Positions 1-64,000 of a DNA stretch of 64,000 nucleotides are shown piece by piece. Position 1 is the stretch's first letter; every line of letters begins with the position of its first letter. This DNA is from Symmetrospora coprosmae (lineage: Eukaryota > Basidiomycota > Cystobasidiomycetes > Symmetrosporaceae), in assembly GCA_008802785.1 (NCBI GenBank), contig VUYT01000025.1, forward strand, positions 1 to 64,000, given 5' to 3'. Both the position numbers and the translations under genes were made by a program. Under the pieces are notes generated by a model. That model did not search any database. It was not told where the DNA came from and worked only from the letters and a program-made list of their open reading frames with translations.

Positions 1-838
1 CCTCGCCAAAAGGGGCTGGTTGTGCGCGATGTAGGCGGCCCTAACGTCGACGCTTGTCGCCTCCTCAGGAAGGTCGACGGGCCCTTCCTCAATGGCAATC
101 GAGTTCGAGAGCTGAGGCCACCCTGCGCCGGAGAAGTCGTAGGATGGCTGCTGCGACACTGCGTACGCGGTCTTCCGGATCGTGTCCAGGTGCGTCTCGC
201 GGCTCCTTTCGGGGCAGGTGCGCAGCGCAGTCAATGCCGCGTCGTAACGTCTCTTGTCGAGCCGTTTGGCCAGCGCCCGCTTCAGCCAGGTGTCTGCCTT
301 CTCTCCCGTGACCCACGCGGGATTATCGAAGAAGAAGGTCTGCATAGCTAGTCAGCGACGACACTCGGAGGTACGGATCCATGGCTCGAAAGACAGACTT
401 ACGATGCGGTCATCTGGCAAAGGCAGGAACGCGTCGAGGCTTTTCGCCATCATCGTGATCTCCTTCTTCAGCAGGCGACGCACAGTGCTGTCGACGTGTC
501 CGACACCTTGGCCTTTGCCAAGCGCGCTTTGGTGCAGCTGACCGGGAAGGGAGCGCATGCGACCTCCAAAGTACCCGAAGACGTCGAAGGAGAGATCTGC
601 AGCGAGAATGAGACGTGTGTCAGTGATGCGCAGTGACTGCAGCTTAGCTAATGAAGGACGCCTCACCAATGCCTTTGCCTGGGTTCTGCTCTCGAATGCG
701 CGCAAGACTCTCGGCGAGGGACGCAGCACGCGTCTGGATGTCGGGAAAGACGCCCGACTGGTATAGTGCGGCGTTACGCTTCTTGCCTAGCTGCGTCCTG
801 TACTGCCGGAGCTCTTCTCCAGCTCGCACGACTCCCAT
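1..838 (-). CDS. Conserved-looking protein of unknown function, C-terminal part beyond window
   Basis: I do not recognise this protein. Three exons join in frame: 838..667, 596..403 and 339 to the window edge. The first intron runs from GTGAG at 666 to CAG at 597, with a CTGAC-like branch site. The second starts with GTAAGT at 402. The start is the ATG at 838, giving MGVVRAGEELRQYRTQLGKK. The product is basic and alpha-helical looking at the N-terminus. It continues with a glycine-rich stretch (VFGYFGGRMRSLPGQLHQ), then KKEITMMAKSLDAFLPLPDD, and then FFFDNPAWVTGEKADTWLKR. No signal peptide or membrane segment is visible in about 230 residues. Exon joins in frame and consistent codon use support a real gene. 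An upstream non-coding or coding exon cannot be excluded. Confidence 0.6.
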
Positions 839-2132
839 TGCAGCCAATGAGGCGCCTTGCGGGTAGCGACTAGGGCACCGGGAGATACGGGTATAGCCAC
901 GGAGGAAAGCGCCTATCTGACGGCGTATCGACTGTCTGATGCTCTGAAGATGTAGATGAGAACGGGCAAGCGTATGCTCGGTCTGCTGCTGTCCTGCTTT
1001 GAGCGCTGACCGGATCCTGGCGCGGGTCCGTGCTTTGCTCGGCGAGCGATACGAGGCGGGCGAGCCGGCTGGACGCTCTAGACTTGACACACTAAATCGC
1101 TGACTAGCTTCGTGCTCGATGTACGTACTCGCTTTGAGCGGCGAGTTGCTGCGACGGCGTCTCGAGCGTGCCCGGTCTGGCTGGCGAGCTGCGGCGGGGT
1201 TCGCGGGACAGATGCAGCACCTGTTCCGTCGTCGGGTTAGGACAACAGAGCGAGGGCGTGTGGTGGGAGTGCCGGGTCGAGCGGCGTGCAGCGCAGTGCT
1301 GCAAGGTGGGAGGGTATCGGGTCGGCGCGCGCGGGCTCGGGGGAAGGGGGCGCGCGGCAAAGGGGATCCGTCCCAACGAGCTGCCTAGTGAGCCAGTGGG
1401 GCGCGAGAGCTGCGTGTTATGTGCCGATGCGGCGACACAGCTGACGCGTGCACTCGCGGCGTTGGGCGTTGTCGGAGTTGCCTGAGTCGCGTCCCCGGGC
1501 TCGACCGGGTCTTGAGCATCAGAAGCCTTCGGGCCGCCGCTGGATTAGAGCAGCAGCCTTTCAGCGTATATGATGCCTTGCAGTGTGTGTGTGTGTGGGT
1601 GGGTGTGTGTGTGTGTGTGTCTGTGTGGGTGGGTGGTCGGAGGGCAGGGCGTCAGCCAGCCAGCCAGACAACGGCGGCAGTACCGCGGCGGCAGTACCGC
1701 GACGACAGCAGCAGCAGCAGCAGCAAGCGGCCCAGTGCGAGCCAGACGTAAGGGCTCGGACGCATGCACCCGATGTTGCTGCCTTGCTGGCTGCCGAGAC
1801 CGTCCGTTCAATGGACGAGGGATGGAGTTGGTCTGACGGAGATGCAGAGAGCGCCCGGCAGCGGGCAGCACCACGAGCAAAACCGACACAGTGACGGGGG
1901 CACACAACCCGAGCTCGGATTGCAAAGACAGACACGGCTACAATGTACATGCAACCAGCTGCTATTCTGCTCGCGTCGAGCTAACTCGCACCATTGTCGG
2001 CGTGCATCTGGAGCCGTGCCTCCCACCGCTCCATGAGCGCATCACGTGCCGAACGAGTACGAATGTCGCTGTTGCTGCGAGTCTTTGAAGTTATACAACG
2101 ACAGTGGAATGCATGCAGAACCTAACCTGACA
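839..2132. other. Intergenic region with simple repeats
   Basis: This stretch lies upstream of the unknown gene ending at 838 and downstream of COG6. Open frames here are low-complexity shadows in both strands. It holds a TG/GGTG microsatellite and a CAG run. It may contain a long 5' UTR or promoter for the minus-strand gene. I see no coding exon I can support. Confidence 0.5.
1583..1637. repeat. TG-rich microsatellite
   Basis: Nearly uninterrupted TG dinucleotides with GGTG interruptions. A short CAG run follows at about 1705-1727. Plain simple-sequence DNA. Confidence 0.9.
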
Positions 2133-4782
2133 TCACGACGCCAGAAGCATGGCAACCTCCTCCTTGGACCGGTGCAGCACGGTGCTCCTGAACTCGTACC
2201 GGTTCTTCTCCGCCATGACCTCGTCCCACGCCTCGGCATACGCTGCGACGACGCGCTTGAGTGCCTCGTGATGGATCTCTGCTGCCAGGCGGGGAGAAGA
2301 AAGCAGTGAGAGGCGCGGCGACGATAGCGTGTCTGTATGCGACAGGAAGGCGTCAAATGTCCGTATTGCCGCAGTCAGTGCGCGGGAGGATGCAGCCGGG
2401 ACGAGCGACAGTGGTTCCTGGAGACGCGGATTGTGTCAGCCTGGATCCCAATGCTAGCTTCTCCAGTACTAGGGCAATCCCTCACATCGTCCGCCTTTGA
2501 CCGCATGGCTGCGACAATGGGCTCCAAGCCCGTCTCTTTCAAGAGCTGCTGGAACTGTGGATGGCACGGAGAATCAGCTTCGCGAGGGTCCCAACGCAAG
2601 CAAGGTCTGCTACCTACATGCAACGCCGTCAAGGCCTCTACGACCTGCTTGAGCCGCGCATCCATCTGCTGCGTCCTGTTCCTCGTCGCTTCGGGTGCCG
2701 TCTCGAGGGTACTCAGGACAAAGACCACCGAGTTGATTTCGAAAATGTGCCTCTCGCTCTCGTGCGCCTTGAGCGCCTTCATCCGGTCCACGAGCTGCAG
2801 CACGGGCTCCACGGCCGCCTCGAGGACAGCCTCGAAATCATCGAGCTCGGTCCGGTCCTCGTCGTCGAGCAGGGACTGGTGGTGCACCTGCATGATCTCG
2901 CGCAGCGTGCCCATGGCGTCGCGCACGCTGACGGGCGGCTTGAGGTCGACGCCCGGCGCAGCGACGCTGGCGGCGAGGGCGCGGGCGTGCTCGTCGAGCG
3001 TCTGGAAGAAGCTCGCGCTCGCGAACCGCGCGAGCTCGTCGAGGATGGCGCACAGCCCTGCGCGCGCACCCATGACTTTGCGCATGAGGACGCGGTAGAA
3101 CTGCAGCAGCTGAAAGATCTGATACGTCGTGATGGCGCTGATGAGCGCGTGCGACTTTATCGTCTGCTGGATCCGGATTCGCAGCGGGCGCCCGCACGAC
3201 TCGAGGTTCTTGTCGAGGAGCGTGCGAAGCCGCGCCTCGTCCGACGGCTGGGCGCTCACGTCATCGGCGGCGGCGGCGGCAGATGCGGATGCGCTGGCCG
3301 ATGGTGACGACGACAATGTCCGAGAATTAGCATCCCCGTCCGTACAGGGGAGAGAAGGCCTTGCAGCTCCGACGAGCCGGCCAGAGTCCTTTATCCCAAA
3401 GAGCGACTCGAGGAACTCGCGCTCGCTCGCCATGGCCTGGTGCACCCAGGCAAGAATGTCGCCCACGTAGCGAATGGGGTCGTGCGCGTGCAGCTCTATC
3501 GGCCGGCTCGTGGCTGGGTCCGTGCTGCGCCCGCCACCTCCGCCGCTGCTTTTACCTGCTTCGGGCGTGCCGCGCGTCAGGGCCTCGATGAACATGTTGG
3601 AAATGGCAGAGGAGCGCGTCGAGGAGAGCACATTGAGCGTGTCGTCAAGCAGATCCGAGCGGTTCGCCTTTAGGAGTTGGAGGGCGCGTCGCAATGTGGG
3701 CGACACGTTGTCGAGGACTTCGGGGCGGGTCGTGTAGTTGCGTGCGGCGAACGTCGTGTATTTGTGCAGTTTCGAGAATGCGGCATCGAGGTGCTGCGAA
3801 GTCTGGAGCATAATCTCCATGCTGGTGCCGAGCGCACAATCCTTTTCAGTCAACTCTCCGGTGCAGCCAAAAATGAAGGAGTACGGCTAACTGCCGCACT
3901 GGACGAGGCAACCCACCCAGCTTTAGCCTCCTCGGCGGCATCCCCGCTCATGAGGACGCGGCAGTCGTCTCGTATCCGCTCGGTGCGCTCAATGGCATCA
4001 AACAGCTCGCGGTTGACGGGCGACTCCCTGCTCGTCATTGCGCGAATCTCCCTGTCGCTGAGGGTGAATCTGCGCAGGAAGACTGCGGCGATGGCCTGGC
4101 GGTCCGCTGTTGCGAGTCGCTCGGTCCTGAGGGACGCGGCCGACGCGAGGAGGTGCTTTGTCCCGCTGTTGGCCGTGGTCAGCTGGTTCTGCACGCTGTC
4201 GACGGTGCTGTGCATGCTTGCGAGGTGGCTCTGGAGGTCTGTGAGTTTCTGCGGGCACGAGCAAGAGCAAGAGCATCAGCCGGTCCTACAGGGGTCAGTT
4301 GAGATGTATGTTGGGATTGGGGCCGGGCCTGACTTCCTAATTCAAACCCCACCCACCTCGTTGACCTCCTTGAAGGCCGCGAGAAAGCGCTGGCTGTCGT
4401 CGAGCAGTCTCTTGTCGATCTCTGCGCGGAGCTTCCTGCTCTTTGTGCTCCTGGTGGTCGTGGCTGTGGCTGCTGCCGGATCGCCTGCGCCATGGCCATT
4501 GCCAATGCCTCCATCATCACCATCAAAGAGGGCGAACTCGTTGAGCGTCTCGAGTGCGCTTCTCGTTCCAGCATCCTCGAGCGTGGCCGACAGCAGGCGC
4601 GATATCTTGAGTGCCAGACTGCGCGGTGCTGCCGTACTCGCATTCTGCTGCGATGATGCTGACGACCTGAAGCGGTTTGCCCCTTCAGGCGGGACTGGGG
4701 ATGCTGGCGGGCTGAGGAGCATGGCAGGGTCGAGAATGCCATTGTCATTGCCAATGCCAATACTGATATGCGTCGTTGCCAT
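2133..4782 (-). CDS. COG6: COG6, conserved oligomeric Golgi complex subunit 6
   Basis: COG6 is a lobe-B subunit of the COG tethering complex, which captures retrograde vesicles at the Golgi. Exons: 4782..4357, 4248..3892, 3841..2486, 2417..2133, all in frame. The first exon is Ser/Ala-rich and then carries the KISRLLSATLED and ALETLNEFALFD segments typical of the COG6 N-terminus. The second has the heptad-rich LTDLQSHLASMHSTVDSVQ coiled coil. The third holds the family signature HDPIRYVGDILAWVHQAMAS followed by EREFLESLF. The last exon ends in IHHEALKRVVAAYAEAWDEV, matching the conserved C-terminus. The second intron has an unusual GTTAGC donor (3891), so that junction is less certain. The gene is divergent from the MATH-BTB gene with about 150 bases between start codons, so they probably share a promoter. 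Confidence 0.93.
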
Positions 4783-4931
4783 ATCGACAGAGATGGGTCG
4801 AAGGCGAAGCTGTCGTCCCTCTCCATAGAGGCGCGTCGCGTCTCCTCTCCTCCCTGTCTCCGCTCCGACATCATCACATGGTCACACATATCAGCAGGGG
4901 GTGCATGTAGGATCATCATTGACTCGATGAC

Positions 4932-7871
4932 ATGACCTCGCTGTCCGTGCACCACCGAGGCAGCCTCGTCGCCGTTGGGTCAGCAGCAGCAGCAGCGGCA
5001 GCGGCAGCGGCAGGATCCACCTCGCCGGGTGACAGCGAGGCAATAACGAACAGCAGCAGCAACACCAGCATGTCCGCAAGGGACTGCCAGGAGCTAAAGA
5101 CGCTGACCCTCGAGTGGAAGCTCGCCAATCTGAAGCACATCTTCGACTCGTCGCAGGGGCAGGCAAAGTCAAAGTGCATCCGGAGTGCGTGCGTCCGTCT
5201 GAATAGATGTGCATCGTGCCTGCATTCCTTCTCTCTCTCTCTCTGATGCATGCAGCTTCATTCCCACTCGTCCCCAATGGTCTTGGTACTTCTGCCACTC
5301 AGGCTCACCGTGTAGGTGGCAACGTCCAACACGCGAGTACGCGTCGCTCTGGCCCGGTCGCACTGTACTGACAAGCTCGACACACCTCGACCACCCGCAC
5401 CGCAGTCGGCGACGGCAAATGGGAGCTCTACTTCTACGCCAACAGCTCGGCCGACTATGTCTCGCTCTACCTATCAGCGGAGCCGACCCAAGAGGAGAAG
5501 GACGCTGCCAGCCGGGTGGCCGCCAAGCAGCAGTCGTCATCATCGTCATCTCGCACCCTGCTCGGCAGCTCTCCATCGTACGCATCCCTCAGGAGCAGCA
5601 GCATTCCCTTACCCGCAGGCGGAGGAGGAGGCCCGTCCAACCCGAGCAACACCGCGCAATCACAGCCGCAGCAGCAGCATCCTTGGATCCGCGAAGGCTC
5701 CTACCGCTTCGTATTTGAGATCCGGCCCGTCCGCGAGGCCCTCGCAAGCGGAGGCAGTGCCAAAGCGCAGCCTCTCAAGATGATGGAGGCCGCCGACCAC
5801 GTCTTCTCGTCCGAGGCGCGAAACTGGGGCTGGCAGTCGTTTGCCAGGCGCTCGGACCTGTACTACAGCAATCCGACCAGCAAGGCCTTCGACGCCTTCA
5901 TCATCAGCTGCACAATCACCTACAGCGCCACGGCACCTACCCCTGCTCCCGTCATCAGCCACAAAAGCAGACTTGTACCTGCGGAACTGCTCGACGCATT
6001 TGCGGGCATGTTTGACGACCCCCTCTACTCGGACGTCAGATTCGTCATCAGGACCCGCTCGAGGCGCACGGGTAGGCGCGTCGAGCGGTCACTGTATGCC
6101 ATTCGCAAGGTCCTCATTGCGCGCTCGGAGTGTAGGTGTTCCGCCTCTGCCTGCCTCGGCGGATGCGCGACAAGACTGGCTGATTCTCGTCCTTCGACTT
6201 CTGTGATTCCCGCGGCTTATGCGAACGCGTAGACTTTGCGACCATGTTCTCGTCTGGCTTTAGCGAGGGCAAAGCACTGAACGCATCGCAGTCCTCGTCG
6301 CGTCTAGGTCGTGGCAAGTCGGGACAAGCTGCAGGCGATGGCGATGGCGATGGCGACGCCGACGGCGACGGCGACAGCCAGATGAGCAGCCTCGAGAGCG
6401 ATGACGATTTCGCCATGTATGAGTCGTCGCTCGACAGCGATGGAGATGAGAGTGAAGCCCGGCAGGAGCAGGAGCAGCCGGATGGCGACGCTGACGACGG
6501 GCATCGGGACGACGCGGAAGAGGCGGTCGAGCGAAGCGATGATGCGGACGAGGGCAAGGACGAGCAGGATGAAGAAGACAGCGACGAAAGTGACAGCGAC
6601 GAGGCAGAGCACACGGCGCGCACCAGCCTCCTTGTCTCTGGCGCAGAAGACGATGAGGCACCCTCGCCAAGCCGCCGCGGCAGCTCATTCGCGATCCCGG
6701 CAGAAGCCGCGCAGCTCGAGCACAGCATACTCGCACGCGTGGACCGCTACCCAGGCCTCTCTGCTGCAGTCAGCCCGGGACCTTCGGGCTCATCGCGAAG
6801 CGCCTCGCTCCTTACCCCTGGCACGAGATCGCCGTCGTCTGCTAGCAGACCCACTACCATGCGCTCGTCTTCGACGTCCGGCAGCAGCAACGACAGGAGG
6901 GACCTCTCGCGAGGAGTGTCGGGCACGTCCGCCACTTCGAACGGCACAGCAAAGGCCAATCCTGCAGGCGCAAGGGACTCGACCCAGGCTCCGAAAGTGT
7001 CGAAGGACAACAGTCGAAAGTATATCGAGGTGGTCGTCAAGGATGCAACGTAAGCCCGAAGACCTACATTCGTCGAATCCAAGATCACCATCGCCTTGAG
7101 CTGATTCTGTGTCCGCTTCCCCATGTCCTAGATACTCGACCTACCGAGCATTTATCCATTTCCTCTATACCGACACGATTGCCTTTGCGCCGCTCTCTGC
7201 ATCATACACGCATGCTAAGGATACAGCAGAGCTGGCCGGTCTCGACGTGGGCAGAGCTGTCCTTGCCGCCTGAGCCTGATTGTCTCGCTTATACCGTTTC
7301 CACAACTGCAGTTTCCCTTCACATCCCGCCAGAAGTACCAGCAAGCCACCGGGCAGGCGGATTTGCACGCCGGCACCCCGCCCGACCTGATCTGCAGCGC
7401 AAGATCCATCTACAAGCTCGCTGATAAGCTCGAGATTCCAGAGCTTAAAGCGCGCGCATTCGACCACATTGTGCAAAGCCTGACCGTCGAGACGCTACCC
7501 TACGAAGCATTCTCGGCGTTCTCTGACCAGTTCAGAGAGATCCGACAGGTGCAACTGGACCTCATGCTTACTCATTGGGTGGGTGCCTGTCACCTCGATG
7601 TCTCCTTCGCGGGGTTGCGCGACCGTCTTTGCTGAGCGCGCTTTGTTTTTTTGGGGGCTCGCAGAACGAGGTCAAAAACGGTCAGGCGCTCAGAAACATC
7701 TTCCGCCTCGTCAGGCACGACCCGGACCGTTTCCCAGGCTACGACGAGTTGATGCCGGCCATCCTGTCCCGTCTCGAGTTCAAGGCACCGCCTCCCGGGA
7801 CTTCTCCTTCGGGAGTTGCGGGCTCCGGAGTGTACCACCATCAACAGCAGCACCTCCACAAGGTTGCGTAG
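4932..7871 (+). CDS. MATH-BTB domain protein with acidic insertion
   Basis: Probable substrate adaptor for a cullin-3 ubiquitin ligase. That role comes from the family and is not shown here. Exons: 4932..5184, 5303..5311, 5406..6131, 6233..7049, 7132..7246, 7333..7578, 7665..7871. The N-terminus has an alanine run. The MATH-like part follows: EWKLANLKHIFDSS, GDGKWELYFYANSS and DYVSLYLSAEPT, then FSSEARNWGWQSFARRSDLY. The BTB part starts at LLDAFAGMFDDPLYSDVRF and reaches YFATMFSSGFSEG. It is then interrupted by roughly 200 residues rich in Asp, Glu and Ser. The BTB part resumes with KYIEVVVKDATYSTYRAFIH and FLYTDTIAF. The C-terminal helices include SIYKLADKLEIPELKARAF. The 9-base second exon was chosen because it gives the same spacing as related fungal proteins. 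A longer exon from 5256 is the alternative. Confidence 0.85.
5303..5311 (+). other. Candidate 9-base micro-exon of the MATH-BTB gene
   Basis: GCTCACCGT is preceded by CACTCAG and followed by GTAGGT. Using donor GTGCGT at 5185 and acceptor CCGCAG at 5405 it supplies the residues between KCIR and FGDGKW without gap or excess. This is a splice model, not transcript evidence. Confidence 0.55.
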
Positions 7872-8066
7872 GCTCTTCTTTGACAGGTCGCCGTAAGGTC
7901 TACTCCTTTTCGGCAAGTCATGTCCGCATTCGTGTGTAGCAGACGTCCATCGCGTCGTCATTGGCCTGATGCACCCGACAGGCTTTGTTCAGGCAACAGT
8001 AGTAGCTTTATTGTAGCAACACTGGTCGTACAGTCACGATGCAGGAGGGAACCTGCTGAACCCGCA

Positions 8067-9236
8067 TCATCTCTTCCCTGTCCGCTTCTTCCCCGTCGCC
8101 TTGGCCCCTCTGCCCGTCTTGCCCGCGAAACCGCCCGACTTGCTCCGTGCAGCCTCGGCCTTCTCTATCCGGCGGACCTTCTGCTTTGCCGCCTCCACCT
8201 TGCGTGCGGCTTTCGTTTCGTACGTAAAGCGCTTTGCTGGCCGCTTTTCGGGCGAGTCATTGGGCGTGACAAAGCTGGCGCCCATGAAGCTCGCCGGGCC
8301 CGCTGCGCCTGCCGCATCGCCGTCGCGTTCTGACGGCGAGGGCTCTCCCGGCAAGGGTATGCTAGATGCAGAGGGGAGCTTGGACCGCGATGTGCCCTTC
8401 CCTTTCCCGCTTGCCCGCGCCGCCGCTGACAAAGAGCTCCCAGCCGACTGTTTCCGCTTTTCGCGGTCCTGCTGCTTCTTGACGCGTGACGGCGCGATAA
8501 TGGCGAACATGTTGCTATTTGGCCCGTCCAGGTCGATAGCGTCGTCTTCGTCCTCATCGTCGTCGTTGTCACTCGCGCGCTGCGCGGCTAGCGTGCGGCC
8601 GGTAGACGGCCCGGCTTCATCGTCGGACAGCCGGAATTCTTCGACCACGACCCGAGTCGTCATCTCGTCATTCGAGTACTCCTCCTCCTGCGGCTCGGCG
8701 ACCCCCATATCCTCATCGTCAGACCCAGCTGCAGCGAGCCCTTGCGCCTCGTCACCGCCGTAGAATTCTTGCGCCATGCGGACGTTCGTTGCAGCTTGCT
8801 CGCGCCGGCTGTCCCGGAGCTGGCACACACATGTGAAGAGCTTTAGCAAGCGCACGAGAGCTCGAACGGTCAATGACGCCGCAAACTCACCTGCTGTCGT
8901 AGCTGTAGCCGTTCCTCGCGCTCCTTTGCTTCTGCGCGTAGCCGTCCAGCATCCTTCTTTGCCTGTTTCCGCTTGCTGAAGCCTGTCAGGTAGTCTCTGT
9001 GAAGACGGACAGCAGTGAAGGAGCGCATCAGCCCTGGTACACGAAAACAGACAGCTGCAGCGTGTATGGAAGCAGGCATACCTCCGTGCTGCATCGTCGA
9101 ATACGACCTCTGGCAGCCTCTTGGGCGGTCTCGCTCCGCCTGCAGGCTTCTTGGACTTGCCGCCTGCTTTTCCTCCACCGCGGCCACCACCGCCGCCCCC
9201 TGTACGCGCCTTCGCCTTTGCTGTTGAGTGAACCAT
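8067..9236 (-). CDS. RRP17: RRP17/NOL12-family ribosomal RNA-processing protein
   Basis: The Rrp17/Nol12 family acts in the nucleolus and includes a 5'-3' exonuclease that trims 5.8S and 25S rRNA. Exons: 9236..9082, 8996..8891, 8819..8067. The ATG at 9236 starts a Gly/Lys-rich leader. The family core follows: PEVVFDDAARRDYLTGFSKR then KKDAGRLRAEAKEREERLQL, a long charged helix. The later part has acidic Asp/Glu patches and a second conserved box, RFTYETKAARKVEAAKQKVR. It ends in a lysine/arginine-rich tail that fits nucleolar targeting. The gene is convergent with the MATH-BTB gene (195 bases between stops), and I saw no separate feature in that gap. Family assignment is from motif and architecture. 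Confidence 0.85.
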   Translation of the reverse strand: MVHSTAKAKARTGGGGGGRGGGKAGGKSKKPAGGARPPKRLPEVVFDDAARRYACFHTRCSCLFSCTRADALLHCCPSSQRLPDRLQQAETGKEGCWTATRRSKGARGTATATTAGEFAASLTVRALVRLLKLFTCVCQLRDSRREQAATNVRMAQEFYGGDEAQGLAAAGSDDEDMGVAEPQEEEYSNDEMTTRVVVEEFRLSDDEAGPSTGRTLAAQRASDNDDDEDEDDAIDLDGPNSNMFAIIAPSRVKKQQDREKRKQSAGSSLSAAARASGKGKGTSRSKLPSASSIPLPGEPSPSERDGDAAGAAGPASFMGASFVTPNDSPEKRPAKRFTYETKAARKVEAAKQKVRRIEKAEAARSKSGGFAGKTGRGAKATGKKRTGKR

Positions 9237-9448
9237 TCCCGGGCTGGTACACCCTCGACGCTCTTCCTGCTATGCTGTTGGTGAGGGAGAGAGTCGGCGA
9301 GAACGGTACGAGTACGCGACTCGAAGAACTCGTGCAAGCCAACACAGGGGGTGGCAAAAAGCAGTGGTTGTCGATGGCATTCATGGACTCAACAACAGGC
9401 TACTATGAACAGGAACGGATATATGAAGACACTAGACCATCTCTGCAC

Positions 9449-10483
9449 TTAGGTCATGGACTTTGTTGAACCGTACGGCAGCCTGACGCGCTCAATGAGT
9501 AACCTGCAGTGGAGGACAGGTCAACTCGGGCACGGCGATATCCGTGCTGAGGAGTAACACGCTGAACCCACCTAGCAACTTCTTCGCGCTCCTCGGCATC
9601 CTGCTCCACTGCAACCTTGAGATCGGCCTGCTTGGCCGCCCGCGCTTGCGCTTCGAGCCGGTCCAGTCTGTCGACGGTCCTGACGGCCTCTTCCAGCATG
9701 TAGACCTATTCGGACGAATGAATCTCAGTCTGTGGCAGCATGCAACGCCAGACCAGCAGTTTCCGACCAACCTTGACAGGGTGCCGCCCCGGGGCCCGAC
9801 ATTCTGGGCAGTCCGGAGTCGTTGTAAGGTTGTACAGCCGGAGATTCCTATCTGACCAGTTCTTGAGGCAGGCCGTGCACATGGTGTGTCCGCACTCGAG
9901 CGTCAAGACGTCGTTGGGCCGAAATACCTCGTAGCAAAGGGGGCATGCAAGTGTGCCCCGGAGAGACTCAAAGACGTCCCGCATTCGTTGGTAGCCCGCC
10001 AGCAATGCCGTGTCGGTTGTGGGGACGTGCCCGCGCTCTTCCTGAAGCTCCTCGATCTCGCGGTCGCGGATCGCAAGCGTCTCCTTGAGGTCGGCATTGA
10101 TCAGTTTCGCGTCGTAGTACTGCTCTTCCTTGCCGCCCTGGCCCTGTGTGCATCGGTTGATTAGAGCAGAACCGACGCCGATGTCTAGAGCCCGAGGTCT
10201 CGCCTATGAGCGACGTTGTGCTCACCTTACGCGTCTTTGAGAGCTCGTCATTGAGCACCTTATTCTGAAACGCCAGGCTGAGTACTGTAGCACGGTACTT
10301 GTCCCTGTCCCGCTCGATGGTGTGTAAGCGGGCTTTCTCCGCGGAAGACGCCCGATGCGCTTCAAGAGCTTGGTGCAGCTGCCTCTGGAGTATCTCGATG
10401 TGCATCCGTGCATTCTGCAGTTCTTCGTAAGCCGAGCCCTGCTCAGAGGCGGCAGGCGCTTTGCTCGTAGTATCGCCAGTCAT
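9449..10483 (-). CDS. RING-finger protein with flanking coiled coils
   Basis: Likely E3 ubiquitin ligase, by the RING domain. Exons: 10483..10226, 10143..9754, 9705..9572, 9503..9449, giving 278 residues. Residues about 20-120 form a coiled coil (ELQNARMHIEILQRQLHQAL onward, then LKETLAIRDREIEELQEERG). The C3HC4 RING follows: LACPLCYEVF, LECGHTMCTACLKNW and DCPECR. After it comes VYMLEEAVRTVDRLDRLEAQ and another charged helix. The third intron model uses donor GTCTGG (9753), which is weak but restores the frame with a 48-base intron. No substrate or partner can be named. Confidence 0.8.
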
Positions 10484-10796
10484 GGCCCGGGGTGTCTCCC
10501 TCCCGTGGTGGCGTCGTCAGTTCGCGATGTGAGACGCCTCAGGCTGCGTAGGGTGGCCTTCGAATTGAAAAGCAAACGGCTCTGAGACTGAGAGCTGCAA
10601 TCGTGGCGTGTGTCAGTGTCTGTACCACTGTATGCCATTCGATGCGATTGTGTCTGGGCAGAGGTTGGACAGGTCCTCGGACTCGGCTCTCGGCTACGGC
10701 TGTCGCACAGCCCGAGGTTGACGTCGCTGACTCACCCATGTCTGCCAGATGCCAGAAGCTTCGGGCCATCAACTGGCGGCTGACACGATTGCTGTC
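10484..10796. other. Intergenic region between two minus-strand genes
   Basis: 313 bases that should hold the promoter of the RING gene and the 3' UTR of the HSF-like gene. No further feature seen. Confidence 0.5.
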
Positions 10797-12977
10797 TCAT
10801 TCTACACGAAGCTGGCTACTATAATACAGTGGACCCTGTGTGGTAGCTACGTAGTACATCCTGCCCACGGAGCGGGTGAAGGCGGAAGGCGGAAAGGGAT
10901 GACACGAAGCGAAAGTGCGAAGGCGGTCTGAGCGGGAGCAACTACAGAATGCGTGCCTATTGAGCGTATGAAGGCCGTGGAGTAGTGAGGCGAGGATGGT
11001 ATGCTTTGCGCTCAGAGACCAGGCGTGCACAATGGATCCCTGCTCCTGCTCCTGCTCCTGCTCGGGCTCTGGCTCGGTCTGCGTGGCAGCGTCGGCGACC
11101 GTCACTGTTGCGGACGTGCAACCCTCGAAGCCGCAGTAGGCGTCAAGACTTGGCTCATTGAGGTGCAGCAGTTCGCGCTCGAGGTTCTCGAGGCTGTGCT
11201 GCGTCATGGCCGAAGCGGGGACTGCGGGCTCGGGACGGCACGGCACGGCGATGTAGCTCCACGGCGCGCTGTAGTCCGAAGTCTCGGGCGAGGAAGGGGG
11301 CGAGACCGTGCGGAAGAGCGCACCGGCATCTGTGTCGGAGGAGCCGCAGCTGCTGAGGGGTGACGTCGAGGAGGTTGGGCTGGTGCTGGCTGCCGGGCTT
11401 GCGCTCTTGCGGAAGATGGTCGGCTTGGAGGCGACGGCTCCGGTCACATCCGCAGTGAGGAAGCTCTTGACCTCATCGGCTGACAGGCATGCCTCTCGTG
11501 CCAGGTATCGGACTGATCGTTCCTTGGCGACTCTGCGGACACGGTATGAGCCGGCTGGGATCAGCTGAGATCGACTCACTCGTTTACACAGGGAAGGTAA
11601 CTCACGCAGCGGGCGTGCTCGTACTGCCTCGGGCCTGCGTCCCTGCGACGCCAGACTTGGCTTTCTTGACCGGAGGCAGGCGCTGGATGGGGTGAATCTT
11701 CTTGCCTTCGCTGGTCTTCCCGGCGAAGCAGACATGTGCGGTCCCGGGTGGCGTAAGGCGTCGGTTGTCGCCGACCCTCTTGCTCAGGATGGATTTGAGG
11801 GGAATGGAGACCTCGGAGGCGTCGGAGGGGGCTGGGCTGGACGCATCGATTATGCTGCACCATCGAGCGGAAGAGCACAGTACGCGTCAGCCTGAGGTAC
11901 GAGATGATGAGACGTCGATGCGGTAACATTGGCTCCCTCACTCGGGCGAAGCGATGCTGCACGTCACTCGATCGCTCGAGACATTCGCGACCTATTGGCG
12001 GGGAAGACAGCGTGCCCGTCAGTGTTTTCCCTTCTGCGAGCGACCATTGTTAATGCTAGACTCACCAGCGAAGGGTGCTCAAAGACGAGCGCATCGTTCT
12101 CTGCACCAAAGCGAGCGGGCGTGAAGCGAAAGACTGGCATGAAGCCGTTTGTCTGCGGGGCGGGCCGATCGTGAGTGACCGTAGCATCTTTGCAAGTCCA
12201 GAAAGGCAGGAAAGGCTCACTCTGAGGGACTTCATCTAGAAGGATGGGGGAGTCAGGCGGATCAGGTCCGTCTCTGCACGCAATATAGCATAGAACACGG
12301 ATCTGACTCACGATGCTAGCCTTGTTCGTCTTACTGCGGTACCTGGCGTTGTAGAGAGCGCTGAGCTGGGCGCCATCCACGATGATGAGGTACCCTCCAT
12401 CCGTTGACCAGTGAGCGACATCTCGGTCGGGACTGCTGTTGAGCAGGCTGTTTGGCAGAGGAGGAAAAGGACGGACATTGAAAAGAGGAGATTCAGTCTC
12501 AAGAGGCTGGAGCTGCACCAGTGCAAATTGTTCTTACGCGACGATGTTGTGAAGGAAAGGCTTGCCCTGAATCGAGCCAGGAGATGCCGAGGAGCTGGAG
12601 GCAGCAGAGGCTGAAGAGACGGTCGGTTTCATGGAGAGGCCTGCTTTGGCCATGAGGCGACCGGACAGAGGGCGCTTTGTGTGTGTGAAGGGAGTTGGTC
12701 TGTTGTCCTCGCGGCTGATAGACGTCTCTGCTTGGTCGGAACTGGTCGACGCGTCTGAACCGGATGCGTCGGCCAGAGACGCGTCCTCCATCTCGACGTC
12801 GATGGATGGGAGCGTGCAGAGATACTGAGCTCGGATCTTCTTAGCACGCGGAAGGGATGTGCGTGCTTCGACGAAAGGGACGCTTCTCTTGTTGCCATGG
12901 GTACCAGCTGAAGGACGGTATGACGCGTTCTCCTTGACGCTGCCATAGCCGCTGGGTGTGAGTCGGGTGGTGGGCAT
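10797..12977 (-). CDS. Protein with a diverged HSF-type DNA-binding domain
   Basis: Possible transcription factor. Exons: 12977..12538, 12447..12312, 12235..12221, 12152..12066, 11991..11942, 11854..11606, 11532..10797, giving 570 residues. About 145 Ser/Pro-rich residues come first. The segments of a heat-shock-factor fold then appear in order: GKPFLHNIV, AHWSTDGGYLIIVD, a basic helix KTNKASIMKSLRTNGFMPVF, and FEHPSL. These match the HSF pattern of F-x-KLY, W-s-G-F, FSSFVRQLN-YGF and FxHPxF only loosely. Key DNA-contact residues of the usual recognition helix (S-F-V-R-Q-L) are not kept. The C-terminal half is low complexity, with SILSKR and an acidic EPEPEQEQEQEQ run. The 15-base third exon and the 50-base fifth exon are required to keep the frame. 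Function is inferred only from the fold-like pattern. Confidence 0.68.
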
Positions 12978-13796
12978 GATTGTGGTGTACTGCAATTGGG
13001 TTCTTCAGAGAATGAGTGGAAGCGAGAGAGGTGAATGTGTGGTTTCAACGGGGTGTGCTCTCTTGAGGGATGCTGCTACAGACCGAGCTTTGTGATGTGT
13101 AGTGGTGGGAGCGGAGGAGAAGAGGGCAGAGAGACAGGAGGGCGTCTCTTGACTGACTGAAGAGGGTAGACGACTGAAGAGCAGGGCAGGCGGATGAGTC
13201 TGATCTTGGGTGGCGGGCAAGAGCCTTCCTGCCCTCCACCGTACTCCGTTGCAAGGGACAAGACCCTCAGCACATTCCTTTACCCAGAGTTGTCTTACGA
13301 TTGACGGAGAGGCGTGAGGTCTGTCCGTGCCCGTGCCGAGGGGAGGGAGATGCCTGAAGGTAGAGATTTCACAGTCCTTTCCAAAGGGACTTACACCTCG
13401 ACGCCAGAAGGAGCGCGAAGACGGCCGAGGGTATGATCACGCTCGTCGAGATGTTGAAGCGGTCGGACCGTCGGCGAGGGCGGAGGTGATGTTGAACGAG
13501 CGTGCGTCTACGACGGGGGGGAGGAGCCTGAGGATGCTGACCAGCTGCTGATGCAAAGAGCTATCGACGTCGTCAATTGGCATGCGGTGCAACAGATGAC
13601 GGTGAAAGGCGGGAGAAAGAGGCAGTCAGAGCGGAAGAGTGATCCTCCAGAGCGAAACTCCGTCCTTGCAGGGCGTGCCGTCCATACAGCCCTCGAAGCG
13701 GAGGCGACCTGTGCGCGGTAACCCAGCCGCGTCTTTCTCTTGACTGCATCGAAAGCGAGCCAATCCAGGCATATAGCAAGCGCGCTTCTCAAAACC
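12978..13796. other. Divergent promoter region
   Basis: 819 bases between the start codons of the HSF-like gene and the decarboxylase gene. Open frames on both strands here lack any recognisable domain and show no splice-consistent continuation. I treat it as regulatory and untranslated sequence. Confidence 0.5.
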
Positions 13797-15855
13797 ATGT
13801 TCGAACAAGTGCTCGCGGTCTTGCAGCGAGACCTCGAATCATGTCGTGTCACCGCAGACCCGGCCGCCCTCAAGCGCGCACAGAGGGACATCCCGAGGCG
13901 CATACCCTCGTCTGGCCTGGGCGAAGAAGGTGCGTCTCTGTCGTCATACAGCGTCACTTTGCGATATACGCTTGACTTCGTTATCTCGTTGCCAGCTTCC
14001 GCACGTCTGCTCTTCGAGTGAGTCGCTCGGAGACGAACTCGCCTAGCTGGCCAGCTGCCGAGCTGGGTCGGGCCGATACAGGTCCACGGACAGCTCCGGC
14101 TGGACTTGACATCTGACGCATACATTGGTCATCTATCGCATTTCTATCTTCCCTCTTCCGCCTTATAAACATCTTCCTTTCCTCCGTCTCGCATGCCCCG
14201 CTAACAGCACCATCGCGCCTGCCCTCGCAGCCGGACAGGCAGGACCGCACTACTATGGCTTCGTTACAGGTGGAAGGTCTGTCTACATCCCTACGACCCT
14301 TGAGAGGGCCCCGCTGACATGCATGGCTTCCAGAACGCCCGTCTCGCTGGCGGCGGACTGCCTGGTCTCCAGCTACGACGCGAACGTACAGGTGCATCTG
14401 CCTGTGAGTGCGCTATTTCCTGACTCGAGTATCAGGCGAAGACTGATGCGGATATACTCCACGCTGCAGGAAGTCACCATTGCCACAGAGATCGAGCAGG
14501 TAGCCGCAGACCTCGTCCTGGACCTGCTGGGCATATCGCCCTCGCATTTCCCCGGGCGCAGCATAACGACAGGAGCAACCGCTTCAAACATTCTAGGCCT
14601 GGCTCTAGGCCGGCAATTCGCAATCTCGCGCGTTCTAGGCGAGAAGTACGACGTCGCCGAGGACGGCTTTGGCGGCGTCGACATCGACATTTTCGCAGCC
14701 GGTGCGCACGCGAGCATACGCAAGGCTGCCGCGCTGGTGGGGATCGGTAGAAGCAGGGTCATTGGTCTGACCGATGCTCAAGCTACCGACGAGCCAGTCG
14801 CATTCGACCTCGCTGCTCTAGAGGCGCGCATGAAAGAGGCCAGAACTTCCGGCAGAGGGGTCATCGTCTGCCCTAGCTATGGAGAGGTCAATACCGTGAG
14901 TCTGTGCCATCGATCTCATATCAAGTCTACGCGGTGGCCTTTTCGTTGACGCATAAGCTGTTCGCCCGAACAGGGTGCATTCACGCCAGACATGCAGCGC
15001 ATTCGTGAACTATGCGATACGTACGGAGCTTGGATGCACCTCGACGCTGGTGAGCCGTACCTCTAGTGCGCTCGCGAGCTTTATCGAGGTTAATGAAAGC
15101 TCGACTGTGCCAACGCAGCCTTCGGAGCGTTCGCCGTCTTGCATCCAGATTTCGAGACTGAGATACGAGCAGGGCTGCAGCTCGCTGACAGCTTGACGGT
15201 TGATGCACATAAGTGGTCAGTCTCTGCATGTCTTTCTCGAGCCAGTCACTTCCTGTCTGACCCTGTCGTGCGCAGGCTCAACGTGCCCTACGACTGCGGC
15301 CTGTTCTACACTCGCTCGAGCGCGATCCATGCAGCAGTCATGGGCCCCGGCGGAGAAGTGCCAGCATATCTCAGCACATCAGGAGCCTCCATTCCTTCGC
15401 CCCTCAATACTCGCATCGAGAACTCCTCACGCTTCAGGGCTCTGCCGCTGTATGCCAGCCTCGTCTGCTATGGGCGGTCTGGCTACCAGGACATTGTCCG
15501 GCGAAACATTGCCTTTGCGCGAGAGATCGAGGCATGGCTCATTGCTAGTCCGCACTACGACGTGCTCACTCCGTCTTCGACGAGCAGCAGTCAAGGTGGT
15601 CAGTTCAGGCTGCTCAACATCGTCCTCTTCGCTCCGGCCAGAACGTGCGGTGTGAAGCGTTTTGAGGACGCAGAGACGGGCGGGCAGGAGATGGTCAAGA
15701 GCATCAACGAGACGGGTGAAATCTATGTGACGGGGACAAAGTGGAAGGGGAGGAGCGGGGCGAGACTGGCGGTCAGCAATCATCTCACAGGGCAGTCCGA
15801 TGGAGGTGCGCATTTCAAAGCTGTTGTCAGGAGGTTGGATGCCATCATGATGTGA
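13797..15855 (+). CDS. PLP-dependent group II amino-acid decarboxylase family protein
   Basis: Pyridoxal-phosphate enzyme of the aromatic-amino-acid/glutamate decarboxylase family; the substrate cannot be told. Exons: 13797..13929, 13996..14017, 14208..14276, 14334..14895, 14974..15049, 15119..15215, 15276..15855, giving 512 residues. Motifs in order: IPSSGLGEEG, AGQAGPHYYGFVTGG, the cofactor segment TTGATASNILGLALGRQFA, IVCPSYGEVNTGAFTPD, the aspartate strand WMHLDAAFGAFA, and the PLP-lysine box SLTVDAHKW. This is followed by LNVPYDCGLFYTRSS. The last exon carries the C-terminal small domain and ends in RRLDAIMM. The first exon starts MFEQVLAVLQRDLESCR, like fungal relatives. The 22-base second exon joins the frame exactly. 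No targeting signal is seen, so it is probably cytosolic. Confidence 0.88.
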
Positions 15856-16166
15856 ACATATGTACATGCACAGACTGGACTTCTGCAGTGCCATGCCTTG
15901 CTTGCCTTGCTTCTCGAGAGCGAGAGAAGTGAGCCGAGCCTTTGTCGCCCATCCTGCTCCGCGCTCTGACGTCGTCGGGACGCTGCTCGATCAGCCTCTC
16001 TCGCCACTCCCACGTGCCTCGCCTCGCCCGCCCATTTCGTCAGTCGAGGCAGTCGAGAACCTCTTCTCCCTTCCTCCCACCTCTTCTCTCAAACCACCCA
16101 CAGTTGGAGCTCCTCTTGCTTCTCAATTTCTCCAGCACCCACTAGCATCCACCACACACGCTCACC
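15856..16166. other. Intergenic region
   Basis: Downstream of the decarboxylase. The last 100 bases are pyrimidine-rich (CTTCTCCCTTCC, CTCTTCTCTC), as expected for a fungal promoter and leader of the next gene. Nothing else seen. Confidence 0.5.
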
Positions 16167-16907
16167 ATGTCCTTCCTCAAGTCAGAGAAGTGAGTGGTTC
16201 GCCCTTTTGCCGAAGCTCGGCCTGCCCGCCCGTGCACGGACCTGCTGACACTGCAGCCCGAACCATCGAATTGTGGGAACAGCTTCATCCGCCGCGGACT
16301 GCCTGCGTTCCTGCTCTTCATGAGCATCTTCGCCATCATTGAGATCGGAAGCGCTGGCTACCTGGGTTAGTCTGCTGTGCCATGCGCTCAAGACGGGCTG
16401 CCACCACAGCTTTCCAAGGGCGCACTGAGTGACGCTTCATTGCGCTTTCCATCCGAACAGTCGGCCGAGGCGATGCAGCTGGCAACTTTGGCATGTCCAT
16501 CCGCAGCAAGCTCCGCTTCTCTCTCTTCACCGGGCTGTGGCAGCTCGTCTTTGGCGTCGTGGTGGCAGCCGGAATCTGGAGGCGTCTGCGTGTCATCAAC
16601 TCTGGTGAGGCCCGCATCGCTCTCGACCGGATGGGTGCTGTGCAAGTACAAGAACTGAGAGATGCTCTCGTCCTGTTCAGGGTTCTTTGCTGGCATCTTC
16701 CTGCTCATCAGCTTCATCTTCTGGCTCGCGGCAGCGGCAGCCATCACGGACGAAATTCGGGGCTCCAACTACCCCTACGGCACCACGCTCCGCACGGTAC
16801 AGGTCATCGCATGGATTGAGGCCATCTTCACCCTCATCGCCATCGCATGGACCTTTGCAGGCGTGTCGCACGCCAAGGAAGGCATCCGAGGTAGCGTTGC
16901 CGCATGA
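16167..16907 (+). CDS. Small four-transmembrane, MARVEL-like protein
   Basis: Exons: 16167..16189, 16283..16365, 16461..16604, 16681..16907, giving 158 residues. The first exon is only 23 bases (MSFLKSE). The acceptor at 16282 was chosen because the nearer CAG at 16256 breaks the frame. Four hydrophobic helices can be read: LPAFLLFMSIFAIIEIGSAG, SLFTGLWQLVFGVVVAAGIW, GFFAGIFLLISFIFWLAAAA, and VIAWIEAIFTLIAIAWTFAG. Short basic loops and a cytosolic tail (SHAKEGIRGSVAA) complete it. The length and helix layout fit fungal MARVEL-domain membrane proteins, some of which sit at the plasma membrane. The assignment is by topology only. Confidence 0.72.
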
Positions 16908-17319
16908 AGGTCGGATAAGCTCGAACATCAGCAAGTGTCGTTTCCGAACTTCTGCGGCCTCGCCGTGTCGCACACATCCATACCTTCATGCTTGATCCAA
17001 ACCAAGCGCATATGTGTTGCATAGGAGTGACAAGAAAGGCGCAGGTGTCCTGACGAACGCCTGCCCTTCGTAATACATCGTCAAATCCGACCAGGCTCAT
17101 GTCGCATGCCTAATGTCACTGACCAGAATGAAACGCAGCTGATCTGAATGACCCCGACTGAACTGACTGAAGCATCTCTGAGTTCGCCCGGGCGAGGGGC
17201 TTCAGCTCATCTGGTCTCAGCCTCCATCCCTGCTTCTCGTCGTCAATATTCACATTGGAGATACAGCTTGCGCTCTGCTTACACTGCGTCTATGATACAT
17301 ATCTCGTGCGCAAAGCATA
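16908..17319. other. Convergent intergenic region
   Basis: 412 bases between the stops of the membrane-protein gene (+) and the VWA gene (-). It should hold two 3' UTRs. No hairpin terminator or coding exon noticed. Confidence 0.45.
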
Positions 17320-18574
17320 CTAGCCTGACCGGTCGATCCGTCGGTTAATGCTACCGAGCAGGGTCTGCGTGATGCGGCCTCAGCTCGAGGTCATTCTTCG
17401 AGGTTAGTTGCAGGACTGTGGGACTGGCTCACCTTGATCAGGAACTCGCTCGTGATCTGACCCTGATACGGCGTTGTGTCGACCATATCTCTGCCCTGCA
17501 GCTCATCGTCGAGCTCCCGAAGTGCGCCTGTCGCCTCTGGGTCGTTGCCGACCTGGATGAACTGCACGCCGAGCTGAGTGAGTGGGACATGGATGTCGTC
17601 CAGCCGCTTCGCGAAACCCGTCAATGTGTAGGCTAGGGTGTCCGGGTCGTCGGCTGCTCCGTCGGTCAGGATGAGGAGGTTGAGCGGTTTCGGCAACGAA
17701 GAACCGCCCCGCTTGGCTCGTTCGCAGGCATCGATGTAAGGAGAGAGGAGCTCCTCGACCTGGCAGAGCAAGCGTTGCGTTGGCCTTATGGCTGTGCAAG
17801 CTCCGGACATTCTGCCTTCCGCTCACCCTGACTTCTGTTGGCGTGCTCTCCCCCACTGGTCCTACATATTGGAACAGCTCGCGTATGCTCCCAGAATCCT
17901 TGGCACCTTGCAAGTACTGTTGGGAATTGAGGAAGTGGACATCGACGCCGTCTGCATCGTACCGGACGACAATGTCTGCGATACCTGCGAGAGCTTGCTC
18001 GGCCTCGCGCCAGAGGTCATACATGGACGCCGAATCGTCAACCAGAATCATGACCTGGGAGGTCAATCAAGCGAAGCGGGCGTCAAAGAGTGCGACGCGA
18101 ATGGGAGTAGGCCAGACGAAAGCGTACATCGTAGCGACGCAGCACAGCCAGCTTGTCCTCGCTCGTGTTGCTCCTCTGCATGGCTGAGCCTGCCACGGGC
18201 GTTCCTGGCGGGGGTCCTCCGACACTCATGGGACGAGGGGCAGTCTGATAGCTTGACTGACTCGACTGGCTCGCCATTGAGGGTGTCCTCTTAGGCGGTG
18301 GACCCGGAGGCTGCTGGAAGCCGGATGACGTCGACGGCGCAAGAGACTGGGGTCTGCCCGGCGCGGGCGCGGACGAGAGGGGTCTGTCGGAAGACTGTTG
18401 AGGGGCATAGCTCTGAGGACGCTGCTGCTGCTGTTGGTGCTGCGTCCTGAAGGTGCCTGCGGGTATTGTGGTCGCGGCGACGTATGACGGTGGCGGGGGC
18501 GGCGTTCCTGTGCCGTCCTGTCCGCCTGCTCCTGATGCCGGCTCTGGCAGTGGACGGCGTATTGTTCCGACCAT
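17320..18574 (-). CDS. VWA-domain protein with Pro/Gln-rich N-terminal tail
   Basis: Exons: 18574..18128, 18054..17827, 17759..17433, 17364..17320, giving 348 residues. The first about 140 residues are low complexity, rich in Pro, Ser and Gln (HQQQQQRPQS, PPPGTPVAGS). A von Willebrand factor A domain follows: LAVLRRYD, then VMILVDDSASMYDLW with the metal-binding DxSxS motif, TPTE as the second MIDAS loop, and LLILTDGAADDP as the third. FIQVGNDPEATGALRELDDE comes near the end. The intact MIDAS suggests a metal-dependent binding module. Fungal relatives of this type are common but mostly uncharacterised. The last exon is 45 bases and ends NRRIDRSG. No signal peptide, so it is probably intracellular. 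Confidence 0.82.
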
Positions 18575-18819
18575 ACTGTGATTCTCTGCGTGCTTCTCTG
18601 ATATCGGACAGAAGGAGAGAGTGCGTTGGAGGGAGAGGGAGGAGGAGGGGCACGGTCGAGGTGGAGGTGGAGGTGGAGAGCCACGCTGGTCGGTCACGTT
18701 GTCGCCTTGGAGAAGCTCCGACCGCATCGATGCATCGCCAACCAGCAAGCACAGCACGATATGACACGACCGACATGACGAGAAGATAGCATCCTGCCGC
18801 GTGGTGATATCGGTCATCC

Positions 18820-21800
18820 ATGTCCAGCTCAGGAACGGCTTCGGGCGGAGCTGCAGGCAGAAGAATACACTGGTCAGAGTCGAACTCATCCCAGTTCCTC
18901 GTCAGCTCCGCGAACGAGCTGCGTTTATGCGAATATACGCCTAGTCATGCAGTCAGTCGCAGCAATAGTGGACGGCGTCAGCAGGCCGGGCGGCATGGGT
19001 CGGCCGCACCGAGTGGGAGCAGTGCGGGACGACAAGCAGTAAAGACCGTGGCCGTGACATCCGACCTGCCAGCCTTCAAGGTGGGCTTTCGGCCTCCGTC
19101 GGCAGTCCAAGTTCAGTCCGCGCTGATGTGCGTGCTCGCTTCCCAGAGCCTGGCAATCTCCCCCGGCCCTGCGTCTCCAGACCTCGTCGCGCTCGGCCTC
19201 CTTACAGGACGGACCATTCTCCTGCGCATACACGACGTCCCCGTATACACGTCCAATCCGCACCCTTCGATCCTCCATCTCAATGTCCGCAATCCACGGC
19301 CCTGCAACGTGGTTGCCTTCTCGCCCGTGGAGCCAAGCCTGCTCGTTACCGGCTACGACAAGGCGCGTGACAGCTCCTTGCTCGTCTGGGACACGCGCGA
19401 TGCGCTCGCATCAAGCAGTAGCACTTCAGCTGTGAGAGGCAGCAAGCAGTCGCCCGGTCCTCTGGCAGAGCCACGTCCGATAGCCCAATTCGGTCTCAGC
19501 GAGACCGTTTCGGCCGCCACCTTCCTGCATCACGCGCCGCGCACACTCGTCGCGGCCATGGCGACAAAGTGGATCCGCTGCTACGATCTACGTCAGCCGT
19601 CTGGATCGTCCATCACCGGCTCACAGAGCCAAGGCAACAGAGACGCGACCGCTGTCCTAGCGGGCCGGAATGTAATCTCGCTGCATGCTGACCCATTCGA
19701 CAGTCACCGTTTCGCGAGCGCCGCAGAGGATGGCCTGGTCAGGCTGTGGGATCTGCGCTTCACCAACAATGAGCCGCTCCTGACCTTTTGCTCCGACGAC
19801 GGCATCGTCAAGCCTTACACCGCTCCAGCTGCAGAGAACGGACGGCGCGGCGGGGATGGACGCAGCGAGCGCGGCAGCACAGGAGGCATCGGACGCACCG
19901 GGAGCAAGATGAGCTTGCCCGCTGTTCGCGCAGCCGCCGATATTGCAGCGGGACACGCTCAGGGCGGGAGTTCCGCAACAACTGGCAGTACCGTCTCGAT
20001 GGCCTTCTCGACGACGCGACGCGGACTGCTGGCTACGCTCGACAGCGATTCGAACCATCTCTCGGCATGGAACATCTTCGAGGTCGGCAGCGGCTACGTA
20101 TCTATCGACCGCAGCCAGGCTCGCAGGTACTCCAGCTCGCGAGGACCGAGTCAGGCTCACACCCCAAACGCCGGCGGAGCGCTCATGCTTCGATCTCACT
20201 CGCAAGACGCAGAATCGCCTATCCCTACTCTCTACTACGAGCGTAAAAGTAGGTAGAATTGCTGGAAAGAAACGTAGAAACGCCTCGGCGCTAACACTGT
20301 ACTTCCGCACAGCGAGCGATCTGCCCAGAACGATCAGCTCGTTCGCCTTCGTGCCTGGCCAAGGCGGTCCACAGCAGTTCGTTACCGTTGCGCGGGATGG
20401 CACAGTCGATTTCTGCCAGGTCAAAGAGTCGCCGCAATCTGCATTTGATGTGAGCGTCTCGTTCAGCATTTCCCGGCTTGCAGCAGCTTCTGACTCACAC
20501 GCTCTTTCCATTCAGACATCCGGTCAATTTGCATACTCGTGGGAGAACAAGTACGCGGTCGAGGGGCAAAACCTGGCTCCTCCAGCAGTCGTTGTCGATG
20601 CGCGAACACAGTCGCAGCACAAGGCGTCGCGTCAGCGTGATTCTGATAATGCCAGAACCGCCTGGAGGAGTGCTATTGGCAGGAGCGCGACGCTGGGCAA
20701 GATCGACAACTTGAATTCTCGGCAAGCCTCTCCCGAGCGTGCAGCTGGGAGCACAGGCCACAGCAGGAAGGACCAGGCACAGGGCCGCGCGAGCAGGTCG
20801 CATCCTCCCGCAAGCCGCCGCAAGCCAGCGCCCTCTGATCGCGAGAGTACGAACGACGATGAGGATGAAGACGAGTACGGCTACGGAGCGGACGACGCTG
20901 GGACTACGGAGGCGGAAGATGAAGAGCTGGAAGCGCTTCCTCCGACCATTCCCTTGCTAGAGAAGGACATCTCGGTCATCATGCGGAGTCGTGCACAGGA
21001 TGGGTACGGTCTTGACCCCGTCAAGAATCGCCGGCTCGTCTCGAAGGACAAAGACCGCGCTGGCGCTGCGAAGGGCACCCTGCACCCTCAAGCGGAACTG
21101 TGGTCATGGATTGAGCACGCGGCGAGCCTGTCGTCCGGTGGGCGGGCCTTCATAGACGGCTACGACTTTGGCTTCCGCGGCGTGCTGGCGATTCTCAAAG
21201 GCTTTGCGCCTCACGCGTCGTCCACGGCGGTGTCACCATCTCAATCACAGGATCAGTCACCCCGTATCCGACAGGGTGACAGCGGACCTAGCAGCCGCGC
21301 CTCGACCATCATCGATCGGCCAGGCTATTCATCCCAATCGAAGCGGAGTCGGACAGTGTCTCAGCCAAGCACGGCAGCTAGTAACGGTGTTGGGGCGATA
21401 GCGGATGATGTGCGGCACGTCATCTCGAAAGGCGACAGTGCTCGCGCTATGGAGAACGCTTTTGCGCGAGCTGCAACCGCGCTGAATCGCAAGAATGGCA
21501 ACACACCGTTCTCTCTAGGCTCAGGCACGAAGGTCGCGCAGCGACAGCTAGCACTGGCTAGCATTGGACCGGATTTCGCTACAGGGGATGTGCAGGCGGT
21601 CATACGCCGATACGAGGCAGCCGGCTACCCGTCCAAAGCTGCTGCTTGGGCGCTCTTTAGTGGGAATGTCGAGCTCGCCATCAAGTCGCTGAAGAACAAC
21701 AAAGACGAGAAGCTCAAGCTTCTAGCTCCTATCTTGGCGACTCACCTGGCGCAGAAGGACCAGCAGGGCACTTCCGCCTTCAAGGAGCTGTGTGCTGGTC

Positions 21801-22842
21801 TGAGCACAAACCTGGACGACCCTTTCATGCGCGCCATCTTCGCCTACCTTGCGAGCGGTGACTGGAGTGACGTGCTGGAAGAGGATGCGCTGCCATTGAA
21901 GGATCGAGTGGGAGTGGCATTGCGATTCCTGCCGGACGACGAGGTACGTTGTGATTGACCCAATGCGCATCGGTACAAGCTGACGACTAGAGAGCCTGGT
22001 CTAGCTCTACCGCAATCTAGAGCTCATGGCAGCCAAGGCAACCTCATCCGGAGATCTCGAAGGTCTCCTCCTCACAGGTCTGGATTCATCCGGCTTCTCG
22101 CTTCTCGGATCGTACGTTGACCGGACAGGGGATGTCCAGACCGCTGCCCTGGCCAGCGCCTTTGTGCACCCTGGGCAGATATATGACATCCGTGCCGAGC
22201 GGTGGATCGAGGCATACCGCAAGCTTCTGGATCATTGGAAGCTCTACATCATAAGAGCGCGCTTTGACATTGCCCGTGGAAGCAAGATGCGCTCAAGCCT
22301 GGCAGTCAAGGGCACTGAGGAGAGCAGCGTCGCCATAGGTGCTCTCCTTGCTCCGCCTAACATGGCCATCAGGTGCCACTACTGCAACGAGACTGTAGCT
22401 CCGCGGACGGTCCATGGTGGAGCCAATCAGTTCAACCAGCCGGTCAAGCGCAGGCAAGGAGTGCCATCTCAGCCAGTGCCGTCGGGCAGGGTGAGTGGGA
22501 AGCGCTGGACACATCCCATGCGAGGGCAGTCGCTGAATCTCGATGATTCGGCTACAGACGACCCGCTGTCCGAATTGCGCAAAGTCCTTCCCGCGCTGCT
22601 CTATCTGCCTCGAGTCTATCGAAGTCTCAACGACCGGTAACGACGCAACACCCGCGTGGTGTTGGTGTCAGTGAGTAGAGCTCAGCGCCCCTACGTAGCG
22701 ATCAAGTCTGATGCTCATTGTCCGCTCTCACAGACGGTGCCGGCATGGAGGACATGCTTTGCACGTTCTGGAATGGTTCCGCAGAGGGAACTCAGAGTGC
22801 CCTGTGGCGGATTGTGATTGCAATTGCCAGGTCGCGCAATGA
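18820..22842 (+). CDS. SEA4: SEA4/MIOS, subunit of the SEA (GATOR2) complex
   Basis: SEA4 (human MIOS) belongs to SEACAT/GATOR2 at the vacuole or lysosome and relays amino-acid sufficiency to TORC1. Exons: 18820..20248, 20313..20449, 20516..21943, 22005..22490, 22558..22670, 22734..22842, giving 1233 residues. The N-terminal propeller shows WD-type repeats ([33 protein letters not shown]). A helical solenoid follows ([40 protein letters not shown]). The C-terminus is the zinc-binding RING-like module: [30 protein letters not shown], and [20 protein letters not shown], closing with [11 protein letters not shown]. That pattern is diagnostic of this family. Two acidic/Ser-rich linkers (around residues 650-700) look disordered. 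The gene's own start is close to the divergent VWA gene (245 bases). Confidence 0.93.
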
Positions 22843-23069
22843 AGTTTCTGTATTCGCTGCTGTAGGAGCGCTCTGGTCATTCCGCTGCTATCTTGAGCAA
22901 CAGATGATGGCGATATGCAGTTGCCCCTGCGCTATGGCCTCATGACGTCCTGTATCTCCAGTTCCTTGCTGCACTTCCGATCCCTCCGAGCGCCTTATAC
23001 CCCTTCGCGCAGCAAGTGAGCAGCTGCCCTCGCTTGCCCATGCACTCTGAGTGATGCCCGCCTCGTTGC

Positions 23070-24562
23070 TCAGACTGAGCGAGGGGTATATACAAAGCGA
23101 ACGCCGGCTGCAGCGCATCGAGCAGTAAGACGATCGACGATCTCTGCTCCCAGAGGGCGAGGGGCTGGAAAGTCGGCCTCCCATTCGATCTCGCCATCTT
23201 CGTCGTACCCGGCTGCCATTTCTACGATCCGATGACTGATTGTGACTATGCTGGGGCATATAGCAGGCGTGCGGATCATAGCCTCCACCCCGGCAGACAG
23301 CGCCACTTCGTCGATAGGAGGGTAGCTGATGCCCGAGAAAACGTAGAGGTGGAATTTCTGTAGGTAAGGCGAGGCGAGGTGGCCCAGGCCGGTGTAGGGG
23401 AAGGTGTCAGGGGTGACGTAGACCGTCCTCAGCTTGCGAAGCGGGGTGAGTAGAGTTGCAGAGGTAGCGGATAGATCGATCTGTCCGTAGTCCTGTGTAA
23501 AGTCGAGATGCAGATGCTCGAGTGCCTTGAGGTGTGAGAGTCCGGCCTGCAGGCCTGTGTAGGTGACCGACCACGGCTGAAGTCCATCGAAGCCGCCCGG
23601 GATCTCTTGGCCAACGAACAGGGTCTCGAGCGTAGGCCCGACCCAGGCCATGGTAGCGACAAACTGCGAATCTGTCATTGCGACCTTGTAGAGATCCAGG
23701 CGTCGGATGGCCGGGCTCGCGACAAGGCTCGAAGGGTGCATTCGCGTGAGGCCCGTCCAGTTGAAACCGATGGTCTGCAGTGCCGGTCCCCTGCTGAGCT
23801 CTTGACAATCCGAGAAGTCGAAGATGGCAACGCCTGGCTTGCTGGAGCAGTGACTGCCAACGTCGAGCACTCGGAGCCTCTTCAGCAGCTGGACCTCTGT
23901 GAGAAGGTGGCGCTTGTGAATTTCCGCGATCTGGGAGATGAAGAGATTCTCGACACGGGTGCAGTACCTAAGTATGGCGATGCAGAGGAAGGAATGGGTG
24001 ATGAAGGCGCGAGGATCGAGGGACGCCTGTCCTAGGAAGGTCTGCCCTCCTATCTTGAGAGACATGATCAGGGCGGCCAAGGCAGGTCGAGTGGATACGG
24101 TCTCGTAGAAAGATTTGGCCCTCTTGAGCGCGCTGGATTCGACAGAGGCGTCGGTGCCTTCTGCTTCGTCCTCACTTTCGTCGCCATCCGTGGTTTTGGG
24201 CGTAAGGTCGACAGCATGGTACAGAAGCTTGGAAGCGATGCTGTAGACACATGTGATCCAATCTGCGTCAGCTCGCGGTGGAGGGAATGGTACATGCATG
24301 TTTTTCCAACGACGCGTCGCGGTGCTTACGGGAACCAGTGCTTGCACACCAGCAGGCACGGGAGGAGAGCGGTCGACGATTCGAGGAACTTCTTCTCGAG
24401 CCATTCGCTTCCGAAACGTTTCTCGCGCTCTGGGTTCCAGACCCTGGCTCTGTGTGCGTCGTAGGCCAGGTGGGCCTTGTCATGGTCCCCCTCAACGACC
24501 GCGCGCAGAATCACCTCGAGCAGCTCGGGTGGAAGCGACTGCGCGAGGCTGGCTTGCAACAT
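23070..24562 (-). CDS. F-box-like protein of basidiomycete type
   Basis: Exons: 24562..24330 and 24240..23070, giving 467 residues. The N-terminus reads QSLPPELLEVILRAVVEGD, and after a 40-residue loop ALLPCLLVCKHWF. This is the F-box pattern seen in the large basidiomycete family. The intron (GTAAGC to CTACAG) joins CKHWF to PIASKLLYHAVDL, which restores the usual box end. The rest has leucine-rich, repeat-like strands (RLRVLDVGS, IRRLDLYKVAM, ALEHLHLDFTQDYGQ, LRKLRTVYVTPD), so a degenerate LRR solenoid is likely. Such proteins are presumed SCF ubiquitin-ligase adaptors; the substrate is unknown. Confidence 0.75.
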
Positions 24563-26232
24563 GATAGGCGCTATGCTTGATGCCGTATTCTTGTGTTCAA
24601 TGTGATGATGTATTGCGTGTGCGAGAGAGAGAGGGGGCGCAGCCAAAAACGCGTCGAGGTGCCGCACTCTTGGACGCGGTGGCAAACGCGGATGTACGGA
24701 CTTTCGGTTTACAGGACAAAGTGCTGCACCGGGCACCAGGGTATGATTGACAAAGGCGACATGCGCCATATCTACATGCAGCAGCAAAGGCTGCACTCCC
24801 CGCGCGGGGGCTCGCCAGGCCTAGCCACGAACATGCCCGCTGGCACTTTCTCACAAATGTCCGCCCGCAGCCACATGTGCATGCGACACGCTGGATGACC
24901 AGGCACGCCCTTGTTGTGTCCCGGCTCTAGCCCCGCTCAGCCCCAACAGCACCATCGCAGCAAACTTGAGTGGACTCCTTCCCAAACCCTGCGGGAGCTT
25001 GCCTGCTGTCACATCGCCGGACCAGGCCGAATCGCAATGGGCTAGACTTGGGACTTGCGCAATGGTTGCAGCAAAAAGGTACGCTCTCTGCGTAAGAAAG
25101 GGCGTTGAGTATGTGAGCCCTAGCGTTGTCGAACCCTTAGACGTGTAAAGAGGGTGTCGAGTGGCAAGAAAGTGTGAGCTCCTAGGGTTATAGCACGGTG
25201 GGTGAGGGCTTGAGGCAGTCATCGATCCAGCGGACTCTGTTCGACAACCTGTAAGGTCGAGTACTAAGTCACCGCTGGGAGCGGACTGGAACGCCCCATC
25301 CCGCAACGGCCCCAGGCAGGATCACTGCCATGGAGGTGAAGGCGCTCAACCGGTGTGCCATGTCGCCCGTCATTGAAGCCCCGGTAACCGTGAAAGAGAG
25401 CTTTCTGCATGCGTTTATGGAGCCTCACGTACTCGGCCTGACGGTGCAGGGAGGTTGTCTGAGTGGTGGCATCGGCATAAGGCTGTTGCTAAGAGAGATC
25501 AAGGGTTTGGCTTGAGAGAGCATGTACTCGTCTTGTCAGGTACATAGTACAGCAGGATGCGTCTCTGTTGATGCGTCTCTGCTGATGCATGTGCAACAAT
25601 GCCGTACGCGCTTGCACCGTGCGGTTGAGCCGGTTGCGCGTCGGCGGGGTTTGGCCATCGCGATACTGCTCCAAAGGGCAGTCTTCATCCGTCGTGATGA
25701 CTTGCATTTCGTGAGCGCACCATCTGGCGAAACAATGCTGTCATGTGAGCGTCGGAGACTGAGCGTTAAAGTCTTGAGCCACAGGCAATTGGGGTTCTCG
25801 AGAGAGAGTGTCGCCTAGGATCTGGGCTTCCACAAGTGGAAGTACAAGAAAACGTCTTCATAGGCAGTGAGTACTCGCCAAGCCGGCTTTCGCTATGCTC
25901 GCGACCGACAGCTGCAGCGGCGGATTTACACGCGAGAGGTTTTCAGAACCTGCGAGGCGTTCTGAGTGCCATTGTAGCGATACGTAGCTGTGGCATCTCA
26001 TCACGAGTGTGCTAGACCTTGCAAAGGGCGTCGCTCTGGTTTCTTTGCGCTTTGGCGAAGTTGGCGTCTGCCAAACCATGAGTGTACATAGGGCAAGCGC
26101 CTTTGAGATCCTCCTCATCCCGGCTAGACTCCGAATCACCCTACAATTCATCGAAAGTGCAAGCAGAGCGCGGTCTCATCGTCGCATACGTCTACATAGC
26201 TCTTTTCCGTCCCGACAAGCCAATTCGCCAGC
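24563..26232. other. Long intergenic region containing a dispersed repeat
   Basis: 1.67 kb between the start of the F-box gene (-) and LST8 (+), which diverge. About 300 bases of it are copy 1 of the dispersed repeat. Open frames in the remainder have no recognisable domain. The last 150 bases are probably the LST8 promoter. Confidence 0.5.
25092..25393 (+). repeat. Dispersed repeat, copy 1
   Basis: About 300 bases that match 61341-61643 in the same orientation with scattered substitutions and small indels. Shared landmarks: GGCGTTGAGTATGTGAGCCC at the left, GAGCTCCTAGGGTTATAGCA, AATCCAGCGGACTCTGTTCG-like middle, and CGCTGGGAGCGGACTG then CATCCCGCAACGGCCCCAGG. The right end is near CATTGAAGC. 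The 3' half also matches 51911-52045 in reverse. No long open frame is kept between copies, so it looks non-coding. Confidence 0.85.
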
Positions 26233-27673
26233 ATGCCGCGCGTAGTCGTGGATGGGCATGGGGACGCCCGCGTACCGCCCAGCAGCCGCTCCTCCCATCA
26301 CTCGAGCTCGCACGCGCATCACCAGCAGCAACCTCAACAGCAGCAACCGCAGGCTGACCCGGCTATGTCGGTCCTGTGAGTGCGAGCGAGGCTTCCAGGC
26401 CTAGCCTAGCGAGCCCGGCTGACGTCCCTTTGATGGACTGGCGGACAGACTGTGCACCGGCGGTTACGACAATACCATTCGCTTCTGGGAGGCATGGAGC
26501 GGAATATGCAGTCGCACAATACAGCATCCGGAATCGGTGAGGCCGAACGGCACTGCACCCGTCTGCCGGGCGCTTCGCTAATCCACCTCGACGCTTTCGG
26601 CCTTGCTCCGCTTTGTGGAACGCCTTGGACCGAATTGCCAGCAAATCAATAGACTGGCTATCAGCCCCGATAAGCGGTATATCGCAGCCGCAGGGAACCA
26701 GACGGTCAAGATTTACGATGTCCACCAGCAACCGCAACCGGGTGGCAACACCGCTCCTGTAGGTCATCTTTGCCGGCCCCGCTAAAGCTAGGCTGACTCA
26801 GTCGCTACAGATTGCCTCGCTAGAAGGCCACACTGGCAACATCACTGCAGTCGCATGGCAGAACGAAGGGAAGTGGATCGTCACCTCCTCGGAGGACGGC
26901 TCGCTCAAGATCTGGGACCCGAGAGTACCAAAACAGGCGCAGCGAAACTTCGACCACAAAGCCCCTGTGAATGACTGTGTCATTCACCCGAATCAGGGAG
27001 AGCTGGTGTCATGTGATCAGGCGGGAGCCATCAAGATCTGGGACCTGGGAGGGCGAGCGTGTACCCATGAGCTGGTGCGTCCTCCGAGGCGTTCGGGAGC
27101 ATTGGCGAGATATCGCTTACATCTGCCTATCTACGCACACAGATGCCAGAAGACGACGTACCAATGCGGAGTGTGAGCGTGGCAAGCGACACGAGTTGTC
27201 TTGTCGGAGGCAACAACAAAGTGAGCCAGATCGTGCCCTATTCCGCATACCGAACCTGCCCAATATGAACATCCGCCCCTCCGCACCAGGGCTTCGTGTA
27301 CATTTGGTCGATGCAGCACGGCCGCGAGCTCACGGATCTTCAGCCTCGGACCAAATTCCAGGCTCACCCGAAGTACCTCATCCGGTGCCTGCTCTCCCCC
27401 AACGTCAAGCTACTCGCGACATGTAGTGCAGACAAGACGATAAAGATCTGGAACATGGAGCCACAAGGCATCGGCCTCGACAAGACGCTCACGGGACACC
27501 AGCGCTGGGTATGGGACATGGCGTTCTCGGCCGACTCGGCGTACCTAGTCTCTGCCAGTTCCGATCACTATGCCCGCCTCTGGGAGTTGCAGACGGGCCA
27601 AACAGTAAAGCAGTACGCAGGACACCACAAAGCTGCGTGCGCGGTCGCTCTGAATGACTCGCCATCACCATAG
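26233..27673 (+). CDS. LST8: LST8, WD40 subunit of TOR complexes
   Basis: LST8 (mLST8) binds the TOR kinase domain in TORC1 and TORC2. Exons: 26233..26375, 26449..26536, 26642..26758, 26811..27074, 27143..27220, 27290..27673, giving 357 residues. The seven-bladed propeller is clear: [98 protein letters not shown], and [11 protein letters not shown]. The usual LST8 start, MSVL, lies at residue 45. The ATG at 26233 adds a His/Gln/Ser-rich extension with no stop between. Either ATG could be used. The core of 313 residues matches the family length. Confidence 0.95.
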
Positions 27674-27796
27674 CTGCAATCAGTACCGCTCGTCTCGCAA
27701 GTCGCGCCTGTCGTAGCCTGCCAAATCTCCTTGTTGTGCACATAACGCCCTGGCCAGCTGTCGAAAGTACTGATACATCGGGGGACGTCCCGCACC

Positions 27797-30700
27797 CTAC
27801 AGCTTGGTCTGCCTCTTTGCGCTCTCGTTCCAGGCCATGTCGCCCTTTGTCGGTGCGCTAGGCTCGCCGTAGAGCTTGGCGATGATGTCCTTGTAGTACT
27901 CCTTTGCGATGTTGCGCTTGATCTTGAGGGTAGGCGTGAGGAGACTCTCGTGGAAGGGCTGCGCCTCGAGGTGCAGCCGCTTGATCTGCTCGAAGCTAAT
28001 GCAGCAGTAAAACGAGTGCGTCAGCTGCCGATTCCGCGTTCTTTGCGATGCGAGTCAACGCACCCGACAAGCTTGCCCTGGTGGTAGGTGCTGAGCTCCT
28101 TGAGAGTAGCATCAATCACGTCCTTCTCCTTCATCATGCTCGCCAGCGTAGCCGGGTCTTCGCTGGCAGGTGCTTTGCCGATCTTCTTCAGGAATGCTGT
28201 GGATTGCCAGGCTTGTCAGCTAGAACGTGAAGAGGCTTACTTGAAGCGAAACTCACCGGTGAAAGCGACCGGCTCGGGGACGACGATGGCAACAAGGTGA
28301 TCCTTGAGTGAGTCGCCGTGCACGTACATCTGTGCCACGATGGGCGACAGCGCGTACGTGTTTTCGACCTTCTCGAGCGCGACGTACTCGCCCTGCGAAA
28401 GCTTGAGCAGGTTCTTCTTGCGGTCAATGATCTTCAGCCGACCCTTGGGGTCAAACAGGCCAATGTCGCCAGAGTGCAGCCACCCGTCAGCGTCGAGCGT
28501 CTCGGCCGTGTTCTTGTCGTCCTTGTAGTAGCCTTTGAAGATGTTCTCGCCTCGGACCAAAATCTCTCCGCGCGGGTACGGCAGATCGGTGTGCTGTGGG
28601 GCCGGGTCGGGCAATCAGCCACTACTGAGAAGCCAGGCGCTCATACCGATTCTTACCAGGTAGCCCATGTCTGGCACGTCCAGCAGCTTGATCTCGCAGC
28701 ACGGAAGAGGGGGGCCAACATATCCAAAGGCAGCTGGTGCGCATGACACGACACATTAGTCTCTGTGAGTGGAAGAGGGTTGTTCGCTGGGGAGCCTTGA
28801 CCTACTCCTGTCTCCACCAGTGCATCGGACCGCTGTGCCCATGCCCTGAGACAATGCGCAATACGCGTCAGCCAGTCACCTTAGACAACGTCGAGGGGCC
28901 GCTTCAGTTTCCGTAGAGCATAGGCTCACCTCCGTCTGTCCGTAGCCCTCGACGAGCATACAGTGTCTGCCAAGCGCGACAGTGAAAAACTTAAGGACCT
29001 CCGGGGCAATTGGCGCGCTGCCCGTCGAGATGAACTTGAGCCTGCCTCCAAAAGCCGCGCGGACCTTTTTGAAGACGAGCTTGTCGTAGATGTTGAGCGG
29101 GCCGGGAAGCGAGGGTTCGGCAGAGTCGAGCTGGGCAAAGGCGCTTTCAAAGGCTCGGCGAGAGAGCGCGCCCTTGAGGCCTGGTCCATCCAGTGTGGCT
29201 CCCTGACATCGGTTCAATCGATGAGACAGCACATGAGCCCGGCATGTTGCAGCACGACGACGCCCAAACTCACCTTGACGACCTGGTAGAAGCGGTTCAG
29301 CACTCGCGGCACAGAGACAAGGGTCTAGAGCAGCGCGAAACTAGTCAGCATCAGCGAACAGTCCGCGCAGCCGGGTTCGGAAGCAAGAAATAACGCACGT
29401 GTGGTCTCAATAGCTGAATATCCTCGATGAGACGTGTCATGTCGCCGCATGCGAAGCCGATGCCGACACCGTTCAGCAGGAGAACGACCTCGACGAACTG
29501 CTCGAAGATGTGGGAGAGCGGCAGGTAGGACAGAGAGACGTCGCCTGCTTCAGTCGTGGCATTCCCGACGAGCTGTGCGATGGACGCGCTGATGAGGTTG
29601 CGGTGCGTAATCAGGACTCCCTTGGGCTAAAGGGCAGTTGCATGGGGACGCATCAGCATCTTCAACCCGGGCTAAATGAACAGTATCCCAGACAAGGCAG
29701 AGACTCGCCATTCCTGTCGTGCCAGAGGTGTACATGATGCTCAAGACGTTGTCCGGTGCAGGCGGGACGAACTCGGCAAGATTCTGCGAGCCGAGCATCT
29801 CGACTGTACGGGGATGAGCATCCATGACAGGTCAGCAATGATCCCGTACGTTAATTATGGAGAGGGAAGAAGGCACGCACGTTCGTTGAGGTCCATGACT
29901 GTGACACCCTTGCTGGCGCCCCAAGCCTTGAGGGCATCCTTCTTGAGCAGCCCGCCGATGGGCTTGCCTCCGTACTTGAGGTCGATTGCGTCAAAGTTGT
30001 CGACCGAGACAATGACCTTCATCTCTGGGCACTTGTCTGCCAGCTTGATGAGGTCGGGAAGATGCCCTGCCGATGCGAACACGACCTGGCACCAGCGGAC
30101 GAGCAGAGATGCCTCAGCTTTCAGGTCTATGAAACACAGGGCTTGACTCAGCTGGTTCCGAGCTAGACGCACCTTGACTTCGGCATGATTGACGCAGTAC
30201 TCGACGACGTTCGGGCCCAGAGTGTCGTACAGACTGGTCAGGCGGAGATCGTAAGACGCCACTGAGAAATGGACAAACTGCCACTCTGGGCGATTGGCCA
30301 TCCAGCTTTTGAAAGAGAGAGAGAGAGTATAGTACAGATCTCAGCACATCAAGGTCAAGGGCGATGCAATGCTCGTTCTCGTTCTGGAGGCCATGGAGCT
30401 CTACCCACTTTGCGACCGTCCACCCGTTCTTCTTGCCACCGGTGTTGACGATGCCCTGCTTCTCGAGGGCGAGCAGTCCGGATCCGATGAGCTTGCGGTG
30501 CCTGTCGACGTCCCTGTGGTCCATCCAGGTGAAGGTGTTCTCGAGCTCGCCCGTGGTGCGATTCACCGCGCGGTAGCCGAAGAGGGGCCGCTCCGGCCGG
30601 AGGCGCAGGGAGCGGTTGAATGCCTCGTACAGCGTCCTCGGGAACTCTGGGTTGCTGTCGATGGAGAGCAGCTCTGGGAATCCGACGAGGCGGTAGTGCC

Positions 30701-30815
30701 CTGTCGCGTCGGCCGACGCTGTCCCCGGGACCTCGACGGCCTGAATGGCCGAGGACGGGTCGTCGAGCAGGCGCTGGTCCTGCGGGATGGGAAACAAGGG
30801 ATCCGAAGGGGCCAT
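27797..30815 (-). CDS. Long-chain acyl-CoA synthetase (FAA/LACS family)
   Basis: Activates fatty acids to acyl-CoA with ATP. Exons: 30815..30409, 30305..30173, 30085..29881, 29803..29709, 29626..29399, 29324..29274, 29202..28930, 28845..28806, 28733..28657, 28593..28257, 28196..28064, 27995..27797, giving 725 residues. Motifs: [11 protein letters not shown], the P-loop [53 protein letters not shown], and [15 protein letters not shown]. The lysine of [15 protein letters not shown] lies near the end. The intron starting at 29708 has a GC donor (GCGAGT), needed to make TGMPKG continuous. The protein ends in TKL, a weak relative of the peroxisomal PTS1 signal, so location (ER, lipid droplet or peroxisome) is open. 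Confidence 0.93.
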
Positions 30816-32007
30816 TGGTGTGCGCTTGGCGTGGTATCTAGGTGTGTGTGTGTGCGTAGATTGGCTGCTATGCGTCCAGCGAGAGCGGCAGTCTGACGAT
30901 GGAGCAGAGGCGTCCTCTCCTGCCTCTCTCGCTGCGAAGCCCTCCCCTCCCGCTGCTCCGGCTCCGACAAGTTGCCGGCGCCCGTCCACGGCTGACAGTC
31001 AAGTCAAGTACGCAAAATGCAAACTACCCAAGGCGTAGAAAGAGAAAGAACGATAGTGTGATAGGAGCAGTACACGGTAGAAGAGGGCGGCGCTACCTGT
31101 TGCACATCTACGCGGGATTGCGCTGGCCCGCAGCTACAAAGATCAGCCTGATGAGGCACGGTAGACGCCAGCGAGGTGGAAGACGGGGGCACAGAGCTGT
31201 ACATACTGGGACGACTGTTGTCCCCAACTACGCTCAACGCGCGTGCGGCTGAAGTGCATGATGTGGCTGCGCAGACGAGCATATCGAGCCGGGGCTCCTG
31301 GCGGGATGGGGGCGCTTGCAGCTGAGGCCGAGCTTCCTACAAAGAGCCTGCGGTAAGCTACAGACCAGCGATATCTGGCTCGTGAGTGGCGGGATTGGTC
31401 CAGTGCTCATACTGCCTATAGCCAGGAGCGAAGTGCTGTGAGTCTGCGACCAGTAGTAGAGGTTGTCTGGTCAGGCGACGTGCGAGCCGCCTTGTCAGGG
31501 AATCAGGCAGTTCCGAGCAAGCACAGTGGGTGGGATGTAGTGTCTCTCCAAGAGGCCGACAGCGCAGGCTGGGGCGGGCAATGGGCGTCGTACGTATGTG
31601 CTTGTCAAGCGGGTCGCTCTGCTTGTACGTATCCTTGCCGGAGATGCGAGGCGCTACAACAGAGCCAGCCCGCTCTATCCATCTCGGAATACATGTCGAG
31701 TCCCTGCTTTGGCGGTACTGCAATGCACCACGCACATCCATGCAGTGCTGGCAGGCTTGCTGTAGACTCGAATGGATGGGTTGATACGGTCTATGGCAGA
31801 GAGGAAGAGCATTTCGTGGATGCGCATCATCTTCTTTCTTGCCCCGACATCAAGTTAGCAGCGAATATACAGCTTCTTGACTGCACATACCGAGCAAGGT
31901 CATTGCTGCACTGGTATCCCAACGTGCTGCTCCACCCCTCGCTGCTTTCGCGCGGCACCCTCCGCATTCGCCGTCCAGGCTTCCGACACGTTCGCTCTGT
32001 GCTCGTC
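30816..32007. other. Divergent promoter region
   Basis: 1.19 kb between the acyl-CoA synthetase and RRP6 starts. A frame open on the plus strand from 31438 runs into RRP6, but its translation is composition-biased and lacks family similarity before the RRP6 ATG at 32008. I take it as untranslated or regulatory. Confidence 0.5.
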
Positions 32008-34846
32008 ATGGCGTCCTCTGCCTCGACCTCCACGCTGGTCAACGACTTCGACGGCTTCAATGCTACACTGCAAAAGGCGCTGCTGTCCACGACGCGGGCA
32101 GCGAATGGCATTCCTGGCCCGTCGGACCTGCAGTTCCAGCGGACGCTGTCTCGCCCAACCGGCAGGAAGGTCGACGACGTCTCGAAGAGATTGCTCCATC
32201 TCACCGAGCAGATGCTGAGCCTTGCGCGGGAAGGGACACACAGCCTGATGAGCACGAAGGATGCCAAAGGAAAGGGCAAAGAGACGCACAGGAAGCCGGC
32301 CAAGAAGGCGCGCGAGCTGCGGGAGGAGGACCTGATTGATGGGTACAGCAAGCATGTTGTCGAAATCACGGACCATCTCCTCGAATTGATGGATACAAAC
32401 CTCGACGAGCACAGGAAGATGCTCGTGCAGCAGGCGGCAGCCGCTTCGTCGTCGTCGTCAGCAGGCAGCGCATTGCCGCAGCCAGGAGCAGCCGAGCAGC
32501 CTGCAGCCGGCACGTCCGCCTCACCTTTCGCCACAGTGCCGACCACGTCCGCCTCGTACGCTGGAAGCGCCAACAAGGGAAGACTGCCAAAGGAGATTCT
32601 CAACTCGGTGGACACAGCAAAGCCTCAGCTGCTGTTTGACAATCCGCTCGACAACGCCCGCCACGCCGTCTTTACGCCCATCCTGCCTTCGAAAGTGCAT
32701 GCACGCGTGCCGCTCAGCTTAGAAGCCGTGCCTTACACGGACACCGAGACCGGGGAAAATAGGCTGCGGATACCGAACCCATACGAGCAGGAGATCATGG
32801 AGTCACTGAAAATGACGCTGCCGTCCGAGCCACCAGCAGAGGGGATGGACGTGGCTGACGCGCCACAGAGCAAGATGGACAGCCGAATGCACGAGAAGCC
32901 ATTCACCTTTGTCGACACGCTTGACAAGCTCGACGAGTGCCTGCAGAAGCTCAAGCTGGCGAAAGTCATTGCTATCGATCTTGAGCACCACGATTATCGC
33001 AGCTATCGGGGCTTTACGAGTCTGGTTCAGGTGGGGCTACCCGCATCGAGGCAACAACTCCTAGATGTGCTGACACTGGCATCCGTCCGAACCACAGATA
33101 TCCACCACACTGGACGACTTCATCGTCGACCCGCTCGTGCCTGCAATCCGGAGTACACTGCACACGCTCAACGAGGTCTTTGCGGATCCGGGCATTGTCA
33201 AAGTGCTGCACGGCGCAGAGAGCGACATCATCTGGCTACAGCGCGATTTTGGGCTGTACGTTGTGAATCTATTTGACACTTACCACGCAAGCAAGGTGCT
33301 CGAGCGTACGACGGGGAACGGCCTCGCTTCGCTCCTGCAGGAGTACACGACATTTGCTGTCGACAAGCGCTACCAGCTCGCAGACTGGCGCATCCGACCC
33401 CTGCCACAGGAGATGCTGCTGTACGCACGCAGTGATACGCACTTCCTCCTCTTCATCTACCAGCAGCTGCTGCATCACCGCGACATGACGCCCGAGCGCA
33501 TCGCAGAGATCCGCCGGCGGAGTGCAGTGACGGCCAGCCAGGCGTATGAGCACGTCTTGTACGACGCAGGAAATGGGACCGGATACGGCGGATGGAGGGG
33601 CCTCATCGAAAGGGCAGGCAAGGGGCCCATGTGGAGCCTAATCGATGAGAGAACAGCGAGGGATGGACTGGCACCGGCTATTTCGTGGATCAACACGAAG
33701 GGGATCGTCAGTCTGCACGTCTTCAAGGCTGTGCACGACTGGCGGGACGCCCTGGCGCGGGAATTGGACGAGAGCCCGCGGTACCTCCTCAGCAACAAGG
33801 TCATCTTCAGCCTGGCCGAATACCCGCCACGGACCGCACAGGCGCTGGAAGGCGCCATGGGTGGCGAGACCAAGCCACCCGTCAAGGAGCGGCTCGAAGA
33901 GCTGCTAGCGGTTATCACGCCTGCCGTCGCACGAGGCGAGCAGGAGGCTGACCGCCAACGCCAGGAGCAGGCCGATGCGGGTGTCCCGTCTGGACATGGC
34001 GCTCATGACGAAGCTGCACCTCCTGGCTTCGGCCCGGCGTCGTCCCTTCTGTGGAAGGCAACGGCGGCTGCACCTTCCGCAGTGACTTCGTCTCTTTTCA
34101 ACGGTCAGCGCGGTGGCGGACAGGGAAGCAGTGGCACGACGCCCAACATCAGCGCATCCGCCAGCTCGCTCTTTGATAGTCTCTTTGCTGCCCCGTCCTC
34201 TCGAAGCACCCCTCCCTCTTCCGGCATTTCGAAGTTCTCGAGCGTGCTGCAGAGAGTGCACTCTGCGATGCTCGATCAGCTGAAGGCGGTTCACCTTTCG
34301 ACTGAATCAGAGGATGCTGCAACTACGTCGAATGGCCAGCAGGGTGAGTCTGCGCCGGGCTCGCCGCGGATCAAAATCCAGCAGGATGTCATGGATCAAG
34401 ACGATACTGCACAGCAAGGCGGGTCTTCCATCACGATGCTCGATCCGAATCACACTTTTGTCAGCAATGTGGCCCGCACGTCGACCTCTAAAGCAGCCAA
34501 GAAGGAGGAGGAGAGCGACCTAGACGATGAGATCGTCTCCGTGTCTGCCAAGAGCAAGGGCAGGAAGCGTAAGCACCCGAAGGAGGACGCTACGTCAGGG
34601 AACAGCAGCAGCAAGAAGGCAGCCAAGAAGGAGGAGGCCGATGAGCCCGTCGTGCCTTTCGACTACTCTAAGGCGAAGTCGGTCCTCGATGCGCCCGCCC
34701 AGCAGCCAGCAGCGGGAGTGCCCAAAGCTAAGAAGCCAAAGAAGGACAAGAAGGGAGGCATCATCGAGGATGGCTTCAAGGCTGCGCCGAAGAGCATGTC
34801 GGCGCCAAAGGCTGGGAACAAGTCCTACACCTTCACAAAGGGTTAG
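32008..34846 (+). CDS. RRP6: RRP6, exosome-associated 3'-5' exonuclease
   Basis: Nuclear exosome subunit that trims and degrades RNA 3' ends. Exons: 32008..33030 and 33098..34846, giving 923 residues. The N-terminal PMC2NT region carries LQFQRTLSRPTGRKVDDVSK and the helix KRLLHLTEQMLSLAREG. The DEDD exonuclease starts near residue 320 with VIAIDLEHHDYRSYRGFTSL (DxE). It continues with VLHGAESDIIWLQRDFGLY and LADWRIRPLPQEMLLYARSD, whose Y-x3-D completes DEDDy. An HRDC domain follows (LHVFKAVHDWRDALARELDE, then YLLSNKVIFSLAEYPP). The C-terminal 250 residues are Ser-rich then lysine-rich (KKPKKDKKGG), fitting a nuclear signal. All catalytic positions I can see are intact. Confidence 0.95.
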
Positions 34847-35056
34847 CAGGTGGGCCCCCAGCGGTCTGGCCTGTCTGCTTAGCTAGTTGCGAGTGGAGCT
34901 TCGGTGTAATACTCACCAGCGCTGTTTCACTGTGTGCATCCAAGTCGGATTACACCTCGTCCGTCCTGTCCTGCATGTCGAAAGGAGAGAGTACCTTGAC
35001 GGTCACACACTGGCTTGCCCTCTTGCCCACAACGCCAGCAGCCAAAGGCAGCAAGG

Positions 35057-36701
35057 ATGGCCCTGATGGGATTGCTCGTGCAATGCGCGCTGATGGCAGC
35101 GGGGACGTTCGCCATTGGCTCGATACCATTGCACCTGGCGAGCTCGTCACCACCGCCGGCGGCCAGGCAGCGTGGATCCTCTTCGTCAGGAGGAGCCACC
35201 ACTGCGACATCGAGCACGGCGCTCTCCCCTGGATCTGGGATATCTGCAGCGTCCTCGACAGCAGCAGCAGCGGCAGCAGCTTCAGCAGAGTTCAGCTCGA
35301 GCGCCGTCTCCATCTATTCCATCAGCCTGCTCATAGGGACCGCCCTGGCCGTCATCATCCCGGAGGGACTGGCCATCATCCAGCGCAGCGCCGCCAACGG
35401 CAAGGAAGGGCAGCGCGAAGGCGAAGTGCACGAGCACGTAGGGGACGGCAACGACGCGGATGTCGGGTTCTGGATCGGGCTCGCCCTCTGCTCGGGCTTC
35501 CTCCTCATGTGGGTGCCGCCAAGCTCTCTTCCTTCCTACTCTATGCGACGGCACACGTGCTGAAATGGATGAGCCAGGTTCTGCATTCACCAGTACACGG
35601 CTGATTCGCACAGTCGAGCCCATGGGCACGCATACGGGTCCGTCCCTCTGTCTGCGTCGTCGCGGGTGCCAAAAGACCTCGAGAGCAATGGCAACTACAC
35701 GGACGGCGACACGGATGCCGAAGCAGACAGCGCTCGTGCAGGAGGGAGCGCGCTGAGCAGTCAGACAGGCGACTACTTCAGCCTCGCCTCGTCCTCGGCG
35801 TCATCCGCGAGCAGCAAGACCGTGACGCAGCATGCCCATGCGCACGGACAGCGGCGGTCAAGCGAGCCTCTGCAGTCTGCCGACCCGCTCGACAGCGCCT
35901 CGCCTGCCTTCTCGACCTTCGTTGGACTGCTGTTTCACGCGCTCGCTGATGGAATCGCGCTCGGCGCTGCCGCGTCATTTGCGTCCGCCGGTGCGGCATC
36001 ACCAGGACAAGGGGGTAAGCCCGCAGGTGGCGCAGGAGGCTCGGAAGACGACGACGAAGCCGCTGGGCTGTCGTTCCTCATCTTTCTCTCGCTCATCGTA
36101 CACAAGGCGCCTGTTGCCTTTTCCCTCTCCTCCTTGCTCATGTCCTTCTCGCCCGCCGCGTCTCTCCGCACGCACAAGGGCCACATCCGCCGTGCGCTGG
36201 GCGTGTTCGCACTCGCTACGCCAATAGGTGCCATCGTCACTTGGCTTGCGCTGAGGCTCGTCTCGCTCATCACGTGGAGCGCGAGCATGGAGGACGGGAA
36301 CGAGGAGGATGGAAACATTGAAGGTCCTCTAGGCGGCAACATGCGCGGAAAGCTCGAGTTCTGGAGTGAATCGCCTCGTCGCTTCCCAGTGGTTGCATTT
36401 TCGCGGTGGCTGACGATTCGGGACATGTGTGTGCGCTTCAGCCGGGATGGCCCTCCTCTTCTCAGCGGGCACCTTCCTCTTCGTCTCGACGCACGTCATG
36501 TCTACCATGGATTCGGGCAAGCGGACAAACGCCGTGAGCGCAGCTGCTTCATGCGCACCGGGCAGCGCATCGAGGATGCACTTCTCCGAGCATGGTCAGG
36601 CGCCGGCCATGAAGAGCAGCACGCGGATCGGGCTGTTTGTGGCCGGCATGCTCACGCCGCTAGTGCTGAGCGCGGTGTTTGGTCATCATCATGGGCATTA
36701 G
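35057..36701 (+). CDS. ZIP-family metal transporter, ZIP9/ATX2-like
   Basis: Exons: 35057..35508, 35578..36365, 36442..36701, giving 499 residues. Eight helices are expected. Those easily read are GLLVQCALMAAGTFAIGSIP, ISLLIGTALAVIIPEGLAII, GFWIGLALCSGFLLMFC, the metal-site helix FVGLLFHALADGIALGAAAS, LIFLSLIVHKAPVAFSLSSL, and LGVFALATPIGAIVTWLALR. Also visible are GMALLFSAGTFLFVSTHVM and IGLFVAGMLTPLVLSAVFG. The HALADG and HKAP boxes are those of the ZIP9/ATX2 subgroup, which works at the Golgi on Zn or Mn. The loop after helix 3 is long and Ser/His-rich (HAHAHG), and the protein ends GHHHGH. Both are typical metal-binding features of ZIPs. Confidence 0.88.
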
Positions 36702-37163
36702 AGCAACCACAGTGCTGTTGTTGTGTGTATAGAGTCCGAGAAGTAGAAGGTCTACCCTACAAGCAAGTGCTGCTTGTCCCCGGCCCGGTGTCGAGTCCCA
36801 ATCTGGGATACGCAGATCAGCGGCCCGCGTAAGGTCAAGCAGACATTGATCATGCGAAGCGGCAGAGAGAGCCAGATGTGGTGTCACCCGCGCAACCACG
36901 CCGCTGCATTTGACCCAGGGCCATTCGCGTGTGACCGCATGTCGCTCGCGCGCAGTGGATATCGAAGCAAGCGTTGTCTGCCAACCTACTGAGCCAGAGG
37001 TCCAATGCCTGCGCGTCTCAAGGAATCGCGTGTTTCGATGCCTCGCCACTGGCTAGTGTGAAGGCCGGTCTCTCAGCCTGTCGAGCGATATGGCTCGTAT
37101 TACTTGTTCGTGATGTATCTAGCACTGCATGACATGCGCCCAGCATCCCTGTCAGACCGGCCC
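36702..37163. other. Convergent intergenic region
   Basis: 462 bases between the ZIP stop (+) and the GGC1 stop (-). Two 3' UTRs are expected. No other feature seen. Confidence 0.45.
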
Positions 37164-38879
37164 CTACATAATCTTCGCGAATGCAGGGATCAAGCCTGTT
37201 GGTGCAGCAAGACTGGTCAGTCACGGTTGAAGCGGCGATTGAACAGCGGAAAGCCCTTACTGTTTGCAATCGTCATGGCGAAGACGAGTTTAGGTCCAAT
37301 GACAAGGATCTAAGGGCAATTGTGTTTGTGGTTGAGCTCAGCCGTCTAGGCCGTGCGGTGACGACGTCCGAGTAGGGCCGTAAACTCACCTTGGGCGTCA
37401 AGCCTTTGAAGAAGGCGCCGACGCCTTCGTTCTTGATGAGATCCTTGATGAGCGTGACGCCTCCGACCTTGCTCTCAAAGCTGCAGGGCGAGCCGAGATG
37501 GCAGGTCAGTGGCTGGCCGGGGTATCGGAGGAGGTTGGCACGAGTCTGTCTGACCCACTTCTGGTTCTGCACGCGTGTCTTGATGACGTCGAGTGGCTGC
37601 GACACCACGAGCGACGAGATGCTCCCAACGATAGAGGCCACGGCGTTCTGGCTCCATGTCGCTTGCGAGTAGTCCTTGAGTCCGAGCAGGTACTCCTTTG
37701 CGAACGCGGACCCTCCGAAGAGCTGGCACGCAGTGGGCCGCATCAGTACTGGTAGAAAACTTGGGCGCGAGCACTGAGCACTACTCACTGCGAACGAGCC
37801 TGGCGCATTCCTCGCTGCCGTCCATCCCCAACCCCTGTACAGCGCGAACCCTTCGTCCGCCACAATGCGCAGGATCCCGCGCCCCCGGAACGCTTCGGGG
37901 TTCGTCTGTCGCTTGATCTTGAGGACGTCAAGTGGCAGAAGCACAATCTCTCCGATGCCAATGAGGCTGCCTGCGCTCGCGTGCATGAGTGCCTTGCCCT
38001 TTTTAGCGCCGAATGCGCTCTCGAAGCTCCGCTTGTAGTTGGCGCTGAAGGACACCGGACGGGGCGTCAGTAGGCAGGCCGTATGTGGAAACTGTGCTCG
38101 AGCTCGACTCACTTGAGGTAGTCGTTGGCGTACGGCTGTCCTCCAAACCTGGACGGAGGAGAGCAACGTCAGCATTGCGATAAAGAGAGGGGCTCAGAAG
38201 GCCGGGGCCGTACTTGTACACTCGCTGCAGGATCTTGTAGCCTGCAGCGTAGCCGAGCCCTGGGAACAAGCTGAGGAACTTTTTCCCCGCTGACTCTGCT
38301 GCGTGGTTCCTGAAGATGACGGCGTTGAGGGTGGACATGGAGAGCTGTGGCCGACGGGTCAACGCGAGTCATTCATCGTCAGCCGCAGCGCGGATACTGG
38401 CCGGTGAGAGCCATAGCCAGAGCGAGAGCGAGAGCATCAATTGAAACAGGCAGCGCACATTGGCTCGGTTGCTCATGAGTCGCTTGCTGATGGTGTCGAC
38501 CTGCGATGCGGTGCGGTGCGCGGAGAGGAGCGGAGGGGACAGAGAAAAAGCCATAGCAGGCACGATATGCCGCGACAGCGAGAGCGAAAGCGAAAGCGAA
38601 AGCGAAAGCGTCAGAGCGTCAGAGCGTGAGCGGGAGCGGGATTGCTGCAGCAGCACGACCATGGTGTCACTCTCAGCGCACCGGGTGGAACACCATCAGT
38701 TCTGCGACGCCTGTTGAGGTGGATATGGGGATATTCCCCCCATCCAGGATTAGCCCGCTGTCGCCGTCTCCTTGCAGGATGGAGATACTGTATGACTGAC
38801 CCGCCGTCCCGCTGCCTGCGACACGAGCTGCGACAGATTCCTTGCTCTTCCCTCCTCCGCTCGTCAATGCAGGTGCCAT
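37164..38879 (-). CDS. GGC1: GGC1, mitochondrial GTP/GDP carrier
   Basis: Inner-membrane carrier exchanging GTP for GDP (yeast Ggc1/Yhm1). Exons: 38879..38801, 38710..38682, 38500..38459, 38344..38214, 38148..38113, 38044..37789, 37722..37559, 37480..37390, 37309..37261, 37195..37164, ten in all, giving 302 residues, the family length. Sequence landmarks match closely: ELMVFHPVDTISKRLMSN, LFPGLGYAAGYKILQRVYK, GEIVLLPLDVLKIKRQTNPE, LYRGWGWTAARNAPGSFALF, AKEYLLGLKDYSQATWSQN, VVSQPLDVIKTRVQNQNF, and GVGAFFKGLTPK. The three PxD carrier signatures (HPVD, LPLD, QPLD) are all present. The two 5' exons are 79 and 29 bases and are separated from the rest by an intron carrying a GCGAAA tandem repeat. 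Confidence 0.95.
38584..38609. repeat. GCGAAA tandem repeat inside a GGC1 intron
   Basis: Four units of the hexamer, followed by two units of GCGTCAGA-like sequence, within the intron between the second and third GGC1 exons. On the coding strand it is pyrimidine-rich. Confidence 0.85.
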
Positions 38880-39852
38880 GCTTGATATGGGATGTGTAAT
38901 ATGGTGCAGGACAGAGAGATGCTCAGCTCAGGCGTGCTCGCTCGTCCTCCATTCGGGTGAGGAAGCGGATAGACATGCCCACATCTGCTCCGCTCGCACC
39001 GAATGCACACTGACAGCATGGCAGCAATGGCAGCAGTCGCAGCAGTTACAGCAGCAGCGTACTGTGCATCGCTCGCTGCGTTTCTAATCGTGCTCGCGCT
39101 CAGACGGGCAAGGCCCCTCGGTACCGGTACCGGCTCGTGCCGCATGCAGGATGTACGCGCAATGGCGCAATGGACGCACTGAGACGCAGCCAGGCAGCTT
39201 GAGGTCCACTTCATTTCACTCTATCGTCATGGTCATTGGCAGGGCATGCAACACATCTGCGGAACAAAGACGATTGTGGTGACCATCTGGCGGGCGGCCC
39301 CCCCCCCCCCCCCCCGGGTTCCGAGTTGCCCTGGACCGACGACTCGAGACGCAGCGATAAGCGAACGGTTATTGACTGATGTTGAGCACCCATATGCATG
39401 CCTGGTCAGCACCGATGACTGACAGCGACAATTGCTGGCTGCGTAATCGGCCCATGCCAATGCTGGTCGCGGCACTCACTACTCAAGCCCCAGCCCAGAT
39501 TCCAATCTCGACAGATGCAAGGCCTGGAGGCTGGACGGCGGCATGCGCAGCGAAAACACTTCGCCCTGCCACGCCTTTACTTGGGCCCAAGCTCCTGCTT
39601 GCTTTCCCCCTCTCTTCCTCCCCAAGCACCCTCCCCACCATCTCAGCTGGTCTAAGCCGCTCCCTTACCGAACCCACCCCGGAACCTGGCTGATTGATTC
39701 AGACCACACGCCATCTCGGTACACTGCTGTGCAGTTCGAGCCTCGCTACCATCCGCCGTTGACCAGTGGGACAGTGTCTTCATCCCCACCTCGACCTCTC
39801 TGCTTCGACAGTCCTAGAGCCGGTCTCTCTACCCCTTCAACCTCCGCCCACA
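38880..39852. other. Divergent promoter region with a C homopolymer
   Basis: 973 bases between GGC1 (-) and the GH5 gene (+). It includes an 18-base run of C near 39299-39316. The last 250 bases are pyrimidine-rich with CTTCCCC stretches, like a fungal leader. No coding exon supported. Confidence 0.5.
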
Positions 39853-42380
39853 ATGCCTACTTCAGTCCTGGGCTCCGTCTCTTCCCTTACCAACGTCCTC
39901 GCCGGGCTCGGGCTCGTCGGCGCCCTCTTCAAGCCGGTGGCTCCGCTTGTCGACACGGTCAGCACGACGCTCCAGCCCGCCCTGGGCCCCACTGTCAATC
40001 CGGCACTCGCCCCTCTCGGGCTCTCCCTCATCGCGGCACCTGATGCCGACACCAACACGACGACAACGACCAATTCGGCCGCTGCAAACGCCAATGCGGG
40101 CACCAACGAGGCGACCTCGCGCGCACAGAACTCGCAGTGTGTCGTAGAGGCGTACGAGGTGCCCCCTCCCACCCAGTTCACCTTCCCGCCATACAACAAA
40201 GACGACGCCACCTTGTACAGGTACAGACAGCAGCAGTCTGTCAACCTCGGAGGCTGGTTCGCCCTCGAGAGCTGGATGACACCCTCGCTGTTTACCTGCG
40301 CCGGCGGCAATAAGACATCCGAGCTGGACTTTGCCATGGGCTGGGGCGCACCCGAGCTTGCTCGAATGGTTATTGGTGGGTCCGCCCTTGTCGAGCTGCT
40401 TTCAACTGCCTCAGAAGCTGACCTCTGGTCATCTTCCCCACAGAACGACATTGGTAAGCAATCCCCTGGATTATATCTGCTCCGCTGTTATCCGCATGGC
40501 AGTAGACTGAAAGCGCTTTCACCTGCTCATTTTAAAAGGGACACATTCATGGGCGAGGCCGGTAAGACCGAATGTTGCTCCGCTTTTATCCGCATGGAAT
40601 TCGACTGAAAGTGCTTTCACCGGGCAGATTGGGCATACCTCGCTAGCATTGGCGTCAACACTGTGCGCGTGCCTATCGGCTACTGGTCGCTGGGACCTGC
40701 CTTTCTCCAAGGCACGCCCTTTGAAAAATACGCCAGTGTCTACACCAACGCATGGGCTCGCGTCGTGCGCGCCATCAACGCTGCAGAGAAGTACAAGATT
40801 GGCGTCCTCATCGACGTGCACGGCGCCCCTGGCTCGCAGAACGGCCTGCCCTCTTCCGGCGTGTCCACGGGCATGCAGGACCTCTTCATCGACCCGGCCA
40901 ACGTGCACAAGACGCTTGCCGTCCTCAGCTTCCTCACGCAGCAGCTCGCGCCCGTCTCGAACGTTGTGGGCATGCAGATTCTCAACGAGCCGTATCCGGA
41001 CAAGAACCTCGAGCAGTTCTACAACATGACCATCTCGAGCCTGCGCACCCTCGTTCCGGAGGCGCTCAGCCTGCCATTCTACATCCACGACTCGTTCGAT
41101 CCAGTCCGCTTCTCCAACTTTGTCGCAAAGCGCCAGGACTTTGTCGTCATGGACCACCACTCGTACTTTGTCTTCAGCCAGGAGAACGCTGCCACGAACG
41201 TCGATAATCACACGGCCGAGGTCCAGACCGACATTGCCAGTGCTCTGTACTCGGCTTCGCAGACGGCACGGCGCAACATGGTCATTGGAGAATTTTCTTG
41301 CGCCCTCTCGGACGAGTCGCTCTCAAAGTCCGACAACCCCGACGAGGCCCGACGCAACTTCTGCACTACACAGATGGAGGTCTATGCCAATGTGCGTCGA
41401 TGTTAGAAGATCCAGTCGCGCTGATACCGTACGCTGACATCGTCAACTTCCAGATCTCGAGCGGCTGGTCCTTCTGGTCATATAACGAGGAGAGCTGCCA
41501 GGACGACCCGTCCTGGTGCTTCCGGTCCGCCGTTGGCAAGTCCCTTCCATCGTCCTTCAGCGCCTACCCCGATGCCCCTGCCCGCAACGCCTCCCGCTCG
41601 CAAACATCGCCAAGCGAGACCGTCAGTTTGATGTCGGACTCTCTCGTCGCCGCCATCAACGCGCTCGCTCCTCCCCCAATCGGCAACGCTGCGGGCGCCG
41701 CCATCAATGGCACCAAGGCGGATCTCAACACCGTTGAAGACGTCCCACTGACGCCCGCATCTGCTCAGAGCGCCGGAACCAAAGCCGTGACGTCCAATGC
41801 GGGCGCACTCGGCCTCGTCAAGCGCTTTGGGCACTGGGCGCGCCACCGCTCCGACTACTTCGCCGCCGCCAGCAAGCGCAGTGCCGCCGTCAGGCAGGCG
41901 CAGGCCGACAGTTCGGCAGAGTACTACCGCTCCCTCGTTCACCCCCGCAACTTCCGCGTCGCGGCTGCGCCAGCCTCGTCCAGCTCTGACGGGCCCACCG
42001 CTCCGCATCTCCGGTCGATGCGCAAGCGAGGGCCGTCCAGCTCCGAGCAGGCCATCTCGCTCGGCTACTCCGAGGGCTTTGAGGCGGGCAGGTCGTTCGC
42101 GGCCAACAATCTCAGCAAGGTCGGCTTCATCAACCAGCTCATCGAGGACAAGCTTGCCGATCACGTCGCAAACAAGGACCTCGAGGAGTCGAAGGGAGAC
42201 TACTATCGCAGCTGGTACGCCAAGGGCGTCGCAGACGCGGAGGCGCTAGTCGTGAGTCCGCCCGCGCATCGGATTCTATTCCCGCTGCCATTCCCGCCGC
42301 CGCTCATCTCTCTCCCTTCACGTCCCCAGGCCCAGACGCTCACCGCCGAAAGCGCTTCATCCCCGTCAAGCGACTTCTAG
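39853..42380 (+). CDS. GH5-family exo-beta-1,3-glucanase-like enzyme
   Basis: Likely cell-wall glucan hydrolase. Exons: 39853..40375, 40444..40453, 40539..40561, 40628..41391, 41454..42251, 42330..42380, giving 722 residues. The catalytic domain has SVNLGGWFALESWMTPSLF, HWDTFMGEADWAYLASIGVN, VRVPIGYWSLGPAF, and IGVLIDVHGAPGSQNG. The acid/base lies in GMQILNEPYPD and the nucleophile in MVIGEFSCAL, with SGWSFWSYNEE after it. The HWDTFMGEADW motif is built across a 10-base and a 23-base exon, and the two introns around the latter are near copies. The N-terminus is hydrophobic but lacks a clear signal-peptide cleavage site. About 240 C-terminal residues after the catalytic domain, including SEGFEAGRSFAANNLSKVGF, are unlike anything I recognise. 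The exact substrate is inferred from family. Confidence 0.88.
40454..40627 (+). repeat. Pair of near-identical introns flanking a 23-base exon
   Basis: Intron 40454..40538 and intron 40562..40627 share a 48-base core (about 40476-40523 and 40574-40621). By eye, 41 of 48 positions are identical without gaps. The core contains TTATCCGCATGG and then GACTGAAAG with a CTGA branch site, inside a palindrome GAAAGCGCTTTC (one change in the second copy). Both begin GTAAG. The exon between them has no resemblance to the core. Confidence 0.9.
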
Positions 42381-42604
42381 ACCGTTCACCGATCTGTAGC
42401 CCGTCCCTGTTGTTGTCGCCTAGATGATGAGCAGCTATGTGCTGCAGAGTCAATCTTTGAGATCAAGTGTTCGCCTTCCCTTGCAAGTCACGTCACAGTC
42501 CCGTCAGTCGCCGTGCATCACCGATTCTTGGATTGGACGCCGTATAGCCGAAGCACCCTTCGGTACTTCGACGCTGCAAGCAGTATCAAGATAGTAGACT
42601 AGCC

Positions 42605-45600
42605 CTACAAGCCATAGTGCATGAGTAGCTGCTTGCCTTTCTTCTTCTTCTTGCCTCCTGCTGCGCCGTCCGCCGCCAATGTACCCGATCCAACTGCAGA
42701 GCCGCTGCCGTTTCCACCTGCAGAGCTGCTCTCTCCATCAACCTGCAAGTCCTGCAGGCTCTGCTGCAGAGCCTTTTCTAGCTGTGCAGCTTCCGCCTCG
42801 TAGCTCGATAGTGGAGGTGGTGATGGGGCAGGGCCCCAGGGACTCGCCGCGCTGGCAGGGGCGTCTTTCCGCCCAAAGAGCGCTGCTTTCTGTGCTGCGC
42901 GGATCTTCGCCTGCTGAGCGAAGGGAAGAGATGGGAATGCGGATGCGCCTGGCGCAGCTCCCGAGGTGGATGCGCCATTGCTGCTACCAGCAGAGCCTGA
43001 CGGTCGGTTGTTAACGGCTGGCGAGCGGGTGCCGGACGCGCTTCCCGAGCCCGATGCTGCGGATGGCCCCAACAGAGACGCGGCCGCGGCCGATGCGACA
43101 GGGAAGTACGTTGAGCCGGGCGATGTCGCCTGTGACCGCGAGCTAGCCCAGGGTGTTGCACCACGGACAGCGTGCGACGAAACGGCGTGCCGAGCCGATG
43201 GCAAGGCAGGGAATTTATCGTTCCGCGCTACAGACGCTCGAGCCGTCAAGCCGGGCACAGCGCCGACGTTCTTGTTGGACGCTGCGTCCTCCACGCGCGC
43301 CCAGATCCCAGCAGCAGAGGTCGTCTGCTTTTTCGCCGTTTTCGCGAGCCCGATCTGGCGGCCGCCGGGCAACGGTGAAGCCGAGCGCGAGTTACTGGCG
43401 GATGAGGAAGCGAAGTTCGAGACGGGGTGAGTGGGGACCAGAGAAGGGAAGAGATCGACAGACTGGAGTAAAGAGGCTTGTTGGCGGTCCCATGCGCGCA
43501 GGAGTTCGGTGCGCTTGTCCTCCTTGTCCAGCAGCTCGGCGGTGCTGTGTACGATGCGAGCCGTGACATCGGTCTGGTTGTCGAGCAGGCTGTGAATGGT
43601 CTTGATCATATCTTCGGCCGATGATTCCGAGTTGCGGAAAGCCCGGACTAAGCAAGCGCCGCCGATGGTAGCAGCAGTCAGCCAATTCCCGCGCCATGCA
43701 CGCCGAGCGAATGAAGCATCGACCCACCCGCAGCACGGAAGGAGGCAAGCCTCGTCTCTGAGCCTCCTACGGCTTCGCTGACGCGCGTCAATAACGATGC
43801 ATGCCGTCTACAGACGGACACGTGGAACATCAGCGCCATGACTGGAACTCAGCCACGTCAGGGAGGGCTAGACTCACGCAGCCATCATCGGTTCAGTCTG
43901 CTTGACACCGGTCACAGACTCTTCTGCTCCGTCCCCATTGCGCGCAGGCTTCTTGTCTGCTTTCTTGCTAGACGCAGCAGGCGTGTCGGACGATAAGGCA
44001 GTGTTGAAGCCTCCGCGCTGCAAGCCGGGCACGGTACGTCCTCTGCTACCCATGACACCATTGCTCGACCCAGCAACGGGCTCGGGCGCAACGACCACTG
44101 GCTGCCTCGGAGCCTGAGGTGCAGCTGCCGATGCTGCGGGCGCGTCTCGTGTGGAGCGCGGCCGCATCTGCACGCCCCCGCCTGCGCGCGGGTCGTGCGT
44201 AGGCTGTGCGTACGAGAAGTTTGTCTCGATGCGCCGCGCGCCTTTCCCACTGGCTCCGCCTGCCCCGCCGCCTGCCCCAACGGTGCCGTGCTCGGACAGC
44301 TGGTGCGCCTGCAGGTCGAGCTCATTGTCCATGACTACGAACCGCTGTTCGAGGCAGCGCGTGTTGAGGCACAAATAATGCGCCGCCTGAAAGTGGTTCT
44401 CGAGATGCGGGTAGTCGACATAGTACTGATAGCGCCCGGTCCCGTTCCGTACGCATATGTGGCACTGCTCGTGCCGATCCCGGCAGTGTGTGAAGAGCTC
44501 GTCGTTGCCGTAGAAGGTGATTCGGCAGAATTCGCACATGGGGTGCCCGGAGAAGCCTGTCGACTCGTGATCTTCTGAGGAGCTGTTGGCCAGGTCGCCA
44601 TGCTTGATGTGATCGGTGAGGCCATGCTGAGTGTACAAGAAGTGCTCGTGCGCTGGGCAGGTTGCAGATCAGTCGTCAGGGTCAGAAGAAGCTCGTGCGA
44701 CAGCTTGGAGATTCTCGCTCACCAAAAATCTTCTTGTTCTTTGTGCACAAGTCGCAAAACACGCGATCGTGTGCTTGCCGGACGTGCTTCTTGAGGTCCG
44801 GCCAGCCTGTCGCGAGGTAGTCGCAGTGCAGCTCTGGGCAGTTGAAGCGGAGCAGCGAGAGCGTGTCCTCCATCATCTCTGGCGACTGGAAGGCTATCCC
44901 TAGCTTGGCATCGGAGAACGGGAAGGCGTCTGGTGGAAAGCTTTGGAAGGTGGTCTTTGCGTCGGTCGTGCAAAGCACCGTCGGCAGGTCGAGCTGGCGG
45001 AGATGACGCTGCGGGCCTCAGCACGAGCACGGGAACTGTGAGCGTGCAATGAGAGAAGACGCCTACCTTGCAGAAGGTGCATTCGCGCTTCTTGTAGAGA
45101 GCGCGCAGGCGGAGACTGCACACATGGCAGGTCCGGTGATTGCACGTCCCCAGGACCCAGTACCGAACCGGCTCGGCGCAGATGTAGCAGAACTCCTCCT
45201 CTGCCTCTGCCTCTTCCTCGTCTTCTTCGCCGTCCTCCTCGCCATCCTGGGCAATCTCGGACGCCTGCAGCCCCCCGGCAGAAGGGTCGAGCAGGGTGGT
45301 CGGTCCAGCTCCGCCTCCCGTGATGGCAGCTACCTGGCGACCGGCATCCGCCTGTGACTGTGATGATGCAGCTGAAGCAGCAGTGGCAGCAGCAACCGCG
45401 GCCGCTCTCTCCTCGCGCTCCCTCTCTTGTCGCTCCTGTTCGCGCTCGACCGCGAGCCGTGTAGCCTCTGCGATCCTCGCAGGATCCGCCAGCGGCTGCT
45501 GCACGGGCGTATAGTCTGCAGCTCGTCGCACACGGTGATTCGGATTGGGATTGGGATGAGCATTGCGGCTGTTCCCTCCTGCGCGCCCTTTGCCTTTATT

Positions 45601-45711
45601 CCCTCCTCGTCCTCCTCCTCGTCCAGCTGTGGCTCCAGCTCCTCCTCCTCGCCCAGTCCCGCTCCCGCTCGCAGTCGCACCTCCGCTGCTTCCGCCCTGG
45701 CTGGTGCTCAT
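42605..45711 (-). CDS. HEL2: HEL2/ZNF598-type RING E3 ubiquitin ligase
   Basis: Hel2/ZNF598 senses collided ribosomes and ubiquitinates small-subunit proteins in ribosome quality control. Exons: 45711..45067, 45008..44723, 44652..43878, 43777..43728, 43647..42605, giving 932 residues. The N-terminus is Gly/Arg-rich. The RING follows an acidic run: EFCYICAEPVRYWVLGTCNH, then RTCHVCSLRLRALYKKRECT. The C2H2-type zinc segments come next: LRFNCPELHCDYLATGW, DRVFCDLCTKNKKIF, FLYTQHGLTDHIKHGD, and MCEFCRITFYGNDELFTHCR. The conserved box HPHLENHF-like appears as YVDYPHLENHFQAAHYLC. The C-terminal part has ESSAEDMIKTIHSLLDN and a Pro/Ser-rich tail ending in KKKKKGKQLLMHYGL. The 50-base fourth exon is needed for frame. 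Confidence 0.93.
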
Positions 45712-46029
45712 CTCAGAGTGAGTGAGAAGTACGGTCCGCTTCTACTACTAGAAATGACGGCAAGACTGTCCCAGCAAGTGTCGCTGCGATGCCTCTTTCT
45801 TGGTTGCTTGGTTAGTGTAAACTGACGACAGGGAGCAGCGTCTCTCGCCTCGCCTCGTCTCTGACGATGAGCATGCCGATCGACGACGACGAACAAGAGC
45901 ATCTCCTTGGGATCCAGACGTCCAGGAGAGGGAGAGCACACCGCGGATCCTTGCACACACGGCCTGGTCTATCTCTACATCCTTGCTCTATTGCCGTATC
46001 GCCCATTCGCAGCGCACTTAAACTCCAGA
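45712..46029. other. Intergenic region
   Basis: 318 bases between the CAS1 stop and the HEL2 start, both minus strand. It is expected to hold the HEL2 promoter. Nothing else seen. Confidence 0.45.
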
Positions 46030-49000
46030 TTAATGCGTAGGCAGGAGATGCCCCTGCATCGGGTGCTCGGACGGGTACAGCAGGTTGATGACCCAGATGA
46101 GAGCCATGAACACGGCGCACCGGAACTTGAGATTCGTCATGAGCTGGTTCCACCGGGCCAAGGACGGGTGGTGGCTGCTCCCGGCGCCAGCGCCGCCTGA
46201 GCCTCTGTACTCGCCGCCTGCGTCATCATCGCCGCCGTTCAGGGTGCTGAGAGGTATGTAGGCCGTCCCGCCATTCGACGATGATGATGGACCTGCCGAC
46301 GAAGCCACCGTGGGCAGAGAGGCTTGACCCCTCTTTGGCGGCGCTGCCAGAATCCACTCGGTCAACTCGCCCGTCGTCCTCGCTATCGTGTGCGAGAGGA
46401 AGAGGAAAACGGCAGAGGTGAAGATCATGTTGAGGAAGCGGAGGCGGGGGTAGGGCAGGAGGACGAGAAGGCCCTTCGTGTCTCCCGCCAGCCAGATGTG
46501 GAACTGGCAGATGAACGTCTCGAGGGAGCTGCGGGGGCCGCGTGGTGAGCGCACAGACAGATGTCAGCAGACCCGGCACGAGAGGTACCACCGACTACTC
46601 GAGGAAGGACACCCACCACTGCCCGATCCAGATGAATGCGCGCGAGCTCGTCGATCGCAGCGTCGGCGTGCAGTTCCTCAGCACAATGAACGCGAGCACA
46701 GGCACGCACGACACGTAGGGATGCCACGTATTGTACGCGAACTTGTCTCTTGCCAGCTCAAAGTGGAAGAACCAGACCATGGCAAGACCGCTCGCTGCGA
46801 TGCTTCCCTTCTTGACGCGGTCCCACCACGCGCGCTCCCACAGCTTCTCCTCCTGGACCTTGATGAAGACGAGCGCGGCGAGCATGCCGACGTACACGAT
46901 CCACTGGTCGAGCGTGACGCGGAATGACCACTCCTTGGCGTTCCACTGCGTCCGGAAGACCGAGTTGAAGAGGCCGAACGTGAGCTGAAGCGGTTGCGGG
47001 AACCAGTGGAAGAGCTTTGCGAGAATGGCAGAGACAATAATCTTGCCCCCGACAAAGAAGACCCGCTTGTTGTACTGGTGGCCCACGTACATGGTCACCC
47101 AGATGATGCCGAACCAGAGCGTTACGAGCGGCGAGAAATAGTACGAGAGGTAGTCCGTATCTTGCACGTAGACGAGCACAATTGTGAGGAGATTCAACCG
47201 GACGAGCACCCCGGCGACTCGTGCGAAACCATAGTCTCCCTTCTTGTAGTAGAAGAAGAAGTGCCCGTACCCGCTCATGAAGAGGTACTGCGCGAGTCAA
47301 GGGCTTTAGCATGGGCTGCATGGTCATCATGAGCCGAGTTGCTGGACGCACGGCGGCAACCAAGACTCGGATGGGGTTGTAGATGCCCGAGACCTTGCTC
47401 GCGCCATAGTAGTGGTAGACCAGGATGGCAATCTGCATCCAGCCCTTCCACTGCTCGTGGTGTTCCGGAGCATGTATGGGGTCAGCTCGGGTGGATACCA
47501 TGGAGCCGAGACCAACAGCACGCACCTCGTCCGTCTGGTCCCTGTTCAGGAAGCCAAGATCCTTTTCTGGTTTCTTCAGTGTCACCAGACCCAGCACCAA
47601 GCTCGCCAGCATGGCAATAGTGAACTGCCAGAAGTCAAATTGCTTTTGAATCTTGAGGAAGAGGGACGTCCGGTCGGAAAAGTACATGAAGATGATGCTG
47701 AAGCCAAAGACCGTCAGAGCCATCAAGTACTGTGGGGGAGGGAAGAAGTTCGAATATACAGGGTTGCCGCCTGCAGAACGACCGTCTTAGTCTACGAAGG
47801 CGCCCGTTAAGTGCGCGGCTGTCACCCACGGGAAGCGATGTAGTGCGTGCCCAAGGGTCCCCAGATGAGCACAATCAGGATGACGATGCCCTGCACCCAG
47901 TTCGGGGCAGGATACTGGTTGCAGCACGTCTTGTCGAATGTGAACTTTTTCGGCAGGACATCATTGCAGCGGAGGTTGAGGAGGATGTTGGCCTGTGTTT
48001 TCGTGATGGCAGCGTCAAAGTGCATGCCGTCTGGCGTGTGCTGAGTGGCCAGGTCGAGGTACTTTGCAGCAGCCGCCTTGCCGAGCCCGGCAATCCCCGC
48101 AGGCTCGAGAACCGTCGAAGGGGATGTCATCTCGTTGAAGACGTACGGAATGGAGAGCTGCGAGATGGATGAGTCGGTGAATGGGGGCAGACGCGAGCGG
48201 AGGTAGGCGTTCATCTCGGCCTCGGCGGCGGGCGTGAGCGTGATTTGGCGGTCCGGGGTGAGCTTTGACGTGATTGTCGTCTCCACGGGTAGGAGGACGA
48301 CCTCGTCTGCCATCTGCGAGGCGCGCGTGTTCTGCGTCGCGTCGAATATGCGGTCCACGGCGCGCATCCACCCGCGCGCCCCGCCAGAGTCGCCCGGGTT
48401 GCGCAGGAACCACAGGCCCGAGCCAAAGACGACCATGGCAGGGGCCTGCTGCGCGCGTGCAGCTGTTCCGCCGGCGGCGGCGTCTGCGTTGACGCCGGCA
48501 GACCCTGGACGGCGGATGTTGGTCGAGGCAATGAGCTCGCTGCTCTTTGTGCCATTCAGGAAAGGGTCCCAGTAGAATTCGAACTGCGTCCCGCTGGCGA
48601 GGATGCTCACGTCCTTGTGCTTCTCCCGCGCCTGCGTGGCTGTTGCTCCCTGTGGCGGCTGCTGCTGCTGCGCCGGCGAGTAAAAGTCCGGGATGACGAG
48701 GCTCGAGTCGAGGAGCTGCGCTGCGGCGTAGAAGACCTGCCTGGCCGTGCTGTCGCCGATAAAGAGGACGCGGCGGCCGCTCAGGCAGGGCTTGCTCGTC
48801 TTTGCAGAGTACGAGTGCAGGATGCACCCGTCCGGCTGCCAGTTCTTGAGAGCCGTCGGGGACGAGAGCCCGGCGTCGAGCCAGTCGCCGCTGTTGAGCA
48901 GAGCATGGCACTTGTACCTGTCGGTGGAGTCTTGTCCAGGCATATCGTCAAGCGTCAGAGCGGATGCGCAATTGCCAGGAAAGACGCCTTCAGGATGAGG

Positions 49001-49172
49001 TTCGGGATTCAGCTCCTCGGCACTCACCCAGGACAAAGAAGCGGAACGCGGCCAGCACGACGGCTACCGCGATGAGGGCGCAGTGGAATATAGGAAGCAA
49101 CCTGATCCACGCAGGTTGCGCGTCTTTCCCTCCTGCTCCTGCTCCCCCTCCCCCAGCCGGCTTGGGTGCCAT
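46030..49172 (-). CDS. CAS1: CAS1-family O-acetyltransferase, multi-pass membrane protein
   Basis: CAS1/CASD1 proteins O-acetylate Golgi glycans (capsule glucuronoxylomannan in Cryptococcus, sialic acid in animals). Exons: 49172..49028, 48987..47830, 47770..47526, 47450..47352, 47287..46599, 46528..46030, giving 944 residues. A signal-anchor helix (LPIFHCALIAVAVVLAAFRF) leads into a lumenal GDSL-like domain. That domain shows the serine motif VLFIGDSTARQVFYA and the DxxH pair in HTPDGMHFD. About a dozen membrane helices follow, including VQGIVILIVLIWGPLG, the family signature [38 protein letters not shown], and LETFICQFHIWLAGDTKG. The catalytic residues are present. The first intron (49027..48988) is only 40 bases. 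Confidence 0.93.
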
Positions 49173-49330
49173 GATGCTGTCGGGAATTACAGTACCGGGC
49201 TCTCTTTCGAGCTTGAAGGAGGCGGCCAAGGCGGCGGACGAGCTGACTCGCTTGTACCAACTGTGTGTATATGTGTGTGCGTGTAAATGTGCGACTAACT
49301 TGGCTGGAGCAGAGCCGACCGGTGCTTTCC

Positions 49331-49375
49331 CTGCCCTGCCCTGCCCTGCCCTGCCCTGCCCTGCCCTGCCCTGCC
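49331..49375. repeat. CTGCC pentanucleotide tandem repeat, nine units
   Basis: Nine exact CTGCC units in the 262-base region between the divergent CAS1 (-) and RPB12 (+) start codons, about 60 bases before the RPB12 ATG. Confidence 0.95.
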
Positions 49376-49434
49376 TGTCTCTCTCAAGCCAGCACCATCC
49401 GTCAACAGTCAAGCACAAGTAGCGATCATCAGCC

Positions 49435-49970
49435 ATGGACGGTGAGTCACAGCTCCTTGCACTGCTACTGTCGCGCAAGCAGATCCATGCTAAATCCCTT
49501 GCATCCGCGCCGCCGCCCACAGCCGCCCCGAACCAGCCGGTCGCCTATTCCTGCGGAGGTGTGCAGCAAGGTCACCCCGCGGGCTAGCTAGCCTGGGCAA
49601 GATGAAGCGCCGCAAGCGATGATCTGACGGACTGGCTCTTCTCTCTTCCTGTGCATGCAGACTGCGGCCAACAGAATGACATCCGTCCAAAAGGTGGGCT
49701 GGACTGGCTTCGGTGCACGAGCCAGGTTCGACAGTGCTCTGACTGACAGGGATCCGGTGCGCTTGGGATGCAACGCAGAACCCATCCGATGCCAGGAATG
49801 CGGCTGCAGAATCATGTTCAAGAAGAGGCAGAAGCGGAGTGCGTCGTCCTCGCGTTGGCCGAGGCAGAGGCCGAGAGGTGTCCTGTCTGACATCGTCCCC
49901 TTCCTGCGAACCTCTTTCTTTCTTTCTACCCTCTTCCCATCTCGCAGTGGTGCAGTTCGAGGCGAGGTGA
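49435..49970 (+). CDS. RPB12: RPB12, shared subunit of RNA polymerases I, II and III
   Basis: Small zinc-ribbon subunit (ABC10-alpha, Rpc10). Exons: 49435..49441, 49523..49558, 49661..49693, 49779..49838, 49948..49970, giving 52 residues. The product reads MDAAPNQPVAYSCGDCGQQN, then DIRPKEPIRCQECGCRIMFK, and ends KKRQKRMVQFEAR. Both CxxC pairs are present and the length is nearly that of relatives. Five coding exons for 52 residues is extreme, and the first holds only ATGGACG. An alternative acceptor at 49750 would destroy the second zinc knuckle, so 49778 was chosen. Confidence 0.94.
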
Positions 49971-50648
49971 TGAGCCCCTCTCGCAGCAGCAGGAGGGATG
50001 CGAGCACTAGCATCGCAACAAGGCGGCAGCCTGGCCCCCCTAGTATTCCACACGTTGTCCGAGCTCCTCGCAGCCCCCCGCAGGCCCTCTGCCAGGACTT
50101 GCGCCGTGCTTTCCGTAACCACCCTCCCAGAATCCTCCCTCCCCTAGAGCTCTCCACCATGCGGCAGTATCCAGAGTTGTTGTAATCATGATCTCCTGCA
50201 ATCAGTCTTCTCGTCGACCTGTTGGTAAGTTAACTGCATCGCGCACATGTATGTGGTTGCCCTTCTGCCGAATTCGCGGTGACCCACTTGGGTGCCGTTG
50301 CCTCTGCTCGGACTGGACCACCCAGATATACACACCAAGGTAAGGGGAATACTGCGCTCCACTCTCACACCCATTCTCTCTACACGATGAACACACACAC
50401 ATGAATCAAATCTATTGGAGCTGTCTGAGGTCCTCGAAAATGAGGGCGCTGCGGACGACCAGTTCGACACATACGCAAAAAGCGCCTGAAATCCCACTCT
50501 CCTTCTCCTCCTCCTCCTCCTCCAGCCGGCAGCTCGTCGCACGCTGTATATGCAGAGAGAACAGGCCGCTGACTGTGCTGCTTCCTGTGCACTTCCGCTG
50601 CTGCTGCAGGCCCCGTCTTGTCCTGACCCTGTCCTGCCAGGAAGACCG
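49971..50648. other. Intergenic region
   Basis: 678 bases after RPB12 and before SSU72. A CTC-rich run (about 50500-50525) lies near the expected SSU72 leader. No coding feature supported. Confidence 0.45.
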
Positions 50649-51766
50649 ATGGACCCCAGACTGCGGGGGCGCGCACCTCCCCTCCAGCAGCAACAGCCGG
50701 CATACGCAGGGGCAGGCTCAGGCTACAACAGTGGCAGTCAAGCCAGCACGCCTGTGCCGCAGTATGCAGGAGCCGTCGCCAACGGCGCGCCCGTCAGCGG
50801 CCTTGTAGGCGGGCCCGCGGTCGCCGCCGCTGCCGCTGCAGAGTCGCTCGACGCGCTCGAGACGGTCAAGCGAGACGACCCCAATAGCATTAGGAAGACA
50901 TTCTGTGTAGTATGTGCGAGCAACAATGTGCGTCTGCCTGACCTGCATTTGCCCTTTCGTCTCTTGCTCCTCTTCCACGCTGACTGGGCTTGCTGCAGAA
51001 CCGGTCCATGGAAGGGCACAAGGTGCTGGCGTGAGTGTCGGCGCGGGCTTACATGCATGAGTGCTTGCTTTCTCGCTGACTCGCACGTACGTATCATCGC
51101 GCCATCCTTTCTGCAGAGGCGCCAACTTCAAGGTCATCTCGGCGGGGACAGGATCCGCCGTACGCCTCCCAGGGAACGCCATCGACAAGCCCAACATCTA
51201 CACGTTCGGGACGCCCTACGAGACAATGTACACGGACCTCGTGGGAAAAGACGAGCGCCTGTACACGGCCAACGGGATCCTCAACATGCTCGACCGGAAC
51301 CGCAAGATCAAAGCCGCGCCCGAGCGCTTTCAGGAGAGCAAGAGCGTCGCGGACGTCGTCATTACGTGCGAGGAGAGGTGCTATGACGCCGTGTGCGACG
51401 GTGTGTCCCTCGCTCCGACGCGGGTACATCGCTCGCTCGCTCGAGAATCGCAGCTGATGCTCCCGCATTGCTACCACAGATCTGCTATCCCGGGGAGGCG
51501 AGATGAATCGCCCCGTCCATGTCATCAACATCGAGATCAAGGATAACCACGAAGAGGCGCTCATTGCAGGGAAGGCCATGCTTGAGCTCTGCACGGCCGT
51601 GAGCGGGCAGCACATTTCTACACAGGACTGGTGTATGTCACAGGCTGATGCAAGGCTGTCGCAGATCGAGGCGTCCTACGACCTCGACGGCGAGATTGAC
51701 GATATCATCCGGATACAAAGCGCAAAGCACCCGCATGAGATCCTGCACACTGTGGGATACTACTGA
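50649..51766 (+). CDS. SSU72: SSU72, RNA polymerase II CTD phosphatase
   Basis: Dephosphorylates Ser5/Ser7 of the polymerase II tail within the cleavage and polyadenylation factor. Exons: 50649..50927, 50999..51030, 51117..51400, 51480..51598, 51665..51766, giving 271 residues. The catalytic C-x5-R loop CASNNNRS is assembled across the first intron ([10 protein letters not shown] joined to [11 protein letters not shown]). It is followed by [10 protein letters not shown] and [35 protein letters not shown] and [20 protein letters not shown] match the family, as does the C-terminal [12 protein letters not shown]. The first roughly 80 residues are a Gln/Ala/Gly-rich extension absent from the yeast and human proteins. 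Confidence 0.95.
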
Positions 51767-52252
51767 TGGTGTCGCCCGAAGGCCACAATGTTGTTGTTGT
51801 TGTCGAATATAGTGAACGACATGACCTGCAGCAAATTGACGTATCTGCCAGGTCCTCAAGTACTGCCCAAGTCATCACAATATGAACACTTCACTTTCAG
51901 CAGTTGCTACGGTCACCAGAGCTTCATTCACGGGCGACATGGCACACCGGTTGAGCGCCTTCACCTCCACGGCAGTGAACCTGCCTGGGGCTGTTGCGGG
52001 ATGGGGCGTTTCAGTCCGCTCCCAGCGGTGACCTAGTACTCGACCCCACCACAATACTACGCATGTGACTGCAGATTACCCACAAATGATATCGTGTGTC
52101 TGGTTTATGCTACATCTAAGTACCCTCCGCCGCTTGAAACTGAGCAGTCAAGCGTAAAGAATCTGCATCACACCCGTGTATGTATGGCCTGAAGGACGGC
52201 AGTGACGGTACAGATTACCGACTAAGGAGAAAGAGATGGACGAGCGGCCAGA
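51767..52252. other. Convergent intergenic region with repeat copy 3
   Basis: 486 bases between the SSU72 stop (+) and the arrestin-like stop (-). A truncated, inverted copy of the dispersed repeat fills 135 bases of it. Confidence 0.6.
51911..52045 (-). repeat. Dispersed repeat, copy 3 (5'-truncated, inverted)
   Basis: Reverse complement of the 3' half of the repeat. It runs from GGTCGAGTACTA through CGCTGGGAGCGGACTGAAAC, CCCATCCCGCAAC and GGTGAAGGCGCTCAACCGGT to GCTCTGGTGACC. The 5' half present in copies 1 and 2 is missing. Confidence 0.88.
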
Positions 52253-55200
52253 TCAGTGCCCAGACACGCTCGAGCCAGAGTGCTTGAAAAAGAACTGCCT
52301 CTCAAACACCTCGGCCGGCGGGCTGATGGGCGAGTCGAGGTGGCGGAGCTGCTCCTTCAGAAGAGCCACCGGCTTTGCAGGTCGTGCAGGAGGCAAAGAC
52401 GGCGCATGGTTCTCCTCGGTGCTCTGATCCGCGTCAGACTCGATGTAGCTCGCCACCCGGCGCTGCTTGCCCTTGGCCGCTGTAGGGATTCTAGGGTACT
52501 GCAACGAGTCGGAGGAATAGTCTGAAGCGGACGGGAGGTGAGACGAGGACGAGTTGGGGGTGGGGAAATAGCTGTTGTGGGGAGGGCCGCCCTTGCTGTT
52601 GGTCGTAGTGTAGTTGGGCTGCGTAGCGGGGGTGAGATAGACCGAGCCCGGGCTGTACAGCACCGAAGGCTGGAATGGCTGGCTAGTCTTCTCGGGCTCG
52701 TCGATCTGACTTCGGCCTTCGGCCTCTCGGCGCTCTTCCTCCTCGTACAGCTGACGCAGCCGCTCCTTCTCCTCCAAAGCTGTCAGTGGCAGAATGTCGG
52801 TCTGACCTGCCATGCGCTGCTGGTACGCTTCACGCGCTGCCAATGCCTGGAGATACGTGATCTTTTGCTGGTCGATCGTCCTCTGTGACGATGTCGACGC
52901 GTTTGATGCATCCCGTGCGTGGGGACGGGTGGCATGAGGGATAGGCGGGGGCCCGGCGCTGCCAAGTTGCTGCCTGTAAGACTGCTGAACCGACGTTCCG
53001 TTCATCCCGGAGCGAGACTGCTCGTCTGTCTGCTCGTAAGATTCCTGGGGCTCTCCGTGCCCGTCAACAGATTCTGCCGGCAGACCATATGTAGGTCAGC
53101 TGGTAGGGTTCGGCATTTTCAGGCGCGGCCCGGAGAAACTCACGCGATGTCAAGTAGGGAAGGTGCGTGGAATAGACCGAGTTGCGGTTGGTCGGCTCTT
53201 CTGCAGCAGTGCTCCGCATGGCTGCATCGAGGCTTAGGAAGTCGCCGCTCTTCTGGCGAACAGGACCAGGGTGGGACAGCGATCTCATGAGCGAAAGCGG
53301 CGTCTGCACTCTGTTCTGCACCGGGGCGTAGCCATTCAGGCTCCTGCCCAGCGCAACAGGCTCTGGAATGCCATATCCAGCTCGCTCTTGTGTCTGACGA
53401 GCGAGCGCTTTGGCATTCGTGTACAAGCGCTGCTTCTCGTCTTCAGCGCTCTCCCACTGCCGCACCTGCTTCTGCATGGAAGAGGTGTATACTTCTGAAC
53501 CAGGCGAGACGCCCTCGGACTCGCTGGCAGGAGTCGGCAGCGCCATGGGCGTGAGTGCAGAGCCGGGAGTATCGGGAGAAGTAGGCGCCGATGTGGCTGG
53601 CGAGGCAGTGATGGTCGAAAGGGAGAAGCGACGAGCGGGAACAGCGTCCACGCCATGGTCCGATGTCCGACGGTGCAGGGGCACTGCTGTCGGGTTCTGC
53701 TGTGCCGTCTGTCGCTCAGGCTGTGGCTGTATTGTTTCTCTCCGCCTCGGCTGTCCGAATGGCAGGGCTGAAACAGATGGACTTGTCCGTGCCGTCTCTC
53801 GATCTGGAGAATTGACCTGTCCTTCAGCTGGAGCAGGAACCGGCGATTGCGTTTGCACGCTCAGTGCTGGCATCGAGACTGCAGCGCCAGCAGGAGTAGC
53901 GTAGCCAAACCCTTGCTGAGGTCGTTGTTGCTCGGGACTATGCGGGCCCGAAGAGACAGTAGCATTCGAGCTCAACGACTGCCCCATGAGGTTGGGAAAG
54001 TTAGGCGAGTGTGACGACGGGCGCTGATGCGAGGGGAAGGGGCCGTCCATTGCGAAGGCCGTAGGCGAGGCCCGGTACTGCTGATTCGGGCTGCCCGGTC
54101 CGTGCCAGGAGCTAACCTGGTCTCGTCTGGGGTGCGAATGTCCGCCTCTGCCATCGTGGCTGTGAGGCTGCCCAGCCTGAGGCAGCGGCCCGACGTTCGA
54201 GCCAGACATGACTGAGCCAAATGAAGGTGGAGTGCTGTTGTTGGGCGATGGGCGGTGGACCTGCATCGAGTTTGAGTGCCTGACCGATGCAGGTGGACTG
54301 TGCGATGCTGGCCGCATGAGCCGGTCACTCGGCGCGCCTGGGATGGCAGGGCTCATGGACGCTCGCCGTGTCAAGAAAAACCCGGACCCAGCGGACGAGC
54401 TTCCCTTCCCTGGTTGTTGAGGGATCGGCGGCAGCTTTTGTGGCACGGAGGACGACAGCGGGGCTTGGCGTGGGCTGCCAGCGTTGCTGCGGGCATCTTG
54501 CGGCGCAGCGCCACGCTGAGGCACGGGCTGAACAATCTCTGCTGCTTGTGACACAGGTGCTGGCACAGTAGCCGGCGTATGCGCAGCTGACGTATCCGCC
54601 TCTGCCTCGTGACCGTGTTGCCTCTGGTACTCCTCTCGATGCGCATGAAAGGCCGGCGAGTAGGGCCTGAAGCTGCTCAGGTGCCTGCCCGAGAAGACAG
54701 CCGCGGGAATACGGGCACCACTGGCAGCAGTCACTTCGCTTGCAGAGCCTACTGTCCCGGCTGGCCGGGGCAGGGAGGTCGTGCTGGCACTCTTCTGGTG
54801 AATGTTCAGGCTACTGCCTGTGGTCGGCCCAGTGGAGGCATACGCGATGCTCTTGGGTCGCGTAGATTGGAGGCGCGATGCCGGCTGCAATTCTACCGGG
54901 ATCATGACCTGCGGCGTTTGCTGCACTTGTTCCGTCGGACGTGCGGCCGCGCCGACCGGCATCCCGCCCACTTCCCTTCCGGGCAGATTGTTAGAGGCGA
55001 CAGGTGATTGGAGCTGCTCACGCGTCTCGCTGTTGTTGACGGACGAGGAGGCCGGATACATGGGAGGGTCATGGCTTTGCCGGCTTGAGTCGGAGCCATT
55101 GGCGCGCTGCTGATACTGCGGCCGCGGTGGTAGCATCTGATTGTCCTGTGACTGCAGAGGTTGGGTGGACATGGGTTGCTGATACATGGGCGACTGTTGC

Positions 55201-57357
55201 TGTTGCTGCTGCTGTTGCCGCGGCGGCGGCGCTTGAGGCTGAAGGTGACGAGCAGGCTGCTGCTGAGGCAGCTGCTGTTGATGGTATGGCTGCATAGGGC
55301 TCGGTTGACTGTCTGCATGGTGCACATACCCGTTTGTCTGCGGAGGCGATTTCGGCGGGTAGGAAGGCTGCACATGCTGCAGCAGTGGGTTCGGCTGTTC
55401 CCCCACGGGCTTGCTCGGGCGGGAACGAGATGGCTGTCGGGCGTTGCTGCCGTTCATGCTCTCCCTGCTCGGCCGGTGGATGGTCCCCTGGCCTTGTGCG
55501 AGACCATCAGAGCCCGGCGAGCCTGGACCCTGCTCCTGGCTATGGTGCGTCTGGCTCGGGGACCGGTAGTGTGCAGGCGGCTTTGGGGCAGAGATTGGTA
55601 CAAAGGCGGAAGGCGATGTCTGAGGCATTGCCGAGCCATTCGGCACGTGCGAGGATGCTCCTGCTACCTTTGGCATGATGTGCTGGGGCTCCGGTTGTGG
55701 CGGCGTTACCGCTTTCCCAGCTGGCATAGACTGCTGGAGCTCGGGTTGTGGCTGAGGTGACTGCAGCGGCTGCCCCTGTAGAATTGGAGCCTGACCTTGT
55801 CCTCCCGGCCGCTGCAGGTTTTCTGGAACCTGCCCAATCTTGGCCTTCCAGTATTCACCACTCTTTACGTTCCACGGCGACACGAGCACCGGAATCTTGT
55901 CGAGCACGATCTCCTTGATTGGCGGATCTCTAGCATGAATAGGCGTCTCCTTCTCCTTTCTTTTGCTCTGCTTTGCTTCCTTTGGTATCTCCACGATGGC
56001 GCGCAGCCTGAGGAAGTACTTTATCTCGAGGTGCTTTGCATTCTGCACCGTGTACCGCTGGTGTGTCAACGGTAGGCTCGCGGCGAGCGTATGCGAAGTG
56101 CTCTCGTGGCTATACAGAAGGCTGTTGACGTTCGTCTTGAGTGTAACGACGTCAGTCACCTGTGAGATGACCTTGCGCGGGTCGATTCCTGGCCCTCTGG
56201 CGCCTGGCACCAGCTCTCGCGAGACGATGGTCTCGCTCAGGACGAGCTCAAGCCTGGTGATCTGTAGTCCGGCAGCAAGGCACGTCAGTCTCGAACAAGG
56301 CGACAGCTGCACAGCGGCTGCGCGTGCAGCGCACCTTGACGGGCGTGTTGCGCTCGCTCTTGATCTTCACGTCGAAGCGCATTGCATCTCCCGCGCCAAA
56401 TATGACAGTCTGCCTGCGAAGGCGCATGGAGATGTTTGCCGTGCTGGTCGCGAGCGACTCTTGCTCTGCTTGCCATGCATAGATGGGCCAGAGCGGGTTG
56501 AGCTCGTGCTTCTCTATGGCGACCTCGGCAAAGCCTGACACCAGAGTGGGAGCCTTGAATCCAGAGCCTGACGAGAACAAGCCTTTGGAGCGCGGCTTGA
56601 TCCGAGCTGTTGCGACAATGTGGTAGGTGATGCCTGTGCTCTTGCTCTTTTCCAGCGAGATGGAGGGCGGCAGGCCGGCAGGGACGGGTATGCTGAAGGC
56701 GAGGTCGCACTGCATGGGAGATTGCGAGGAGACCCATCGTTAGACTGTCTTTGGGCTAAGTGTGTGCTACCCTGCACCGCATGCGGGCTGGCCAGCGGGC
56801 ACCCATAAAGGGGAGCTCAGCCACGGACTGACCGTCTCGATAGGGGCGAACCCTTCCTTGTCAGCATCCTTGCGGCCTTGTCCTCGCCATAGTACTTGCT
56901 CCTGTGTGCGCGGTAGGCCATTTCGCTGCATCAGCGTTTCGCTCTCCATCGCCGCCACAGAAACGTGATCCACGCCAAGGGAGGCCAACCGACCTCGGAG
57001 CCGATGAGCTGGTGGGGGGAAGAGGAGAGGAGAGGCACGTCAGTGATGGTGATGCGATGCGATGCGATGCGATGTTATGAGACGGTTGGTGGGACGCACC
57101 TCAAAGTAGCGCTTGACGCCTTTTGACGTGAGCACCGTCTCGGTCTTCTTGAGCTCGACCTTGAGCGTCTGCAGGAAGGGCACTGGCTGCCCTCCCACCC
57201 GAACCTCGACCTTCCCTTCTATGGTTGCGCGCTCCGACTCTGGCAGAGTGAGCAGCCCTGACCATCCTGTCGATATCCAGCCCAGGTGGGGCCGCTGCCG
57301 CAGGGTGAGCGAGAGCCCGGTGCTGCTGGACGACACCGGAGCTGCGACTGCCGCCAT
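52253..57357 (-). CDS. Arrestin-like protein with very long disordered tail
   Basis: Exons (first junction uncertain): 57357..about 57096, 57008..56833, 56709..56335, 56261..53144, 53073..52253, roughly 1580 residues. The arrestin N-domain shows GWSGLLTLPESERATIEGKV, VEVRVGGQPVPFLQTLKVEL and CDLAFSIPVPAGLPPSISLE. The C-domain has GITYHIVATARI, LRRQTVIFGAGDAMRFDVKI, NTPVKITRLELVLSETIVSR, and LEIKYFLRLRAIVEIPK. After IPVLVSPW the protein becomes more than 1000 residues of Pro/Gln/Ser/His-rich sequence (QQQQQQQ, PSHQRPSSHSPNF). Fungal arrestins (ART, Rim8, Bul) adapt Rsp5-type ligases to membrane proteins. Whether this one does is inference. The join between exon 1 and 2 needs a weak GTCCCA donor to keep frame, so an unseen small exon is possible. 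Confidence 0.78.
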
Positions 57358-57789
57358 TGCGAGCGTCCTTCCCTGTGCTGACCTGCGTGCACAAGCAAGA
57401 GCAACAGCTGGTTGCAGTGGCGATGCAGATATCAGGAAAAGGATGGCGGAAAGGAGAAGCCGCGACTGGTTGCTTGAAAGCTGTGCAACACTTGCGCCTC
57501 GTGCTTGCTGATCCCGCCGCCTGCCGCCGCGCTCGGGCAAGGTCCGCTGGGCTGGTTACTGACGTCGCTCCAAGATAGGGGCTTTTCATGCGCAAGCGAC
57601 ACAGTTGCGTGCTCGAGGACAGCCGCAACGGCCACAGTACATTGTATGTATGTGTATTGCACTGCATTCGAGAGACATGGCTATGGTAACGACTTGCAAG
57701 AGAGGGGAGAGGAATAGAAGCTACAGAGTGGACCAAAGTGGTCGAAAGAGATGGAAACGCTATCCTTTGATCTTGGATCAGTGAACTCG
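57358..57789. other. Intergenic region
   Basis: 432 bases between the Sec14-like stop and the arrestin-like start. It should contain the arrestin promoter. No other feature seen. Confidence 0.45.
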
Positions 57790-59475
57790 TCAATCCACAT
57801 CATAGGCATCCGGCTTGATTTCCGCAATGACCTCTCGCCGCCTCTTGCCATTCGCGCGCGTCCCCACAGCCTGGATCTCGCCCCTCTCGGCATGAATGGC
57901 GACGGGCCCCTCGGGCCACTCAAAGTCGTCCTCGAGGCCAAACGCGCGCTTGATCTCTGGGTCAATGTTGGGTCTCCCGCCAAACTCCCAGTCGAGGCCG
58001 CCGCCGTACGCTTTTGGGATGTCGGCGTCGTGAATGTACTCTCGAAGTCCCGCAAGTGTCGCCGCTGGGTCGGTCGCCGATCCGAGAATCTTGATCTTTG
58101 CGCGCGTCTGTGCGTCAAAGAACTGCGAGATGAAGCTGAAGACCGTGTCCATGTAGGGTGGGGCACCGACAATCAGGATGCTGTCGAGCGTCTCTGGGTA
58201 TCGCGCGGTAGCCAGCGTAGACGCGTCGCCCAAGTGCCCGCGCAGCCCAAAGAACTGCATGATGCTGACGCCGCTGATGTCGACAATGTTGCACGACGCG
58301 CTGATGGGCACTTCCGGGTGCGGTCGATCCTTGAGCATCGTCATGAGCGGGCACATGCACTCGAGCAGGTATTGGTAGAGCGCGACAACCGTCGCTGGGT
58401 GCTTGGCTCCGGGCGTTGCGCTCTTCTTGCTGGAGTTCTCGAGGTACCGGGCCATGGACTGTGGGACAAAGAGGGATTAGTGCCTGAGAAGGGCCGCGCT
58501 GGTACCGGCACGCGAGGCCCACCTTCTTGTCTAGGTCCTGCACCCTGTAGACGTAGAAAGGATGGCCAGACTTTGTACGCCGTCCTGTCCAAACGGGGTA
58601 GACCTATGGCATATCACACAAGAGGCGTCGACTTTAGCGTTCACGTAGCTGTAGATGTAGCAGCCAAGCAACCCACCTTCCGCGCGTCCTCAAAGGTGGA
58701 GATCTCGTGGTTCCGGAAGAACTCGTCGACGTTGGAAGTTTTGCGCCAACTACAAGCCCGGGCGGAAGAAGCAGCAATGGCCTCTGTCAGCTCTGTGCCC
58801 TATTGTGACGTGTCGCTGTACTCACGCCTCTGCCTCCTTGAGCTGCTTGAGCGCTGACGGAGGGTCCCACCGCCGGGCGCGCAGGAACCTGTGGTTGGGG
58901 GAATGCAAGGTTCAACCGGTTCAGTCTGAGCTTCCGAAGAGGGCGCCATGAGGAGCTGCCTGACGCACCTCAGCAGCGTTGCTTCATCGAAAGTGGGAGG
59001 CTCGGGGACATAGATCTTCTCTGCGAACGCGAGTGCCTTGAACGCTGCGAGCGCCTGCTGCTGCGGCTCGTTCAGGTGGCCCACGTCTGGTCAAGTGCAG
59101 GAAGTATTAGCGCACATCAGCATGGATCCATCGTCACACGCATAGCATCTGCTTGCGGCCCTCCTTTTCTACCCTCCTCCTCCTCCGGCAATGCACAGGG
59201 TAAATTCCCGGATAGCGGGCGGTGTGCTTTGGACGGGGGACGAGCGGGCGCCGACAGAGACGGAAAAGGTGGGACTCACGGCCAGTCCATGGATCATCAG
59301 GGTCGTAGAAGGGGTTGTTGCTCGCTGTTGACGCGCTCGATGCTGTGCGGGAGGGTGCTCGAGGCCGGAGCAAGCTGCTGCCGCTTGTGGGGGCCAGCAG
59401 CTGCGGGTCGTGCTGGTGCGTCGCGCCGACGACGACCGGGGCGGTCGGGAACGGTGAGCTAGCTGCTGCGGTCAT
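57790..59475 (-). CDS. Sec14-like CRAL-TRIO lipid-transfer protein
   Basis: Likely phosphatidylinositol/lipid transfer protein. Exons: 59475..59280, 59086..58969, 58888..58826, 58749..58677, 58603..58523, 58458..57790, giving 399 residues. The first about 65 residues are Ser/Pro/Ala-rich with SNNPFYDPDDPWTG, which includes an NPF motif (EH-domain ligand type). The CRAL-TRIO N-domain follows with DEATLLRFLRARRWDPPSAL and EAEAWRKTSNVDEFFR. The lipid-binding core has VYPVWTGRRTKSGHPFYVYR, NIVDISGVSIMQFFGLRGHL, ILIVGAPPYMDTVFSFISQF, and IHDADIPKAYGGGLDWEFGG, the last being the typical domain end. No membrane helix is present. Confidence 0.9.
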
Positions 59476-60224
59476 GTCAGAATCGGAGGTTGCCTAATAG
59501 CTGTTGCGATGCTGGTGTTGACGGGAGCAGACAGAGAGAGGCAAGGAAGAGAGGTTGCGGGGAGATGGTCGGAGGTGCCAAGCCGGTGACACATCCGCAT
59601 CTTGAGGATTTGGGCGACGACGATCCGCTTGGACTCCCATTCAGTAGATATACCGAGTCCTTTCACATTGCAGGGAAGAGCGGACGTGCGCACAAGTATA
59701 GACACTTGTCGTATTTGCAGGGCTACAAGGGGAGGAGCCTGCCCGGGCTGGCTGACACCCGCCGTGGTGGCGACTATAGTATCGGGGGAACGTTCTCACA
59801 AGCTGAAGCTTGACGCAATGACCGACACGACAGGCGCTGTGCTGCACATCAGCTGGTGCTCGCATCCCATCTGACAGGCTGTACGCGCGCTCAGAAGTTG
59901 AGCCTGGGTGCACCGTTCTGACCGTTGGCAGGCTTAGAACCGCAATCTCCGCGCCTTATCTACGGGCAGCATCTCCGTTTGGTCAGGTCGAGGACTCGCA
60001 CCGCACACACCAAATAACAGCCTCCCGCAGTGATTTCTCCTCCTCTTCCTCTCTCCAACGGATCCTAGGTGTCCCTACAGCTACCTTTCTCGGCCTTTCC
60101 TAAGCCTCTCCAGACCACACCTCCGAGTCGGATCGACTTGCACGCAGAAGACGGCGGTTGCAGGAGCCCGGCTAGCAGATCCCCACCACACATCGAATAG
60201 GCACGAAGAAAAGCGTTCGCCGAT
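59476..60224. other. Divergent promoter region
   Basis: 749 bases between the Sec14-like gene (-) and the SRPBCC gene (+). The final 200 bases are rich in CT tracts, like the leaders of other genes here. No coding feature supported. Confidence 0.5.
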
Positions 60225-60922
60225 ATGTTCACGCATCTCATCCGCACTTCCATCAACATCGAAGCGCCACCTGCCCTCGTCCGACAGGCGGTGCGTCGAC
60301 GAGCCAGGACGCGCACTGATTGCGGTCTGGGTATAGACATCTTTGTACTCCCGCTAACGGCTTGCTATCCACATGCACCCTTGAACAGATGCTCGACTTT
60401 GAAGCTTACCCTCAGTGGTCTTCCGAGTTGGTCAAGACCATCACCGTCAGCCAGCCTGGCAAAAACCAGGTCGCTGCCTCGCTGAACCCAGCCGGCCCCG
60501 CTGTCGGAGCCAAGCTCGCCGTTGTTCTCAAGGGAATGAGCTTTGCCCCTACCGTCGTCGTGAGTCAAGCCAGCACCTTTGCCTGAAAGTCGCATCCGAA
60601 GAACGAGCTCGTCTGACTTCCCGCAACACCGGCTGACACGGCTTACTCCCAACCCGCACAGACCAACGAAGAGCATGAGTTCGCATGGCTCGGCTCCCTC
60701 CTACTGCCCAAAGTCATCTTCGACGGGCGCCACTCCTTCGCATTCACTCCCGTCTCTGGCAACCCAAATGCGACCGAGTTCGTCCACTTCGAGTCATTCA
60801 GCGGATTGCTCATCCCGCTGCTGTGGACGAGCATGGGCACAGACACGCAGAAGGGGTTCGAGGCTTACAATCGCGAGCTCAAGCAGAGATGCGAGGCCCT
60901 CGCGAAGGATGCCTCGATTTGA
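60225..60922 (+). CDS. SRPBCC-fold (START/polyketide-cyclase-like) protein
   Basis: Exons: 60225..60290, 60389..60559, 60662..60922, giving 165 residues. It opens HLIRTSINIEAPPALVRQAM, then LDFEAYPQWSSELVKTITVS, the helix-grip entry motif (vW..L.DF..Yp.W). It continues with GAKLAVVLKGMSFAPTVV, EHEFAWLGSLLLPKVIFDGR and HSFAFTP, and closes with the long C-terminal helix GTDTQKGFEAYNRELKQRCE. This is the pattern of small single-domain SRPBCC proteins that bind hydrophobic ligands. The ligand is unknown. The compact protein has no targeting signal. Confidence 0.8.
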
Positions 60923-62228
60923 ACGCTTATGACGGTTGCCGCGGCGGCGGCATGTGCAGTTCTCCGACTTACAGATGAGATTTTTGTACTATACTGTTGG
61001 AACAGGTTCAACGTGAGCAGGGTTATTCAGGCGCTTCCTTACATGGCTGCAAGTGGCAGGGCGCTCGAAATCGGCTTCGAAGCAGGTTCTGCACCAAAAC
61101 AAGTCTCAACTGATGGCAACCAGCTCTTGCGCTCGCAGTACAATATCATCAATCCAACTCGGAGGGAAGATCCCTGTTCCCCTTCGCACTGACACAACTT
61201 CTTCTGCAGGGTGCGCGGCCCTCCGAGAAGCTGGCGCCATTTCGCCAGTGACCTCGTTAGATTCCTCAGCCAGTCCAGATCACGATGGCGCTGGCGCTGG
61301 AAGCAGACCAGCGTGCAGCAATAAGGGACAGTCTGTGTGAGGTAGAAAAGGCGTTGAGTATGTGAGCCCTGGCGTCGTCGAACCTCAGGACGTTATAGAG
61401 AGGTGGTCGAGTGGCAAAAAAAGCGTGAGCTCCTAGGGTTATAGCACAACGCCTGAGGGCTTAAGGCAGTCATCAATCCAGCGGACTCTGTTCGCCAACC
61501 CGGAAGGTCGAGTACTAAGTCACCGCTGGGAGCGGACTGAAACGCCCCATCCCGCAACGGCCCCAGGCAGGATCACTGCTCTAGAGGTGAAGGCGCTCAA
61601 CCGGTGTGCCATGTCACCCGTCATTGAAGCTCTGGTGACCATGATGGGCAGTGAAACGCAACGGTATATGGAAACTGCGTTGACGTTTCCCGCTGCCTCT
61701 CCGGGCGGGCGCGTACGGGATCGTATCTCCTCCAGCTCCACCCTAGCATCGCGTAGGCCGGACCTTCAAGCGCTCATTGCGTGAGATACACGGGCGCAGA
61801 TTTTGAAGAGGTGACTAAGACGACTGTGTCGCACAAGCTGGCGCGCTGCTGCATTCGCCATGTAAGATTGGGGATGTCCGAGCGTCCCGGTGTCCGTTTG
61901 ACCTTTCTCACTAGCGGCGGAACTGCAAGCTACGTCATCTCCGGCCAGACAGCTGGTGTCCGCACAGGCGCAGTCTCTCCGTTCTACTTGTGCCGGCGCT
62001 TGAGCGGATTCAATGGATGACTTCAGGATGGGTCGGCATGCCCGCCGAAGCCGCTCCAGCTCGTTTACCCTCCCGGCTTAACTACACGGGGCGCGCCGGA
62101 GAGCGAGGAAGGTTGCTCTGCACAGGATCTTCATCCCAACGGTACTCATTACTCTAGCTGGCCTGAATGAAAGCAGCGTCACATGATCAGGCCACGCTCT
62201 CGGCCTCGGCTCCTAAACGCGTCTTCGC
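60923..62228. other. Intergenic region with repeat copy 2
   Basis: 1.3 kb after the SRPBCC gene. About 300 bases are copy 2 of the dispersed repeat. The remaining open frames (for example around 61781-62020) have no recognisable domain. If the dehydrogenase-like gene downstream once had an N-terminal half, it should lie here, but I could not find it. Confidence 0.5.
61341..61643 (+). repeat. Dispersed repeat, copy 2
   Basis: Same unit and orientation as 25092-25393. Within it, GGTCGAGTGGC (about 61407) resembles a tRNA-type A box and AGGTCGAGTACT (about 61505) a B box, each with mismatches. The 3' end falls near GCTCTGGTGACC, as in copy 3. Confidence 0.87.
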
Positions 62229-63020
62229 ATGCGCGTCTCCGCAATATCAGTTTCCGGCTTCCTGCTTTTCGCCCGAACCGCTCCACGGGCTACCACGAGC
62301 AACGACATGCCTGACGCAGATTCCATCTATGCCGCGCTGCGCTCTGCCATCACAGACTCGTCAGCAGACTCTGGGCCCGATGGTCCGACCAGCTTCGACA
62401 AAGGCAAAGTCGCAGGTTTCATCGTTGGTGCGGACGAGGTCGCTGAAGCTACCGTCGAAGCTTACCGGAAGCTGGGAATATCTCCCGTCTTCATGATGGC
62501 GCGCGAGTCACGCCCACTGTGAGGCTTTCCCCTTTCACTTTCCAAATGCAAGGCCGCGGCCGGAGTACTAAGCTGCCGCCCGAACTGACATATGCGCTCC
62601 GACAGCTACCTCCTGATCAACAAGTATCGCGACGTCGATATCCAAGGTCTACGTAGCGTCGGGATGGCGCAGCGAGAGCTCGACGATCTGACGGCGAAGG
62701 GCATCGTTCTTGCTGTTGGCGCCACGGCGATCCCCACACCCGCTGCAGACTTCCCGAGCCAACAGATTATATATGATATCGCAACGACATTGCTCAATCA
62801 TGCTGCAGCCGCCGAGGCGTCGTCAACATCGGATGGGCCTTCCAACGATCATCTTGTGCTACCTGGAAAACCCGTCTTCCTCGACCTAGTCGACGAGGTG
62901 GGTCGACGTGCTCTGCTCCGACCCGGCTGTAGAGCTGAAAGACACCTTTGCCAGCCGAATTCAGACGTCCTTGCGAAAGCAGCAGAGGAGAAAGGCTGGG
63001 CAGTATCCAGAGGAGCATAG
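62229..63020 (+). CDS. C-terminal half of a shikimate/quinate dehydrogenase-like protein
   Basis: Exons: 62229..62518 and 62606..63020. The NAD(P)-binding half is readable: GKVAGFIVGADEVAEATVEA followed by YRKLGISPVFMMARESRP. Then come IVLAVGATAIPTP, GKPVFLDL, and DVLAKAAEEKGWAVSRG, in the order seen in the C-terminal domain of shikimate dehydrogenases (including the end of AROM proteins). The glycine-rich loop reads GADEVAEA instead of the usual GAGGxARA. The N-terminal substrate-binding domain with its catalytic Lys/Asp is not found upstream. The spacing between FLDL and the final helix is longer than usual. It may be a truncated gene, a pseudogene, or a family of reduced size. The start could also be the ATG at MPDADSIYAALRSAI. 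Confidence 0.55.
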
Positions 63021-63386
63021 GCGTTGAGTAAATTACGGAACTATTTTTCAAGAAAGCCTGAACATTCGCTACTCTACACTGGCAAGCTCTGTCGGTGGGT
63101 ACAGCATATTAATAGGTTCGCTGACCCGGCTACATTGGCGCAGAATGCACCATTGCTGTATCCTATTTAGCCCTTGTTGTTCGACAGCATCTTTTGGACA
63201 TGCTGTGCCAGCGTGTCACCCTCTTCAGCTTTTCTGAAGCGAGCTACGGCGACTGCCGTACTTCCGTCGTGACGGGTATGCGATCATTGTACACTTGATG
63301 GCGGGCAGAAGAGCGGCGGCAGATCAGAATGAGCGGAAGCATGGGAGAGCGGGTGGGGTAGCAGCATGCGTGCATACTCCGCCCGC
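63021..63386. other. Convergent intergenic region
   Basis: 366 bases between the dehydrogenase-like stop (+) and the ATPase stop (-). No feature seen, apart from a 12-base match to the left end of the dispersed repeat next to 63020. Confidence 0.4.
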
Positions 63387-64000
63387 TCAAACAGCGTTGG
63401 CGCCCTTGCTCTGTGCGCGCTTCTTCTCTGCCTGCTCGTTGATGAAGCGGTTGTCCATGGTCGTAATCATGGCCAGACGCTTGTTGTTTTGCCTTCGGGC
63501 GTAGTATCGGCGGACGAACTTGTACCCCTCGGCGAATGCCATGTAAACGAAGATTGAGGCAAATATCATGCCCCATTCCCAGCCGAGGCTGGCAAGCAGG
63601 AAGACCTCCTCGTTGATGACGGGAATGTAGATGACGGGGAAGACCGAGAGAATGAGGACAAGGGCCGAGACGAGGAGCGTCTTGTTGTCGAAGAAGTTCA
63701 TCTGGAATACAGACTTTGTCGGGTGCTTGCAAGTGAAGGCGTGGACCATGAGGATGATGAGGAACGATGCAAAGCATGCTCCACGGGCCTGACCCGTAAA
63801 GTTGCAGACATCGTTGCTGATGCTCTCGTTGCATCCGAAGCCGAGATAACCATCAAAGTAGCCCCAAAGGGTGATGGAAAAGTTGGCGAGGGCGAGACCA
63901 GAGATGATGAGACCATAGACGATGAGGTCGACGAACCACCAGAAGACAAACATGTTGGAGAACTCGTCGGGGCCCTTCTGCATGGCATCGATCGGGGTAG
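63387..64000 (-). CDS. C-terminal end of an ENA-type P-type cation ATPase (5' part beyond window)
   Basis: The frame is open from the window edge to the stop at 63387, about 200 residues. It corresponds to the last membrane helices (M7-M10 region) of a P-type ATPase. FVFWWFVDLIVYGLIISGLA and FSITLWGYFDGYLGFGCNES come first, then NFTGQARGACFASFLIILMV. NKTLLVSALVLILSVFPVIY, IPVINEEVFLLASLGWEWGM and FVYMAFAEGYKFVRRYYARR complete it. The CN...C spacing after the first helix and the IPVIN....WEWG segment fit fungal sodium/potassium efflux pumps (ENA, type IID) better than Ca pumps. No catalytic domain is inside the window, so the subtype is tentative. It has a basic cytosolic tail ending GANAV. 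Confidence 0.75.
   Translation of the reverse strand, partial: TPIDAMQKGPDEFSNMFVFWWFVDLIVYGLIISGLALANFSITLWGYFDGYLGFGCNESISNDVCNFTGQARGACFASFLIILMVHAFTCKHPTKSVFQMNFFDNKTLLVSALVLILSVFPVIYIPVINEEVFLLASLGWEWGMIFASIFVYMAFAEGYKFVRRYYARRQNNKRLAMITTMDNRFINEQAEKKRAQSKGANAV

Follow-up and report, generated by a model that had tools for sequence, protein, structure and literature searches.

Introns change fast, and for that reason the origin of their sequence is seldom visible. Within the window analysed here (the whole stretch of DNA, 64 kb in length), two neighbouring introns of a GH5 gene, which we call A and B, carry interiors that are nearly the same. The locus therefore raises the question of which intron supplied this sequence, by what kind of copying, and whether an intron was born in the process or an existing one enlarged.

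The GH5 gene and its two micro-exons

The features of the locus are collected in Table 1. In phmmer, the catalytic part of the predicted GH5 protein matched the Candida exo-1,3-glucanase 1eqp (131 bits, E 4.9e-37) and also 1cz1, with 18 distinct PDB sequences matched at E <=0.001. When the short final exon was omitted from the query, the protein matched Pfam PF00150 at 41 bits (cut-off 23.5). In the predicted gene, intron A lies between two micro-exons and intron B follows the second of them. The protein that includes both micro-exons reads ELARMVIERHWDTFMGEADWAYLASIG and gives an ungapped alignment to a Candida segment of 27 protein letters.

Two alternative models are also open in frame. One reads intron 1 as coding and takes out 40454-40627 as a single 174-nt intron. 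The other skips both micro-exons by joining the intron-1 donor to the intron-B acceptor, which keeps the frame because the micro-exons (within 40444-40561) sum to 33 nt, at the cost of 11 residues including the conserved HW. Against 1eqp, the model with both micro-exons scored 131.2 bits, compared with 106.4 when intron 1 was retained and 105.3 when both micro-exons were skipped, and the best scores of these two alternatives against any chain were 107.1 and 107.8, respectively. The model with intron 1 coding and a 174-nt intron is thus disfavoured, lying some 25 bits lower against 1eqp. Our custom gene finder proposed the same structure for the GH5 gene (intron 1 coding, 40454-40627 one intron) and is contradicted by the homology scores; it over-predicts introns (121 in 22 genes), and its counts were left unused.

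The predicted 10- and 23-base exons are supported by these homology scores. The initial annotation had placed introns at 40454..40538 and 40562..40627, with exons beside them that show no duplicate likeness of their own; the coordinates and the splice sites (GTAAGC...AAAAG and GTAAGA...GGGCAG) held, and in the Candida alignment both exons encode conserved residues once. Retention of intron A would lead to an immediate stop, and retention of intron B to an in-frame TGA inside its CTGA motif; removal of both from the mRNA is predicted from homology together with their GT-AG ends and motifs. Whereas A and B start with GTAAG, the 5' ends of the remaining three predicted introns are GTGGGT, GTGCGT and GTGAGT. 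Because of its 10- and 23-base exons the gene is easy to mis-annotate: automatic annotation could miss them, and may report the model in which intron 1 is coding (40376-40627).

Upstream of the gene, a run of 18 C residues at 39298-39315 is possibly an assembly or sequencing feature. No tRNA was found in the 64-kb window. A pattern made from the GH5 protein matched 5 stretches in viral contigs, with 0 relatives among them.

Table 1. Features of the GH5 locus, in window positions
Feature	Position	Strand	Basis or remark
GH5 exo-1,3-beta-glucanase-like gene	39853..42380	+	phmmer, Pfam PF00150, exon joins
Exons of the GH5 gene	39853-40375, 40444-40453, 40539-40561, 40628-41391, 41454-42251, 42330-42380	+	Least certain: last intron
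Intron 1, 68 nt, GTGGGT...CACAG	40376..40443	+	Homology model scores above the model with intron 1 retained
Micro-exon, 10 nt, AA CGA CAT TG, part of conserved E-R-H-W	40444..40453	+	Alignment to Candida LQKHWSTW
Intron A, 85 nt, phase 2, GTAAGC...AAAAG; likely recipient of copied core	40454..40538	+	
CTGCTC direct repeat, left copy	40477..40482	+	Spans left edge of core A
Core copy A, 46 nt	40478..40523	+	CTGA at 40507-40510; 14-bp perfect palindrome at 40508-40521
CTGCTC direct repeat, right copy	40523..40528	+	Spans right edge of core A
Micro-exon, 23 nt, encodes (W)DTFMGEA	40539..40561	+	Alignment to Candida WSTWITEQD
Intron B, 66 nt, phase 1, GTAAGA...GGGCAG; likely source of core	40562..40627	+	
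Core copy B, 46 nt	40576..40621	+	41/46 identical to copy A; start-to-start spacing 98

The shared core

The likeness of introns A and B is real and clearly non-random. Their local alignment score is 36, compared with 8.3 on average and 17.5 at most for 5000 dinucleotide-shuffled pairs, and the two cores align without gaps at 41 identical positions, with differences at core positions 10, 23, 25, 27 and 37. The initial annotation's view that the two introns are alike by copying is supported, and its number of identities (about 41) holds, but the core that it gave as 48 bases is 46 bases long and ungapped.

We looked for the core beyond this pair in several ways. Among about 62 million ungapped 46-mer comparisons within the window (offsets 20-1000), there was a single other cluster, at 36/46, in a short CCTGC tandem run at 49325-49390. 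A BLAST of the window against itself (E <=1e-3, low-complexity filter on) gave four pairs, namely the A/B core and three within one dispersed repeat. A pattern that was unconstrained at the variable sites and tolerated as many as 3 mismatches found no third copy of the core in the window (100 shuffles gave 0), and a profile built from the two copies gave 47.6 and 46.9 bits for its own copies and at most 6.3 bits elsewhere among the best 20 matches listed; nothing in the rest of the window rose above short chance words. Core patterns gave 0 matches in viral contigs. An 18-base core pattern with 17 fixed bases matched at least 50 loci in bacterial and archaeal genomes, with bacterial titles, where a rough estimate puts chance at about 30; these loci were left unused. 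Intron 1, compared with A and B minus its first two bases, was rejected as a third member of the set, since its local scores of 12 (against A) and 8 (against B) lie inside the shuffle range.

The dispersed repeat has three copies, at 25067-25393 (+), 61314-61644 (+) and 51909-52045 (-), which are 87-93% identical. The third consists of only about the last 140 bases, and all three end near the same point. It is perhaps a degenerate transposable element, and had no Rfam match.

The edges of the likeness and the CTGCTC repeat

The core is flanked in intron A by 24 nt towards the 5' end and 15 nt towards the 3' end, and in intron B by 14 and 6 nt. The likeness does not continue into these flanks: ungapped extension beyond the core gave 2/14 matches to the left and 4/20 to the right, and when the 5' ends (from behind GTAAG) and the 3' ends (up to the AG) were aligned globally, 2746 and 3202 of 5000 shuffles, respectively, did equally well or better. 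What A and B do have in common outside the core is the GTAAG start and the AG end, and the fact that the other three introns start differently makes GTAAG a point for copying of the whole intron.

Core A is bracketed by a CTGCTC direct repeat. At this repeat's offset, runs of at least 6 touch 134 of 63500 window positions (0.2%), and direct repeats at the other edges tested measured 0 bases (core B), 2 (intron A) and 1 (intron B). With four edges tested, a repeat of this length is expected by chance in about 1 in 100 cases. A match of 5 or 6 bases can arise by chance, and the repeat is not decisive. Core B starts with TGCTC as well, with nothing similar after it, and the right-hand joint of core A, at which synthesis would return to A in the copying proposed below, has one base of overlap only. 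No terminal inverted repeats were found at the ends of the core or of the introns: ungapped comparison with the reverse complement gives 2 or 3 matches in the first 12 bases, and an inverted-repeat search with a minimum of 12 bases also found none there.

The introns without their core

Another way to view the pair is to ask what each intron would be without its core. Intron A minus the core is GTAAGCAATCCCCTGGATTATATCTGCTCATTTTAAAAG, a 39-nt remainder with GT, AG and one YTNAY motif, CTCAT, which occurs in the predicted last intron too. Read as exon, this remainder stops at once (TGG TAA), and is thus not coding in this frame. Intron B minus the core is 20 nt and has no YTNAY, that is, no branch-like, motif. 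A length of 39 nt is enough for a fungal intron and one of 20 nt is too short, and in this fungus 39 nt may suffice. Intron B therefore depends on the core, while A need not, and consequently the core was probably B's originally and was copied into a shorter, putative intron A.

As to what the core provides, both copies carry CTGA (core 30-33) and TTCAC (core 41-45), either of which could be the branch site. The initial annotation's description of a core with a branch site and a palindrome therefore stands for the branch-like motifs in both copies, and for the palindrome in one: the 14-bp perfect palindrome TGAAAGCGCTTTCA, one of 4 such in the window, is present only in core A, and its counterpart in core B, TGAAAGTGCTTTCA, is broken by one change.

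Structure, selection and age

Compared with shuffled sequences, neither the introns nor the cores showed excess folding (z -0.28 for intron A, 0.87 for intron B, 0.01 and -0.30 for the cores), and none had an Rfam match; we therefore rejected RNA structure or an Rfam family as the cause of the likeness. In the hairpin predicted for core A, the differences at positions 10 and 23 together change a G-C pair to T-A, and position 37 falls in a loop. Random sets of five changes give such a double compensatory change in about 6% of cases, another of the five differences breaks a pair in the same hairpin, and the fold predicted for core B differs, so that in these predicted folds the 10/23 pair is at most a weak hint of selection.

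For the copying event, suggested by the initial annotation to be recent, the 5 differences in 46 positions correspond to a Jukes-Cantor distance of 0.117. In basidiomycetes, as described in the available text of PMC3584928, the introns of one gene diverged too fast to be aligned even between close species. An ancient copying event is thus improbable, unless the core has been under constraint.

Origin of the core

Our preferred explanation is one local copying event, of a broadly known kind and with B the most likely source and A the recipient. Specifically, a segment of about 46 nt would have been copied locally, at the DNA level, from inside intron B into intron A, 98 bases upstream; we favour this account tentatively, at somewhat less than an even chance. 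Synthesis in A would get as far as CTGCTC and then switch to B via the microhomology TGCTC. B's branch-site region would be copied next, as far as ...TTTCACC, before synthesis goes back to A ahead of its CTGCTC and copies CTGCTC again, which would leave the insert between two CTGCTC repeats. Intron A would have grown in this way from about 39 nt, with its own GT, CTCAT and AG, to 85 nt, so that the event would be the enlargement of an existing intron by its neighbour's splicing segment, not the birth of an intron. Local copying from B to A is expected to give a short internal tract with sharp edges, a small distance and the same orientation, as well as a CTGCTC repeat at A and a self-sufficient A remainder. 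In microhomology-mediated templated insertion, the inserted sequence has a template close by, and a few bases at the joint of entry are common to both; here, the likely source lies 98 bases off, and TGCTC stands at the left edge of both cores and is repeated after the insert in A. The homology with its sharp edges, the repeat at core A, the single-copy exons and the motifs that remain without the core are observations; splicing, the direction of copying, its occurrence at the DNA level and the age of the event are inferred.

Copying in the opposite sense would be intron birth, the inside of A having been copied into the exon 98 bases downstream, with filler at both joints, to create intron B. 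This would suit the sharp edges of the likeness, the large share of intron B taken up by the core (46 of 66 nt) and the lack of a branch-like motif in B without it. However, B carries no scar (neither core B nor intron B is flanked by a direct repeat of more than 1 base) and the CTGCTC repeat at A is left to chance, and we think this course of events unlikely. The initial annotation had suggested that the core could be a mobile unit, and an introner or other such unit, a member of a multi-copy family, could have inserted in both introns, either as the core or as an element containing it. The part of that suggestion that stands is the 6-base direct repeat around core A, a possible trace of such a unit that resembles a target-site duplication; adjacent introner-like elements in one gene are moreover known from Passalora species, 145-626 bp apart, according to the text available of PMC4457414. 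The remainder of the evidence goes the other way. There is no such repeat at core B and none beyond 2 bases around the whole introns, the likeness stops short of the intron ends, the core ends have no inverted repeats, folding is not in excess and the 64 kb hold no third copy, though even a family with a few hundred members might have no further copy in a single window. The fungal introner hosts named in the available text of a large survey are Pezizomycotina and ascomycetes (PMC9860276). Furthermore, TGCTC lies inside core B too, so the CTGCTC repeat does not come simply from a target in A. Read as a target-site duplication, the alternative to a template switch, it would require TGCTC in B to be inherited from A or due to chance. 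Target-site duplications are absent from some introner families. Taking both sides together, we judge a mobile unit of this kind quite unlikely. A narrower version, in which this lineage of fungi carries an unreported element whose smallest mobile part is the core itself, consisting of the branch site and downstream tract only, with a 6-base target duplication (at A) and use of the host GT/AG, and missed by surveys that demand likeness to both splice sites, we consider improbable.

In a route through RNA, one intron would have entered a nearby site in its own mRNA by reverse splicing, and reverse transcription and recombination would have returned it to the gene, its ends having diverged since. 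That A and B both have the form GTAAG - core - AG, while the other three introns start differently, agrees with this, and reverse splicing into an intron's own mRNA is a named model (in the available portions of PMC3443670 and PMC3629103). The model predicts likeness from GT to AG, however, and the actual ends differ in length and sequence; in addition, a spliced cDNA would be expected to delete neighbouring introns, except where only a very short tract was exchanged. We regard this route as distinctly unlikely. Ectopic gene conversion, in which the interior of one of two older, unrelated introns was overwritten by that of the other, would give sharp tract edges within both introns, direct orientation and close spacing, but needs starting homology, of which only TGCTC is visible outside the core, and overwriting does not predict the repeat at A; it seems to us rather improbable. 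Were the core instead functional, for example as a splicing enhancer or a structured RNA, with selection preserving the likeness between two introns that are old duplicates, the paired change at positions 10 and 23 and the loop position of 37 would be in keeping with it, but the chance rate of such a change, the broken pair, the differing fold of core B, the z-scores near 0 and the missing Rfam match all speak against it, making it very improbable. Finally, the initial annotation had offered a tandem duplication of intron and exon, after which the surplus exon disappeared. The copies would then lie close together in direct orientation, as they do, but the sequences before cores A and B are unrelated, as are those after them, no adjacent exon matches the core, and the exon between encodes its conserved residues once, and we disfavour it as extremely improbable.

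Comparison with known systems

A survey of 3,325 genomes for introners required that likeness begin, at each end of the two introns, no more than 5 exonic or 10 intronic bases from the boundary, and further required host proteins that are not similar and families of at least four introns (available text of PMC9860276). Judged on the ungapped core, with the GTAAG common to A and B excluded, the likeness of our pair begins outside these limits at three of the four intron ends; both introns lie in one gene, so the pair would be dropped, and the 64-kb window has two such introns rather than four. Likeness in a sub-portion of introns only is given in the same text as a mark of secondary insertion, and this is how we read the core in intron A. 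The secondary insertions filtered out by that survey resemble our case in their sub-portion likeness, but those named there are transposons or microsatellites, whereas here the insert would be the neighbour intron's own segment. The introner-like elements of Dothideomycetes and the introners of algae (PMC4457414 and PMC9860276, in part) likewise place similar sequence in more than one intron, but form families with likeness to near both splice sites, compared with two copies and the core only here. A stable predicted secondary structure is a trait of fungal introner-like elements, as cited in the available text of PMC8469720, and is not seen in A, B or the cores, with their z-scores near 0. 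No report of introner-like elements in basidiomycetes was found in the available portions of PMC8476143, PMC3488318 and PMC4457414.

Other systems also offer parallels. In the within-gene intron duplication of Zymoseptoria tritici, cited in the portion of PMC4457414 available, introns of one gene are alike by copying, as they are here; in our case, only the interior is in common, 23 exon bases lie between, and enlargement rather than gain is preferred. In that species, other types of intron duplication, including tandem duplication within a gene, make up <1% of single gains (same portion of PMC4457414). Intron transposition by reverse splicing (PMC3443670 and PMC3629103, in part) similarly copies intron sequence within its own gene, but predicts whole-intron likeness, which is not seen here. 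Insertion during double-strand break repair, as treated in the available part of PMC3443670, gives an insert flanked by a short direct repeat, like core A, but concerns gained introns, of which 43% in Daphnia are repeat-flanked, and the source named is mitochondrial DNA. The symmetrical sister stwintrons of Hypoxylaceae are also related introns that hold a palindrome; however, they have terminal inverted repeats of 45-55 nt and a 10-nt palindrome, central in one example (PMC8469720, in part), whereas the palindrome here is 14 bp long, off-centre and in one copy.

Implications

Cases of this type escape introner surveys whose criteria include likeness along the whole intron and a family size of at least four. 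At this locus, source and copy may sit 98 bases apart, with the joint readable. If relatives have a 39-nt intron A, the locus would record the growth of an intron through the branch-site segment of its neighbour; if, instead, relatives are without intron B, it would be a record of intron birth. Thus, both the enlargement and the birth of an intron are readings that can be tested from one gene.
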